From NCBI RefSeq assembly GCF_018304965.1, contig NZ_JAGQED010000006.1, positions 1 through 64,000 of the forward strand: a stretch of 64,000 nt of DNA, written 5' to 3'. Source of the DNA: Collimonas antrihumi (GTDB lineage: Bacteria; Pseudomonadota; Gammaproteobacteria; Burkholderiales; Burkholderiaceae_D). The notes beneath the pieces were generated by a model. The model saw only the letters and a list, made by a program, of their open reading frames with translations. It ran no database searches and was not told the DNA's origin. Every line of letters begins with the position of its first letter. Positions within the stretch are counted from its first letter, which is position 1. This document shows, one piece after another, positions 1 through 64,000 of the stretch. Made by a program: the position numbers and the translations under genes.

Positions 1-127
1 ACATCGTCGGCTTCTACAACAACGAACGTTTGCATTCAGTTCTGGGCAATCTGCCGCCCTCCGTCTACGAACGGAACATGGCAGCAAACAAACCTATCGT
101 CGTGTCCGAATTTACTTGACCACTACA
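1..127 (+). mobile_element. IS3-family insertion sequence, right end
   Basis: The segment holds the last codons of an IS3-type transposase and runs to about position 127, where the complement reads TGTAGTGGTCAAG, a plausible terminal inverted repeat with the TG...CA ends of this family. The sequence to the right belongs to a different, interrupted gene (123-194, minus strand). The left end and any target duplication lie outside the window, so subgroup and exact boundary are inferred. Confidence 0.6.
3..119 (+). CDS. IS3-family transposase OrfB, C-terminal end (partial)
   Basis: Only the last 38 codons are present; the gene enters from the left edge in frame 3. The residues include FYNNERLHSVLGNLPP followed by SVYE, the typical end of the IS3 OrfB DDE integrase core. 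That stretch (YN..R.H..L....P..YE) follows the catalytic glutamate, which is itself outside the window. The stop TGA at 117-119 overlaps the presumed terminal inverted repeat of the element, as is common in IS3 elements. The family call is secure from this motif; whether the copy is intact cannot be judged. Confidence 0.8.
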   Translation: MVGFYNNERLHSVLGNLPPSVYERNMAANKPIVVSEFT

Positions 128-194
128 GACTGATTATTGCCGATGCACCGGCAATGCCAATTCCCAGCAGGGTCTGTCGACGTGTGTTATTCAT
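123..194 (-). pseudogene. N-terminal signal-peptide fragment interrupted by the IS
   Basis: Reading leftwards from an ATG at 194 gives MNNTRRQTLLGIGIAGASAI and a few more residues, then a stop. It has twin arginines, a hydrophobic core and small residues, like a Tat or Sec export signal. The stop codon TAG at 123-125 lies in the terminal TGTAGTGG of the insertion sequence, so the reading frame was cut about 22 codons after its start. The rest of the gene would lie beyond the left edge or is lost. The protein cannot be identified from its signal peptide. It could also be a chance ORF, but the signal-peptide pattern is good. Confidence 0.5.
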
Positions 195-226
195 TGGGTG
201 AGGTGGTTGAAGTCGCTCATATATAA

Positions 227-292
227 GTAGGGTGCAGGTAGGGTGCAGGTAGGGTGCAGGTAGGGTGCAGGTAGGGTGCAGGTAGGGTGCAG
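227..292. repeat. 11-bp tandem array (GTAGGGTGCAG x 6)
   Basis: There are six perfect head-to-tail copies of GTAGGGTGCAG. A seventh unit starts at 293 and becomes the left arm (GTAGGGTGGGC) of the dispersed inverted-repeat element, so the array looks like slippage amplification of that element's end. It lies upstream of the truncated signal-peptide gene at 123-194. It is not a CRISPR: the copies are contiguous, with no spacers. Confidence 0.95.
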
Positions 293-376
293 GTAGGGTG
301 GGCAGGTTTTTTTGCCCACGCTGAATTCACTTCTCAGAAGATTGACGTTCCGCGTGGGCACAGGCGCCCACCCTAC
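293..376. repeat. Dispersed inverted-repeat element, copy 1 (REP/MITE-like)
   Basis: The element begins GTAGGGTGGGC and ends GCCCACCCTAC, and has internal inverted arms GCCCACGC / GCGTGGGC. Related copies occur at 35400-35493, 49953-50035, 55695-55726 and 63001-63120. It has no coding capacity. The rest of 377-552, up to the dienelactone hydrolase gene, shows no gene; promoter elements were not obvious. Confidence 0.85.
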
Positions 377-552
377 CCAGGTCCCACGCAACTCGTCGTC
401 CTGGTATCTGGTAGCATGTTATCCGGGCATTGACTTGTACCGATACAGAGGTTCGTCCCAGGTACAGATGAAACCAGATAATTTCTGCTGCCGCAAGCCC
501 GGCTTCCCCCCAAACACACCGATTTTTATTTCTCGCATAGAGAGGACCCATC

Positions 553-1251
553 ATGAGCGTTACCACCAAATGGATCGACATCAAGGCCGCCGACGGTGCC
601 TTCGGCGCTTACCTGGCCATCCCGCACACCGGTAAAGGCCCCGGTATCGTACTGATCCAGGAAATTTTCGGCGTCAACGAGCACATCCGTTCGGTCGCCG
701 AGCAATACGCTGCCGACGGCTACATGGTATTGGTGCCGGATTTGTTTTGGCGCAGCGGCCACCGCATCGAATTGACTTATGACGACGCCGGCTGGAAACA
801 AGCCTACGATCTGATGAAAGCTACCGACGTCACCAAGGCGCAATCGGATATCGCACTGACTGTTGCGGCCCTGAAGGCCCAGCCCGGGCTGGACGGCAAG
901 CTGGCCGCCATCGGTTATTGTTTCGGCGGCTTGCTTGCGTATCTCACGGCGGCCGACGGCCTGGTCGATGCGGCGATCGCGTATTACGGCGGCGGTATCC
1001 AGAATCAATTGCAGCGCGCCGACGACATCAAGGTGCCGCTGCTGATGCATTTCGGCGGTGCGGACAGCCATATTTCAATGGACGCCGTGCAGAGCATTGC
1101 CGAGCGCTTCGAAAACAATGAGGATGTCGAGGTCCACATCTATCCGGGTGCCGAACATGGTTTCAATTGTTCACACCGGTCCAGCTATAACCAGCGCGCC
1201 GCGGCAGAAGCACATGGCAACTCCCTGACTTTCCTGAGCGACAACTTGTAA
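553..1251 (+). CDS. Dienelactone hydrolase family protein
   Basis: This is a 232-aa alpha/beta hydrolase of the dienelactone hydrolase family. Characterised members open enol-lactones to maleylacetate in chloroaromatic degradation, but many homologues act on other esters or lactones. The catalytic triad falls at the same numbers as in the classical enzyme: Cys123 in GYCFGG, Asp171 in GGADSH and His202 in GAEHGF. Glu37 in QEIFG matches the conserved glutamate near the active site. Length is normal and there is no signal peptide, so it is cytoplasmic. AGAGAGGA lies upstream of the ATG. No other aromatic-degradation genes flank it, so the natural substrate is open. Confidence 0.9.
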   Translation: MSVTTKWIDIKAADGAFGAYLAIPHTGKGPGIVLIQEIFGVNEHIRSVAEQYAADGYMVLVPDLFWRSGHRIELTYDDAGWKQAYDLMKATDVTKAQSDIALTVAALKAQPGLDGKLAAIGYCFGGLLAYLTAADGLVDAAIAYYGGGIQNQLQRADDIKVPLLMHFGGADSHISMDAVQSIAERFENNEDVEVHIYPGAEHGFNCSHRSSYNQRAAAEAHGNSLTFLSDNL

Positions 1252-1287
1252 GGAATGACCGCTGGCGGCCTTTGCGGCTGCGAGTTT

Positions 1288-1494
1288 AAAAAGCGCTTCT
1301 CGGGGTAATGCCGTTCAGTTAAGACGCCAGAGATATCTCCGTCATGCGTCGTTCCCGCGAACGCGGGAATCCATTTTCATTGTTTCACTCGGTAATTTGG
1401 ATCTCCGCGTTCGCTGGGATGACGGAGCCGCCGTGGCGGCTGGCCACGTCATATCACTTAACTGAACGGCATTGGCTCCTCGGGGCGCTTTTTT
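1288..1494 (+). terminator. Rho-independent terminator of the hydrolase gene, split by a MITE
   Basis: AAAAAGCGC at 1288-1296 pairs with GCGCTTTTT at 1485-1493, followed by one more T. If the 169-bp element at 1306-1474 and one copy of its target duplication are removed, the two arms form a compact hairpin with a short loop and a T tract. The site lies about 40 bp after the stop codon. In the present sequence the loop is nearly 190 nt. The rest of 1252-1775 contains no gene. Confidence 0.65.
1306..1474. mobile_element. IS4-type MITE (169 bp) with target-site duplication
   Basis: Terminal inverted repeats are TAATGCCGTTCAGTTAAG (1306-1323) and its complement at 1457-1474, 17 of 18 matching. 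They resemble the ends of IS4 (TAATGCCGATCAGTTAAG from memory). The element is flanked by 11-bp direct repeats, GCTTCTCGGGG (1295-1305) and GCTCCTCGGGG (1475-1485), with one mismatch; IS4 elements make duplications of about this size. There is no transposase. Inside (1340-1425) is a second palindromic repeat, CGTCAT...TTCCCGCG..CGCGGGAATCC...GGATGACGG, related to 37725-37818. Confidence 0.8.
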
Positions 1495-1775
1495 CATGGT
1501 GCGGCGATTTTGCCTACATCACATTGGGAAAATTCCGATATCTATTCCAAATCGAATATCGGACCATACGAACCGGCCTGCCAGGCAAGTTCATAGAGAA
1601 ATCATGTCAGGGAAATCGGCGTTGACTGACCCCATTCAGTATTGTTACGCGCCAGTAGAGTGTTGTATGGCAATATTGTGTCAATGTGACCATAAAAAAT
1701 GTCGCGACGGACAAGTCGCCAGATGACGAACATCTCATGAGTCATATTTCATAGACAGATCTTGCGGAGTATAGC

Positions 1776-4700
1776 TTGGGTAAAATTTTGATCGTCGAGC
1801 ATCACTCAATCATCCCGCTGGCAATGCGGGCCTTCGCACGGTATATGCTGTGCGCGTTGGCGGTCTGCGCGTTTAGTCTGACTGCAATCACGGCTCAAGG
1901 CGCCGACCGTGAGGAAAAGCCCCTCACATTGTTGGGACGTTCCAACTTGGATCAACTTCATTTCAAATTGTCTGGGGACGATTGGGCGTGGCTGGGACGC
2001 AAGCGCGAACTCGTGCTCGGGACTGCTGCCCCCGATTTCCCGCCGTTTGATATCACTACCAGTGGCCGCGACTACGAAGGCATCACCGCAGACTACATGG
2101 CTATCCTGGGAAAAATAATGGGAGTCAAAGTCAGTGTGCTGCAGTATCCGACACGCGCGGCTGTGCTGAACGCTTTGGCCAATGGCCAGATTGATTTGCT
2201 GGGCACTGTAAACAATATCGACGCCAGTGATCGTCGCTTCGTCCTTTCTTCGTCGTATGCTCCCGATCGCCTGGCATTAGTCACTCGCATTGACGAACAA
2301 CGCGAGATCGGCACCGGCGCCGGCCTGCGCCTGGCGATGGCGGCCGACTATCGCTCACCTGACGCCAGCAAAAAATTATATCCCGACGCAAAATTGGAAG
2401 TCTACGCTAGCAATCAAGCCGCGATGGCGAGCGTGGCATATGGCCAGGCAGACATGTTTCTCGGCGATGCCACCTCGGCAAATTATCTGATCACCACAAG
2501 TTATTTCAATCAACTTCATTTGGACACGGTGATTCCCGCTGGCGGCAGCGGCTTTGGTTTTGCCATGCGCAAAGAAGATCAACAGTTACTACGCGCGATT
2601 AACACGATGCTTGGCGCTATCCCGAAAGAAGAAAGCAGCACGATCGAGCGTCGCTGGAGTCTGGGCAGTGAAGCGTATTTGTCGAGTGCGACATTGGATT
2701 TGACCTCGCGTGAGCGGCGCTGGATAGACCAGCATCGCAAAATACGTGTATTGGTCGATGACCAATTTGCACCGCTGACCTTCTTTGAAAAAAATGGCAG
2801 GGTATTAGGTCTCACGGCGGATATCTTGCGGCTGATCAGGCTGCGTACCGGATTGGAATTCGAGGTTGTGCGCAGCAAATCGATCACCGGGTTGACGCAG
2901 CAATTGCTTGATGGGGATGCGGATTTGATCGCCACGCAGGGCATTAGTGAAGAACGCAGGGATAAAATCGACTTCACGCGTCCTTATTTTGTTAATCCAT
3001 TTGTCTTGGTGACGCGGATAGGTAAAGATGCGCCGCGCAGCCTTGACGATATGAATGGCCATACGCTGGCACTGTTGAAAGATCATCCGCCGTTACCGAT
3101 GTTGCGGCAAAAATACCCGGGGATTCGCCTGCTGTTTGTGGCAAATGCATTTGAAGCCTTGGATAAGTTGAAACAGGGTAAGGCTGACGGCGCCATTTTT
3201 ATTCATGCCGGCGCCAATTTTTTCATTGGCCGTTATTTCAAAGATGATCTGCGGGTTGCCACTGCGGTGGGGGATGAGCCGTCGCGCATTGCTTTTGGCG
3301 TGCGTTACAAGACACCGGAATTACGCACGATTCTCGATAAAGCATTATTAACCATCTCACCAGAAGAATTAACCACAATGGCAAGCCGGTGGCACAGCAA
3401 TGACGCGGTCCCGACAGGCACGTGGAACAACTACCGTGGTTACATCTACCAAATCATCGGCGGCGCCGCATTGCTGGCGATGGGTTTGTTGGCATGGATA
3501 TTCTATTTGCGCCGCCAGATAACCCGGCGCAAGCTCGCCCAGCTCACCTTGAGCGATCAATTGGAATTCGTGCGCGCCATGATTGACGGCACCCCTCATC
3601 CTATTTACGTATTTGATATTCATGGCCGGATGCTCCAATGCAATCGCGCTTATCTGAGTTTCTTTGATGTCGAACCTGAGCAGGTGTTGGGGAAGAATCT
3701 GCGAGACTTATCGTATATTCCCAATGCAAATGCCGACAAATACCGGCTTGTCTATCAGGAAATGCTGCGAACCGGCACCCCGTATTTCGAGGAGATCGAG
3801 GTCCCCGCACGCGGCAGCGTGTTCCGCATTTATCGCTGGCTGTTTCCTTACAAGGATTCGCAGGGAAATACGGTGGGCGTCATCGGCGGTTGGATAGACA
3901 TCACTGAACGAGACCATCTGATGCAGGAACTGGTGAGTGCGAAGATCCAGGCTGACGAAGCCAGTCTTGCCAAGAGCACCTTCCTGGCCACCATGAGTCA
4001 CGAAATCCGCACCCCTATGAACGCCATTATCGGTATGCTCGAACTCTCGCTCAAGTATGCCGATCAAGGACGTTTGGAGCGTTCATCAATTGAGGTAGCC
4101 TATAACTCGGCCAATTCATTGCTAGGGCTGATCGGCGATATCCTGGATATCGCCAAGATAGAGTCCGGCAAGCTCGATCTATTTCCGCAACGCGCTAATC
4201 TGCGTGAACTGATTGAATCGGTGGTGCGCGTGTTTGATGGCGTGGCGCGGCAAAAGGGCTTGATCCTGCGGCTGCAGATCGATTCGCGGATCCAGGGCGA
4301 TGTCTTGATCGATCCGCAACGCTTTACGCAGATCGCTTTTAATTTGATCGGCAATGCGATCAAATTTACCGGCCAGGGATCGATCCAGGTTCGCCTGGAC
4401 GGCGAAATCAAGGGAGCGGATCGTCTCCAGATCCGCCTGAGCGTGGAAGATACCGGAATTGGCATCAGCGCAGAAGATCAGGAAAAGCTGTTCTTGCCGT
4501 TTTCCCAGGTCGGGGCAACAAAAAGCCAGGCAAATTCAGGTACCGGACTGGGGCTGGTGATCAGTCGTAAGCTGATTGAAATGATGGGTGGGCAATTGCA
4601 GCTCTCCAGCGAACCGGGATTGGGAACCTTGATTATGGTGACCGTATCCGTGTTGAAGCTGGAACCCGTAGCCGCGCCAGTCCATCCGGCGATTGCGGGA

Positions 4701-5513
4701 TCGGGGCCGGCGCAGCCCGCCGGCAGATTGAGCGTGCTGGTGGTCGATGATCACGTACCGAACCGCATGGTGATTACGCAGCAGCTGCAGTTCCTTGGTC
4801 ATGATGTGACCATCGCAGAGGAGGGCGAAGCGGCGTTGAAATTGTGGGCGCCGGCATTGTTCGATCTGGTTCTCACCGACTGCAACATGCCAGTGATTGA
4901 CGGCTATGAACTGGCCCGAGCCATTCGCAAAATCGAACAAGCACATCCGGATATCAGGAAATGCACGATTTTCGGCTTCACCGCCAACGCCCAGGCCGAA
5001 GAAATCGTCCGGTGCCGCGAGGCGGGCATGGACGATTGCCTGTTTAAACCGATCGGCTTGGAAACTCTCCGTAGTCGCCTGGAGGCATTAGAGACTATCC
5101 GCCTGCCGGTACCTACTGGCGGTAGCGGAAAAGTGTCACCGTTGCCGGCCGCAGAAGGAAGCGTGTTCGATGGCGCCGCGCTGGATAAGCTAACCGGGGG
5201 TAACGTGGCAATGACTGAAGACTTGTTGAGAGAGATGATTAAATCCAATCAACAGGATCTGATTCAATTAAATGCCCACGCAGAGGGAGAAAAATGGGCC
5301 GATGCGGCTGACGTCGCCCACAGGCTAAAAGGTGGAGCACGGATTGCAAAAGCAGATTCTCTCATCGCCGCATGTCTGGCATTGGAGACCGCATGCCGTG
5401 AACCGGTCAATATCACCCGGGCACGGGGGAGTGCAGAGATGGTTTATACAGAAATAGGCAAGCTCGAAGCCGCACTAAGCATCGAATTATCCAAACTGGG
5501 ATCGCTCCCATAA
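1776..5513 (+). CDS. BvgS/EvgS-type hybrid sensor histidine kinase
   Basis: A 1245-aa unorthodox sensor. Order: signal peptide or N-terminal membrane segment; two tandem periplasmic SBP_bac_3 (Venus flytrap) domains (about 57-290 and 320-540); transmembrane segment about 555-580; PAS domain about 590-710; HisKA with His742 in TMSHEIRTP; HATPase with N-box NLIGNAIKF and G-boxes DTGIGIS/GTGLGL (about 850-960); receiver with Asp1035 in LTDCNMP; and HPt with His1182 in AHRLKGG. This is the full BvgS phosphorelay. The start used is TTG with GGAG 6 bp upstream; an ATG at 1824 gives a cleaner signal peptide and is possible. No response regulator is adjacent, so the final acceptor is unknown. The double flytrap suggests sensing a small metabolite. 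Confidence 0.93.
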   Translation: MGKILIVEHHSIIPLAMRAFARYMLCALAVCAFSLTAITAQGADREEKPLTLLGRSNLDQLHFKLSGDDWAWLGRKRELVLGTAAPDFPPFDITTSGRDYEGITADYMAILGKIMGVKVSVLQYPTRAAVLNALANGQIDLLGTVNNIDASDRRFVLSSSYAPDRLALVTRIDEQREIGTGAGLRLAMAADYRSPDASKKLYPDAKLEVYASNQAAMASVAYGQADMFLGDATSANYLITTSYFNQLHLDTVIPAGGSGFGFAMRKEDQQLLRAINTMLGAIPKEESSTIERRWSLGSEAYLSSATLDLTSRERRWIDQHRKIRVLVDDQFAPLTFFEKNGRVLGLTADILRLIRLRTGLEFEVVRSKSITGLTQQLLDGDADLIATQGISEERRDKIDFTRPYFVNPFVLVTRIGKDAPRSLDDMNGHTLALLKDHPPLPMLRQKYPGIRLLFVANAFEALDKLKQGKADGAIFIHAGANFFIGRYFKDDLRVATAVGDEPSRIAFGVRYKTPELRTILDKALLTISPEELTTMASRWHSNDAVPTGTWNNYRGYIYQIIGGAALLAMGLLAWIFYLRRQITRRKLAQLTLSDQLEFVRAMIDGTPHPIYVFDIHGRMLQCNRAYLSFFDVEPEQVLGKNLRDLSYIPNANADKYRLVYQEMLRTGTPYFEEIEVPARGSVFRIYRWLFPYKDSQGNTVGVIGGWIDITERDHLMQELVSAKIQADEASLAKSTFLATMSHEIRTPMNAIIGMLELSLKYADQGRLERSSIEVAYNSANSLLGLIGDILDIAKIESGKLDLFPQRANLRELIESVVRVFDGVARQKGLILRLQIDSRIQGDVLIDPQRFTQIAFNLIGNAIKFTGQGSIQVRLDGEIKGADRLQIRLSVEDTGIGISAEDQEKLFLPFSQVGATKSQANSGTGLGLVISRKLIEMMGGQLQLSSEPGLGTLIMVTVSVLKLEPVAAPVHPAIAGSGPAQPAGRLSVLVVDDHVPNRMVITQQLQFLGHDVTIAEEGEAALKLWAPALFDLVLTDCNMPVIDGYELARAIRKIEQAHPDIRKCTIFGFTANAQAEEIVRCREAGMDDCLFKPIGLETLRSRLEALETIRLPVPTGGSGKVSPLPAAEGSVFDGAALDKLTGGNVAMTEDLLREMIKSNQQDLIQLNAHAEGEKWADAADVAHRLKGGARIAKADSLIAACLALETACREPVNITRARGSAEMVYTEIGKLEAALSIELSKLGSLP

Positions 5514-5647
5514 TTGCAATACAACGGGAAAAAGTCATCGCCTTTTCAGGACAGCCAGTCGTGCCATTGCCTGGGAAAATGGCAGTGCGGTTTGAATGAG
5601 CAGCGTCGTTGTTAACGCTGCTCCCCACGCTTTCCATGGTTTCACTA

Positions 5648-7519
5648 TCAAAGGAATCCGATCGATATCCAGGGAATGAAAGTTATTGCAATCAATCCCA
5701 ACAACAACATCCCGAGATACAGCCAGATGCGCTTCAATGCGACTTCCGGTTTCACTTCGCCGATGATACAGGCGGCGTAATAGCAAAGACCGAACGGCGG
5801 AGCAAAGACACCGAGGCCCATCGCCAGGATCACTACCATCGCATAGTGGATTTCATGAATGCCCAGCTGGCGCGCCACCGGGAACAGCAAAGGCCCGAAC
5901 AGCACGATGGCGGGAATCCCTTCCAGTACGCTACCCAGCGCGATAAAGGCAACGATGGATATCAGCAAGAAACCGGTAGCGCCGCCCGGAACGACGGACA
6001 TCATCGCCGCCAGGTCATGCGAAAAACCGGATTGGGTCAATGCCCAGCCCATCGCGCTGGCGGCGCCGACGATGAACAGAATCGCTCCCGATAGCGCCGC
6101 GGTCTGTACCAGAATCGGCAAGGCCATGTGCCACTTCAGGCTGCCGCGATAGATGATCAGTCCCACAACCAGCGAATAGGCGATGCCGATGGTCGACACC
6201 TCGGTCGCAGTCGCCACACCTTCCACCACTGCCGTGCGGATGACAAACGGCAGCAGCAGGGCAGGCAAGGCAATCGCGAATGTCTTCAGCACATGTTTGA
6301 GTGGCGCACGGCCGGTCTCTACATGATCCGGTCCGGCGCGCCACCAGGCGACAACGGCCAGCACGATCGCCATCACAATAGCGGGCAGGATGCCGGCGGT
6401 AAACAGTGCTGCGATCGAAATGCCGGTGACCGAGGCAATCGCGATCAGCACCAGCGACGGCGGGATGGTTTCGCTCATTGCGCCGGAAGCCGCCAAGAGC
6501 GAAATCAATTCGCTGTCCTGCATGCCGCGCTTGCGCATTTCGGGAAACAGCACTGGCGCGACTGCCGCCATATCTGCGGTTTTGGAACCGGAGATGCCGG
6601 ACACCAGCAGCATTGCGCCAAGCAGCACATATGACATGCCGCCGCGCACATGACCCACCAGCGCCGCCAGAAATTCAACCATGACGCGCGCCAGTCCGGT
6701 GGCATGCACCAGCTGGCCCAGCAGCACGAACATCGGCACCGCCAGCAGGATCAGGCTGCTCATGCCTTCATCCATGCGGCCGACAACGATCACGACCGGG
6801 GTTGAGGTGGTTGTCAGCAGATAGGCACAGGTGGCCGTGGCGAAAGCAAAGGCAATCGGCGCACCGGCCATCACTGCCGCGCCAAGCACGCCGATGAAGA
6901 AAATCGGCAAGGCGCTCTGACCCATCGCCGTCAGCATCGGCGCCGCCAGGTAACAGGTGCCGGCAACGATTGCCAGCAGCGCGGCGACACTGATGATGTC
7001 CCGCTTGTTGTGATGCATCAAACGCAGGCCGCAACTGGCAAAAGCGATCAGGAAGCCGACCGGCAACGCCAGCGCCCGCACCGTGCCGCTCCAGCCAAGG
7101 GCCGGCGTTTCGACGAAACCCTGGTCCTCGACGTAGTCGAAGCTCGGATGCAGCAGCATCGCCAGCAGGACGGCGGTAATGCCGACCGCCAGGGTTTCGG
7201 CCCATGCCTGCGCGCGCGGCGACAGCTTCGAGACAAAGAAAGTCAACCGCATATGGCATGAACGCTGTACCGCCAATGTGCTGCCCAGCATTGCCAGCCA
7301 CAGGAACAGGATGGATGCCAGTTCGTCGCTCCAGATCAGAGAGCTATGCAGCACCGAACGGGCGATGATACCGATGAACAGCAGCGCCACCTCGGCAACC
7401 AGCACGCCGGCAGTGACGATTTCGACCGATTTCTCCAGCCAATGCTGAACGTTATCCAACAGTTTCCCGGTCGGCCCGTTCAGCGGCATCGGCGGCGCCA
7501 CGCTATGCACCGCGCTCAC
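5648..7519 (-). CDS. TRAP transporter fused small/large permease (DctQM type)
   Basis: A 623-aa integral membrane protein. The first about 170 residues are the four-helix DctQ-like subunit (LFLWLAMLGSTLAVQRSCHM region). The remainder is the DctM-like large permease with many hydrophobic helices and the G(V/I)SGSKTADMAA motif. It imports carboxylate-like solutes using a sodium or proton gradient together with a periplasmic receptor. The chosen GTG start (7519) overlaps the TGA of the receptor gene in a GTGA junction, indicating translational coupling; a longer reading from 7555 lacks support. The fused DctQM form is a known variant. The substrate is not evident. Positions 5514-5647 contain no gene. 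Confidence 0.93.
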   Translation of the reverse strand: MSAVHSVAPPMPLNGPTGKLLDNVQHWLEKSVEIVTAGVLVAEVALLFIGIIARSVLHSSLIWSDELASILFLWLAMLGSTLAVQRSCHMRLTFFVSKLSPRAQAWAETLAVGITAVLLAMLLHPSFDYVEDQGFVETPALGWSGTVRALALPVGFLIAFASCGLRLMHHNKRDIISVAALLAIVAGTCYLAAPMLTAMGQSALPIFFIGVLGAAVMAGAPIAFAFATATCAYLLTTTSTPVVIVVGRMDEGMSSLILLAVPMFVLLGQLVHATGLARVMVEFLAALVGHVRGGMSYVLLGAMLLVSGISGSKTADMAAVAPVLFPEMRKRGMQDSELISLLAASGAMSETIPPSLVLIAIASVTGISIAALFTAGILPAIVMAIVLAVVAWWRAGPDHVETGRAPLKHVLKTFAIALPALLLPFVIRTAVVEGVATATEVSTIGIAYSLVVGLIIYRGSLKWHMALPILVQTAALSGAILFIVGAASAMGWALTQSGFSHDLAAMMSVVPGGATGFLLISIVAFIALGSVLEGIPAIVLFGPLLFPVARQLGIHEIHYAMVVILAMGLGVFAPPFGLCYYAACIIGEVKPEVALKRIWLYLGMLLLGLIAITFIPWISIGFL

Positions 7520-8568
7520 GACATTTTCCCTACGGTGGCCTCCAGCGCAGCCCACGGGGCAGCGCCGAATTTATCGCGCCATTCCTTGTAAAAGCCTGCG
7601 TCGGACAGCGCCTTGCGGAAAGATTCGCGATTGGCGGTGTCGAAAATGATGCCTCTCTTGGTCAACTGTTCTTTCAGCGTTCTGTTGAGCTGTTCGACGT
7701 CGCCGCGTTGTTCCATGCTGGCGCGGTCGAATTCACGCTGCACGATTTTCTTCAGGTCGTCCGGCAGGTTGGCGTAGGCGCGGCGATTTCCCAGAAGCCA
7801 GAACGGGTCCCAGATGTGATTGGTCTGGCTGATGTATTTCTGCACCTCATACAGTTTTCCGGACTCGATGGCGACCAGGCCGTTTTCCTGGCCATCGACC
7901 AGTTTGGTTTGCAGCGCGGTGTACAACTCGTTGAAGTTGATTGAGGTCGGATTCGCGCCCAGCGATTTGAACAGCGAAGTAAACATCGGCGATACCGGAA
8001 CGCGGATGCGGTAGCCCTGCAGATCGGCCGGCGTTTTGATCGGCTTGGTCGCCGACGAAATCTGGCGGAAGCTGTTGTCGCTTGCTTTCGATACCGAGAC
8101 GAAGCCGCTCTTGTCGATCTGCGCGCGGATCAGTTTGCCGAGCTCGCCATCGACGCTGCTCCATACCTGCTGATAATCGGAATAGGCAAAACCGACATTG
8201 GTGATCGCGGCAAGCGGCACCACCGTCGAAAGAACCGATCCGGCGATGTTGAGAAATTCGACGCCGCCTGAGCGGACCTGGGTCAACAGATCGGTATCGG
8301 AGCCTAACTGGCTGGCCGGGAAGAAACGGATATCGATACGCCCGGAAGTGGCTTCCCGAATGCGGTCGGTAGCTTGTTTCAGGCGGGCGTTGATCGGCTG
8401 GTCGAGCGACTGCCCGGTGGCCAGCTTGTAGTTGAATTCGGCAGCGCGCGCAGGGCGTGACCAGACCGTAAATAACGGCAATGTCGCAGCCGCAGTCAGT
8501 ATGGTGCGGCGTTTGGCGGAAGGCAGGGTAGACGATGAGTCGCCACCCGGCGGTTTAGCTTTGTTCAT
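7516..8568 (-). CDS. TRAP transporter periplasmic substrate receptor (DctP family)
   Basis: A 350-aa receptor. The N-terminus carries KRRTILTAAATLP and ends ARA-AEF, a Tat-like signal peptide with likely cleavage before AEF. The mature part has the DctP fold with the conserved pattern of ASQLGSDTDLL, the arginine-containing region GYRIRVP, and SINFNELYTALQTKLVDGQENGL, where the arginine usually binds a substrate carboxylate. It feeds the fused permease encoded immediately downstream (4-bp overlap). Neighbouring oxidoreductase genes across the LysR gene suggest a hydroxy- or sugar-acid substrate, which is inference only. Confidence 0.93.
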   Translation of the reverse strand: MNKAKPPGGDSSSTLPSAKRRTILTAAATLPLFTVWSRPARAAEFNYKLATGQSLDQPINARLKQATDRIREATSGRIDIRFFPASQLGSDTDLLTQVRSGGVEFLNIAGSVLSTVVPLAAITNVGFAYSDYQQVWSSVDGELGKLIRAQIDKSGFVSVSKASDNSFRQISSATKPIKTPADLQGYRIRVPVSPMFTSLFKSLGANPTSINFNELYTALQTKLVDGQENGLVAIESGKLYEVQKYISQTNHIWDPFWLLGNRRAYANLPDDLKKIVQREFDRASMEQRGDVEQLNRTLKEQLTKRGIIFDTANRESFRKALSDAGFYKEWRDKFGAAPWAALEATVGKMS

Positions 8569-8612
8569 GCTGTTGTCTCCAATTTTTTATAGTCCAAGAT
8601 CCGGCGCCCAAC

Positions 8613-8634
8613 GCTGATCCATCGATGGATCAGC
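8613..8634. promoter_or_regulatory. 22-bp perfect palindrome upstream of the TRAP receptor gene
   Basis: The sequence is self-complementary around the centre ATCGAT (core GATCCATCGATGGATC, extended by GCT/AGC). It starts 45 bp upstream of the receptor start codon, in the 263-bp gap between divergent TRAP and LysR genes. No T tract follows, so an operator is more likely than a terminator. It is not a typical T-N11-A LysR box. Confidence 0.55.
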
Positions 8635-8831
8635 CGTCTTGCTTCCAGACTAATGCGATGCAGCCTTGGTTAGCTGCTGCAATCGGCAAATATGCCGGTG
8701 CATTCGAGATCCCCGGGGTGTCTTCTGCGAGCTTTCCAGGGGAGTTCGTGAATTGAATGTAAAAGATTTGTCGGTGAAGTACAATTAATTTAATTTTGAC
8801 TATTGTGTAGAAAATTTAAAGAGTCGATTCC

Positions 8832-9752
8832 ATGTATCTTCCTCTTCGCTCCATCAGTGTGTTTAACGCGGTAGCCCGCTCCGGCAGTATTTCCAGCGCA
8901 GCGGAGGAACTCAATGTTACGCCATCGGCGGTCAGCCAGCAGATCCAGGCGCTGGAGACCCACCTTGGTACCTCCCTGATGGTCAAGGTCGGGCGAGGGG
9001 TGGCGCTCACCGAGGCCGGTGAACGCTATTTTTCGATGATCACAGAGGAAATCGACCGCATATCCGAGGCCACGCAAAGCATACGCGGCCTGCGCCCGGT
9101 GACTTTGCTGACGGTAAGGGCAACGCCGACTTTATCGAGCAAGTGGCTGCTGCCACGCCTGCGCTCGTTTCTGGATGCCAACCCGGATCTCGAAGTCCGC
9201 CTCAACGGCACCAACGAAGTGACCGATTTCACCCGTGAAACGGTGGACGTTGAAATCCGCCATGGGCGCGGACAGTGGCCGGGTTTGCATACGGAAGGCT
9301 TGACCGAAGAATGGTTTTTCCCGGTGTGCCGGCCGGACTATGCCGCTGCCGGCAGCCTGGAAGTGGCCGATGTGGCGCAGCATCGCCTGATTCAGTCGGT
9401 GAAGTCCCAGGTGCAATGGCCGTTTTGGTTCTCGATGAGTAAAATCACGCCGCCAAATCAAATCCGGCGTGTGCTGTTCGATCGCAGCCATATGGCAATC
9501 GACGCAGCGGCTGACGGCATCGGCCTGGCTTTGGAAAGCAGCCTGATGATGTGGCGTGAGCTACGCGACGGCAGTCTGGTGTGCCCGGTGCGAAATCCGC
9601 CTAGAATATCCCAGACCACGCAGTGGATCGTCTGCCCCGTCGATCATCTGCGCAAAAACAAGGTCAGCCTGTTCATCGACTGGCTGCGCGCGGAAGTGGC
9701 GCAATGGCAGGCAGAGCAGGCGCAACAATTGAAGTTGCCGTTTCTGGATTAA
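8832..9752 (+). CDS. LysR-family transcriptional regulator (GcvA-like)
   Basis: A 306-aa regulator. The N-terminal winged helix-turn-helix (about 6-65) reads ARSGSISSAAEELNVTPSAV then SQQIQALETHLG, followed by a substrate-binding domain (about 92-295). The pattern RATPTLSSKWLLPRL and FDRSHMAIDAAADGIGLALE is characteristic of the GcvA/AmpR-like branch. It lies divergent to the TRAP genes and upstream of the SAF-protein operon, so it probably controls one or both. The inducer is unknown. Length and start are normal. Confidence 0.92.
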   Translation: MYLPLRSISVFNAVARSGSISSAAEELNVTPSAVSQQIQALETHLGTSLMVKVGRGVALTEAGERYFSMITEEIDRISEATQSIRGLRPVTLLTVRATPTLSSKWLLPRLRSFLDANPDLEVRLNGTNEVTDFTRETVDVEIRHGRGQWPGLHTEGLTEEWFFPVCRPDYAAAGSLEVADVAQHRLIQSVKSQVQWPFWFSMSKITPPNQIRRVLFDRSHMAIDAAADGIGLALESSLMMWRELRDGSLVCPVRNPPRISQTTQWIVCPVDHLRKNKVSLFIDWLRAEVAQWQAEQAQQLKLPFLD

Positions 9753-9811
9753 CGTCACATCGAACGCCGTTTCATCCCCCGCGTTCTCCGCCTCCCGTCA
9801 TTGCCTCCTTT

Positions 9812-9836
9812 AATTACTTAGGAAAACTAAGTAATT
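9812..9836. promoter_or_regulatory. Inverted repeat AATTACTTAG-N5-CTAAGTAATT
   Basis: Perfect 10-bp arms are separated by GAAAA, about 260 bp upstream of the SAF-protein gene and 60 bp after the LysR stop. It could be an operator for the downstream operon or a weak terminator for the LysR gene, although it lacks a T tract. The rest of 9753-10094 shows no gene and no other clear signal. Confidence 0.4.
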
Positions 9837-10094
9837 CGATCATAAATGTTAATTGTTTTAACAGGACGTGCTGAGTAAACTTTTTACACGAATCAGGCGA
9901 AGTTCCAAATTGCAAGAGAAGCAGTTCGCCCGGTACGTAAGAGTCTGTCGGCTGGCTGGTCCGATGGCGTCGGTTGTTTCGGCGCGGCCGGACCAGGCAT
10001 TGCGGCAATTTCACGCTTCCCGGCATCGCATCCAAAGCCTAAAACGCGAGAGACAAATGCGATGCCTCCTGTTATTGACGAGAAGGATTTAAAA

Positions 10095-11462
10095 ATGAAT
10101 CTGTACAGCTTGCTGCGCGAACGCGCGGCGGCCGGCCGCCCGGTGCGCGTCGGTTTGGTTGGCGCCGGTAAATTCGGTTCGATGGTTCTGGCCCAGGCCC
10201 AACATATCGAAGGCATGCATATCGTCGGCGTTGCTGATTTGAATGTGGAAAAGGCGCACGCATCGCTGGCGCGCGTCGGCTGGGCTGCGGACAAGTACAA
10301 GGCAAAAAGCCTGGGCGAAGCCGTCAAGAACGGCACTACTTGCGTGCTGGAGAATGCGGCGGCGCTGGCCGACTGCGAAGAGATAGAGTGCATCATCGAA
10401 GCCACCGGCCATCCGATTGCCGGCGTGCGCCATGCGCTGGCGGCCATTGAAGCGGGCAAGCATGTGGTGATGGTAAATGTAGAAGCGGACGCCATGTGCG
10501 GGCCGTTGCTGGCGGCGCGAGCCAAAGCCCGGGGCGTGGTCTACAGCATGGCCTATGGCGACCAGCCGGCGATCATCTGCGAATTGGTCGACTGGGCGCG
10601 CTCTTGCGGTTTCGAGCTGGTCTCTGCCGGCAAGGGGATGAACTTCGAGCCGCGCTATCGTTATTCGACGCCGGATACGGTCTGGGGCTTTTTCGGCTGG
10701 ACCGAAGAAGAGGTCGCCAAGGGCGATTTCAATCCCAAGATGTACAACTCGTTCACCGACGGCACCAAAGCCGCAATCGAAATGGCCGCTGTAGCCAACG
10801 GTACCGGTCTCGATTGTCCTGACGACGGCCTGGCGTTTCCGCCGGCCGGCCTGCATGACCTGGCCAGTGTATTCCGTCCGGCGGCAGACGGCGGCCGTCT
10901 CTCGCGTAGCGGCCTGGTGGATATCGCCGCCAGCCAGGAACCGGATGGCCGTGAAGTGCTCAACAACATCCGCTATGGCGTATTCGTCACCTTCAAGGCG
11001 CCGACTGAATATGCGCGCGCCTGCTTCAAGCAATACGGGCTGCTGGTCGACAAATCCGGCTGGTATGGATCGATGTGGAGACCGTTCCACATGATCGGCC
11101 TGGAAACCAGCATCAGTGTGTTGTCGGCTGTGTTGCGCGGCGAAGCCACCGGTTGTTCGAAAGAATTCCGTGGCGATGCGGTAGCGACTGCCAAACGCGA
11201 TCTGCAAGCTGGCGAAATGCTGGACGGCGAGGGCGGTTACGCTGTATGGGCCAATGCCATCCCTGCTTCGAAGAGTCTGGCAATAGGTGCCTTGCCGATC
11301 GGCCTGGCGCACAACGTCAAGCTCAAACGTCCGGTCAAGAAAGACACCATCGTGCGCTTTGAAGATGTCGAACTGGCGCACGATCTGGACGTCGTGAAGC
11401 TGCGCCAGGAAATGGAGCGCCATGCACGGGCGAATCTCGGCAGCAGCATCTTGCTGCGCTAG
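10095..11462 (+). CDS. NAD(P)-binding, SAF-domain oxidoreductase-like protein
   Basis: A 455-aa protein. Residues about 18-150 form a Rossmann domain beginning VRVGLVGAGKFGSM, similar to homoserine dehydrogenase and Gfo/Idh/MocA enzymes, with EATGHP and AGKHVVMVNVEAD in the expected places. The C-terminal part (about 355-430: DLQAGEMLDGEGGYAVWANA then the IGALPIGLAHNVKLK region) is a SAF domain, which often leads automatic annotation to call it FlgA. No flagellar genes are near. The ATG at 10095 has AGAAGGA 7 bp upstream and is preferred over 10062. It is first in a tight operon with a monooxygenase and a beta-hydroxyacid dehydrogenase. The reaction is not established; a dehydrogenase or isomerase of branched or sugar acids is likely. 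Confidence 0.8.
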   Translation: MNLYSLLRERAAAGRPVRVGLVGAGKFGSMVLAQAQHIEGMHIVGVADLNVEKAHASLARVGWAADKYKAKSLGEAVKNGTTCVLENAAALADCEEIECIIEATGHPIAGVRHALAAIEAGKHVVMVNVEADAMCGPLLAARAKARGVVYSMAYGDQPAIICELVDWARSCGFELVSAGKGMNFEPRYRYSTPDTVWGFFGWTEEEVAKGDFNPKMYNSFTDGTKAAIEMAAVANGTGLDCPDDGLAFPPAGLHDLASVFRPAADGGRLSRSGLVDIAASQEPDGREVLNNIRYGVFVTFKAPTEYARACFKQYGLLVDKSGWYGSMWRPFHMIGLETSISVLSAVLRGEATGCSKEFRGDAVATAKRDLQAGEMLDGEGGYAVWANAIPASKSLAIGALPIGLAHNVKLKRPVKKDTIVRFEDVELAHDLDVVKLRQEMERHARANLGSSILLR

Positions 11463-11470
11463 GAGCGGCG

Positions 11471-11806
11471 ATGACAAATGCAATGGAAGTTGCAACCACA
11501 GCAACTGCATTTGTCGTCATCGCAGAGTTCGAGGTCAAATCCGCTTGCGTGGCGGATTTCCTCGCGCTCGCGCATGACGACGCGCGGCATTCGGTAGCTG
11601 ACGAAGCCGGTTGCCGGCAGTTCGATGTAGTTTGTTTCCCGGACTCGACGCGGGTTCTGTTCTATGAAGTCTATGCCGATCGCGCTGCTTTCGATGCGCA
11701 TCTGCAAACACCGCATCTGGCGCGTTTCAAGGCTGGCTTTCCTACCTGTATCGAGCGTGAGTTGCCGGTACGTTTTGGCGTCCTGGCGGCGGGAGCCGCA
11801 GCATGA
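11471..11806 (+). CDS. Antibiotic biosynthesis monooxygenase (ABM) domain protein
   Basis: A 111-aa ferredoxin-like single-domain protein of the ABM/YgiN superfamily. Features are the N-terminal strand FVVIAEFEVK, the motif EAGCRQFDVV, the sequence LFYEVYADRAAFDAHLQTPH and the partner histidine in PHLARF. Such dimeric proteins include cofactor-free monooxygenases and lyases, and also small isomerases of sugar metabolism; the exact reaction cannot be told. GGAG lies just upstream of the ATG and the gene begins 8 bp after the SAF gene. It ends by overlapping the next ATG by 4 bp (ATGA), so the three genes are translationally coupled. Confidence 0.85.
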   Translation: MTNAMEVATTATAFVVIAEFEVKSACVADFLALAHDDARHSVADEAGCRQFDVVCFPDSTRVLFYEVYADRAAFDAHLQTPHLARFKAGFPTCIERELPVRFGVLAAGAAA

Positions 11807-12690
11807 CGGCGCCGCTCACAATCGGGTTTGTCGGCACCGGCATCATGGGATATCCGATGGCGCGCCATCTCGTGCAAGCTGGCTATCACGTACAGGCCTG
11901 GAATCGTACCAGGCAAAAAGCACAGCGGCTTGGCGAGTTCGGCGCCTCAGTGGTCACCGAAACCAGAGATGTGGTGCGCAATGCCGACGCGCTGGTGTGC
12001 ATGCTCAGTTCTGGCCCCAGCTGCGATGAAATCCTGCTGGGTGAGCATGGCTTGATCGCGGCCATGCAGCCCGGATCGCTGCTAATCGTGATGAGCTCGA
12101 TTCCGGTCGAGACCGCGCGCAATCAGGCGCAGCAGGCGGCGGCGCGCGGTATCGCCTACGTCGATGCGCCGGTGTCAGGCGGCGAAAAGGGGGCGATCGA
12201 AGCAACACTGGCGATCATGGCCGGCGGCACTGCGGAAGCGTATGAACAGGCGCGCCCGTTGCTGGAAAAAATGGGCCGCCCCACCCATGTCGGACCGGCA
12301 GGCTCCGGCGAGTTGGCCAAGCTGGTCAATCAGATGATGGTGGCAAACAACATTGCCAGCGTCGCCGAAGCCATGTTGCTGGCCGAGTGCGGCGGCGCCG
12401 ATCCCGCCAAAGTAAGAGAGGCGCTGCTAGGTGGCTTTGCCGATTCGACGATATTGCGGCAGCATGCCTTGCGCATGATTTCCGGCGATTTTGTCCCGGG
12501 AGGGCCGGCGCGTTATCAGGTCAAGGACACAAGCACCGCAATTCATTTCGCGCGAAGCGTGGGATTGGATTTGCCGATGCTAAACAAGGCCGATCAATTG
12601 TTCTCCGACATGCTGGAAAGTGGCGATGGAGATCTGGATCACAGCGGAATCATCCGTGAATTACGTCGCCACAACCATCTTCCAGCATGA
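11803..12690 (+). CDS. NAD(P)-dependent beta-hydroxyacid dehydrogenase (GarR/HIBADH family)
   Basis: A 295-aa member of the 3-hydroxyisobutyrate / tartronate-semialdehyde reductase family. The N-terminus has the dinucleotide motif GFVGTGIMGYPMARHL. DAPVSGGEKGA (121-131) is the substrate-binding signature, and Lys173 in GELAKLVNQM is the catalytic lysine. It reversibly oxidises a beta-hydroxyacid to the semialdehyde. It is last in the coupled operon after the SAF and ABM genes, which suggests the three act on one acid imported by the TRAP system. Substrate specificity within the family cannot be assigned from sequence. Confidence 0.9.
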   Translation: MTAPLTIGFVGTGIMGYPMARHLVQAGYHVQAWNRTRQKAQRLGEFGASVVTETRDVVRNADALVCMLSSGPSCDEILLGEHGLIAAMQPGSLLIVMSSIPVETARNQAQQAAARGIAYVDAPVSGGEKGAIEATLAIMAGGTAEAYEQARPLLEKMGRPTHVGPAGSGELAKLVNQMMVANNIASVAEAMLLAECGGADPAKVREALLGGFADSTILRQHALRMISGDFVPGGPARYQVKDTSTAIHFARSVGLDLPMLNKADQLFSDMLESGDGDLDHSGIIRELRRHNHLPA

Positions 12691-12812
12691 GAAGGAGATT
12701 CGATGCAACAAGTAGTCCGGCCTGCGGGAGGCGATATTTTTGCTATGCTAGCGTCTTTCCAATGGTCGGCACCGCTATCTGAGCCGGCCACCCTATTTGC
12801 GGAGCAGTATAT

Positions 12813-13349
12813 ATGGCCTCGTTACAAGAGCAATTTTTGAAAGCCGGCCTGGTCGACAAAAATAAAGTCAAACTGGTCAACCAGGACAAGAACAAGCAGA
12901 AGAAGGCCGAGCGTCGGAGCGGCACGACCAGTGTCGACGAAACGCGTCTGGCGGCACTCGAAACACAACGCAAGAATGCCGACCGGGCTCGCGAACTGAA
13001 CGCCCAGCGCGATGCAGCCGCCACCCAAAAGGCGATCATGGCGCAAATCGCCCAGATGGTGCAGAAAAATCGCCAAAGCAAGGGCGCCGGCGACATCGCC
13101 TACAATTTTACCCACGACAAGAAGGTTGAGCGGCTATATGTGTCGGCCGCGGTCCAGGCGCATTTAATGGCCGGGCGCCTGGTGATCATCTGCCAGGGCG
13201 ATGCCAGAGAATTGGTGCCCAGGATAATCGCCGACAAGATCGCGGAGCGCGATGCCTCGCTCGTCGTGCGGGTGAACAAGACCAGCACCGAGATCGATGC
13301 CGACGATCCGTATGCGGCCTTTCAGATTCCGGACGACTTGATGTGGTAG
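12813..13349 (+). CDS. yaiL: DUF2058 family protein (YaiL-like)
   Basis: A 178-aa protein with a highly charged, Lys/Gln/Arg-rich coiled N-terminal half (LQEQFLKAGLVDKNKVKLVN, then QDKNKQKKAERR) and a globular C-terminus (YNFTHDKKVERLYVSAAVQ, ending YAAFQIPDDLMW). This is the YaiL/DUF2058 family, described as nucleoid- or polyribosome-associated and of unclear role. It is conserved in proteobacteria and marks the core chromosome left of the accessory island. Confidence 0.85.
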   Translation: MASLQEQFLKAGLVDKNKVKLVNQDKNKQKKAERRSGTTSVDETRLAALETQRKNADRARELNAQRDAAATQKAIMAQIAQMVQKNRQSKGAGDIAYNFTHDKKVERLYVSAAVQAHLMAGRLVIICQGDARELVPRIIADKIAERDASLVVRVNKTSTEIDADDPYAAFQIPDDLMW

Positions 13350-13418
13350 CTTCGGCGCTTGTTATCGCTGAAAAATTTCCTTTTCGCAACTATTGGCGAA
13401 CATAGAGTCTTAACAGCG

Positions 13419-13457
13419 ATCGCCCCAGATAATGGCCACGACATTATCTGGGGCGAT
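13419..13457. terminator. 16-bp perfect hairpin after yaiL
   Basis: ATCGCCCCAGATAATG (13419-13434) is followed after GCCACGA by its exact complement (13442-13457). It stands between the convergent yaiL gene and acetyltransferase remnant. A 16-bp stem with a 7-nt loop is strong enough to stop transcription in both directions, but no T tract follows, so a protein-binding site is also possible. Confidence 0.5.
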
Positions 13458-13473
13458 TGACCGGCCTTCATGA

Positions 13474-13755
13474 TCAGGGCGTTTTTGTACTGTCCGGATC
13501 GGTGCGCGAGTCCAGATTGAGTTGCAGAAACGCCAGGTCGAGCCACTGGCCGAACTTGGTCCCGACCTCCGTCAGCAGTCCTGCTTCCTCGAAACCGAAC
13601 TTCTTGTGCAGCGCAATCGAACCGACGTTCTTTGCCTCGATGCCTGCAACCATGACATGCTTGCCGATGGCGCGGGCACGCTCGATGAGGGCCACCATCA
13701 ACGCCTTGCCGATGCCGCCGCCCTGGCAGTCTGTGCGCACCTGCACGAAAAGTCA
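13474..13755 (-). pseudogene. GNAT acetyltransferase, C-terminal remnant
   Basis: About 90 codons encode the acetyl-CoA-binding half of a phosphinothricin-acetyltransferase-like GNAT protein: QVRTDCQGGGIGKALM is the R/Q-x-x-G-x-G/A loop, followed by NVGSIALHKKFGFEEAG. The N-terminal half of a normal 165-180-aa protein is absent, and homology ends near 13755, where a stop precedes it in frame. The fragment lies beside the toxin-antitoxin genes at the edge of the accessory island, so truncation by rearrangement is likely. Positions 13756-13872 are not recognisable. Confidence 0.75.
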
Positions 13756-13872
13756 CCCGAGATGCTGGTGGCGTATGAGCCGGTTAAACACCAGGATAGT
13801 GCGGCAGCCCGTGTGTTTGGTAAAACCAACGTCACCATAGCGGTTAATGCCGAAAGCTGCTTTCGTGCTGCC

Positions 13873-14238
13873 CTATTCGCAAATTGAAATAATTTGATTC
13901 AACATTTCACCCGCAAGAATCAGAACTTCTTCCGGTACTTTCTTCCAAGGGTGCGGCTTCGCGTCTCTTAATCGCCAATCGAAGCTTTTGGGCTGATGGG
14001 CAAGTACGTAGCTGACCTTACCCTTCCCGCCAATGAATTTCACTGCAAACGGGTTGTTTTCGTTGGACTCCGCCGTTGTCATCGGCAGGCCAATCACGAT
14101 CCTTGTACGGTCGTTAAATTCTTTTGGCGACAAGACAAGCAACGGGTGAACATCTTTCATTTCTCGCCCGACTTGCGGGTTGCAATCGATCCAAATAATG
14201 TCACGGCGCTCTGGCACCCAAATCTTGCTCGCCATCAA
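13873..14238 (-). CDS. mazF: Type II toxin, MazF/PemK family endoribonuclease
   Basis: A 121-aa toxin of the PemK/MazF fold. MazF-family toxins cut mRNA at short motifs and stop growth. Recognisable are WVPERRDIIWIDCNPQVG (first strand with the conserved arginine and the GxE region), HPLLVLSPKEFNDRTRIVIG and LPMTTAES, the typical P-x-T strand. Normal length. It overlaps the upstream antitoxin gene by 4 bp, the usual coupled order antitoxin then toxin. A remnant of the start of a second copy is attached to the decayed antitoxin at 25238-25519. Confidence 0.92.
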   Translation of the reverse strand: MMASKIWVPERRDIIWIDCNPQVGREMKDVHPLLVLSPKEFNDRTRIVIGLPMTTAESNENNPFAVKFIGGKGKVSYVLAHQPKSFDWRLRDAKPHPWKKVPEEVLILAGEMLNQIISICE

Positions 14239-14489
14239 AATGCCTCGGCACCAATGCGGCCTGATGCCATCGCTTCACCGCCGTGCTTTTCTGGATCAAA
14301 CGCTGCCAGCCTTTGCTCAAGCGTGAGTTTCGGTGAACCCTTTCGGTGAACCACTACGCCGAAATCGTCAGTGGTGACTTCTACTGGCTGTCCCGCCACA
14401 AAATGCACTTTCCGCGCAATAGCTGCAGGAATTCGCACCGCCAGGCTATTGCCCCATTGTTGAACAGTTAAGGTTGCTGTCTTACTCAT
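14235..14489 (-). CDS. mazE: Antitoxin, MazE / AbrB-like (SpoVT) family
   Basis: An 84-aa antitoxin. The N-terminal swapped-hairpin AbrB/MazE DNA-binding domain is TATLTVQQWGNSLAVRIPAA then IARKVHFVAGQPVEVT; the acidic C-terminal tail (LEQRLAAFDPEKHGGEAM) would wrap the toxin. GGAGTTACT precedes the start codon. It should repress its own promoter; paired palindromic octamers lie just upstream (14515-14552). A degenerate copy of this gene is found at 25238-25519 in the same orientation. Confidence 0.92.
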   Translation of the reverse strand: MSKTATLTVQQWGNSLAVRIPAAIARKVHFVAGQPVEVTTDDFGVVVHRKGSPKLTLEQRLAAFDPEKHGGEAMASGRIGAEAF

Positions 14490-14514
14490 AGTAACTCCTT
14501 CTATGTAGATACGA

Positions 14515-14552
14515 GTATATACAAAATGCCTGACGTGTCAACGCGTATATAC
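14515..14552. promoter_or_regulatory. Candidate mazEF autoregulatory operator
   Basis: Two copies of the palindromic octamer GTATATAC (14515-14522 and 14545-14552) stand 30 bp apart, close to three helical turns, starting 26 bp upstream of the antitoxin start. AbrB/MazE antitoxins commonly bind such AT-rich palindromes at their own promoters. The role here is inferred from position and symmetry. Confidence 0.5.
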
Positions 14553-14677
14553 TTAATGGAGAGACTATAGTCTGTATCCAAAATCCACCATCGCCCTAGA
14601 GGCTGTCTTGGCGTGAAAGCCAGAACCAACTTTAGGGGGAGACTTACCGCTGAACACTGCGGGTCATGAGCCGGTAG

Positions 14678-15250
14678 TTAACTTGATCTTTGCTTTAACT
14701 GATCCACAAACCACCTGCCCGCTGGACCAGGCGGCATATCCTTGCGGTATATGGCATGCATGGAAAAGGCTGAGCCAATCGAAGGATGGGCTTCCAGTTC
14801 AATCGTCACGAGTGTCCCGCGTGCGATGTCTTCTTCTACCATGTGTTGCGGCATGATGCCCCAACCCAGGCCCGCACGCAAAAAAGCATGCTTGGCGCCC
14901 AGGTCTGCAAGTCGCCATATCAGCGGTGACATGACGCCAAAATTACGACCTTCCGTGAGGGTGGATCGGTCCGTCAACACCAGTTGCACATAACCGGCGG
15001 CAGTGGCGCGAGGAATCATGCCGCGCAGGCTGGCGAGTGGATGCGAGGGAGACACTACCGCAATGGCAGGAACACTCAATAGATATTCGGATCCGCAATT
15101 GCTTGGCACTTCCGGCAGAGAACCGATGATGCCGATCCGGCTGCGGCCATCCAGAACTGGCTGGATTACTGCTCCAAGCGCCTCGACATACAGCCTCAGC
15201 GGTGTGATGGGAAATGCGGCATGAAAGGCGCGTACCGCTTCAGTAAGCGC
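14678..15250 (-). pseudogene. LysR-family regulator lacking its N-terminus
   Basis: An open frame running leftwards from about 15250 encodes only the effector-binding half of a LysR regulator: EAVRAFHAAFPITPLRLYVE, then LDGRSRIGIIGSL, HPLASLRGMIP and LRAGLGWGIMPQHMVEEDIA. The helix-turn-helix and first about 90 residues are missing. Its broken end abuts the broken N-terminus of the oppositely oriented amidase at 15255, so one deletion probably removed the 5' parts of two divergent genes. An internal ATG at 15109 could start a shorter protein, but it would lack the DNA-binding domain. Confidence 0.8.
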
Positions 15251-15254
15251 TGCA

Positions 15255-15548
15255 ATGGGATACCGGATCGACGCTTTGGCGTTTCCGCATCAACGCCGCT
15301 TGGTTGCTCCCATCGGCGAGACGCAATCTGAACGCAACGGCGTACTCGCATCTGCCACCGGTTTCCCATCCATTGCGATCCCGGCAGGTTTTTCCACGCC
15401 AGGTCAGAATGCGCCGCTGGGCGTTCCGGTAGGCATGGAATTTTTTGGCCGCCCCTTTTCCGAAGCTGTCCTTATCAGGCTTGCTTACGCGGCAGAGCAA
15501 GCCATTCATGCACGCAAAGCCCCTTATGCAACGCCGGCACTGGAGTGA
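15255..15548 (+). pseudogene. Amidase, C-terminal remnant
   Basis: The last about 97 codons of an amidase-signature enzyme: YRIDALAFPHQRRLVAPIGE, then NGVLASATGFPSIAIPAGFS, GVPVGMEFFGRPFSEAVLIR and AYAAEQAIHARK. Normal amidases have about 450-500 residues with the Lys-Ser-Ser triad in the lost N-terminal part, so it cannot be active. Homology begins at about 15260, next to the truncated LysR gene. Together they are the two sides of one deletion junction. The following MFS/racemase/hydratase genes may once have been regulated and fed by this pair. Confidence 0.85.
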
Positions 15549-15654
15549 ACGAAGCAAAGAGAATTTTCACGGCCGAACCTAAAACATAAAACGATCCCGG
15601 TGGCAAATAGTCCGAGGCACACCTCGGCAACCCCCAAACCTGCAGGAGACAACC

Positions 15655-17100
15655 ATGGGTGCAGAAGTAACGGTTCAAACGTCGAATTCCCCGCAACAGC
15701 ATGAGCTTGATCGGGCGATGGACGATATCGGTGTAACGGCTTCTCATAAAAAAATCATCTTCATGATCATGCTCGGTGTGATGTTCGACGTATTCGAACA
15801 GAACGCCGTGGGATTGATCGGGCCCATGTTGCGCGAGCAATGGGGTATTTCGATTGCACAGATAGGCTTTCTGAATACCCTGACCTTCAGTGCCGCCGCA
15901 CTCGGGCGCATCGGCTCAGGCTATATCGCCGATCGATACGGCCGGCGCACGATGCTGAGCGCCAACCTGCTGCTGTTCACGTTGGGTGCAATCATTTGCG
16001 CACTCGCACCGAACTATACGGTGCTGGCAGCGGGCCGCTTTATTGTCGGCATGGGTCTTGGTGGAGAGATTTCCATTGCCGTGACGATGCTGGCCGAACT
16101 GTGCTCCACCCGTTTTCGAGGCACTGCGGTGGGTATGGTCAGCGTGGGCAGCGGCGGGCTCGGCAATATGCTGGCCCCAGCGTTCGGCTTAGCTGTATTC
16201 GCCATGTTTCCGGGACCGGACAGCTGGCGCTGGCTGTTCGGCTGCCTGGTCGTGCCTGCCTTCTTCGTGGTGTTCTACCGACGCTTTATTCCGGAGACCC
16301 CGCGTTTCCTGTTATCTAAAGGCCGTGTCGACGAAGCTAATCGTGTGTTGTCGATCTTGGCCTCGGGGCGGCTGGGTAAACTTGAGGGACAACCAAAGGC
16401 CTATATCAAAGCATGGACGCAAGACAATACCTCGCACCAGAAAGTGCGGCTGCGCGAGGTATTTTCAGGACAGTTAAGGCGCCGCACAATTGCCCTCGGC
16501 ATTGCGGTTTCGATGACCTATGGCGCCCAGATTTCAGTGTTGACACTAATGCCCACCATCTTGATCGCCCAGGGCTACACCATCTCGAAGAGCTTGATTT
16601 TCACGATGGTGATGCAAAGCGGTAGTCTGTTCGGTGCGTTGGCAGCTTCCTATTGCGGCTATCACATCCCGCGCAAGCGCGTGCTGACCGTCGGTGCGGG
16701 ATTGGCCTGCACTGCCGGTTTGTGCTTCGCTTTCCTCACCTTTAACGTGGCGTTGGTACTGTTATTCGGAGCAGCCTTTACGTTTTGCGTGGTACTCCTC
16801 AATACCTCGATCTGGATTTTCGCTCCGGAGCAATATCCGACCCGTGTGCGCGCCTTCGGCACATCTATGATCCTGGCGCTCGGCACACTGGCAGGCGCAT
16901 TGACGCCGCTGGTCAGTGGCCGAGTGTTCCAGTCTTATGGAGTCGGCGGTATGTTTACCATGCTAGCGGCGATGTATGCAGTGTTTGCGCTGAGCGTGCA
17001 ATTTGCGCCCGAAACTTTTGGCCGCCCTATGGGCGACACAGCGGACGATGAACAGGCAGATGCCGAGGTGAGCGATGCAGCCGCCGCAAGACAGGTTTGA
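15655..17100 (+). CDS. MFS transporter (metabolite:H+ symporter type)
   Basis: A 481-aa major facilitator with 12 predicted membrane segments. The loop 2-3 motif is GYIADRYGRRTM. GRFIVGMGLGGE marks helix 4 and PETPRFLLSKGR follows helix 6, as in sugar and aromatic-acid symporters. Both termini are cytoplasmic and hydrophilic. AGGAG precedes the ATG. It is followed 7 bp later by a racemase-family gene and then a hydratase, so it likely imports the acid these enzymes process. The substrate is unknown. Confidence 0.9.
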   Translation: MGAEVTVQTSNSPQQHELDRAMDDIGVTASHKKIIFMIMLGVMFDVFEQNAVGLIGPMLREQWGISIAQIGFLNTLTFSAAALGRIGSGYIADRYGRRTMLSANLLLFTLGAIICALAPNYTVLAAGRFIVGMGLGGEISIAVTMLAELCSTRFRGTAVGMVSVGSGGLGNMLAPAFGLAVFAMFPGPDSWRWLFGCLVVPAFFVVFYRRFIPETPRFLLSKGRVDEANRVLSILASGRLGKLEGQPKAYIKAWTQDNTSHQKVRLREVFSGQLRRRTIALGIAVSMTYGAQISVLTLMPTILIAQGYTISKSLIFTMVMQSGSLFGALAASYCGYHIPRKRVLTVGAGLACTAGLCFAFLTFNVALVLLFGAAFTFCVVLLNTSIWIFAPEQYPTRVRAFGTSMILALGTLAGALTPLVSGRVFQSYGVGGMFTMLAAMYAVFALSVQFAPETFGRPMGDTADDEQADAEVSDAAAARQV

Positions 17101-17107
17101 GGATCGC

Positions 17108-17788
17108 ATGAAGCCCATCTTGCTAATCAACCCGAACACGTCCGTGCTCACCACCCAGATGATGGTTGACATCGCTCGTGCTTGCCTGGCCGACTGGCCG
17201 GGCAGGGTGCCGGCGATACACGGTTTAACGATGCCGCATGGGGTACCGATGATCATCGAAGAAGCTGACTTGCAGGCTGCTGCGCAGGCTGTAGGTGAAT
17301 TGGCTTTCACTCAAACGGAATTGGTGGCAGATGACGTGTGCGGTGTCATCGTCGCGGCCTTTGGCGATCCTGGAGTGACGGCGCTCAGGCAACGGCTGGC
17401 TGTGCCCGTCGTGGGTATCGGCGAAGCCGCAATGCGTGAGGCTGCGCAGCATGGGCGCCGGTTTGGCATTGCGACTACTACACCATCCATGGCCGCCTCG
17501 ATAGTGGCTAATGTGCGGCGCCATGGGCTCGAAGCTGCTTTTAGCGGCGCGCGCTTCACGAGTGGCGATCCGCAGGCGTTCGCCCGACAGCCGGCGGCGC
17601 TGGAAGCCGCGCTGGCTGATGCAGTGGGAGCGTGCATCGACATCGACCGCGCGCAGGCCGTGGTGATCGGCGGCGGCCCGCTCGGCCAGGCGGCACAAGC
17701 CTTGAGCAAGCGCTTCGATATTCCCGTTATCGGTCCGGTGCCGGCAGCATGCCGCAGCCTGTTGCACATGCTTGCCGGCATGCGGTGA
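17108..17788 (+). CDS. Asp/Glu/hydantoin racemase family protein without catalytic cysteines
   Basis: A 226-aa protein of the Asp/Glu racemase superfamily (which also includes hydantoin racemase, maleate isomerase and arylmalonate decarboxylase). The N-terminus LLINPNTS and the motif AAFGDPGV identify it. Family enzymes use one or two cysteines; here the first site (…ACFGDPG in hydantoin racemases) reads AAFGDPG, with Ala84. The second (LGCAGM) reads IGGGPLG, with Gly189. Racemisation by the usual two-base Cys mechanism is therefore unlikely. The ATG at 17108, with GAGG at the MFS stop codon, is better than 17075. It lies between MFS and hydratase genes. Confidence 0.85.
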   Translation: MKPILLINPNTSVLTTQMMVDIARACLADWPGRVPAIHGLTMPHGVPMIIEEADLQAAAQAVGELAFTQTELVADDVCGVIVAAFGDPGVTALRQRLAVPVVGIGEAAMREAAQHGRRFGIATTTPSMAASIVANVRRHGLEAAFSGARFTSGDPQAFARQPAALEAALADAVGACIDIDRAQAVVIGGGPLGQAAQALSKRFDIPVIGPVPAACRSLLHMLAGMR

Positions 17789-17829
17789 TCTACTGATTCC
17801 AACAAAGTCTTTGTACAGGATGTCGAACC

Positions 17830-18597
17830 ATGAATACCTCAAATATTGCCGCCGTGACAGAAGCACTGACTCGTGCAAGACACGAACGACGCACAGTGGA
17901 CTCTGCGTCCTATGCCGATGTGCTTGGTAATGCCGCCGAGGCTTACGCTGTGCAATCCGCAGTGGCGCAATCGTTGGGCTGGCAGACGCCAAGCGCAGGG
18001 CGGTATTGGAAATCCGGCGGCTCATCGCGTGATGCGGAGTTGACCCACGCGGCATTACCACCTGCAGGTGTGTGGGGCAGTCCGGCGGATGCCGGTAGTT
18101 GGCCATTTACGTGGCGTGGCATTGAAGCGGAGATTGCATTGCGCCTGGGATGCGATGTCGATGCCGCGCTGGCCGCCAAGCTCGACTACACAGCTGCCGC
18201 AGAGTTGATCGATGCTATGACAGTCTCCATTGAAATTGTCGACTCCCGCTGGGGGCAATACATCAATGCACCCCCGTTGCTGAAGTTGGCAGACCTGCAG
18301 TCACATGGCGCGCTGGTACTTGGCGACTGGCAGGCTTTTGAGCCAAGAGATTGGGCTGCACAACGCTGTCGAGTGCAGATCGCCCAGAAGATCACGGAAC
18401 GCTGTGGCACGCATGCACTTGGCGATCCAGCTTTCTGTCTCCCCGCATGGTTGCGCCACGCCACGCGTGAAGACCGGGTCGTCGAAGCTGGCAGCGTAGT
18501 TACCACTGGAACATGGGTCGGTATTCTCGACGCTGCGGTCGGGGATCTTGTGACCGTAGTGTTCGAGGGCGTTGGACACGCGTCAGTCCAACTATAA
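17830..18597 (+). CDS. 2-keto-4-pentenoate hydratase family protein (MhpD-like)
   Basis: A 255-aa member of the fumarylacetoacetase-fold hydratase/decarboxylase family. The pattern is: AYAVQSAVAQSLGW near the N-terminus, then a metal-binding motif around GIEAEIALRLG (the E-x-E pair), SIEIVDSRW with the third acidic ligand, and GDLVTVVFEGVGHASVQL at the end. Such enzymes hydrate 2-oxo-pent-4-enoates or decarboxylate oxalocrotonates in meta-cleavage routes. It follows MFS and racemase-family genes and probably acts on their product. No ring-cleavage dioxygenase is near, so an aliphatic or heterocyclic substrate is possible. Confidence 0.85.
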   Translation: MNTSNIAAVTEALTRARHERRTVDSASYADVLGNAAEAYAVQSAVAQSLGWQTPSAGRYWKSGGSSRDAELTHAALPPAGVWGSPADAGSWPFTWRGIEAEIALRLGCDVDAALAAKLDYTAAAELIDAMTVSIEIVDSRWGQYINAPPLLKLADLQSHGALVLGDWQAFEPRDWAAQRCRVQIAQKITERCGTHALGDPAFCLPAWLRHATREDRVVEAGSVVTTGTWVGILDAAVGDLVTVVFEGVGHASVQL

Positions 18598-18954
18598 GCG
18601 GGTTTGGCATCATGCTGGCGTAGTTATTTTATTAATTTTATGGGGAGGGAGGGCGAAGCCGATTTTGGTGAAGGAGTTTAGAGAAATCGTTACCGATTAT
18701 ACGAATTGCAGGAATGATGGGAGCAACTCGTCTCGTGTGGTTTTGTCGCGTTAGCGAAAACAAGTCGGATTTTTGGTGGGCAGTTGTATCAGTTCTCACA
18801 CTGGAGAACGAGTGGCGCGTCAGCTGCCCGTCGCAACACGCATCAGTCGGTCATGACGCCCCGTGAGGTCAACGCGGGTCAGTGGAGTCGGTCATTTCGT
18901 ACCAGCGCATGAGCAACTAGCGCATTTCCACAAGCGTTACTATTCCGACCAATT

Positions 18955-19088
18955 AAAGTCGAAAACAGGGCCATAGTATCCATGCGGGTTCCAGACCTCG
19001 CGGATCCAGCTACAAATTTTCCAAAGTCGAAAACACATTGGTGCAAGCTCAAGAAGTCGGCATTCTTCCAGCAAATAAAGTCGAAAAC
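18955..19088. repeat. Three copies of AAAGTCGAAAAC in a non-coding stretch
   Basis: Perfect 12-mers stand at 18955-18966, 19023-19034 and 19077-19088. The complement GTTTTCGACTTT (one variant) recurs at 25555 and 26157 beside a decayed resolvase, so these may be old ends of a mobile element with multiple terminal repeats. The surrounding 18598-19208 (about 610 bp) carries no convincing gene and is probably decayed mobile DNA. Confidence 0.6.
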
Positions 19089-19208
19089 TAACCGTTTCGA
19101 TACGTCGGCATGCTGCGAAAACCTTGGCCCAGCCCGAGGGGTTCACTCCAAAGTATATCAATTGCTTGTTATACGTACCTATACTTAGTTATATATTGGT
19201 AGATATCG

Positions 19209-19817
19209 TTATATAGCATCCGGTGTCCAGCGCCTGAGATAATCGGCCAGCCGGATGAATTGGCCGTCATCTGCCAAATTCGGATCAACGTCGCGAATGG
19301 TGCGGAGGCAATCAGCCAAGTGGGTTGGAGGCCACTGCGTGGCGTCCCCAATTACGATATTTAGAAATTCAAGAACAGACTTGGGAAATTGATCAGAAAG
19401 TCTGGTCTCATTGATCAGATGCACAATAAAATCTGGATGCTCGATTGCTTGCAGCCAGTGCCTCAGAGTGTCTAATGCATCTGGGAAAGAAAATTGAGCA
19501 GCCACTGCGAGGCGTGCAAAGCTTTCGGAAATGTCGGGTGTAACGGCGGCGCGAGATTTTGGCCAAATTGACTTCAGATATGGTTGAACACGGTGTTGCC
19601 AATATTCGGATCGTTGGTCGCCGGCTCCCTCGAGTGCGCGAACGAGAGCCTGTGCAGCTTCGGCCAATCCGTTCGCAGGTAGCGAGCGGGTTCGGCCCAC
19701 AAAATTGTCCTGCAGAGTGCTCGCCATTGGTTTTGTTGCGGCATACCGTGCCGATGCGACGAAGGCCAGCACAAAAATTGCTGCTTGCCGGTTGGCGTTG
19801 GAAAAAGCGGTGTCCAT
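19209..19817 (-). pseudogene. C-terminal fragment of a large unidentified protein
   Basis: A 202-codon open frame. It starts within poorly protein-like sequence and has a convincing soluble helical part from about residue 30 (SLPANGLAEAAQALVRALEG, later FPDALDTLRHWLQAIEHPDF and NLADDGQFIRLADYLRRW). The ending is reminiscent of C-terminal DUF4020-type regions of large multidomain NTPase-like proteins, some linked to defence; this is recollection, not proven. No upstream frame continues it, so it is most likely a truncated remnant. It is neighboured by another remnant (19971-20030) and by mobile-element repeats. Confidence 0.45.
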
Positions 19818-19970
19818 TGGCGCGACTGAGCTGCATCTGGATGGCGTTGGTGCAACGACGGCGGTAAAGAAGGAAGGCCTTGTTTGGCGCAGCCATCATC
19901 ATGGAATATGTCTGTAACACCGAAGATCCATATCGGTAAATGACTTTAACAAATCGAGTAGTCGCCGCCG

Positions 19971-20030
19971 TCGCGTGCAATCAAGAAACTGGAAGAAGAC
20001 CTGGGCGTGACGCTATCCCATTCAGAGCGC
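19971..20030 (+). pseudogene. LysR helix-turn-helix fragment
   Basis: About 20 codons read SRAIKKLEEDLGVTLSHSER, the recognition helix and following strand of a LysR regulator (usual form SRAIKKLEEDLGVTLFHRER). No start, no upstream helix and no effector domain are present. It abuts the stop of the intact, oppositely oriented LysR gene at 20032 and marks a recombination scar. Confidence 0.65.
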
Positions 20031-20031
20031 A

Positions 20032-20928
20032 TCAGAATACCCAGTCCTTCGATAGTCCTAACTCAGCTAGCAGCCAAGTCTTAAACGTTTCAAAAGCCTC
20101 ATTGCGGTGAAGGCGCCGTGGATGTACCAGATAATGCCCGATATATTTAACCTCGCGCGTGCTGCCCGTCAGAGGCCGCACGAGCGCGCCACTTTTCAAC
20201 TCCCGCTCAGCCAGCAGTGTCGATTCGAGCACTACGCCCAAGCCGTCGACAGCAGCGGCGATCGCCATCGCACTACGGTCGAAGCGCAACCCATAGTGGA
20301 TCGGTGGCGCCAGTTGGTTGACCTCGAACCAGCCCTTCCACTGGAAAAGCTGAACCTCGCACTGAATCAGTTGCTGACGATACAGATCCTCAGGCGTGCG
20401 GATGTCCCGTGCGAGTTCGGGTGTACACAGCGGCGCAAGCCCCTCCACACCCAACGGAATGATTTCGTGCGGCGACAATTTCGGCTCGCCGTACACGATA
20501 TCCAGATCGAAGTCGTCGTCGAAGCGCGCGTATTCCGTGCTGGCCGAGAAGCGTAGGTCGATGTTCGGATGCGCCTTCACGAAACCGGCGAGCCTTGGTA
20601 GCAGCCACTGCGTCGCGAAGCTGGGCGCCGTGTGCAGTCGCAAGGGTGTCGGCTCATCGCTCGTGATGAGCGCAAAGCCGCGCTGCATTTCCTCCATGCC
20701 GCGCTGGATGTGCTCCAGCAGCACCGCGCCTTCATGTGTCAGCTTGACTTCCCGTGTGCTGCGCTGAAAAAGACGCAGGTTTAGCATTTCCTCCAACTTG
20801 CGGATCGAATGGCTGACCGCACTCGGCGACAGATTCAGTTCATGCGCCGCCACGGCGAACGACGTCATGCGCCCTGCCGATTCGAAGACGCGGATATACG
20901 AGAGCGGGATTTTCCGGAAAATGCTCAT
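20032..20928 (-). CDS. LysR-family transcriptional regulator (GcvA-like)
   Basis: A 298-aa regulator starting at the ATG at 20928. The N-terminal HTH is FAVAAHELNLSPSAVSHSIR followed by KLEEMLNLRLFQR. The effector domain has HTAPSFATQWLLPRLAGFVK and FDRSAMAIAAAVDGLGVVLE, typical of the GcvA/AmpR branch. It is divergent from the split-transketolase operon (179 bp apart) and presumably regulates it. An open frame extends further upstream to 21147, but this enters the neighbour's leader and adds unrelated sequence. Its 3' end touches a fragment of another LysR gene. Confidence 0.92.
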   Translation of the reverse strand: MSIFRKIPLSYIRVFESAGRMTSFAVAAHELNLSPSAVSHSIRKLEEMLNLRLFQRSTREVKLTHEGAVLLEHIQRGMEEMQRGFALITSDEPTPLRLHTAPSFATQWLLPRLAGFVKAHPNIDLRFSASTEYARFDDDFDLDIVYGEPKLSPHEIIPLGVEGLAPLCTPELARDIRTPEDLYRQQLIQCEVQLFQWKGWFEVNQLAPPIHYGLRFDRSAMAIAAAVDGLGVVLESTLLAERELKSGALVRPLTGSTREVKYIGHYLVHPRRLHRNEAFETFKTWLLAELGLSKDWVF

Positions 20929-21106
20929 TAGTGAATCACATTCAACAGTTGTTGCATTTTTTTCTTTTGTCGACGGACATTTCGCAGAATATATTAGCAC
21001 CACTTCGTTTCCACACGTCCTGATTATTGAATGGGAGACACCTGTTTCAACCGGCGTTGTCGAAGTGTTCGTTACCTTCCAGCAGGAATTACATAGGAAT
21101 TGCATA

Positions 21107-21982
21107 ATGACAACGATTGCAGAAGCCGAGCCTCTGGCCGACTCCAACCTGGCGAAGCTCGCTGATCACGCTTACCGCATCCGGCGTTTCGCGCTGCGCA
21201 TGGGTGAAGTGCAGGGCCAGGGTTACATCGGTCAGGCGCTTGGCCTCGCCGACGTACTCGCCGTAGCCTGGTGCCACGCCATGAATGTTCGCGCGAGCGA
21301 CCCGGAATGGGAAGGACGCGATCGCTTCCTGTTGTCGCACGGACACTATGCGATTGCTCTCTACGCCGCGCTGATCGAAGCCGGCATCATCCCGGAAGCC
21401 GAGCTCGAAACCTACGGCTCCGACGACAGCCGGCTTCCGATGTCGGGGATGGCGACTTACACACCGGGCATGGAAATGTCGGGCGGATCACTCGGCCAGG
21501 GCCTGACGATAGCCGTGGGCATGGCGCTCGGCTTGCGCCAGAAAAAAAATCCCGCCTTCGTCTACAACTCGATGTCCGACGGCGAACTCGATGAAGGCGC
21601 AACCTGGGAGGCCGCGCTTTCCGCTGCGCATCATCATCTCGGCAACTTGATCGTGCTCGTCGACGTCAATCGCCAGCAGGCGGACGGCCCGTCGAACGAC
21701 ATCCTCAGGTTCGAGCCATTGGCGGACAAATGGCTGGCCTTTGGCTGGCACGTCGAGCGCGTCGACGGCAACGATCTCCGCGCAGTGGTTGACGCATTCG
21801 ATCGGGTGCGCAAGCTTCCCGATGAAAAGCCGCGCGTGATCCTGTGCGACACCCTGATGGGCAAGGGCGTTCCGTTTCTGGAGGAGCGCGAGAAAAACCA
21901 CTTCATTCGCGTAGATCAGGAAGAATGGCAGCAAGCGATTGCCGTACTTGATGAGAACCACACCCAAGGAGATCGCTCATGA
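21107..21982 (+). CDS. Split transketolase, N-terminal (TPP-binding) subunit
   Basis: A 291-aa TPP-domain subunit of a two-gene transketolase-like enzyme. Substrate/TPP histidines are in LLSHGHYAIALYA, GGSLGQGL is the conserved loop, and the TPP/Mg signature reads MSDGELDEGATWEA...VDVNRQQADG. In most transketolases the signature begins GDG; here the first Gly is Ser157, while Asp158 and Asn188 (metal ligands) remain. GGAAT lies upstream of the ATG. The stop overlaps the next gene's start by 4 bp. Split transketolases occur in several sugar or sulfosugar pathways; no kinase or aldolase is adjacent, so the ketol donor is unknown. Confidence 0.9.
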   Translation: MTTIAEAEPLADSNLAKLADHAYRIRRFALRMGEVQGQGYIGQALGLADVLAVAWCHAMNVRASDPEWEGRDRFLLSHGHYAIALYAALIEAGIIPEAELETYGSDDSRLPMSGMATYTPGMEMSGGSLGQGLTIAVGMALGLRQKKNPAFVYNSMSDGELDEGATWEAALSAAHHHLGNLIVLVDVNRQQADGPSNDILRFEPLADKWLAFGWHVERVDGNDLRAVVDAFDRVRKLPDEKPRVILCDTLMGKGVPFLEEREKNHFIRVDQEEWQQAIAVLDENHTQGDRS

Positions 21983-22980
21983 GCGCCGTCACTGACAAGA
22001 AGCCTCGCCTGACCACATCTGCGATGATCGCATCCATTGCGTCGGAGGGGCAGCGCACGCGCTCGGCGCCCTTCGGTCACGCGCTGGTGGCAGAGGCGGA
22101 GAAGCGCCAAAACATCGTCGGCATGTCCGCAGATCTGTCGAAGTACACCGACCTGCACATCTTCGGCAACGCCTTTCCCAAGCGATTTTTCCAGATGGGC
22201 ATGGCCGAGCAGCTCCTCATGGGGGCCGCAGGCGGAATGGCGAAAGAAGGCTTCATCCCCTTTGCCACGACGTATGCAGTCTTCGCGACACGCCGGGCCT
22301 ACGACTTCATTCATCAGGTTATTGCCGAGGAAAACCTCAACGTCAAGATCTGCGCCGCGTTGCCGGGACTGACAACGGGCTATGGGCCGAGCCATCAAGC
22401 AACCGAAGACATTGCGCTGATGCGCGGCATTCCCGGATTAACTATCGTCGACCCGTGCGACGCGCTCGATACCGAGCAGGCTGTGGCGGCGATCGCGGCC
22501 CACAATGGTCCGGTTTATATGCGTTTGTTGCGTGGCAATGTCCCGGTCGTGCTTGACGAATACAACTACCAGTTCGAACTGGGCAAGGCGAAGCTCCTGC
22601 GCGACGGCCGCGATGTGCTGATCGTCTCGTCCGGGATCATGACCATGCGGGCGCTAGAAGCAGCGCAGCAACTCGACGACGGATCCGCGAGCGTAGGTGT
22701 GCTGCACGTCCCGACGATCAAGCCTCTCGATGAAGCCACCATCATCGAGCAATGCAAACGCCCGGGGCGGCTCGTCATCGTCGCGGAGAATCACAGTTGT
22801 GTCGGCGGACTGGGCGAAGCCGTGGCAACCGCGCTGATGCGCGCGCGTGTCATGCCCGAGTTCCGGCAGGTAGCGCTTCCCGATCAATTCCTTGACGCAG
22901 GTGCCTTGCCGACGCTCCACGACCGCTATGGCATCTCCACCTCGTCGATCGTCGATAACATCAAACACTGGCTGAAGTAG
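21979..22980 (+). CDS. Split transketolase, C-terminal subunit
   Basis: A 333-aa partner subunit with the pyrimidine-binding and transketolase C-terminal domains. It contains the catalytic glutamate region FFQMGMAEQLLMGAAGGMAK (Glu that activates TPP), then TTYAVFATRRAYDFI, GLTTGYGPSHQATEDIALMR (conserved His for substrate) and a C-terminal domain with VAENHSCVGGLGEAVA. It is coupled to the N-terminal subunit by an ATGA overlap. The heterodimer would transfer two-carbon ketol units. It is followed 8 bp later by a beta-hydroxyacid dehydrogenase. Confidence 0.92.
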   Translation: MSAVTDKKPRLTTSAMIASIASEGQRTRSAPFGHALVAEAEKRQNIVGMSADLSKYTDLHIFGNAFPKRFFQMGMAEQLLMGAAGGMAKEGFIPFATTYAVFATRRAYDFIHQVIAEENLNVKICAALPGLTTGYGPSHQATEDIALMRGIPGLTIVDPCDALDTEQAVAAIAAHNGPVYMRLLRGNVPVVLDEYNYQFELGKAKLLRDGRDVLIVSSGIMTMRALEAAQQLDDGSASVGVLHVPTIKPLDEATIIEQCKRPGRLVIVAENHSCVGGLGEAVATALMRARVMPEFRQVALPDQFLDAGALPTLHDRYGISTSSIVDNIKHWLK

Positions 22981-22988
22981 GAGGTATC

Positions 22989-23834
22989 ATGAACGTAACT
23001 TTTGTGGGTATCGGTGCAATCGGTCTGCCGATGGCGCTGCAGGTCAAGAATGCAGGTCACAGCGTGACCGGCGTCGACCTTTCGAGTGTTGCGCGGAAAA
23101 TCGCGCAGACGACAGGCCTCAGCGCTGTCGACGCCTACGATGCAGCGCCGGCCGCCGAGGTGGTCGTTGCGATGGTTGCAACGCCTGCGCAACTGGCCGC
23201 GTTGATCGACGGTGTCGGCCAAGCGGTTGCTGGCCAGTACTGGGTAATCATGTCGACAGTGGGCCCCGCGAGCGTACGCGAGCAGGGCGAGCGCCTGCGC
23301 CGGGCTGGCGCGCGCGTTGTCGATGCTCCTGTGACTGGTGGCGTCGCGCGGGCGCAGACAGGCCAACTGGTGATATTCGCCGCCGGCGACAAGGACGACA
23401 TCGGTGCCGTGCGCCCGGTGCTCGATGCGATGGGTAGCGTGCGTATCACCGGCGACAACCTCGGCGATGGGCAGAGCATCAAGGTGGTGAATCAGCATCT
23501 TTGCTCGGTGCATATCGTCGCTGCTGCCGAGGCGCTGAACCTGGCTCGCTTGCTTGGCCTCGAACCTGCTACGGTGCTTGAACTGATTGAGAAAGGTGCT
23601 GCCGGTTCGTGGATGCTTTCTGACCGCGGTCCGCGCATGCTGGCGGGAACGGATGTAAGCGTAACAAGCGCAATCAACATCTTCGTGAAGGACAGCGACC
23701 TGGTAGCCGCAGCCGCCGAGGGCTGCGGCGCAGAGATTCCGATGCTGGCGGTGGCGAACGCCCGATACCACCAGGCAGCCGACACCGGGCTCGGAACCCG
23801 CGACGACAGCCGGGTAATCGAAACCTGGTCCTGA
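22989..23834 (+). CDS. NAD(P)-dependent beta-hydroxyacid dehydrogenase (threonate dehydrogenase-like)
   Basis: A 281-aa member of the 3-hydroxyisobutyrate dehydrogenase family. It has FVGIGAIGLPMALQVKNAGH (NAD motif), DAPVTGGVARA (112-122, substrate loop) and Lys165 in GQSIKVVNQHL, the catalytic lysine. The stretch VVNQHLCSVHIVAAAEALNL resembles L-threonate/4-hydroxythreonate dehydrogenases (LtnD/YgbJ) more than GarR, so a four-carbon sugar acid is a reasonable guess. It lies in one operon with the split transketolase upstream and an MFS importer downstream. Confidence 0.88.
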   Translation: MNVTFVGIGAIGLPMALQVKNAGHSVTGVDLSSVARKIAQTTGLSAVDAYDAAPAAEVVVAMVATPAQLAALIDGVGQAVAGQYWVIMSTVGPASVREQGERLRRAGARVVDAPVTGGVARAQTGQLVIFAAGDKDDIGAVRPVLDAMGSVRITGDNLGDGQSIKVVNQHLCSVHIVAAAEALNLARLLGLEPATVLELIEKGAAGSWMLSDRGPRMLAGTDVSVTSAINIFVKDSDLVAAAAEGCGAEIPMLAVANARYHQAADTGLGTRDDSRVIETWS

Positions 23835-23905
23835 GTCAAAAATTCGGCACCCACACAAACAAACAAACGGTCAATGTAACCGAAGCAAATATTGGAGACA
23901 GCATC

Positions 23906-25225
23906 ATGGATACGAACATAAGCACTTATTCCGCCCCGGCGGGAAAGCCCTTCAAGGTCGCCTTTGCGTCGATGATCGGTTCGGCGGTGGAAAGTTACGA
24001 CTTTTTTATCTACGGGACCGCAGCCGCGGCGTGGTTCGGCAAGATTTTTTTCCACACCACTGAACCGATCATCGGAATACTCGCGTCCTTTGCGACGCTC
24101 GCAATCGGCTTCCTGATGAGGCCGCTCGGTGGCTATCTGGCCGGCCACTACGGAGACCGTATTGGACGCAAGGCCGTGTTGTTCTGGTCACTGGTATTGA
24201 TGGGCGGAGCAACGGTCCTGATCGGCATGCTGCCCACTTACGACCAGGTTGGTGTGGCAGCGCCGATCATGCTGATCCTGCTTCGCATGCTTCAGGGGAT
24301 CGGCTTTGGAGCCGAGTGGGGCGGCGCCGTGCTGATGGCGTGTGAGCATGCACCGGCGCGACGGCGCGGATTCTTCGGCGCGGTTCCACAGGTCGGCATT
24401 CCGATGGGCCTGCTACTCGCGAACGGCGCATTCTTGCTATCGGGGTCGCTCTTCGAAGGCGACTGGGTGTGGCGCATGCCGTTCTTGCTCTCGTTCGTCA
24501 TGGTGGCGGTCGGTATATTCATCCGTCTGGGTGTCGACGAATCACCCGCGTTCGAAGCCGTCAAGGCTGAGAACAAGGTAATGAAGCAGCCGGCGCTCGA
24601 GGTGATTCGCAGCGACTGGCGCATCATCCTTAAGATCGTCGGCCTGCGCCTCGCGGAAACCGGTGGTTACTACATCACGACCAGTTTCATGCTGTCGTAC
24701 GCGGTGCTCGCTCACGTATCGACGACCCGGCAGATCCTGTGGGGCACGCTCATCGGCTCGGCGATTGGCCTCGTAAGCCACCTGATCTACGGAGCCTTAA
24801 GCGACAAGATCGGGCGCCGCCCGGTCTTTATGTTCGGCGCGCTCTTTACCATCGCCTTCGGCGTGCCTATGTTCATGCTGATCAACACCGGTGCCGGCAT
24901 CATGATAGTGGTCGCGGTCTCCATGTCGCTGCTCTTCAGTCACGATCCTATTTTCGCGGTGGAAGCGAGCTGGTTTTCCGAGCAGTTCCCTGCGAACGTA
25001 CGTTCGTCCGGTATCTCGCTCGGCTATAACGGCGCGTCGGTGATCGCAGGCCTCCTTCCCATCGCCGCCACGGCAATGTATGGCAGCTTCGGTTGGATCG
25101 GACCGGCGCTCATGTTCTCCTCACTGGGTGTGATCTCGGCGTGCTGCGCGCTATCGATGCGAGAAACCGCACCGGCGGTCGTCGACAAGCAGAGCGCTTC
25201 GTCGGGGCGGAGGATCACCGCATAG
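23906..25225 (+). CDS. MFS transporter, metabolite:H+ symporter (MHS) family
   Basis: A 439-aa permease with 12 membrane spans. GGYLAGHYGDRIGRKAVLFW is the loop 2-3 signature, YDFFIYGTAAA the typical first helix, and RMLQGIGFGAEWGGAVLMAC the helix 4 motif of the MHS group (ShiA, KgtP, ProP). These import carboxylates, shikimate, osmolytes or dicarboxylates with protons. GGAGA precedes the ATG. It is last in the LysR/transketolase/dehydrogenase locus and presumably imports its substrate. Its stop lies about 12 bp from the decayed antitoxin copy. Confidence 0.92.
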   Translation: MDTNISTYSAPAGKPFKVAFASMIGSAVESYDFFIYGTAAAAWFGKIFFHTTEPIIGILASFATLAIGFLMRPLGGYLAGHYGDRIGRKAVLFWSLVLMGGATVLIGMLPTYDQVGVAAPIMLILLRMLQGIGFGAEWGGAVLMACEHAPARRRGFFGAVPQVGIPMGLLLANGAFLLSGSLFEGDWVWRMPFLLSFVMVAVGIFIRLGVDESPAFEAVKAENKVMKQPALEVIRSDWRIILKIVGLRLAETGGYYITTSFMLSYAVLAHVSTTRQILWGTLIGSAIGLVSHLIYGALSDKIGRRPVFMFGALFTIAFGVPMFMLINTGAGIMIVVAVSMSLLFSHDPIFAVEASWFSEQFPANVRSSGISLGYNGASVIAGLLPIAATAMYGSFGWIGPALMFSSLGVISACCALSMRETAPAVVDKQSASSGRRITA

Positions 25226-25237
25226 CTGTTGGTTGCG

Positions 25238-25519
25238 ACGGGTATCCAAATCTTGTTCGGCATCAAAATGTCACAGCACCGATGCAACCAGAAGTCATTG
25301 GCCCGCCACAGTGCTTCTCCGGATCAAACGCTGCCAGCCTTTGCTGTAATGTGAGCATTTTTTGGGCGGGCTTCCAGTGAAAGACTGAGCCGACATCGTC
25401 GCTTGAAACTTCCACTGGCTGTCCCGCCACAACATGCACCTTTCGTGCAAGAGTTGCTGAAATGCGGACAGCCAGGCTATTGCTTGTTACTGTACCGTTG
25501 AGGTTGCCATCTTGCTCAG
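25238..25519 (-). pseudogene. Degenerate second copy of mazE with the first codons of mazF
   Basis: This stretch aligns along its length with the intact mazE gene and the beginning of mazF at about 14215-14489. The start codon has become CTG (25517-25519). In frame it reaches TAA after about ten codons, where bases have been lost, but the run AGCAATAGCCTGGCTGTCCG and the tail encoding QQRLAAFDPEKHCGG remain. The ribosome-binding site GGAGTTGCT also survives. The toxin part is only the first few codons, ending near the MFS stop. It is in the same orientation as the intact pair, so the two bracket the catabolic island as direct repeats. Confidence 0.85.
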
Positions 25520-25630
25520 AGCAACTCCTTTAATGTAGAAGCCGGTAATGTCATGTTTTTGACTTTAATTGTAAGGAATATTAGCTAGAATCGGCGCAGT
25601 GGTCATTTCGCGCCAGTGCCTGCAGTTGGT

Positions 25631-25690
25631 TCTTGTGTCAAACTTTTTTATCTTGAGTCAAACATTGTTATTTTGTGTCAGACTTTTTTA
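25631..25690. repeat. Three imperfect 20-bp tandem repeats
   Basis: The units are TCTTGTGTCAAACTTTTTTA, TCTTGAGTCAAACATTGTTA and TTTTGTGTCAGACTTTTTTA, head to tail. They end just before the resolvase homology starts. Tandem terminal repeats of about 20 bp are known from ends of some insertion sequences; which family is involved is not clear. Confidence 0.7.
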
Positions 25691-25696
25691 TTCGCC

Positions 25697-26082
25697 GATA
25701 ACTTGGCTGACGGCGTGGTAGAAGGCAATCTCGAGGATTTGCGCCGCATCGTGCAAACGCTGACGCAGCGCGGCGTACATATTGAATTCGTCAAGGAGCA
25801 TCTTTCTTTCACCGGCGAAGACTCGCCGATGGCGAACCTGATGCTGTCGGTCATGGGTGCATTCGCCAAGTTCGAACGCTCTCTGACCCATGAGCGCCAG
25901 CGTGAAAGTATCGCGTTAGCCAAACAGCGCGGTGCCTATCGCGGCCGCAAGAAATCGCTCACCGATCTGGAAATTGCCGGACTGCGGCAACGGGCCGCTG
26001 CCGGCGAACAAAAAAACCACTCGCTCGTGAATTCGGCATCAGTCGGGAAACGCTGTACCAACATTTGCGGACGACGGAGTAG
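25697..26082 (+). pseudogene. Tn3-type serine resolvase (TnpR), truncated and frameshifted
   Basis: The sequence encodes the middle and end of a resolvase/invertase: NLEDLRRIVQTLTQRGVHIE, FVKEHLSFTGEDSPMANLML and ERQRESIALAKQRGAYRGRK. The N-terminal about 60 residues with the catalytic serine are missing. At a run of seven A bases (about 26011) the frame is lost; one extra base restores PLAREFGISRETLYQHLRTT and a stop at 26080-26082, the expected HTH end. It is therefore a double-damaged remnant of a Tn3-family transposon. Positions 26083-26284 have no gene. Confidence 0.85.
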
Positions 26083-26284
26083 CGCATGCCACGCCGATCG
26101 CTCCTTGCGCTCCAGACAAACAAAGGGGTGGTATCAACCACGACTGGCACTGGTATGTTTTCGACTTTAATTGTAAGGAATAATTGTCCGTAATGATATT
26201 TTTTAGTTACAAATAGACTTCTTCCTTCTCGTAAATATCCGTTTTGTTTGTTACTCAAGGAAAGAAGCTGTCGATATCCAAAAC

Positions 26285-28102
26285 CTACTCAACAGTCACA
26301 GATTTTGCCAAATTCCGAGGCTTATCAACATCCGTCCCCCGCGCCAACGCAGTGTGATAAGCCAACAACTGCAATGGCACCACATGCAGAATCGGCGACA
26401 ACAAACCATAATTCTCCGGCAGCCGGATCACATGCACGCCATCGCTCGATTTGATATGCGAATCGGCATCGGCAAACACGTAAAGTTGGCCACCGCGAGC
26501 ACGCACTTCCTGCATGTTCGATTTCAGTTTTTCGATCAATGCATCATTCGGCGCCACAGTCACCACCGGCATTTCTTCAGTAACCAGCGCCAGCGGACCG
26601 TGCTTCAGTTCGCCAGCAGCATAGGCTTCTGCGTGGATGTACGTAATTTCCTTCAGCTTCAACGCACCTTCCAATGCAATCGGGTAGTGAATACCGCGAC
26701 CCAGGAACAATGCGTTTTCCTTGCGCGCGAAGGCTTCAGCCCAGGCAACGATATGCGGTTCCAGGGCCAGCACGCTTTGCAGCGCTGCAGGCAGGTGGCG
26801 CATAGCTTTCAGGTGAGCGGCTTCTTCTTCGTCGCTGAGGCGGCCTTTGCTTTGCGCGAGCGCCAGCGTCAGCAGGAACAGCGCGGCCAACTGGGTGGTG
26901 AAGGCCTTGGTCGAGGCGACGCCGACTTCAACCCCGGCGCGCGTGATGTAAGCCAGCGCACATTCGCGCACCATGGCGCTGGTGGCGACGTTGCAGATGG
27001 TCAGCGTATGTTGCATGCCTAGTGAGCGCGCATGTTTGAGCGCGGCCAGCGTGTCGGCGGTTTCACCGCTTTGGGTGATGGTGACGACCAGCGAGTTTGG
27101 ATTCGGCACGCTGTCGCGGTAGCGGTATTCGCTGGCGATCTCGACGTTGACCGGTATTTTTGCGACCGATTCGATCCAGTATTTGGCAGTCAGGCCGGCG
27201 TAGTAACTGGTGCCGCATGCCAGGATCAGGACTGAATCGATTTGCTTGAAGACGTTGAAGGCGCCGTCGCCGAACAGTTCCGGCATGATGCCGGTGACAC
27301 CTTCGAGGGTGTCGGCAATTGCGCGTGGCTGTTCAAAGATTTCTTTCTGCATGTAATGCTGATACGGCCCCAATTCGACCGCGCTGGTGTAGGCATGTAC
27401 GGTCTTGACTTCGCGTTCGACTGCTTTGCCGGCGGCGTCGACGATCCAGACGCGCTGCAATTGCAGGTCGACCACATCGCCTTCTTCCAGGTAAATGATC
27501 TGATCGGTGGTGCCGGCCAGCGCCATGGCGTCCGAGGCGACGAAATTCTGGCCTTGGCCGACGCCGACAATCAATGGCGAACCTTGGCGGGCAGCGACTA
27601 CGCGGTGCGGTTCATCCACGCAGAATACGGCAATCGCATAGGCGCCGGTCAGGCGTCGTACGGCTTGCTGCACGGTGGCAAACAGGTCGCCGTTATACAT
27701 ATGGTCGACCAGATGCGCGATTACCTCGGTGTCGGTCTGGCTTTCGAAGTGATAACCGGCGGCTTGCAGTTCGGCCCGCAGTTCATCGTGGTTTTCGATA
27801 ATGCCGTTGTGGACCAAGGCGATGCGGTCGCGCGAAAAATGCGGGTGGGCATTGTGAGTTGCAGGTGCGCCGTGGGTGGCCCAGCGGGTATGTGCAATTC
27901 CGGTGAAGCCCGACAGATGGGCTTTTTCGACTTGCATTTCCAGGTCTGCCACGCGCGAAGTGCTGCGCGAACGCTGCAATTTGCCATCTACGTGCAAGGC
28001 CACGCCGCATGAGTCGTAACCACGGTATTCGAGCCGTTTCAATCCTTCCAGCAGGATGGGCGTGACATTAATCTGGGCAACTGCTGCGACGATACCGCAC
28101 AT
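26285..28102 (-). CDS. glmS: Glutamine-fructose-6-phosphate aminotransferase
   Basis: A 605-aa enzyme making glucosamine-6-phosphate from fructose-6-phosphate and glutamine, the first step towards UDP-GlcNAc for peptidoglycan and LPS. Cys2 ([10 protein letters not shown]) is the amidotransferase nucleophile. [23 protein letters not shown] and [11 protein letters not shown] mark the Ntn domain (about 1-220). Two SIS sugar-isomerase domains follow ([23 protein letters not shown], then SIS2 with [20 protein letters not shown]), ending KSVTVE. It is full length and cytoplasmic. Oriented opposite to the Lrp gene; glmU, the later step, is 0.7 kb away. Confidence 0.98.
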
Positions 28103-28264
28103 GGCTTTCCTCGTTGATTAGGTGAATGGGCGTATCTTAGGCCAGCGCTTATGAAATATGATTACTAAATTCATTGATATTTGACTGAATATTTCACTGC
28201 ATAAACTATGTGGAATATTATTTCATTTATACTTTAATTTATTCAATAAATTGCATATTTCCAT

Positions 28265-28729
28265 ATGGATATTGTTTTGGACGAGCTGGATAAGCGGATT
28301 TTGAATGCATTGCAGGTCGATGCAGCGCAAACCAATCATCAGCTGGCGCAACAGGTGCATGCGTCGCCGCCGACTTGTTTGCGGCGCGTTAAACGTCTGA
28401 CCGATGCCGGCATCATCTTGCGGCAAGTGGCGATTGTGGCGCCCGACAAGGTTGGCGCCGGCCTGACGGCGATTGTTGAAGTCACGCTCGATAATCAAGC
28501 CGCGGAACGCTTAGAGGAGTTTGAGGCGCTGGTGGCGAATGAGTCGATGCTGTTGCAATGTTACCGGGTGTCGCCGGGACCGGACTTCGTGCTGGTGGTG
28601 CAAGTGGCGGATATGGCGGCGTACCACGCGCTGGCGCACCAGCTGTTTGCCGCGCAAAAGAACGTGCGCAACGTGCGGACGTATTTTTCGATTTACCGCA
28701 GTAAGTTCGATACGCGGCTGGCCGTATAG
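28265..28729 (+). CDS. Lrp/AsnC-family transcriptional regulator
   Basis: A 154-aa regulator. The N-terminal HTH (about 5-60) reads LDELDKRILNALQVDAAQTN then LAQQVHASPPTCLRRVKRL, followed by the RAM ligand-binding domain (about 70-150, with CYRVSPGPDFVLVVQVADMA). It is divergent from glmS across a 162-bp AT-rich gap. It probably responds to an amino acid; its targets are not apparent. A strong hairpin follows. Confidence 0.93.
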   Translation: MDIVLDELDKRILNALQVDAAQTNHQLAQQVHASPPTCLRRVKRLTDAGIILRQVAIVAPDKVGAGLTAIVEVTLDNQAAERLEEFEALVANESMLLQCYRVSPGPDFVLVVQVADMAAYHALAHQLFAAQKNVRNVRTYFSIYRSKFDTRLAV

Positions 28730-28734
28730 AAGAA

Positions 28735-28756
28735 AACGCCGGTCGTAACCGGCGTT
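28735..28756. terminator. Hairpin AACGCCGGT-CGTA-ACCGGCGTT
   Basis: A perfect 9-bp GC-rich stem with a 4-nt loop sits just after the Lrp gene and before the convergent glmU stop. The right side leads into T-rich sequence and the left into TTCTTCTATAC on the other strand, so it could end both transcripts. Confidence 0.7.
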
Positions 28757-28792
28757 CATTCATTCCATCTGTTTCTGTTTTTGCTTCTGGTT

Positions 28793-30151
28793 TTATTTTT
28801 TTATCTTCACCGGCCGCTGCCAGCCGTCGATCGTGATTTGGCGTGCTCGCGAGACAGTCAGCTTGCCTTCCGGCGCATCCTTGGTCAGCGTGGTGCCGGC
28901 ACCCAGGGTCGCGCCTTTGCCCACGCGCACCGGCGCCACCAGCTGGCTGTCGCTGCCGATGAAAGCGTCGTCTTCGATGATGGTGCGGAATTTGTTGGCG
29001 CCGTCGTAGTTGCAGGTGATGGTGCCGGCGCCGATATTCACGCGCGACCCCACCGTGGCATCGCCGACATAGGCCAGGTGATTGGCTTTGCTGTGCGCGG
29101 CGATCTGGCTGTTTTTGACTTCGACGAAATTGCCGATATGGACGTCCTCACCAAGTTCGGTGCCGGGCCGCAAGCGTGCATAAGGCCCGATCTGGGAAGC
29201 GGCGCCGACCACCGCATCTTCGATGTGGCAGAACGGTTTGATGTTGGCGTCGCGGCCGATGCGGGCATTCTTGATGACGCAATGGGCGCCGATGACAGCG
29301 CCGTCTTCGATGCTGACTTCACCTTCGAAAATGCAGCCGACATCGATGCTGACGTCGCGTCCGCATTTCAGCGTGCCACGCACATCAAGGCGCGCCGGGT
29401 CGAGCAGGGTGACGCCTTGTTCCAGCAAACGTTCGGCGACGCTGCGTTGATGGATCCGCTCCAGTTCGGCTAGTTGCACCTTGCTGTTGACACCGAGGGT
29501 TTCCGCGACAGTGTCAGGCTGGGCCGATACCACGGGTGTGCCGTCAGCGACGGCGCTGGCGACGATATCGGTCAGATAGTATTCGCCTTGGGCATTGTTG
29601 TTGGACAGGCCCGCCAGCCATTTTTTGAATTGCGCGGTTGGCGCCACCATGATGCCGGTATTGCATTCCCGGATTGCACGCTGCTCCGGCGAAGCGTCTT
29701 TTTGCTCGACGATGCTGACGATTTTGTTGTGTTCACGGACGATGCGGCCGTAACCGGTCGGGTCAGGCAGATCTACCGTCAGGATTGCCAGTTTGTCGTT
29801 GCCGGCACTGTCGATCAGCCGTTGCAGCGTGCTGCTGGCGATCAGAGGCACATCGCCATAGAGCACCAGGGTAGGCACGGCGTCGTCCAGATGCGAGGCG
29901 GCTTGCGCCACTGCATGTCCGGTGCCGAGTTGCGGCTCTTGTTTGGCGAACACCAGGTCTGCAGCTGCCAGCGAGCGCGGTACGGCGTCGCCGCCATGAC
30001 CGTAGATGACGCACAAGGTGGTGGGAGACAGGGCACGCGCTGCGCTGATCACATGTGACAGCAGCGGTTTGCCCGCCAGCGGGTGCAACACTTTTGGCAG
30101 CGCGGACTGCATGCGCTTGCCCATGCCGGCAGCGAGAATGACAACGTTCAT
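28793..30151 (-). CDS. glmU: Bifunctional GlcN-1-P acetyltransferase / GlcNAc-1-P uridyltransferase
   Basis: A 452-aa enzyme completing UDP-GlcNAc synthesis. The N-terminal nucleotidyltransferase has [20 protein letters not shown] and GYGRIVRE. The C-terminal left-handed beta-helix (about 255-440) with many hexapeptide repeats ([31 protein letters not shown]) is the acetyltransferase. The start at 30151 ([11 protein letters not shown]) matches the family; the open frame upstream adds about 40 unrelated residues. It forms a pathway pair with glmS nearby, though it is a separate transcription unit. Confidence 0.97.
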
Positions 30152-30373
30152 GGTCGATAGAGAAAGGGTAGTGGAAAGGGTAGAGAAAGAATTGGTGGGA
30201 AATTTTATCATGCGCGGTAGCTGCAAAATCAGCATGCGTATTGCATGCATGATAAGGCGATGACAACGCAACCGGGTTGGCCTGGCGGCTTTGACTGCAG
30301 AAAAGAAATCGCCTCAAGACCGCATGCGCGGCATTGAGGCGAAATCAAGTCTGCCAAGCTGATCAGGCGAAGA

Positions 30374-30967
30374 TTAATACCGTTGCCAGAAACCGCCCGA
30401 GAACGACCAGCTGTTGCCATTGCGGACCCAATGCCCCGGTGCCCAGAAATAACCGTCGCGGCGCGCTTCCCAATGACCGTTGACCCAGTCGTGGCGACCG
30501 TTGTTCCAACGCCAGTAACCATCGATCCAGACATGATTAGGACTAGGCGCCGGTGTAATGACTTCGATCCGCGGCGGTGGCGGCGCAACGGTGATCACGA
30601 CCGGTGGCGCGCTGTTGTAAGTGTTGTTGATCGTTACCCAGGCGCCGCCATGGTATATCCACTGGCCGCCTTCGTTGGTCCAGTAGGCGTGCCGGTACAC
30701 CATGTTTTGCCGCGCTTGTTCCCAATGACCGTTATTCCAGACGTAGCGGTTGTTCTCCCACTTCCAGTGACCGGCGATCCAGTAAGAATCCGGATAGGGA
30801 GCCGGCGGCACCACTTCCACCAGCGGCGCCGGCGGTGCTTGCACTACTTTGACTTCGCGGTATTCGACACGGGTGCGGGGCGGTTCTACTACGCAGCCGG
30901 CAAGCGACGCGGTGGCCGCTGCTACAGCTGACAAGACGAGATAACGTTGAAAACGACGGCGGTTCAT
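30374..30967 (-). CDS. YXWGXW-type repeat lipoprotein
   Basis: A 197-aa exported protein with a lipoprotein signal ending LAGC (Cys25). The mature part is Pro-rich, then rich in repeated Trp/Gly/His motifs (YWIAGHWKWENNRYVWNNGH, YFWAPGHWVRNGNSW). The repeats resemble the YXWGXW motif found in envelope proteins of beta- and gammaproteobacteria. It presumably sits in the outer membrane; function unknown. It is a lone gene between glmU and the yegP-like gene. Confidence 0.85.
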   Translation of the reverse strand: MNRRRFQRYLVLSAVAAATASLAGCVVEPPRTRVEYREVKVVQAPPAPLVEVVPPAPYPDSYWIAGHWKWENNRYVWNNGHWEQARQNMVYRHAYWTNEGGQWIYHGGAWVTINNTYNSAPPVVITVAPPPPRIEVITPAPSPNHVWIDGYWRWNNGRHDWVNGHWEARRDGYFWAPGHWVRNGNSWSFSGGFWQRY

Positions 30968-31114
30968 TTATGTCTCCAGAAAAAGATCCTGGGTATTAAA
31001 CGGTTTGCCGTCAGGAATGAATACAGGGCTTACAAATAGTTGCAAATGGCGTTGCAAATAGCGTTGCAAATAGTCGCCGCAGACGCCAGTCGTTTGCGCC
31101 GCCTGGCCGCCTGT

Positions 31115-31447
31115 TCAGGCTTCGTCTGTGACGTCGGTACTGGGGCCGTTCTTCTTTACCGCATCGATGCCGGCGTCGCGCGCGCTGGTGGTGGTGTACA
31201 TCTGGCTGCTGCCGATGACCTGGTGATTCGCCGCTTTCAGGTTGAAATAGAATTTGCCGTTGGAAGCCTGGTTGCGGCTGTAGCGGTCGTCTTGGGTGCT
31301 GTTGTTCTGGACCGAGGCGATGCCGTTTTCGGCGGATGCCTTGGCAACATACATTTCGCTATTCAGGACCACTTCGCCGTTGCTAGAGTAGAGCAGGAAA
31401 TAGTACTGTCCATCCACCGACTTCTTGAGAACATAGGACCCTGCCAT
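31115..31447 (-). CDS. DUF1508 protein (YegP-like, two repeats)
   Basis: A 110-aa protein consisting of two tandem DUF1508 units (about 1-52 and 53-102). The first is MAGSYVLKKSVDGQYYFLLY with NGEVVLNSEMY; the second is NQASNGKFYFNLKAANHQVI with GSSQMYTT. This is the YegP family, small soluble proteins of unknown function. GGAG precedes the ATG at 31447 (…AGGAGAAGCTCAATGGC). A longer frame from 31540 has no support. Confidence 0.9.
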   Translation of the reverse strand: MAGSYVLKKSVDGQYYFLLYSSNGEVVLNSEMYVAKASAENGIASVQNNSTQDDRYSRNQASNGKFYFNLKAANHQVIGSSQMYTTTSARDAGIDAVKKNGPSTDVTDEA

Positions 31448-31606
31448 TGAGCTTCTCCTGATAAGTTGCCGACCATGCAACGGCGCAAATCGCTCTGGAT
31501 ATTCAGCCGATGATAAAGCCGAGCATCCAGCTGATTGCACTTGATCGCTGCTGGTCCGCTTTGATTATATAGTCCGGCCGGGAATCCGATACGGGGATCG
31601 GGCAAA

Positions 31607-32608
31607 TTAATCCACGGATCGTAACGGAATAATGCTGGCCATTGTGGCCGGCGTCGAGCAAGGATCGTCGTCAAAGGCGATATCGCCGTTGGGATCGGCA
31701 ATCCCGCTCGCCTTCAGTTCGGTGAAGCGGAACAGGTTGCGGTCCATCAGGTGCGATGGCGCGACAGTCGACAGCGAGGAGAAAATGTTTTCCACCCGCC
31801 CCGGGAATTTCTTTTCCCAATCGCGCAACATGCCCTTGATCTGCTTGCGCTGCAGGTTTTCCTGGCTGCCGCACAGGTCGCACGGAATGATAGGGAACTG
31901 CTTGACCTCTGCGTAGCGGCTGAGGTCGGCTTCTTTCACGTAAGCCAGCGGCCGGATCACGATTTGCTTGCCATCGTCCGATTGCAGCTTGGCCGGCATG
32001 CTCTTCAGTTTGCCGCCGAAGAACATGTTCAGGAAGAAGGTTTCCATGATGTCGTCGCGATGATGGCCGAGCGCCACCTTGGTCGCGCCAAGTTCGGTGG
32101 CGACCCGATACAAAATGCCGCGCCGCAGGCGTGAGCACAGGGAGCAGGTGGTCTTCCCTTCCGGGATCAGGCGCTTGACGATGCTGTAGGTATCCTGGTT
32201 TTCGATATGGTAGGCAACGCCCAGCTTGTCCAGGTAGGCCGGCAAGATATGGTCGGGGAAATTCGGCTGTTTCTGATCCAGGTTCACCGCGACGATCTCG
32301 AAATTGATCGGCGCCCGTTCGCGCAAGGTCATCAGGATATCCAGCAGGGCGTAACTATCCTTGCCGCCGGACAGGCAGACCATCACCTTGTCGCCGTCTT
32401 CGATCATGTTGAAATCGCCGATCGCCTGGCCAACCTGGCGGCACAGGCGCTTGTGCAATTTATTGTTTTCGTGCGCGACTTTGTCGACGCTCTTCTGGCT
32501 GGGAGCGCTCGCGGCGCTGTCGGCCTGAGCTGACACTGGCGCGAGTGCCGATAATGGGTCTTGCATAAGGACTTCCTGTTTCAATAGCTCATTCATGGTG
32601 ACACTCAT
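31607..32608 (-). CDS. ttcA: tRNA 2-thiocytidine biosynthesis protein
   Basis: A 333-aa PP-loop ATPase that thiolates C32 of certain tRNAs. The PP-loop is SGGKDS (80-85). Cys155 and Cys158 (CSLC) and Cys243/Cys246 (CDLC) provide ligands for the Fe-S cluster. [20 protein letters not shown] and [20 protein letters not shown] are family signatures. Length slightly exceeds the usual about 310 through an N-terminal Ala/Ser-rich extension. It is last in a tight cluster with the SDR gene and folB (12-bp gap). Confidence 0.96.
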
Positions 32609-32620
32609 GGGGATTCGGTT

Positions 32621-33019
32621 TCAGGCTTTCGGTTTGATCCGAAACACTTCGACGCCAACCGAGCGGCAATCGGGATAGGCGTCAGGTTTCTCGGAGGATA
32701 CCCGTACCGCGCGCACCCTCGGGTGCAGCAGCATGGCGTTGACGAGGTCGTCGCACAGGGTTTCCTGCAAATGGATATGGCCTTGCGCCATGCGCTTTGC
32801 CACGGTATTGCGCATGAAATTGTAATCCAGCACGTCATCCACATGATCTTTGGTGGGCGTCGACAAAGCCAGGGGCACAAACAGGTCGACATTGATCAGC
32901 GCGCGTTGCGTGCCTTGTTTTTCGGATTCGTAGACGCCGATATTGATCTGCACTTCGTAGTCGCGCAGGAACAGGCGGCGGCAATCGCTAAGGTCGGGGT
33001 GGATGAGTGCGGAGAGCAT
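32621..33019 (-). CDS. folB: Dihydroneopterin aldolase
   Basis: A 132-aa enzyme of folate synthesis that splits dihydroneopterin into hydroxymethyldihydropterin and glycolaldehyde. Features are FLRDYEVQINIGVYESEKQG (the conserved I-G-V-Y-x-x-E), a beta strand ALINVDLFVPL, DVLDYNFMRN and VSSEKPDAYPDCRSVGVEVF (the Lys-Pro-x-A motif with catalytic Lys). The start at 33019 is preferred; the open frame to 33100 adds no family sequence. It is 7 bp from the upstream pteridine-reductase-like SDR gene. Confidence 0.93.
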   Translation of the reverse strand: MLSALIHPDLSDCRRLFLRDYEVQINIGVYESEKQGTQRALINVDLFVPLALSTPTKDHVDDVLDYNFMRNTVAKRMAQGHIHLQETLCDDLVNAMLLHPRVRAVRVSSEKPDAYPDCRSVGVEVFRIKPKA

Positions 33020-33026
33020 GATATTT

Positions 33027-33824
33027 TCAGTGAGGATGGGATGATTTGCCGTGAGCGGCACCTTGGTCCCGTGGGTCGGGATACAAATGTTGGCCGCCAT
33101 CGACCACTAGTGTACTGCCGGTAATGGCGGAGGAGGAGGCGATAAAACAAACTGTCGCCGCGATGTCTTCTAAAGTGGCCGGCAATCTCGGTTGCTGGCC
33201 GTTTGTTGTCAATGGCATGGTCAATGAGGGGGCAACGCCTGCTACCCGCAGCTGCGGCGCGTAAGCCTGCGCCAGCAAGGCGGTGGCGCTGTGCAGCGCT
33301 GCTTTTGACAGTGTATACGACAGGAAATCCGGCTGGGGGTTGAACAGCTTTTGATCCAGCACATTGATCACCACCGCTTGCGCGCCTTCGTTCTTGAGGG
33401 TAGCAGCATACAGCGCCTGCGCCAACAGGATCGGGGCGGCGAGATTGTTCTGCATGTGACGCTCCAGGCTTGCCGAGGAAAAGCTGGCAGGGTTGTCGTG
33501 TTCCATGTGGCTGGCATTATTGACGATGCAGCTGATGTAACCGAGTCCGCCGAGTTGCTGCATCGCACGCGGTAGCAGCGTATTTATTTCAGTTTCCTCG
33601 GTCAGCCCGCACTGGATGGCGACGGCCTGCGTGCCCAGCGCCTGGCATTCCTGCACCAATGCCGAGAGCGCCGGCGCTGTGCTGTCATCCTGATAATGCA
33701 GCGCCAGATGCCAACCCCGTTGCGCCAGCGCCAGCGCAACGGCGCGGCCGACCGGACTGGCGGCGTCGGTGACAAGGGCAACGGTTGGGGCAACTGGTGT
33801 AGGCATGGGTGTAGGCAGATTCAT
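33027..33824 (-). CDS. SDR-family oxidoreductase, pteridine reductase/FolM-like
   Basis: A 265-aa short-chain dehydrogenase. The cofactor motif is degenerate (TDAASPVGRAVA). NNAS (102-105) and the catalytic YTLSK (Tyr170, Lys174) are present. The usual catalytic Ser is replaced by Asp157, 13 residues before Tyr; Asp-Tyr-Lys with this spacing is the arrangement of pteridine reductases (PTR1) and FolM. The gene lies directly upstream of folB in one operon, so dihydromonapterin/dihydrofolate reduction is likely. Assignment as FolM is inference from these two facts. Confidence 0.8.
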   Translation of the reverse strand: MNLPTPMPTPVAPTVALVTDAASPVGRAVALALAQRGWHLALHYQDDSTAPALSALVQECQALGTQAVAIQCGLTEETEINTLLPRAMQQLGGLGYISCIVNNASHMEHDNPASFSSASLERHMQNNLAAPILLAQALYAATLKNEGAQAVVINVLDQKLFNPQPDFLSYTLSKAALHSATALLAQAYAPQLRVAGVAPSLTMPLTTNGQQPRLPATLEDIAATVCFIASSSAITGSTLVVDGGQHLYPDPRDQGAAHGKSSHPH

Positions 33825-33988
33825 TTACGCAAACTCATGTTCGCAAATTCAGGTGTGCAAATTTATGCACGAATGTTATCTGATCATTATCGCTGAACGG
33901 GATTCCAGACGCGTGGCCAGACACTTATTTGCACTGTTTCAATAGCTTCGATTGCTTTCAGCCTGGCGTTATCTTCTACAATAGCGCC

Positions 33989-35173
33989 ATGCAACTGCAA
34001 TTACCCGAAGCTTCGGTCGAAGCACAGCGCGCATCGCGCCTGTTACACAATCTGATCGCCACTGAAATCCGCCTGCAACATGGCTGGATTTCATTCGCGC
34101 GTTATATGGAACTGCTGCTGTACGCGCCGGATCTCGGTTATTACAGCGGCGGCGCGGCAAAATTGGGCAAAGACGGTGATTTTACAACCGCGCCCGAGAT
34201 TACGCCGCTTTTTGGCGCAACTTTGGCCCATTTGACAACAGAATTACTGGTTTCGTCGCCTGCGCTGCAGCCGCAGATACTGGAATTCGGCGCGGGTAGC
34301 GGTCAGCTCGCCTATGACATCCTGACCGAATTGGCCTCCGGCGAAAACGGGTCTGTCGGACTGCAAGCTTATTACATTGTCGAATTGTCAGCTGAGTTGC
34401 GGGCGCGTCAGCAGCTCAAATTGCAGGCATTTCCGCAAGTGCAGTGGCTGGATCGCTTGCCCGAGTCCTTTTCCGGTGTGGTGATCGGCAACGAAGTGCT
34501 GGATGCAATGCCGGTCGAACTGGTGCTGCGCGGCGCTGAAGGCTGGCTCCAGCGCGGAGTCGGCCTGAGCCAAACCGGTGCGGATGGCGGCGATGGTCAA
34601 TTTATCTACATCGATCGTCCGGCTGAACCGGCGTTGATAGCGCAAATCCCCGATGCAGAATCACTGACTGTAGGCCATCTGACTGAAGTGCATCCGGTGG
34701 CGATCGGTTTCATGCGCTCGCTGGGCACGATGCTGAAGGCGGGGCAGGGCGGCGTTGCCCTGTTCATCGACTATGGTTTCCCCGCCGCGGAATATTATCT
34801 GCAGCAACGCGATCAAGGTACGCTGATGTGCCACTACCGTCATCACGCCCATCCCGATCCGTTTTACCTGCCGGGTTTGCAGGACGTCACTGCGCACGTC
34901 GATTTCACCGCGATGGCAGTCGCCGCCCTCGATACCGGGCTGGATCTGCTGGGCTATAGCAGTCAAGCTGCTTTCCTGCTGGAAGCCGGGATCGGCAAAT
35001 TATTGCTGCGCACGCCGCCAGAGAATGCGCTTGCCTATCTGCCGCAAGCCAATGCTTTGCAAAAACTGGTGTCGCCGGCCGAGATGGGCGAGTTGTTCAA
35101 GGTTCTGGCAGTAGGCATCAATGCCGAGTTGCCGGCGCGCTTTGCCAGCCACGATCGCAGTCACCGCCTTTGA
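33989..35173 (+). CDS. SAM-dependent methyltransferase, MidA/NDUFAF7 (DUF185) family
   Basis: A 394-aa protein. FARYMELLLYAPDLGYYSGG opens the family domain; the SAM-binding loop is QILEFGAGSGQLAYD, with GVVIGNEVLDAMPVELV and LFIDYGFPAAEYYLQQRDQG later. The mitochondrial homologue methylates an arginine of complex I; the bacterial target is less certain. The ATG at 33989 is preferred because homology starts just after it; an upstream frame to 33929 is possible. It is divergent from the SDR/folB/ttcA genes and followed by the DUF2905 gene. Confidence 0.9.
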   Translation: MQLQLPEASVEAQRASRLLHNLIATEIRLQHGWISFARYMELLLYAPDLGYYSGGAAKLGKDGDFTTAPEITPLFGATLAHLTTELLVSSPALQPQILEFGAGSGQLAYDILTELASGENGSVGLQAYYIVELSAELRARQQLKLQAFPQVQWLDRLPESFSGVVIGNEVLDAMPVELVLRGAEGWLQRGVGLSQTGADGGDGQFIYIDRPAEPALIAQIPDAESLTVGHLTEVHPVAIGFMRSLGTMLKAGQGGVALFIDYGFPAAEYYLQQRDQGTLMCHYRHHAHPDPFYLPGLQDVTAHVDFTAMAVAALDTGLDLLGYSSQAAFLLEAGIGKLLLRTPPENALAYLPQANALQKLVSPAEMGELFKVLAVGINAELPARFASHDRSHRL

Positions 35174-35208
35174 GTGCAAGATGATGAGCATAAGATGATG
35201 AGTACAAG

Positions 35209-35403
35209 ATGATCCGCTGGATGCTGGTGATTTTCGTCGCCGTCATCGTATTTTCCAGTGCGTTGCCCTGGCTGGAAAAACTCGGCCTCGGCCGCTTGCC
35301 CGGCGATGTGCGATTTACCCTGTTCGGCAAGAAATTCTCCTTGCCGTTCGCGTCCACAATCCTGCTGTCGACAGTACTGTTCCTGCTGGTCCGGTTGTTG
35401 TAG
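35209..35403 (+). CDS. DUF2905 family small membrane protein
   Basis: A 64-aa protein with two hydrophobic segments (about 3-20 and 46-64) flanking PWLEKLGLGRLPGDVRF, the DUF2905 signature. Unknown function. The start is preceded by three imperfect 14-bp repeats (35174-35216) containing several ATGs. Its TAG stop (35401-35403) lies inside the dispersed repeat element beginning at 35400, so the element fixes the present C-terminus. Confidence 0.85.
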   Translation: MIRWMLVIFVAVIVFSSALPWLEKLGLGRLPGDVRFTLFGKKFSLPFASTILLSTVLFLLVRLL

Positions 35404-35493
35404 GGCGGGCACATATGCCCACGCGGACCTCAAAATAACCTGAAACGCACGGGCAACTTGAAACACGCGGGCAAAAAAGCTTACCCATCCTAC
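35400..35493. repeat. Dispersed inverted-repeat element, copy 2
   Basis: Starts GTAGGGCGGGC and ends GCTTACCCATCCTAC, with inner GCCCACGCGG / CACGCGGGC arms. It is more diverged than copies 1 and 5. It lies between the convergent DUF2905 and ArsC-like genes and overlaps the DUF2905 stop codon. Confidence 0.75.
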
Positions 35494-35501
35494 CTGATGT
35501 T

Positions 35502-35858
35502 TTATGTGTCGAGCAGCTCGTTGAACACGCCGGGCGGCCGCGCGATCACCGCCCGATCCTGGTAAGTCACGACAGGCCGCTGCAACAGTTTCGGATGCGC
35601 GGCGAGCGCTTGCAGCAATGCTGCATCGTCGGCCTGGACCAGGTTGAGCTCTGCGTATTCAGCCTCATTGTCGCGCACCATGGCGCTGACCGGTCCGCCT
35701 AGCTGGCTATGCAGGGTTTTCAGTTGCGCCAAAGTCAGCGGCGTTTTTTGATAATCGATGACTTCCAGTTTGATCTTATGCTCGTTGCAGTATTGCTCGG
35801 CAAGAGCCAGTGTTTCGCGTGACTTCGAGCAGCGCGGATTATGGTAGATCGTGATCAT
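35502..35858 (-). CDS. arsC: ArsC-family (glutaredoxin-dependent) arsenate reductase-like protein
   Basis: A 118-aa thioredoxin-fold protein. IYHNPRCSKSRETLALAE carries catalytic Cys10 with the Arg of the arsenate site; VIDYQKTPLTLAQLKTL and the C-terminal QRPVVTYQDRAVIARPP match glutaredoxin-type ArsC. It would reduce arsenate with glutathione and glutaredoxin, although close relatives (YfgD type) have uncertain substrates. The start overlaps the stop of the antiporter gene by 4 bp. No other ars genes are near. Confidence 0.88.
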   Translation of the reverse strand: MITIYHNPRCSKSRETLALAEQYCNEHKIKLEVIDYQKTPLTLAQLKTLHSQLGGPVSAMVRDNEAEYAELNLVQADDAALLQALAAHPKLLQRPVVTYQDRAVIARPPGVFNELLDT

Positions 35859-37705
35859 GTCGGTTCCTGTGATGTTGGTGTTTGATCCATCGGTATTATT
35901 TCATCGTCCCAGCCGCTGACGGGCATGTCTTCACGCAAGATGCGGTCGTGCGCAAACATTTCCTCCAGTTCCTCGCGCGCTTTCTTGGCGATCGAGACGA
36001 GTTCTTTCTGGTTCTTCTGGTGCGGGTACATATCGTGCAGGGTTTGCAGGTTATGGGCGCGGAATTTCATTGCGGCCTGGCGTGCCCGGTAGGCGCCGAA
36101 GCCCATCTTGCGTAACGCCTGCTGTCCGAGCTGCAAGGCCGACTCGAAGGTTTCGCGCTCAATCACGGTGACGCCCAGATCCATCAAGTCAAAGTAATGT
36201 GAAACGTTGCGCGCCCGCGCGACGATCGGCAGATCGGGGACCACGCGCCGCACCGCCGCCACCAGCTTCAGGCTGCCTTCGATGTCATCCAGCGCCACTA
36301 CCAGCAGGCGCGCCTTGGTGATGCCGGCGGCACGCATCAGGTCCATACGGGTGGCGTCGCCATAGAATACCTTGAAGCCGAATTTACGCAGCATATCGAT
36401 CTGGTCGGGATCGTGATCGAGCACGGTCAGGCCGATCTTGTTAGCGTGCAGCAGGCGGCCGATGATCTGCCCGAAGCGGCCGAAGCCGGCGATGATGACC
36501 GGATTTTCATTGTCATCGATTTCATCGTCGGGACGTTTCTGCGCGGCCAGGAAGTACGGCGCGATGACTTTGTCGTAAATCACCAGCAGCAACGGTGTAG
36601 TGACCATCGACAAGGCCACCACTACCACCAGGATCGACGAGGTTTCCTGCGAAAACACGCGGGCGGTGGCGGCAGCGCCGAATACCACGAACGCGAATTC
36701 GCCGCCTTGCGACAGCAATGCCGCAAACAGGAATTGCTGGGCACGGGCGATCTGAAACACTTTGCTGAGCAGATACAGCACCGCCAGTTTGATCGCCAGG
36801 AAGCCGGCCACCAGGCCCAGGATCAGCCACGGCTGGCTTAGCAGCAAACCAAAATCGACCGACATGCCGACCGCAATGAAGAACAGTCCCAGCAGCAAGC
36901 CTTTGAACGGTTCCAGATCGGTTTCCAGCGCATGCCGATATTCCGAATCGGCCAGCAGAACGCCTGCCAGGAAGCTGCCCAATGCCATCGACATGCCTAC
37001 CGATTCCATCAGCAGCCCGATGGCGATCACCAGCAATAGCGCGAATGCAGTGAAAATTTCGCGCAGTCCGGTGCGGGCAATAATGCGCATCAGGGGCCGG
37101 ATCAGATAACGGCCGCCGATGATCAGCGTGGCGATAACCGCCACCACCTTCAGGCCGCCGATCCAGCCTTCACCGCTGCCGTGGGCGGCCGCAACGCCGA
37201 GCACCGGCACGATGGCGATCATCGGGATCGCCGCGATGTCCTGGAACAGCAAGATGGCAAAGCCGGCATTGCCGGCGGGAGTGGCGTTCAGCTTGCGCTC
37301 GTTGATGGTAGCCAGCGCGATGGCGGTGGACGAGAGCGACATGCCGAGCGCGGCGATCAGCGCGGTTTTCCAGTCGACCCCCGCAACCACGGCGGCGCCG
37401 AACAGCGCCAGCGAAACCGTCGCCACCTGGGCCGTGCCCCAGCCGAAAATCGAGCGCCGCAACGACCACAGGCGCTTGGGATCAAGCTCCAGGCCGATCA
37501 TGAATAGCAGCAGCACCACGCCGAATTCGGAGAAATGCAGGATGTCTTCGACATTGTCGATCAGGCGCAAGCCCCAGGGGCCAATGGCCATGCCGGCCAG
37601 TAAATAGCCCAGCACCGCACCCAAGCCAAGGCGTTTGGCAATCGGCACTGCTGCGACCGCCGCCGCCAGGTAAATCAATGCGTTGAACAGGAGGTTTTTT
37701 TCCAT
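35855..37705 (-). CDS. CPA2-family cation:proton antiporter (KefB/KefC-like)
   Basis: A 616-aa inner-membrane protein. About 12-13 transmembrane segments (1-385) include LLFMIGLELDPKRLWSLRRS, LSLSSTAIALATINER and SQGGEFAFVVFGAA. A cytoplasmic TrkA-N/RCK domain (about 400-525, VIIAGFGRFGQIIGRLLHAN) and a C-terminal helical tail follow. The layout matches glutathione-gated K+ efflux proteins KefB/C. It lies downstream of a KefF/KefG-like oxidoreductase and overlaps the ArsC-like gene, so protection against electrophiles or oxidants is a likely role. Confidence 0.92.
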   Translation of the reverse strand: MEKNLLFNALIYLAAAVAAVPIAKRLGLGAVLGYLLAGMAIGPWGLRLIDNVEDILHFSEFGVVLLLFMIGLELDPKRLWSLRRSIFGWGTAQVATVSLALFGAAVVAGVDWKTALIAALGMSLSSTAIALATINERKLNATPAGNAGFAILLFQDIAAIPMIAIVPVLGVAAAHGSGEGWIGGLKVVAVIATLIIGGRYLIRPLMRIIARTGLREIFTAFALLLVIAIGLLMESVGMSMALGSFLAGVLLADSEYRHALETDLEPFKGLLLGLFFIAVGMSVDFGLLLSQPWLILGLVAGFLAIKLAVLYLLSKVFQIARAQQFLFAALLSQGGEFAFVVFGAAATARVFSQETSSILVVVVALSMVTTPLLLVIYDKVIAPYFLAAQKRPDDEIDDNENPVIIAGFGRFGQIIGRLLHANKIGLTVLDHDPDQIDMLRKFGFKVFYGDATRMDLMRAAGITKARLLVVALDDIEGSLKLVAAVRRVVPDLPIVARARNVSHYFDLMDLGVTVIERETFESALQLGQQALRKMGFGAYRARQAAMKFRAHNLQTLHDMYPHQKNQKELVSIAKKAREELEEMFAHDRILREDMPVSGWDDEIIPMDQTPTSQEPT

Positions 37706-37724
37706 AAGGTGGCTTTTAAAATTC

Positions 37725-37818
37725 CGTCATCCCCGCGCACGCGGGCACCAAGGTGGGGAATCCAAGTTGCAGCATGACATTGCAACTAAGATGGATTCCC
37801 GCGTGCGCGGGAACGACG
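37725..37818. repeat. Palindromic CGTCATCCCCGCG...CGCGGGAACGACG element
   Basis: Outer arms CGTCATCCCCGCGCACGCGG and GTGCGCGGGAACGACG are inverted; an inner hairpin AGTTGCA-GCATGACA-TTGCAACT lies at the centre. It is related to the inner part of the MITE at 1340-1425, and similar ATTCCC...GGGAAT repeats occur in many beta- and gammaproteobacteria. It lies between the antiporter and its partner oxidoreductase gene, within what would be their operon. Confidence 0.75.
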
Positions 37819-37847
37819 CAAGGAAGGTTATTCGATTTCCCCATAAA

Positions 37848-38435
37848 TCAAGCGCCTGTTAGCGATGTCAATGGCTCTACTGCCACTAGTTCCGGCCAGT
37901 TCGGGTAATTCGCCAGGCGCTTCCGGTAGATCTCGATGTGCGCTGCCAGGGTTTTCTGGTTGACTTGATGTGCGCCAAACAGCAGGTGCGGCGGTAACCA
38001 GCGCATGCCGCATAACTGCGCAGTTTGCTGGAACGGTGGCAGGAACGCCGAGAAGGGAAACAGATTATGACCTTCCGTCTGATACGAGCGATCCGAGCCG
38101 CCGGTGGTGGCGACCAGCCAGAAATCCTTGCCGTGCAAGGCGTCGCCGCCCGCGCCATAGGCCCAGCCAGGCGTAAATACGCAGTCGAGCCACTGTTTCA
38201 GCAGCGCCGGCATGCTGTACCACTGGACCGGGTGCTGGAACACGATCAGGTCGGCTTGTGCCACCAGCGCCTGCTCACGCCGTACGGGGATATGGAAATC
38301 CGGATACAGCTCGTACAGATCGTGTACGTGTACATTGGGCACTTTGGCGGCGGCTTCGGCCATTCGCCGGTTGGCGCGCGAGTGATGCGGCGTCGGGTGC
38401 GCGTACAAGATCAGGATTTGCGGTGGTTTAGTCAT
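37848..38435 (-). CDS. NAD(P)H-dependent oxidoreductase (KefF/KefG/MdaB-like)
   Basis: A 195-aa flavodoxin-fold quinone-reductase-like protein. The N-terminus ILILYAHPTPHHSRANRRMA is the FMN phosphate loop; QHPVQWYSMPALLKQWLDCV and GWAYGAGGDALHGK are signatures of Kef ancillary proteins and MdaB. It lies upstream of the KefB/C-like antiporter in the same direction, 142 bp apart with a repeat element between. It probably activates the antiporter. Normal length. Confidence 0.9.
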   Translation of the reverse strand: MTKPPQILILYAHPTPHHSRANRRMAEAAAKVPNVHVHDLYELYPDFHIPVRREQALVAQADLIVFQHPVQWYSMPALLKQWLDCVFTPGWAYGAGGDALHGKDFWLVATTGGSDRSYQTEGHNLFPFSAFLPPFQQTAQLCGMRWLPPHLLFGAHQVNQKTLAAHIEIYRKRLANYPNWPELVAVEPLTSLTGA

Positions 38436-38643
38436 GACGAGCGATGATGGTTGCGGGCTAAATGGTAAGAATGCGTAACACTGGATGAACTGATACTGAA
38501 AACATTGCTCACACAGGAATCAAGTCTATACTTTGGCGAACTGATTTGGACCAGGTCCGGCGCCAGGGCATTATTTTTGCTTGCAGCGGACATGCTAGCA
38601 GCACTTCCTCAAATTTATTTATTTCTGACAATTTCTGACAACT

Positions 38644-39723
38644 ATGTCTGACGCCAAAGATCCCCAATCAAACGACCCTGCCCAGCAAGCCTCGACGTCG
38701 GCGCCTGATGCCGCCGTCGACGCGAAGCCTGTTACCCCTCCTGAGCCAGCTGCAGCCGAGCCGATGAAGGCCGAACAACCGATTCACGCCCATGCCGCGC
38801 CCCAGCCTGCCGCAGCCAGCCCCTTCCGGGCATCCGGCCCGGGCGGCGACGACAGTCCGCCGTGGCCACAGACCTGGAAGTTGATCGCGGCGCGTTTCCG
38901 TGCGTTGTCGGACAAGGCTGGCCGGCGCATGATGCAACGGACCTTGAAGATCGGCATTTCGGCGCGGATCTTCCATCCGGAAGAGGGCGCCAAAGGATTG
39001 CGTGGCCGGACGCTGCAATATCTGGAGGAATCCATCGCGCAGTGGGTCATGTCGCGCAATGTGCTGGTATTCATGATTCCTACCGTCAACACCAATGGCC
39101 TGGTCCATCCCAGCTCGATCCGGCTGCGCGACTACGCCAAGCACCTGGACGGCCTGGTGTTGCAAGGCGGCGCCGACGTCTCGCCGCAAAGTTATGCGCA
39201 AGCTGCCACCCGGCCCGAATGGGGCGGCGACCGGGTGCGCGACATGTACGAGCTGGAGCTGCTGCATGAATTCATCGAAGCAGGCAAACCGGTGCTGGGG
39301 ATTTGCCGCGGTTGCCAGTTGATCAATGTTGCCTTCGGCGGCACCTTGTACCAAGACATCGCGACCGATGTCCCTACCTCGATCAAGCATGTGAACGACG
39401 AATACGACCGGCTGCACCATGCGATCCAGTTCCCGCCGGGTTCCTCGTTGGCAACTTTGTTCAATAGCCATGGCAGCGAGCAAAACGAGTGGGTGGTCAA
39501 TTCCATCCATCATCAGGCGGTGCGCGACCTGGGGCGCGACCTGACGGTAGAGGCGATCTCCGGCAGCGACAATATCGTTGAGGCAATACGTTACCGCAAG
39601 GCAGCTTTTGTCATGGGTTTGCAGTGGCATCCCGAATTCCATCGCGCCGGCGGCCCGCAGTTGCTGGATTGCACGCCGATACTCGATGGGTTTTTAAGAG
39701 CTGCACGCGAGACGCGTTTCTGA
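38644..39723 (+). CDS. Gamma-glutamyl-GABA hydrolase family protein (PuuD-like)
   Basis: A 359-aa class I glutamine amidotransferase-like protein. The first about 100 residues are Pro/Ala-rich and probably disordered. The catalytic domain (about 100-358) has Cys221 in GICRGCQLINVAFGG and His329/Glu331 in QWHPEF, plus LDGLVLQGGADVSPQSY. Family members hydrolyse gamma-glutamyl-GABA in putrescine degradation. The long N-terminal extension is unusual, and no putrescine genes are adjacent. It is a single gene, followed by the tRNA cluster. Confidence 0.9.
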   Translation: MSDAKDPQSNDPAQQASTSAPDAAVDAKPVTPPEPAAAEPMKAEQPIHAHAAPQPAAASPFRASGPGGDDSPPWPQTWKLIAARFRALSDKAGRRMMQRTLKIGISARIFHPEEGAKGLRGRTLQYLEESIAQWVMSRNVLVFMIPTVNTNGLVHPSSIRLRDYAKHLDGLVLQGGADVSPQSYAQAATRPEWGGDRVRDMYELELLHEFIEAGKPVLGICRGCQLINVAFGGTLYQDIATDVPTSIKHVNDEYDRLHHAIQFPPGSSLATLFNSHGSEQNEWVVNSIHHQAVRDLGRDLTVEAISGSDNIVEAIRYRKAAFVMGLQWHPEFHRAGGPQLLDCTPILDGFLRAARETRF

Positions 39724-39851
39724 TATTATCTTGCGCCTTGGCCGGTGAAGCATTTTTCCCCGATTTTTCCGATTCCGGCCAGGCCCGGTGACGATCCGAC
39801 GGTGAAATTGAAAAAAACTAAGAAATTTTTAGAAGAAATCAATTTTCATGG

Positions 39852-39880
39852 TTGACACTCAAAGGGTGCTTTACTATAAT
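39852..39880 (+). promoter_or_regulatory. Sigma-70 promoter of the tRNA-Tyr/Gly/Thr-tuf unit
   Basis: TTGACA (39852-39857) and TATAAT (39875-39880) are both perfect consensus, with a 17-bp spacer, placed 15 bp before the tRNA-Tyr gene. The expected start is about 39887. The downstream tuf gene may be co-transcribed, as in other proteobacteria. Confidence 0.9.
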
Positions 39881-39894
39881 CTGGGGTTCCCTGC

Positions 39895-39980
39895 GGAGAG
39901 GTGGCCGAGTGGTTAATGGCAGCAGACTGTAAATCTGCCCTCTTACGAGTACGCTGGTTCGAATCCAGCCCTCTCCACCA
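39895..39980 (+). tRNA. tRNA-Tyr (GTA)
   Basis: An 86-nt class II tRNA with acceptor GGAGAGG paired to CCTCTCC, a long variable arm, anticodon GTA in ACTGTAAAT, T-loop GGTTCGAATCC and encoded CCA. Confidence 0.97.
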
Positions 39981-40061
39981 TTTTGGGAAGAAGTAAAAAG
40001 CAGTTGCAGTAAAAAATTGTTGCAGCGGTAGAAGTGAAGTGAGCTGAATTGAAGTGATCTC

Positions 40062-40135
40062 GCGGGTGTAGCTCAATGGTAGAGCTGAAGCCTTCCAAGC
40101 TTATGACGAGGGTTCGATTCCCTTCACCCGCTCCA
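40062..40135 (+). tRNA. tRNA-Gly (TCC)
   Basis: A 74-nt tRNA with acceptor GCGGGTG/CACCCGC, D-arm GCTCAATGGTAGAGC, anticodon TCC in CTTCCAA, T-loop GGTTCGATTCC and encoded CCA. Confidence 0.97.
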
Positions 40136-40225
40136 GTAGATTTTGCAAGAACTAGCAAGAATCAGTAAGAATATAAAGTTGGGCGTGTTGTTGGTGTAGT
40201 TGCCAATAAGTGCGCATACAGCATA

Positions 40226-40300
<75 letters not shown>

Positions 40301-40470
40301 GATTTAGTTGTTTTCGGTGCTCGCATTGGGCGCTGTAGAAGCTGAAGCTTCAAAAGTTCAGTATCACAATAGATTCGAATTTAATGCGTGAGCTTCTGAT
40401 TCGGGTTTTCAAACTGTAAGACGGTCGGGCGCGTGCCTGAACATTCTCATCAAATCTTTAGGAGTCTAAG

Positions 40471-41667
40471 ATGGCAAAAGGCAAGTTTGAGCGGACCAAG
40501 CCGCACGTGAATGTGGGCACGATTGGCCACGTTGACCACGGCAAGACCACGCTGACAGCAGCGATCGCGACAGTATTGTCGAAGAAATTTGGCGGCGAAG
40601 CCAAAGCGTACGATCAAATTGACGCAGCGCCAGAAGAAAAAGCGCGCGGCATCACGATCAACACTGCGCACGTTGAATACGAAACTGCAAGCCGCCACTA
40701 CGCCCACGTTGACTGCCCAGGCCATGCTGACTATGTGAAAAACATGATCACCGGCGCGGCACAGATGGACGGTGCGATCCTGGTTTGCTCCGCAGCTGAC
40801 GGCCCGATGCCACAAACGCGTGAACACATCCTGTTGTCGCGTCAGGTTGGCGTGCCATACATCATCGTGTTCCTGAACAAAGCCGACATGGTCGACGACG
40901 AAGAGTTGCTCGAGCTGGTTGAAATGGAAGTGCGCGAGCTGTTGACCAAGTATGATTTCCCGGGCGACGACCTGCCAATCATCAAGGGTTCGGCGAAGCT
41001 GGCTCTGGAAGGCGACACTGGCCCATTGGGCGAGCAAGCCATCATGGCACTGGCTGAAGCGCTGGATACTTACATCCCGACACCGGAACGTGCTGTTGAC
41101 GGCGCCTTCCTGCTGCCAGTGGAAGACGTATTCTCGATCTCCGGCCGCGGTACTGTGGTGACCGGTCGTATCGAGCGCGGTATCGTCAAGGTTGGCGAAG
41201 CCCTGCAAATCATCGGTATCCGTGATACTCAAGATACAACCTGTACTGGCGTTGAAATGTTCCGCAAGCTGCTGGACCAAGGTCAGGCAGGCGACAACGT
41301 AGGTGTGTTGTTGCGCGGTACCAAGCGTGAAGACGTAGAGCGGGGCCAGGTATTGGCTAAGCCGAACTCGATCAAGCCACACAAGCATTTCACTGGCGAG
41401 ATCTATGTTCTGTCGAAAGACGAAGGCGGCCGTCATACACCTTTCTTCAACAACTATCGTCCACAGTTCTACTTCCGTACAACGGACGTGACTGGTTCGA
41501 TCGAGTTGCCGAAAGACAAAGAAATGGTGATGCCAGGCGATAACGTGTCGATCACCGTGATGTTGATCAACCCGATCGCGATGGAAGAAGGTCTGCGTTT
41601 CGCGATCCGCGAAGGTGGCCGTACTGTTGGTGCGGGTGTTGTTGCCAAGATCCTGCCTGACGCGTAA
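40471..41667 (+). CDS. tuf: Elongation factor Tu (copy 1)
   Basis: A 398-aa GTPase that brings aminoacyl-tRNA to the ribosome. G1 is GHVDHGKT, G2 region [15 protein letters not shown]3 DCPGHADY, G4 NKAD; domains II and III follow. The translation is the same as that of the second copy at 61368. The genes differ mainly in about ten silent changes in the first 65 nt, then are almost identical. GGAG precedes the ATG. It sits after the tRNA-Tyr/Gly/Thr cluster and before tRNA-Trp-secE-nusG. Confidence 0.99.
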
Positions 41668-41684
41668 TAGCAAAAAGTTGTAAT

Positions 41685-41717
41685 CGCCGCGACCCGGGAA
41701 ATTCCCGCCTCGCGGCG
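41685..41717 (+). terminator. Hairpin after tuf copy 1
   Basis: CGCCGCGA (41685-41692) pairs with TCGCGGCG (41710-41717), with inner CGGGAA/TTCCCG pairing. There is no T tract, so it may be an RNA-processing or attenuation site before tRNA-Trp rather than a full terminator. Confidence 0.4.
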
Positions 41718-41793
41718 TTGATGTCTGAATGGTATGCAAACGTTAAGTATCAAGTTGGCTGGCCAAGCCGTTCAGATAAAGTGTTTTAAGCGT

Positions 41794-41869
41794 AGGGGTG
41801 TAGCTCAATTGGCAGAGCGCCGGTCTCCAAAACCGGAGGTTGGGGGTTCGATGCCCTCCGCCCCTGCCA
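41794..41869 (+). tRNA. tRNA-Trp (CCA)
   Basis: A 76-nt tRNA with acceptor AGGGGTG/CGCCCCT, D-arm GCTCAATTGGCAGAGC, anticodon CCA in TCTCCAAAA, T-loop GGTTCGATGCC and encoded CCA. It is directly upstream of secE, the usual order in betaproteobacteria. Confidence 0.97.
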
Positions 41870-41914
41870 CCGATTCAGGTGTAGGGTACTGAAGTTACTG
41901 AAAGTAAGCCGCGT

Positions 41915-42298
41915 ATGTCTAACCACCCTGTGCAAACTGTCGGCGAAGCCGGTAGCAAGCTCAAAGTAATACTGGCAGTTTTGGCTGTCGTTGCCGGCGT
42001 TGTCGGCTTTTATTTTTTGTCGGGCCAGTCTGGTCTGGTGCGCGCTGGTGCACTGGTTGCCGGTTTGGTGGTGGCAGTCGCGCTGGCATGGACTTCGACC
42101 CAAGGTCGTGAGTTCCTTGGTTTTGCCAAAGAAGCCGTGCGTGAGACCAAAAAAGTTGTTTGGCCGACCCGCAAGGAAGCGATGCAGATCACTGCCATCG
42201 TTTTCGCATTTGTGCTGGTAATGGCAATTTTCTTGTGGGGCATCGACAAGCTCCTCGAGGTCTTGTTGTACGACGTGATTTTGGGTTGGAAACAATAA
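41915..42298 (+). CDS. secE: Preprotein translocase subunit SecE
   Basis: A 127-aa SecYEG subunit with three hydrophobic segments (about 18-38, 42-60 and 95-118), the longer, three-helix form. The conserved [20 protein letters not shown] lies before the last helix. Its TAA overlaps the nusG ATG by one base (TAATG), so the two are coupled. Confidence 0.97.
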
Positions 42299-42897
42299 TG
42301 AGCGATAGCACACAAAACGATGCGCAAGCAACTCCGCCTGCTGTGACGCCTTCGGCGCCAGCGGGCAAAAAGCGCTGGTATGTGGTGCATGCTTATTCCG
42401 GTATGGAAAAGAGCGTGCAACGCGCGCTGACCGAGCGGATCGACCGCGCTGGAATGCAAGAACAGTTTGGCCAGATCCTGGTGCCGACTGAAGAAGTGAT
42501 TGAAGTCAAGAATGGCCAGAAAGCCGTTACCGAACGTCGTTTCTTCCCAGGCTATGTTCTGGTTGAGATGGAAATGACCGACGAAACCTGGCATCTGGTC
42601 AAGAACACCAACAAGGTAACCGGTTTCATCGGCGGCAAGTCGAACAAGCCTACCCCGATTCCGCAGCATGAAGTCGACAAGATCATGCAGCAGATGCAAG
42701 ACGGCATCGAGAAGCCGCGGCCTAAGGTCTTGTATGAAGTTGGCGAGCTGGTACGTATCAAGGAAGGTGCTTTCACCGACTTCAACGGCAACGTGGAAGA
42801 AGTGAATTACGAAAAATCGCGCGTTCGCGTGACCGTCACCATCTTCGGCCGTGCTACACCGGTTGAGCTGGAGTTCGACAAGGTTGAAAAGGTCTGA
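42298..42897 (+). CDS. nusG: Transcription termination/antitermination factor NusG
   Basis: A 199-aa factor linking RNA polymerase with Rho or the ribosome. The NGN domain has [20 protein letters not shown] and [20 protein letters not shown]. The KOW domain is [20 protein letters not shown] and the following strands. Its N-terminus carries a short Ala/Pro-rich extension (residues 1-23). The ATG at 42298 overlaps the secE stop; the earlier open frame is the secE shadow. Confidence 0.98.
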
Positions 42898-43092
42898 CCT
42901 GGTTTTGCCGGGCTAGATAGCAGATAGCACAGTAATAATTAATACCAGTAACAAGAAGAACAACAAATTAAACGCCGTTCGGAGCGTCATGAATTAAACC
43001 TCATGGAATTCGATGCAGTAAGAGGAGCCCCACTAGATCAGATCGTGGTTTGATCGACCGGGCGCTAATACTCACAACAATCAGGAGCCATC

Positions 43093-43524
43093 ATGGCAAA
43101 GAAAATCATTGGTTTTATCAAGCTGCAAGTTCCAGCTGGTAAAGCAAACCCATCCCCACCAATTGGTCCAGCACTGGGTCAGCGCGGTCTGAACATCATG
43201 GAATTCTGTAAGGCATTTAATGCCCAGACCCAAGGTGTTGAGCCAGGTCTGCCAATTCCAGTCGTGATCACAGCGTTCGCCGACAAATCCTTCACATTCG
43301 TGATGAAGACTCCTCCGGCAACGATCCTGATCAAGAAGGCTGCTGGTATCACCAAGGGTTCGGCTAAGCCGCATACCGACAAAGTCGGTTCGATCACCCG
43401 TAAGCAAGCAGAAGAAATCGCTACCTTGAAGAAGCCCGATTTGACTGGTGCTGATCTGGAAGCTGGCGTACGTACTATCGCCGGTTCTGCTCGTTCGATG
43501 GGCATCACGGTGGAGGGTCTGTAA
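43093..43524 (+). CDS. rplK: 50S ribosomal protein L11
   Basis: A 143-aa protein binding 23S rRNA in the GTPase-associated centre. It begins [20 protein letters not shown], with [19 protein letters not shown] and the C-terminal [18 protein letters not shown] precedes the ATG, and the stop overlaps rplA by one base (TAATG). The 195-bp leader after nusG holds no gene and probably contains the L1/L11 operon promoter, though no consensus stood out. Confidence 0.99.
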
Positions 43525-44219
43525 TGGCTAAGTTAACTAAACGCGCAAAAGCGATCAAATCCAAGATTGATAGCACCAAGGTATATCCATTTGACAGCGC
43601 TGTTGCGTTGATCAAGGAATGCGCTACTGCAAAATTCAATGAATCGATCGATGTGTCCGTCCAATTGGGCGTTGATGCAAAGAAATCGGACCAAGTGGTT
43701 CGCGGTTCCGTCGTGCTGCCAGCTGGCACCGGCAAGACCGTTCGCGTTGCAGTATTTGCTTCCGGCGAAAAAGCCGAACAAGCTAAAGCTGCCGGCGCCG
43801 ACATCGTTGGTATGGACGACCTGGCTGAGCAAATCAAAGCCGGCAACATGCCTTTCGACATCGTGATCGCATCGCCAGATACCATGCGTATCGTTGGTAC
43901 CCTGGGCCAGATCCTGGGACCACGCGGCCTGATGCCAAATCCGAAGGTTGGTACCGTGACTGCTGACGTTGCTACTGCCGTCAAGAATGCAAAAGCCGGT
44001 CAAGTGCAATACCGTACCGACAAAGCCGGTATCGTTCACGCAACTATCGGTCGTAAATCGTTTAGCGATGCAGAACTGAAGTCCAACTTGTTGGCACTGA
44101 TCGACGCATTGAGCAAAGCTAAGCCAGCTACCAGCAAGGGTGTATACCTGCGCAAGGTTTCCCTGTCTTCGACAATGGGTGCCGGCGTTCGTGTCGATCA
44201 GTCGACACTGGCTGCGTAA
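43524..44219 (+). CDS. rplA: 50S ribosomal protein L1
   Basis: A 231-aa protein of the L1 stalk and known translational repressor of the rplKA operon in other bacteria. Typical pieces are [40 protein letters not shown] and [15 protein letters not shown]. It is translationally coupled to rplK. Confidence 0.99.
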
Positions 44220-44592
44220 TTAAGCTAGCTGTATTGAATCAAGTCCTGAAGGCGGTGCGTAAGTCGCATTGTCATCAGGCGAATCTTTGGGCTGGATCTG
44301 TATTGGCGGTATCGATGCAGGTCCAGGCAATCAAAGACCGTTGGGCGGCGTGTAGCAGGTAGTACACAAAGTTAAACATCAAACGGGCAATCGTTTGGCA
44401 CCCAACGCAGATGGTGTACCCGAACAAGTTTTGTAGTCTCATCGCTGTGTGTGAATTTACTTCGAGTATTTACCCCGAATATTCATGCGCAAGTTCTGAA
44501 CTCCTAACTTCGGACGCCGTGTTCGAACCGATGTGAGGTAAGTAGCCATTTGAGGTTATGTAATTTCCGAGCATCATTTTTGGAGGTTGATC
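44220..44592 (+). promoter_or_regulatory. rplJL leader (candidate L10-binding leader)
   Basis: A 373-nt non-coding gap between rplA and rplJ. It contains imperfect stem-loops around GGCGTGTAGCAGGTAGTACA and CAACGCAGATGGTGTACCC. The rplJ leader of many bacteria binds the L10-L12 complex for autoregulation; position and length fit, but the conserved kink-turn was not verified by folding. No gene is seen in it. Confidence 0.5.
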
Positions 44593-45090
44593 TTGAGTCT
44601 CAATCTGAATGACAAAAAGGCCGTAGTCGCCGAAGTCTCTGCAAAAGTAGCTGCTGCTCAGACTATCGTCGTGGCCGAATATCGTGGCATCCAGGTTGGT
44701 CACTTGACCCAACTGCGCGCTAATGCGCGTACCCAGGGTGTGTACTTGCGTGTATTGAAAAATACACTGGCACGTCGCGCCGTTGAAGGTACCGCGTTTG
44801 CCGACCTCGCCAAAGACATGACCGGCCCGTTGATCTATTCGATCTCCGCGGACGCCGTTGCTGCTGCAAAAGTCATCAACGACTTTGCAAAAACCAACGA
44901 CAAACTGGTCGTCAAGGCAGGTAACTTCGCTGGTAAGTCGCTGGATAAGGCGGCTGTACAAGCGTTGGCAAACATTCCAAGCCGCGAAGTTCTGCTGGCC
45001 CAAGTTGTGGGCATGATGCAAGCTCCGTTGTCTGGATTTGTGCGTGGTTTGGCTGCTCTGGCAGCAAAGAAAGAAGCCGAAGCTGCTTAA
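44593..45090 (+). CDS. rplJ: 50S ribosomal protein L10
   Basis: A 165-aa stalk base protein that carries L7/L12. [20 protein letters not shown] and [20 protein letters not shown] are typical, with GPLIYSI and a C-terminal helix ending AAKKEAEAA. The start is a TTG at 44593 with TGGAGG 6 bp upstream; it yields the usual first residues (M)SLNLN. Another TTG at 44587 overlaps the ribosome-binding site and is less likely. Confidence 0.97.
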
Positions 45091-45163
45091 TTGCAGTTTT
45101 CTGGCGCTTTCTTGGCGTTAAAACCAATCTGATGTTATTACTGTAAAAAATTAGGAGTTTCAC

Positions 45164-45538
45164 ATGGCACTTGACAAAGACGCAATCCTGGACGCAGTTG
45201 GCGCCCTGACCGTTTTGGAATTGAATGACCTGGTAAAGGCATTTGAAGAGAAGTTTGGCGTTTCCGCAGCTGCTGTTGCAGTTGCTGGCGGCGCAGGCGG
45301 CGGCGCTGCTGCTGCTGCTGAAGAGCAAACCGAGTTCACCGTTATGCTCAAAGGCATCGGCGCGAACAAGGTTGGCGTAATTAAGGCAGTTCGCGAAATC
45401 ACCGGTCTGGGCTTGAAAGAAGCTAAAGACCTGGTTGACGGCGCACCGAAGGCAGTTAAAGAAGGCGTTTCGAAAGCCGACGCTGATGCAGCAGCCAAGA
45501 AATTGGTTGAAGCCGGCGCAGAAGCTGAAATCAAGTAA
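45164..45538 (+). CDS. rplL: 50S ribosomal protein L7/L12
   Basis: A 124-aa stalk protein, present in several copies per ribosome, recruiting GTPase factors. The N-terminal dimer domain ([20 protein letters not shown]), an Ala/Gly-rich hinge ([14 protein letters not shown]) and the C-terminal domain with [20 protein letters not shown] are complete. AGGAG precedes the ATG. Confidence 0.99.
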
Positions 45539-45551
45539 TTTCAGCTTTTTA

Positions 45552-45605
45552 GAGCGCATTAATTGCGCTGGAGTCAAAGTGCAGAACTCTCGAAAAGGAG
45601 AGTTC
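45552..45605 (+). terminator. rplL-rpoB intercistronic hairpins (candidate attenuator)
   Basis: Two hairpins follow rplL: AGCGCA-TTAAT-TGCGCT (about 45552-45568) and GAACTCTC-GAAAAG-GAGAGTTC (45584-45605). Neither has a clear T tract. In E. coli a partial terminator and RNase III site at this place lower rpoBC relative to ribosomal-protein mRNA; the same role is inferred. Downstream, an 11-bp unit (ATCATTACTAG) repeats near 45730-45755. Confidence 0.5.
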
Positions 45606-45830
45606 GGCTTTGGCTCCTTTGTCGTTTTCGATTTTGTTTAGCGCTTGTTGTTTTATTAAGCGTCCGTTGCCATCAAGCTCGAAGGGCTGAGACTTGAGGA
45701 ATTGTTGGTTAAGACAGTTCAACTTAGACCATTACTAGATCATTACTAGATCATTAGTTTTATCTACTTTGACTGAAAGATCCAGCGAATCCTGAATTCT
45801 CTATCCTTCCTGTCACTCACGGAGTGTTCA

Positions 45831-48800
45831 ATGCACTACTCATTTACTGAGAAGAAGCGTATTCGTAAATCTTTTGCGAAACGCGCTAACGTTCACCACG
45901 TTCCGTTCCTGCTGGCGACCCAGCTCGAGTCGTATCTTGGCTTTTTACAAGCAGACAAAGTACCGTCTCAACGTAAGAACGAGGGCCTGCAATCGGCTTT
46001 CACTTCTATTTTCCCTATCGTTTCGCACAATGGTTTTGCGCGTCTCGAGTTCCTGTCGTACGTTCTCGGTGATCCACCGTTTGACGTCAAGGAATGCCAA
46101 CAGCGCGGACTGACGTTCGCGTCGCCACTGCGTGCCAAGGTACGTCTGGTGATTCTTGATAAAGAATCGCCGACCAAGCCGGTCGTCAAGGAAATGAAAG
46201 AGCAAGAAGTTTACATGGGCGAATTGCCGCTCATGACAACTACCGGCTCGTTCGTGATCAACGGCACCGAGCGCGTTATCGTATCGCAGCTGCATCGCTC
46301 ACCGGGCGTGTTCTTTGAACATGACCGCGGCAAGACGCATTCGTCCGGTAAGTTGCTGTTCTCGGCACGTATCATTCCTTACCGTGGTTCATGGCTCGAC
46401 TTCGAGTTCGATCCGAAAGACATCCTGTTCTTCCGCGTCGACCGTCGCCGCAAGATGCCAGTCACGATCCTGCTGAAAGCAATCGGCATGTCGGTCGAGC
46501 AGATCCTGGCTAACTTCTTCGTATTCGACAACTTTGCGTTGCGTAACGAAGGCGCCGAGATGGAATTCGTCGCAGAACGCCTGCGCGGTGAAGTCGCGCG
46601 TTTCGACATCACCGACAAATCGGGCAAGGTCCTGGTCGCTAAAGACAAGCGTATCAACTCCAAGCACGTGCGTGACGTTGAAGCTGCCGGCATCAAGCAT
46701 ATCTCGGTACCGGAAGACTATCTGCTGGGCCGCGTCCTGGCGCGCAACATCGTTGACGGCGACACTGGCGAAGTGGTTGCCAACGCCAACGACGAGTTGA
46801 CTGAAGAGTTGCTGGCCAAGCTGCGCGAAGCAGACGTTACCGATATCCAGACTCTGTACACCAACGATCTGGACCAAGGTAGCTACATCTCGCAAACTCT
46901 GCGTAGCGATGACACCAACGACCAGATGGCTGCCCGCGTTGCGATCTATCGCATGATGCGTCCTGGCGAACCGCCAACCGAAGATTCGGTTGAAGCGCTG
47001 TTCAACGGCCTGTTCTACAACGCCGATCGTTACGATCTGTCGGCTGTCGGCCGCATGAAGTTCAACCGCCGTATCGGCCGCGATGAACTGACTGGCGCCA
47101 TGACGCTGTCGAACGAAGACGTGCTGGCTGTGATCAAGATCCTGGTTGAATTGCGTAACGGCCGCGGCGAAGTGGACGATATCGATCACTTGGGTAACCG
47201 TCGTGTGCGTTGTGTCGGCGAACTCGCCGAGAACCAATTCCGTGCCGGTCTGGTGCGGGTTGAGCGCGCAGTCAAGGAACGTCTCGGCCAAGCCGAAGCG
47301 GACAACCTGATGCCGCATGACCTGATCAATTCCAAGCCGATTTCGGCTGCTATCCGTGAATTCTTCGGTTCGTCGCAGTTGTCGCAGTTTATGGACCAAA
47401 CCAATCCGCTGTCGGAAATCACCCACAAGCGCCGTGTATCGGCACTTGGACCGGGCGGTTTGACCCGTGAGCGTGCCGGCTTTGAAGTCCGCGACGTGCA
47501 TCCGACCCATTACGGCCGCGTTTGCCCGATCGAAACACCGGAAGGCCCGAACATTGGTCTGATCAACTCGCTGGCTTTGTATGCTCGCCTGAACGAATAC
47601 GGTTTCCTCGAGACACCGTACCGCAAGGTTGAAGACAGCAAGGTTACCGACCAGATCGATTATCTGTCGGCTATTGAAGAAGGTCGCTACATCATCGCCC
47701 AGGCGAATGCGACTATCGACAAGTCCCTGAAATTGTCCGATGAACTGGTTTCTGCACGTGAAGCCGGCGAAACAATCCTGGTCTCGCCAGAACGCGTCCA
47801 GTATATGGACGTGGCGCCAGGCCAGGTGGTTTCGGTTGCCGCTTCGCTGATCCCGTTCCTCGAACACGATGATGCGAACCGTGCGTTGATGGGTGCCAAC
47901 ATGCAACGTCAGGCAGTTCCTTGCTTGCGTCCAGAGAAGGCATTGGTCGGTACCGGTATCGAACGTACCGTGGCTGTCGACTCGGGTACCACCGTGCAGG
48001 CACTGCGTGGCGGTATCGTCGATTACGTCGATGCGGGCCGTGTCGTTATTCGTGTGAATGACGAAGAAGCGACTGCCGGCGAAGTCGGTGTCGATATCTA
48101 CAACCTGATCAAGTACACACGTTCGAACCAGAACACCAACATCAACCAACGGCCAATCGTGCAAGTTGGTGACCGCGTCGCCAAGCATGACGTGATCGCC
48201 GATGGCGCATCGACCGATCTGGGCGAGCTGGCGTTGGGTCAGAACATGCTGGTGGCGTTTATGCCATGGAACGGTTACAACTTCGAAGATTCGATTTTGA
48301 TCTCCGAAAAAGTCGTGGCTGACGATCGCTACACTTCGATCCATATCGAAGAGTTGTCGGTGGTTGCACGTGACACCAAGCTGGGCGCTGAAGAAATCAC
48401 CCGCGACATCTCCAACCTGGCCGAAAATCAGTTGGCGCGTCTGGATGAATCCGGCATCGTCTACATCGGTGCTGAAGTTGAAGCCGGCGATACGCTGGTC
48501 GGTAAGGTGACACCTAAGGGTGAAACCCAGCTGACACCTGAAGAAAAGCTGCTGCGCGCGATCTTCGGTGAAAAAGCATCGGACGTAAAAGATACATCGC
48601 TGCGCGTGCCTTCGGGCATGGTCGGTACGGTGATCGATGTGCAAGTGTTTACCCGCGAAGGCATCCAACGCGACAAACGTGCACAACAGATTATCGACGA
48701 CGAACTGCAACGCTATCGCCTGGACCTGAACGACCAGTTGCGGATTGTTGAAGGCGATGCCTTCGAGCGTCTGGAACGTATGTTGATCGGCAAGGTTGTC

Positions 48801-49937
48801 AACGGTGGTCCGAAGAAATTGGCCAAGGGCGCCAAGCTGACCAAGGAATACCTGGCAGACCTGGACAAATACCACTGGTTCGATATTCGTCCTGCGGATG
48901 ACGATGCTGCCGTGGCACTGGAAGCGATCAAGGAATCGATCGCCGAGAAGCGCCACCAGTTCGATCTGGCATTTGAAGAAAAGCGCAAAAAGCTGACCCA
49001 GGGCGATGAGCTGCAGCCTGGCGTACAAAAAATGGTCAAGGTTTACCTGGCTGTCAAGCGCCGTCTGCAACCAGGCGACAAGATGGCCGGTCGTCACGGT
49101 AACAAGGGTGTGGTTTCGCGCATTCTGCCGATCGAAGACATGCCGCACATGGCTGACGGTACACCAGCAGATATCGTGCTGAACCCGTTGGGCGTTCCAT
49201 CGCGGATGAACATCGGTCAGGTTCTGGAAGTGCATCTGGGCTGGGCTGCCAAGGGTCTGGGTCTGCGTATCGGCGAAATGCTGAAGGCGCAAACCAAGAT
49301 TGCCGAGCTGCGCAAGTTCCTGAACACGATCTACAACGAATCGGGCAAGACGGAAGATCTGGACGGCTTGAGCGATGACGAAATCTTGCATCTGGCGGAT
49401 AACCTGAAGCAGGGTGTGCCATTCGCTACACCAGTGTTCGACGGTGCGCACGAAGAAGAAATTCGTCGCATGCTGGATCTGGCATACCCGGAGGCAATCG
49501 CCAAGCAGCTCGGCATGACGCCATCGAAGAACCAGGTCACGATGTATGACGGCCGTACCGGTGAAGCCTTCGAGCGTAACGTCACGGTCGGCTACATGCA
49601 TTACCTGAAACTGCACCATCTGGTCGATGACAAGATGCATGCACGTTCCACCGGCCCTTACTCGCTGGTTACTCAGCAGCCGCTGGGTGGTAAAGCGCAG
49701 TTCGGTGGCCAGCGTTTCGGTGAGATGGAAGTTTGGGCATTGGAAGCTTACGGTGCGTCGTACGTGCTGCAAGAAATGCTGACAGTGAAGTCGGATGACG
49801 TAAACGGCCGTACCAAAGTGTATGAAAACCTGGTCAAGGGTGACCATGTAATCGATGCTGGCATGCCGGAATCCTTCAACGTGTTGTTGAAAGAAATCCG
49901 CTCGCTGGGTATCGACATGGACCTCGACCGCGAGTAA
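45831..49937 (+). CDS. rpoB: DNA-directed RNA polymerase subunit beta
   Basis: A 1368-aa catalytic subunit. The rifampicin-binding region is seen as [20 protein letters not shown] then [20 protein letters not shown], wild-type in the usual resistance positions. [19 protein letters not shown] (conserved C-terminal region) and the final [19 protein letters not shown] and [10 protein letters not shown] are present. The full-length reading frame starts [18 protein letters not shown]. It is followed 147 bp later by rpoC with a dispersed repeat in the gap. Confidence 0.99.
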
Positions 49938-49952
49938 TCCGAGTACAGAGAA

Positions 49953-50035
49953 GTAGGGTGGGCAGATTTTCTGCCCACGCTGAATCGGCTCCCTTAAAGA
50001 GCAACGTTCCGCGTGGACACTGGTGCCCACCTTAC
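49953..50035. repeat. Dispersed inverted-repeat element, copy 3, between rpoB and rpoC
   Basis: Starts GTAGGGTGGGCAGATTTTCT and ends GGTGCCCACCTTAC, with inner arms CTGCCCACGCTGAAT and GCGTGGACA. It closely matches copy 1, including the TTCCGCGTGG segment. It occupies most of the 147-bp rpoB-rpoC gap. Confidence 0.85.
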
Positions 50036-50084
50036 GCAGCAACAGTAAAGAATCTTAGTTTCTTCACGCCAACTGGAGTGATAC

Positions 50085-54323
<4,239 letters not shown>

Positions 54324-54345
54324 TCCTTTAGTTGGGTAAGTAAGC

Positions 54346-54384
54346 AAAACGGCAGTGGATGAGAAATCATCCACTGCCGTTTTT
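54346..54384 (+). terminator. Rho-independent terminator of rpoBC
   Basis: AAAACGGCAGTGGATGA, loop GAAA, then TCATCCACTGCCGTTTTT: a 17-bp stem followed by a T tract, 22 bp after the rpoC stop. It closes the operon before the accessory genes. Positions 54385-54581 are AT-rich and carry no gene. Confidence 0.95.
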
Positions 54385-54581
54385 ATTTGTGCGAATCATA
54401 TGAACACGTATCTTGAATGTGATTTTGGTACGTCTGAATTAATTCTTTGGCAGGTTTCAAAGAGCGGCTTTTAGGGCATGTCTTAGAAGATTGCCTGCAA
54501 AATCTACTAATGCAATATCGTTTTTAGTTACAATTGAATGTCAATTAAATAACTAAATGACGAAGGAATTGGATAAGCAAT

Positions 54582-55004
54582 GTGTATAGTTTCGGAATTC
54601 ATCAAAACCTTACCCCGCCACAGCTCTTTTTACTGATCACGGTGGATGAGACGTGCAAAGAGTTGGGTATCGAGGACGCGGGAGGTGTAGCGATGGTTCT
54701 TTTGGGGCAACCAATTATCAAGACGCGAGGAAAATTTGCAGGGGCTGTCAAAGGCACTTCTGTGGCTTCTATTATTTCGCGCCGTGCCCTTCCGTTTCAA
54801 CTTAAGCATAGAATCCTTCCAACCGTTACGTCCTTTAAAAGTCTCATGTTTTTGCGAATCAAATTCACTAAAAACCTCGGGGCGTTTGTCGGCAGGGCAG
54901 TTCCAGGGGTGGGGTGGGTGATACTTGGTACAGACGTTTCGAAAATCTTGTACCGCTCCGTGATGTTATATCAGCAGATGGTCAGTCCTAAGGATAGGAT
55001 CTGA
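54582..55004 (+). CDS. Hypothetical protein paired with a DUF1493 gene
   Basis: A 140-aa protein starting at a GTG (54582). The N-terminal third is soluble (LTPPQLFLLITVDETCKELG). A basic segment follows (SIISRRALPFQLKHRILPTV), then a glycine-rich hydrophobic stretch (NLGAFVGRAVPGVGWVILGT) that could enter a membrane. I recall similar proteins next to DUF1493 genes in enterobacteria, but no function is established. It lies immediately upstream of the DUF1493 gene (1-bp gap). Base composition is more AT-rich than the flanking core genes, suggesting acquisition. Confidence 0.65.
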   Translation: MYSFGIHQNLTPPQLFLLITVDETCKELGIEDAGGVAMVLLGQPIIKTRGKFAGAVKGTSVASIISRRALPFQLKHRILPTVTSFKSLMFLRIKFTKNLGAFVGRAVPGVGWVILGTDVSKILYRSVMLYQQMVSPKDRI

Positions 55005-55005
55005 A

Positions 55006-55362
55006 ATGGCACAATCCGCTGCGGCTTGGGATGGACTGGTTACATTTCTTGTCGCGAAAATTGGTAAGCCATTGTTCGGACGGGATGAGATCACGAGAGA
55101 TCAAGATCTTTATCATGATCTTGATCTTGAACCGCAAGCAATTGACGAGCTGATGAAAGATTTTGCACTTCGTTTCCAGGTGGATATCTCCGAATTTGAT
55201 TTGCAATACTACTACCCTCTTTTCGGGGCTGGGCATCTTGAATTTCTAAAATGCCTTATGGCATCACCGATCTCAGCATCAGCGAGAGAGCGGTTGGGAG
55301 GGCGGATGATCACCATCGGCATGCTTGAAGATGCAATGAAGATCAATAAATGGACACGCTAG
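55006..55362 (+). CDS. DUF1493 family protein
   Basis: A 118-aa acidic protein. The segment RDEITRDQDLYHDLDLEPQA then IDELMKDFALRFQVDISEFD resembles an acyl-carrier-protein-like fold, as described for DUF1493, and no phosphopantetheine serine motif (DSL) is evident. A tight pair with the preceding gene suggests the two act together. It is convergent with and overlaps the end of the antitoxin remnant by 4 bp. Function unknown. Confidence 0.8.
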   Translation: MAQSAAAWDGLVTFLVAKIGKPLFGRDEITRDQDLYHDLDLEPQAIDELMKDFALRFQVDISEFDLQYYYPLFGAGHLEFLKCLMASPISASARERLGGRMITIGMLEDAMKINKWTR

Positions 55363-55628
55363 TTCGGTAGAATGTCTAATTGCTTGAACAGGTCGGATGC
55401 GGTGAGAGCCTGGAATATATCTTCACCCTTGCGCCCGTTGAGTATCGTCTCAGCCGTCAGCATGTTTGGCGTCTCGTAGCTGGTGACGTGGGGGCGCATA
55501 AGGTCGCGAATGCTCTGGGCAGCAGAGCGACGGCGAACTGCAGCGACAGCCCTGAATTGGTAACATCGTTCCTGCTCCATATTGATCGGCATTTGCGCCC
55601 CCTTGTCCATGTAAAGCTCCTCCGTCAT
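55359..55628 (-). pseudogene. RelB/DinJ-type antitoxin remnant
   Basis: An 89-codon frame whose C-terminal half (TPNMLTAETILNGRKGEDIF then ALTASDLFKQLDI) resembles the end of plasmid- and phage-borne RelB/DinJ antitoxins (TPNALTAETL...GEDI...DAADLFKQLGI). The N-terminal DNA-binding half is degenerate and partly unlike the family. No toxin gene follows; the downstream side is occupied by the DUF1493 gene. It may still be expressed, but it looks like an orphan, decaying antitoxin. Confidence 0.55.
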
Positions 55629-55694
55629 ATTAGCGACATTCGGCCGACGCCATATTCATATAACGCAAATTTAGCCCGAAACTTATGCAGTTAA

Positions 55695-55726
55695 GTAGGG
55701 TGGGCACAAATGCAGGCTCACCTTAC
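55695..55726. repeat. Dispersed inverted-repeat element, copy 4 (short)
   Basis: GTAGGGTGGGCACAAATGCA followed by GGCTCACCTTAC: both outer arms are present but the inner part is deleted. It lies between the antitoxin remnant and the phosphoethanolamine transferase gene. Confidence 0.7.
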
Positions 55727-55807
55727 GCGGAGATTTACTGGGGGGCTCTTGACTGAACCGGACTACATTTATGGTCTTTATTGTTTCGTGCCCTAAACAT
55801 CGAATGC

Positions 55808-57607
55808 TTAATCCCGCTGTTGCTTCAACGGCTTGCCATTGTCGATCACTTCCCTGCAGTCACCCTTGAACGTAGAGTTGTCGTAGTCGGTCCAGCCGTA
55901 GCTGTCGACATAGCGCTTGTGCGGCCGCAGCTTGCTGCTAAGGAAGCTCCATTCCAGGTGCTCGTCGGGATAGCGGATGTCGGCCAGGTCGAGCAACGAG
56001 TGGAAGACGTTTTCGGTCGTCATCCGCGTGCGTTTATGGCGCAGCAGTTGCTCCACCTTGTCCGGATAGGTTTGCTTGTACAAATCGGAATACCACATCA
56101 GGGCCGGTATGTGGAACTCGAACTGGGTGTTGTGGCCGTGGAAGGCGATCTTGCAGCTGCCGTCGTACAGCGTCTGGCCGTGATCGGAGAAGTACATCAT
56201 CGCGCTCAACTGCTTCGAATCCCTGAGCGTATCTATTACCTGTGACAGGAACCAGTCCACATACCGTATAGAACTGTCGTAACTGTTGTTCAGCGCCGCC
56301 TTGTTCGCCAGGTTGGTGTAGGCAGGGTGTTCAATACCGAACAGCGACGGTTGCCATTTGTCGAATTCCTGTGGATAGCGGTGGCTGTAGTTCCAATGGT
56401 TGCCCAGCGTGTGCAGCACGATCAGCTTCTTGGTGGCGGGATCGGCCATCGCTTTCTGCAGTTGCGGCAGCAGGATGGCATCCAGGTTGGAGGTATCCGT
56501 GAAACCACCCAGGTTGAGGAACTGCACCACGTCCGCTTCATTGGCGAAGACCGACACCGGCGTATCGAATTTGCCGTACGACATCTGGTTCGAAATCCAG
56601 TAAGTCTTGAATCCTGCTTCCTTGTAGGCGGAGATAAAGGATTTTTCGGCGAAACCGGCTTTCAGGCTATCCGTAGCCGGCTTGCGCGACACCATGACCG
56701 GTACCGATAGCCGGGTCGCCGAAACCGACGTGATGACATCTGAAAAACTGACCAGGTTGCTCTCTTTGCTCAGCAGGGGATTGGTGTCACGTTGATAACC
56801 ATTCAAGCTCCAGCGATCATAGCGGGAAGACTCGCCGATGACCATAACGACAATTTGCGGTGTATTTTGCTGGCTGACCTGATGGGCGCCAAAATGAAAT
56901 TCGCGGTTCTTGTGTGCAAGTTCGTCCAGGTATTCCCGTTCTTTCCAGAAATCGTAACCGCGCACCGCCAGGCCGAACGGCCAGGTGCGGCTGACCGGAT
57001 CCGCTTCCAGCGGTGTCGCCGCCCATGTGGGAAGTTTGCCGAAATGCATGCCTTGGGAAGCGGGCAGGGAAGCCGTCTTGTTGCTCGCACTAGCCGCAGG
57101 CGTAGCTTGGATGCCGATCTGCTGCCCATACAACCAAACGCATAAGCCGACAGTAAGCACTAACCAGCCAAACCAGCGCGAAGGTCCTTCCAGGTCAAGA
57201 TCGCGGGTGCGACTGGCTGCCAGCCAGCTTAGCGCCCACCACAGGATGACCAGGGCAAGGATCAGCGCCAGCCACCAGATCTTGTTCCCGAGGAACTCCA
57301 TAGCTTCGCCTGGACTGGTTTCGGCGATGATGCCGAGGTGATGGGTGGAAATACCCTGGCCGTAAAACTTGCGCAGATAGATCTCTGTGGGTAAGGCAAA
57401 AAAGGCCGGGAACAGCAGCCAGTGAAACCAGGCAGGACGTTTGAAGATGGACCAGATGACCAGCCAGAGTGCAATTTCCGTGACAATGATCCGGATCGGG
57501 TGATCGATCGTCTGGCCAAAGAGCAGCGGCACGAAGGGAACCAGGGACAAGGCAAGGTAGGTAACCAGCACGAACAGGTTATTGCGGCGAAACAGGGCTG
57601 GCATCAT
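55808..57607 (-). CDS. Phosphoethanolamine transferase (EptA/CptA-like)
   Basis: A 599-aa inner-membrane enzyme of the sulfatase fold. About five N-terminal transmembrane helices occupy residues 8-165. The periplasmic domain has VVMVIGESSRYDRWSLNGYQ (metal-binding Glu259) and the acceptor motif SATRLSVPVMVSR, with Thr298 as likely phosphoethanolamine-carrying residue. SAMMYFSDHGQTLYDG and AFHGHNTQFEFHIPALMWYS supply further metal ligands. Such enzymes decorate lipid A or LPS core and can reduce polymyxin binding. The start is uncertain: two ATGs at 57607/57604, weak ribosome-binding site; a TTG at 57643 is possible. Confidence 0.9.
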   Translation of the reverse strand: MMPALFRRNNLFVLVTYLALSLVPFVPLLFGQTIDHPIRIIVTEIALWLVIWSIFKRPAWFHWLLFPAFFALPTEIYLRKFYGQGISTHHLGIIAETSPGEAMEFLGNKIWWLALILALVILWWALSWLAASRTRDLDLEGPSRWFGWLVLTVGLCVWLYGQQIGIQATPAASASNKTASLPASQGMHFGKLPTWAATPLEADPVSRTWPFGLAVRGYDFWKEREYLDELAHKNREFHFGAHQVSQQNTPQIVVMVIGESSRYDRWSLNGYQRDTNPLLSKESNLVSFSDVITSVSATRLSVPVMVSRKPATDSLKAGFAEKSFISAYKEAGFKTYWISNQMSYGKFDTPVSVFANEADVVQFLNLGGFTDTSNLDAILLPQLQKAMADPATKKLIVLHTLGNHWNYSHRYPQEFDKWQPSLFGIEHPAYTNLANKAALNNSYDSSIRYVDWFLSQVIDTLRDSKQLSAMMYFSDHGQTLYDGSCKIAFHGHNTQFEFHIPALMWYSDLYKQTYPDKVEQLLRHKRTRMTTENVFHSLLDLADIRYPDEHLEWSFLSSKLRPHKRYVDSYGWTDYDNSTFKGDCREVIDNGKPLKQQRD

Positions 57608-57979
57608 AGGTGAGAAAAATAGTCGAGCCTTATTATCCCGCAAAGCTGGTATCGGGAACCGGGGCGGGTGAGATATAGCGAGATATAGGCAACGCAGGCA
57701 ATAATAGTGTTTATTGTCAAATAAGCCATGTTCCGGTGCGGCGGCGGGGCTGTTGCAATCTGTTGCGTTTGTGTTGTGTTTACGGGCCGCGCATCCAAGA
57801 CAGCGGTTGACTGCCAGGCATCATAGGGATATACTCGCGGGTTCTCGATTGTAGGCTCTATGGGCCGAACGTTCTTTGGTCTGCTTCCGCTTTCTATAGC
57901 GCGTTTCTCCTCTACTGCCGAATGTCGAACTGCGCGAACGGTGCGCAAATTGTGCGGTTCCTAGCGCAAGTATCTGTCC

Positions 57980-58005
57980 AATCCCGGACAACCGATTTCG
58001 GGATT
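57980..58005 (+). promoter_or_regulatory. Hairpin in the rpsL leader
   Basis: AATCCCG (57980-57986) pairs with CGGGATT (57999-58005) across a 12-nt loop, 38 nt before the rpsL start and followed by GTTGTTATT. It may be an attenuator or leader structure of the str operon. The remaining 57608-57979 contains no convincing gene; the str promoter must lie here, but no consensus was clear. Confidence 0.35.
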
Positions 58006-58043
58006 GTTGTTATTAACGTCGTAATTTTGTTGGATATATAACG

Positions 58044-58427
58044 ATGCCAACCATCAATCAATTGATTCGCCAGCCGCGCGTTTCTGCGGTCGTAAAGAGC
58101 AAATCACCAGCGCTGGAAAACAGCCCGCAAAAACGCGGCGTTTGCACCCGCGTTTATACGACAACTCCAAAGAAGCCAAACTCGGCTCTGCGTAAAGTTG
58201 CCAAAGTTCGTCTGACCAACGGTTTCGAAGTCATTTCGTACATCGGCGGTGAAGGCCATAACCTGCAAGAACATAGTGTCGTGTTGTTGCGCGGCGGCCG
58301 TGTAAAAGACTTGCCGGGTGTGCGTTACCACATGGTTCGCGGTGCACTGGATACCCAGGGCGTCAAGGATCGTAAGCAAGCACGTTCGAAGTACGGTGCA
58401 AAGCGTGCTAAGGCTGCAAAGAAATAA
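58044..58427 (+). CDS. rpsL: 30S ribosomal protein S12
   Basis: A 127-aa decoding-centre protein. [40 protein letters not shown] (with the Lys of the streptomycin site in the TTPKKPNSA segment, wild type) and [20 protein letters not shown] are complete. First gene of the str operon (rpsL-rpsG-fusA-tuf). A short insertion near residue 23 makes it slightly longer than the E. coli protein. Confidence 0.99.
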
Positions 58428-58564
58428 TAGTTTTCGTACGGCGTAAGCCAAGCGAATAAGTGTCGGTCCCCCATGGGCCGAGTAAGTGGGTAGCTATGAT
58501 GGCTGTCCGCGAGCGTGCAGAAACAAAAGATCTGCTGCTCAACTGAAGATTGAAAGGAATCGAA

Positions 58565-59035
58565 ATGCCACGTCGTCGTGAAGTCCCCAAGCGGGAGATT
58601 CTGCCGGATCCAAAATTCGGTAATGTTGATGTTGCGAAATTCGTCAACGTCCTGATGTTGTCCGGTAAGAAATCGGTCGCAGAAAACATCATTTACGGTG
58701 CCTTCGAGCACATTCAAGCCAAATCCGGCAAAGATCCGCTGGAAGTGTTTGCCCTTGCTATCAGCAACGCCAAACCATTGGTTGAAGTTAAGTCGCGTCG
58801 CGTTGGTGGTGCAAACTACCAGGTGCCAGTTGAAGTTCGTCCTGTCCGTCGTATGGCTTTGTCGATGCGTTGGTTGCGTGAAGCAGCTAACAAGCGCAGC
58901 GAAAAATCGATGCCGCAACGTCTGGGTGGCGAATTGCTGGAAGCCGCAGAAGGCCGCGGCGGCGCAATGAAAAAGCGTGACGAAGTTCACCGTATGGCAG
59001 AAGCGAACAAGGCGTTCTCGCACTTCCGCTTCTAA
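58565..59035 (+). CDS. rpsG: 30S ribosomal protein S7
   Basis: A 156-aa protein nucleating the 30S head. [40 protein letters not shown] and the C-terminal [15 protein letters not shown] are typical. The ATG at 58565 with AAGGA upstream is correct; an open frame from 58550 adds five residues without support. Confidence 0.99.
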
Positions 59036-59159
59036 TAGACTGGGCAGCCGGCTCCCTGAATCGAGTCGCTGTCCGCATCTGAAATTTGTTCGAGCCGAGC
59101 GCATATTTTTATCAAAAATGGCGCTCGGTTTCGTGCATTAAAAGACTTAGGATTAAATC

Positions 59160-61265
<2,106 letters not shown>

Positions 61266-61275
61266 TCAAGTATCT

Positions 61276-61306
61276 AGCCCTTGCCCGCCACGAGCAGGCG
61301 AGGGCT
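61276..61306 (+). terminator. Hairpin between fusA and tuf copy 2
   Basis: AGCCCTTGCC (61276-61285) pairs with GGCGAGGGCT (61297-61306), one G-U pair, 11-nt loop. Followed by GAAAATG without a T tract, so it is more likely an attenuation or mRNA-processing site than a full terminator. Confidence 0.45.
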
Positions 61307-61367
61307 GAAAATGTTTAACTCATTGTTCATTGTTTAATGACATCGTTCTTTTTGAAGGAAGAATAAA

Positions 61368-62564
61368 ATGGCAAAAGGTAAATTCGAGCGGACCAAGCCG
61401 CACGTCAACGTTGGTACTATCGGTCACGTTGACCACGGCAAGACCACGCTGACAGCAGCGATCGCGACAGTATTGTCGAAGAAATTTGGCGGCGAAGCCA
61501 AAGCGTACGATCAAATTGACGCAGCGCCAGAAGAAAAAGCGCGCGGCATCACGATCAACACTGCGCACGTTGAATACGAAACTGCAAGCCGCCACTACGC
61601 CCACGTTGACTGCCCAGGCCATGCTGACTATGTGAAAAACATGATCACCGGCGCGGCACAGATGGACGGTGCGATCCTGGTTTGCTCCGCAGCTGACGGC
61701 CCGATGCCACAAACGCGTGAGCACATCCTGTTGTCGCGTCAGGTTGGCGTGCCATACATCATCGTGTTCCTGAACAAAGCCGACATGGTCGACGACGAAG
61801 AGTTGCTCGAGCTGGTTGAAATGGAAGTGCGCGAGCTGTTGACCAAGTATGATTTCCCGGGCGACGACCTGCCAATCATCAAGGGTTCGGCGAAGCTGGC
61901 TCTGGAAGGCGACACTGGCCCATTGGGCGAGCAAGCCATCATGGCACTGGCTGAAGCGCTGGATACTTACATCCCGACACCGGAACGTGCTGTTGACGGC
62001 GCCTTCCTGCTGCCAGTGGAAGACGTATTCTCGATCTCCGGCCGCGGTACTGTTGTGACCGGTCGTATCGAGCGCGGTATCGTCAAGGTTGGCGAAGCCC
62101 TGCAAATCATCGGTATCCGTGACACCCAAGATACAACCTGTACTGGCGTTGAAATGTTCCGCAAGCTGCTGGACCAAGGTCAGGCAGGCGACAACGTAGG
62201 TGTGTTGTTGCGCGGCACCAAGCGTGAAGACGTAGAGCGGGGCCAAGTATTGGCTAAGCCGAACTCGATCAAGCCACACAAGCATTTCACTGGCGAGATC
62301 TATGTTCTGTCGAAAGACGAAGGCGGCCGTCATACACCTTTCTTCAACAACTATCGTCCACAGTTCTACTTCCGTACCACGGACGTGACTGGTTCGATCG
62401 AGTTGCCGAAAGACAAAGAAATGGTGATGCCAGGCGATAACGTGTCGATCACCGTGATGTTGATCAACCCGATCGCGATGGAAGAAGGTCTGCGTTTCGC
62501 GATCCGCGAAGGTGGCCGTACTGTTGGTGCAGGTGTTGTTGCCAAGATCCTGCCTGACGCTTAA
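61368..62564 (+). CDS. tuf: Elongation factor Tu (copy 2)
   Basis: A 398-aa protein with the same sequence as copy 1 at 40471. The genes share almost all of their nucleotides after about the 65th, plus the first 15 nt after the stop. The two lie in the same orientation 20.9 kb apart, bracketing the rpl/rpo and str genes. Last gene of the str operon proper, followed by rpsJ. Confidence 0.99.
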
Positions 62565-62672
62565 TAGCAAAAAGTTGTAGTGCAATAAGCAGGCCGTTTC
62601 GGCGGTTTGCTGTCAACGTAACAATATGCCGTGGGTGATAGTCATCCACGGTTCGTTCTTTAAAGGAAAATC

Positions 62673-62990
62673 ATGTCCGCTGCTAACCAAAAAATCCGCA
62701 TCCGCCTGAAGGCGTTCGACTACAAACTGATCGACCAGTCCGCACAGGAAATCGTTGATACAGCCAAGCGCACCGGCGCAGTTGTCAAGGGTCCGGTACC
62801 ACTGCCAACACGTATCCAGCGTTTTGACGTATTGCGCTCGCCGCACGTCAACAAGACATCGCGCGATCAGTTCGAAATCCGTACGCACCAACGCCTGATG
62901 GACATCGTTGACCCAACCGACAAGACTGTCGATGCGTTGATGAAGCTGGACCTGCCAGCTGGCGTAGACGTAGAAATCAAGCTGCAGTAA
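62673..62990 (+). CDS. rpsJ: 30S ribosomal protein S10
   Basis: A 105-aa protein, also NusE in antitermination. [40 protein letters not shown] and [20 protein letters not shown] are diagnostic. AAAGGAAA precedes the ATG. Normally the first gene of the S10 operon; here the next gene, rplC, is 337 bp away instead of the usual few bases to tens of bases. Confidence 0.99.
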
Positions 62991-63000
62991 TTCGTATTTC

Positions 63001-63120
63001 GTAGGGTGGGCACGTATGCCCACGCGTGAACTCACTCCACGTACATGCTTTTTTAGCATTGCGAGGGCCGGTACTCCGGTTATTGCGGTCACGCGTGGGC
63101 AAAAAGCTTGCCCACCCTAC
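63001..63120. repeat. Dispersed inverted-repeat element, copy 5, between rpsJ and rplC
   Basis: Starts GTAGGGTGGGCACGTATGCC and ends AAAAGCTTGCCCACCCTAC; inner arms GCCCACGCGTGA and TCACGCGTGGGC. It is the longest member (120 bp) and its outer arms match perfectly. It begins only 10 bp after the rpsJ stop. Confidence 0.9.
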
Positions 63121-63191
63121 ATGTCGGATTCAGTAGTGTTGTAAATAAGGTGTAGCCGGCTAAAGTTTGACATACCACGACAAAGATGGTC

Positions 63192-63220
63192 TTGCAAATA
63201 AAAATTTACCCGGTTATACT
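63192..63220 (+). promoter_or_regulatory. Candidate promoter for rplC and following S10-operon genes
   Basis: TTGCAA (63192-63197), 17-bp spacer, TATACT (63215-63220): a good sigma-70 match about 108 bp before the rplC start. It lies after the repeat element and could rescue transcription of the ribosomal genes downstream of it. Confidence 0.6.
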
Positions 63221-63231
63221 GATCGGCTTCG

Positions 63232-63268
63232 GTGCGATTGCGGCTGCTTTGGCCTAATGCAATCGCAC
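63232..63268 (+). promoter_or_regulatory. Stem-loop in the rplC leader
   Basis: GTGCGATTGC (63232-63241) pairs perfectly with GCAATCGCAC (63259-63268), 17-nt loop, followed by T-rich TTATTTTAGTTG. It begins just after the expected transcription start of the promoter at 63192-63220, so it could be an attenuator, possibly for ribosomal-protein autoregulation. Confidence 0.5.
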
Positions 63269-63327
63269 TTATTTTAGTTGTACAAACATCAGCCCCGCCC
63301 AATCGTAGGCGGGAATGGAGAAAAACA

Positions 63328-63984
63328 ATGAGCTTAGGCCTTGTTGGTCGCAAGGTTGGTATGATGCGCATTTTCACGGAAGATGGGGATTCAATCCCGG
63401 TAACCGTGTTGGACGTATCGAACAACCGCGTGACCCAAATCAAAACGCCTGAAACAGACGGTTATACCGCTGTTCAAGTTGCATTCGGTCAGCGTCGCGC
63501 TTCACGCGTGACTAAAGCTGCTGCTGGTCACTACGCCAAAGCTGGCGTCGAGGCTGGTACCATCCTCAGAGAATTCCGCATTGACGCAACCAAGGCTTCC
63601 GAGCTGAAGGCCGGCGAAGTTATCGCTGCAAGCCTGTTCGAAGTCGGTCAAAAGGTTGACGTTCAAGGTGTCTCGATCGGTAAAGGTTACGCCGGTACTA
63701 TCAAGCGTCACAACTTTGCATCCGGTCGTGCCAGCCACGGTAACTCCCGTTCGCATAATGTCCCAGGTTCCATCGGTATGGCGCAAGATCCAGGTCGTGT
63801 TTTCCCTGGTAAACGCATGACCGGTCACATGGGTGACGTTACTGTAACCACGCAAAACCTCGAAATCGCACGTGTTGACGCTGAGCGCCAACTGTTGCTG
63901 ATCAAGGGCGCGGTTCCAGGTGCAAAGAACGGCCAAGTCGTGGTCAGCCCTGCGATCAAAATCAAAGCTAAGAAGGGAGCCTAA
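63328..63984 (+). CDS. rplC: 50S ribosomal protein L3
   Basis: A 218-aa protein near the peptidyl-transferase centre. It begins [40 protein letters not shown], then [18 protein letters not shown] and [17 protein letters not shown] are typical. ATGGAG lies upstream of the ATG at 63328; an upstream frame from 63232 crosses the leader and is not coding. rplD follows after 3 bp. Confidence 0.99.
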
Positions 63985-63987
63985 TTC

Positions 63988-64000
63988 ATGGAACTCAAGC
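63988..64000 (+). CDS. rplD: 50S ribosomal protein L4, first codons (partial)
   Basis: ATG GAA CTC AAG begins 3 bp after the rplC stop, with AAGGGAG upstream, and runs off the window. MELK is the usual start of L4, and rplD is the expected next gene of the S10 operon. Confidence 0.85.

Follow-up and report, generated by a model that had tools for sequence, protein, structure and literature searches.

A cysteine-free branch of the Asp/Glu racemase family with a probable role in the breakdown of imported nitrogen-containing compounds

Introduction

Allantoin/hydantoin racemases carry one catalytic cysteine in each of their two domains. In the Klebsiella pneumoniae enzyme, KpAllR, these are Cys79 and Cys184 in the literature numbering, and the substrate is bound by Asn12, Thr118 and Thr119 (PMC12661438). 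Arylmalonate decarboxylase (AMDase) illustrates a change of chemistry within the racemase fold: one of the cysteines is replaced by glycine, Cys188 is the only proton donor, a dioxyanion hole is built from Thr75/Ser76 and the reaction is a decarboxylation (PMC4996985). Maleate isomerase, to go by the title of structure 2xed, forms a succinyl-cysteine and needs a nucleophilic cysteine. In a different family, replacing a single cysteine by threonine converts a hydroxyproline epimerase to trans-3-hydroxyproline dehydratase (PMC8142540).

Here we describe a protein of the same fold that has neither cysteine, encoded in a 64,000-nucleotide stretch of Collimonas antrihumi DNA (contig NZ_JAGQED010000006.1, positions 1 to 64,000; hereafter the window, whose numbering is used throughout). 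Among open-licence papers we found no account naming Cys-less members of the family, this operon or a phenotype. The protein belongs to a large and conserved branch, which has retained the pocket surrounding the lost cysteines and probably does a different job, in the breakdown of an imported nitrogen-containing compound.

Results

The gene product has the fold of an allantoin racemase

The gene (17108..17788, +) runs from an ATG at 17108 to a stop codon at 17786-17788 and encodes 226 amino acids, a start with which homologues agree, as against an alternative at 17075 that would give 237 amino acids and overlap the upstream MFS gene. Residues 4-217 match the Asp_Glu_race family of Pfam (PF01177, E 9.1e-37) over the full domain, at 127 bits against a gathering score of 31, while NCBIfam holds no family for the protein. 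The solved relatives that align best are the K. pneumoniae allantoin/hydantoin racemase (3qvj/3qvk) and then the Pseudomonas fluorescens AllR (5lfd/5lg5). Likewise, the AlphaFold model (pLDDT 89.8) finds its nearest fold among the allantoin racemases (Z 28-30, maximum 29.7), superposing on 3qvk, 5lfd and 5lg5 over 216-219 residues at 1.8-1.9 Å (Foldseek, VIA-align).

Both catalytic-cysteine positions are altered

The first-pass annotation had placed the segments AAFGDPG and IGGGPLG on the two cysteine motifs of the racemases and read both cysteines as lost, and on this point alignments and structure agree. AAFGDPG pairs with IACFGDPG, putting Ala84 (codon GCC, 17357..17359, +) on Cys79 of KpAllR, and IGGGPLG pairs with LGCGGMA, putting Gly189 (codon GGC, 17672..17674, +) on Cys184. 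In the 3qvk chain both catalytic places hold serine, which confirms the two columns, and their alignment is not in doubt because the model matches the allantoin racemases so closely and over nearly its whole length. Superposition gave no sign of a catalytic cysteine elsewhere, and such a residue was also sought by conservation and rejected, only C176 being as high as 45% in the clade described below. Judged by the two-Cys feature, then, the protein is a PF01177 member but not an allantoin/hydantoin racemase.

The double loss is fixed across a large clade

Alanine and glycine are fixed at these positions across the main Cys-less clade and in every close homologue, including those of Polaromonas jejuensis (87% identical to the window protein), Cupriavidus (~70%) and Pandoraea (~62%). 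The same pair is found in Bradyrhizobium, Methylobacteriaceae and Acetobacteraceae, and in plasmid-borne relatives from Rhizobium, Neorhizobium, Agrobacterium, Sinorhizobium, Shinella, Aminobacter, Haematobacter, Thioclava, Chelatococcus and Tsukamurella. In a maximum-likelihood tree built without the motif columns all 51 dereplicated members fell together (support 99/97), as had all 38 of its members in an earlier maximum-likelihood tree (support 100/100). The clade spans Burkholderiales, Rhizobiales and Rhodobacterales and includes one actinobacterial plasmid.

The first-pass annotation had allowed that this copy alone might have lost its cysteines and be a dead gene. No close homologue with intact cysteines was seen, however, and estimates of dN/dS, 0.135 against the Polaromonas orthologue and 0.10-0.20 against six relatives, indicate that the gene is under purifying selection. 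Clade-wide conservation and dN/dS together rule out a dead gene as the explanation for the family.

Relatives that keep a single cysteine are common and of both kinds. Those with only the first (ACFGDPG...LGGAAL) are rows L014-L030 and L080 of our alignment, and those with only the second are rows L005_2 to L012_2, L081 and L083 together with 5lfd, the solved P. fluorescens allantoin racemase, as placed by alignment. A second Cys-less group lies outside the main clade in both trees and possibly represents an independent origin of the double loss; a single clade of all Cys-less forms was not rejected in the first data set (AU p 0.40). Which group is sister to the main clade is not stable between trees: it was the first-Cys-only group in the 38-row tree but not in the 51-member tree.

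The pocket is conserved and has gained residues of its own

Much of the substrate site is kept. The KpAllR ligands Asn12, Thr118 and Thr119 map to Asn10 (codon 17135..17137, +), Thr123 and Thr124 of the window protein. Asn10 is invariant in all types, and within the clade threonine or serine is found at 123 in 94% of members and at 124 in 67%. Phe85 and Gly190, next after each cysteine position, would by alignment occupy the oxyanion-hole backbone positions. N8, N10, A84, T125, G189, G190 and P191 are each present in 100% of the 51 members and D87 in 98%; Glu106 is replaced in Pandoraea. Two of these invariant residues are specific to Cys-less forms: Thr125 (codon 17480..17482, +), whose column holds leucine in 83% of two-Cys racemases and glycine in the first-Cys-only group, and Pro191, whose column holds glycine in all two-Cys forms. 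A replacement base was not apparent, as no Cys, His, Lys or Tyr position reaches 50% in the 51 members. Taken together, these invariant residues and the want of a conserved Cys, His, Lys or Tyr imply a pocket that is under strong selection yet lacks the side chains that usually serve as acid and base.

Importers and ring-opening enzymes are the recurrent neighbours

In the window, an MFS importer gene (15655..17100, +) ends 7 nt upstream of the Cys-less gene and an FAA-hydrolase-family, hydratase-like gene (17830..18597, +) begins 41 nt downstream, all three being co-directional. The importer is nearest to the aromatic acid/H+ symporter subfamily model, below its cut-off, and is 85-91% identical in Cupriavidus and Polaromonas. 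The FAA-hydrolase partner belongs to its superfamily (PF01557, 38 against 23.9 bits), is 64-69% identical in Cupriavidus and 56% in Polaromonas, and is adjacent to the Cys-less gene only in these two and the window; against the 2-oxopent-4-enoate hydratase equivalog TIGR03220 it scores 35 bits where the cut-off is 408.8. The first-pass interpretation stands in part. The conserved Cys loss, purifying selection and conserved operon with the MFS gene make retained function likely. The new reaction type that it proposed is a conjecture, and its hydratase link is weakened by that score and by the confinement of the pairing to three lineages.

Among dereplicated loci, an importer lies within 1.5 kb in 27 of the 51 Cys-less cases and in 6 of 18 two-Cys racemases, and a PuuE/hydantoinase/amidase-type enzyme in 19 of 51 and 8 of 18 respectively. 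These are minimum counts, since neighbours were identified by a simple ORF caller and by tblastn searches with a small number of reference proteins; nor can neighbouring lineages be taken as independent. Partners both more widespread and more telling than the FAA-hydrolase are the importers and the enzymes of PuuE, hydantoinase or amidase type. The operon shared by Polaromonas and Cupriavidus comprises a BhcA-like aminotransferase, an amidase, an MFS importer, the Cys-less gene and the FAA-hydrolase, the Cupriavidus order being aminotransferase, MFS, amidase, MFS, Cys-less gene, FAA-hydrolase. In Pandoraea the order is RpiR regulator, MFS, Cys-less gene, second MFS; in Aminobacter, Sinorhizobium and Shinella it is RpiR, MFS, Cys-less gene; and in Rhizobium, Neorhizobium and Agrobacterium an Opp/Nik-type ABC importer is followed by the Cys-less gene and then an RpiR regulator. 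We also noted that the copy in Cupriavidus sp. UYMMa02A (L048 4540-7339) has frame breaks in the MFS and racemase-like genes and a shortened FAA-hydrolase match, which reflect either sequencing errors or decay.

Several loci place the Cys-less gene beside ring chemistry. In Paracoccus it follows a two-Cys racemase and an NCS1 transporter whose best specific match is allantoin permease, below cut-off. One family (G1248) has three co-directional genes, for a hydantoinase, the Cys-less protein and a PuuE-type enzyme, and alongside them a CN_hydrolase gene. In genome G1272 (L131 6062-9047, -) two different Cys-less paralogues overlap a D-hydantoinase that scores above its equivalog cut-off, and the operon has no two-Cys racemase. 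A hetero-oligomer with a two-Cys racemase was considered as a general rule and set aside: Paracoccus has such a racemase nearby, but both G1272 paralogues are Cys-less.

In hydantoinase clusters a Cys-less gene stands where the hydantoin racemase would be. This might suggest that these proteins are racemases or epimerases still, acting through weak or non-cysteine acid/base groups or water on a hydantoin or another substrate whose alpha-proton is unusually acidic. Hydantoin racemases do work via an enolate, and Asp/Asp or Glu/Glu pairs serve in other racemase families (PMC8142540). On the other hand, alanine and glycine at the base positions offer no side-chain function, and the clade has no conserved pair of Cys, His, Lys or Tyr. 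It also should be considered that many cyclic imides, the presumed substrates of the PuuE-like enzymes, lack a stereocentre. KpAllR chains with both cysteines changed to serine exist in the PDB (3qvk). We regard continued racemisation as unlikely.

The operon is reduced in this genome

Window positions 15518-17857 are 86% identical to Polaromonas DNA, and relative to the Polaromonas/Cupriavidus operon the window keeps only the MFS, Cys-less and FAA-hydrolase genes. All that is left of the aminotransferase partner is a remnant on a different contig (G000:C4:71307-71687; L194 7308-7687), 84% identical to the Polaromonas partner, in which an internal deletion joins residues 58-149 to 400-431. Upstream of the MFS gene lies a fragment of a LysR-type regulator (14678..15109, -; 143 aa), consisting of the substrate-binding domain only. 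No ring hydrolase lies next to the window's own operon; targeted searches located a PuuE-type allantoinase and a dihydropyrimidinase in this genome, far from it. The Cys-less type was not found in sampled relatives of the host's genus and family, and for this reason the gene was probably acquired.

The LysR fragment, the aminotransferase remnant and the absence from relatives might indicate a subfamily that is functional elsewhere and a gene that is partly decayed here, in an operon that is breaking up. We consider this improbable, as the reading frame is intact, its identity to Polaromonas is high and its dN/dS low, and the MFS and FAA-hydrolase genes are likewise intact and co-directional.

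As separate observations on the surrounding DNA, three direct copies of AAAGTCGAAAAC occur at 18955, 19023 and 19077 (window 18955-19088), and an inverted copy at 26157 falls within the terminal part of an incomplete resolvase ORF (25616-26170). Allowing at most one mismatch, 6 copies were found where 0.32 would be expected. They may bound a mobile element carrying a LysR regulator, transketolase halves, a 3-hydroxyisobutyrate-dehydrogenase-like gene and an MFS gene. A PemK/MazF-like toxin gene (PF02452) lies at 13873-14238 (-).

Discussion

The window protein is most likely an enzyme whose chemistry would need no two-base proton swap. The account that we tentatively favour, with somewhat less than even confidence, is of a functional branch that does not racemise by the two-Cys route and helps to catabolise an amide, cyclic ureide or imide taken up by the cell; its chemistry would perhaps be an elimination or another reaction through an enolate. 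The operon would import a small amide, cyclic ureide, imide or related acid, and this compound or its ring-opened product would be bound by Asn10, Thr123/Thr124 and a backbone oxyanion hole beside positions 84 and 189. With the two-base pair lost, racemisation would not be expected. An enolate or carbanion would most likely be stabilised instead, with elimination (as in a lyase or dehydratase), decarboxylation or tautomerisation to follow. The proton might be moved by Thr125, by the shared acidic residues Asp87 and Glu106, or by the substrate itself; these three residues are guesses from conservation, with Thr125 our first suspect. Neighbours vary by lineage, so it is not certain that one substrate is shared by all. 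A bolder version holds that this subfamily, together with the second and possibly independent group, has converted the two-Cys racemase scaffold into a Cys-free enzyme, such as a lyase, a tautomerase or one acting on amides or imides. Its new active site would be formed by Thr125 and the GGPL loop, and it would serve an uncharacterised pathway for the import and breakdown of cyclic ureides, imides or amides; we regard this as possible but doubtful.

The main rival is a pseudoenzyme. Its pocket would be a binding site for the compound taken up, or for an intermediate, and the protein would act as a sensor, chaperone or regulatory partner of the transporter, RpiR regulator or ring hydrolase, with no catalysis. 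As an account of the missing base this is about as simple as an enzyme, as the lack of a conserved general base is equally expected of a non-catalytic binder: both acid/base residues are gone, no replacement is conserved and the pocket residues are conserved still. The gene's linkage to transporters and RpiR regulators is also stronger than its linkage to any one enzyme. Against this, the invariant Thr125 and the G189-G190-P191 loop look re-tooled rather than relaxed, 19 of the 51 loci lie beside catabolic hydrolases, and some modules consist of a transporter, a regulator and the Cys-less protein only, where an enzyme would be the simpler need. On balance we judge a pseudoenzyme possible but rather unlikely.

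The branch also has wider consequences. With both cysteines lost and no decay across so large a group, many genomes probably carry a mistaken racemase annotation. Such a branch is a natural experiment in how the racemase fold changes its chemistry, and its operons hint that Cupriavidus, Pandoraea and rhizobia have a route of uptake and breakdown that is so far undescribed.

Comparison with known systems places the protein closest to the allantoin racemases. KpAllR (3qvj, 3qvk, 3qvl) is alike over the whole fold (Z 28.3, 219 residues, 1.9 Å, 29% identity) and shares the NPNTS start, the FGDPG loop and equivalent substrate ligands. It differs in that, going from KpAllR to the window protein, Cys79 becomes Ala84, Cys184 becomes Gly189 and GCGGM becomes GGGPL, while in the pocket Met17 becomes Thr15 and the leucine after Thr119 becomes Thr125. 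PfAllR (5lfd, 5lg5) is the closest by structure (Z 29.4-29.7) and by alignment also lacks the first cysteine (AGYGEHG), but unlike the window protein keeps the second (LGCGGM).

AMDase shares the superfamily fold at only Z 16-17, and maleate cis-trans isomerase (2xed, 4fq5), which acts on a small acid, shares it at Z about 18 with 18% identity. As structural relatives at Z 16-18, both might invite the view that the window protein is an ordinary enzyme of one of these types. Each, however, needs at least one of the cysteines. Where AMDase has Gly74 and Cys188 the window protein has Ala84 and Gly189, the motifs LMGTSLSF and ILLSCGGL are absent, and Thr75/Ser76 correspond by position to Phe85/Gly86. 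Placed via the allantoin-racemase alignment, neither position has the cysteine of maleate isomerase. With these defining residues absent, we rejected both identities, and an ordinary enzyme of either type is highly improbable.

The trans-3-hydroxyproline dehydratase belongs to a different family and offers a functional analogy. Its change from cysteine to threonine is on one side only, unlike the double loss in the window protein, yet it shows a racemase-type site that, minus a catalytic cysteine, has become that of an elimination enzyme.
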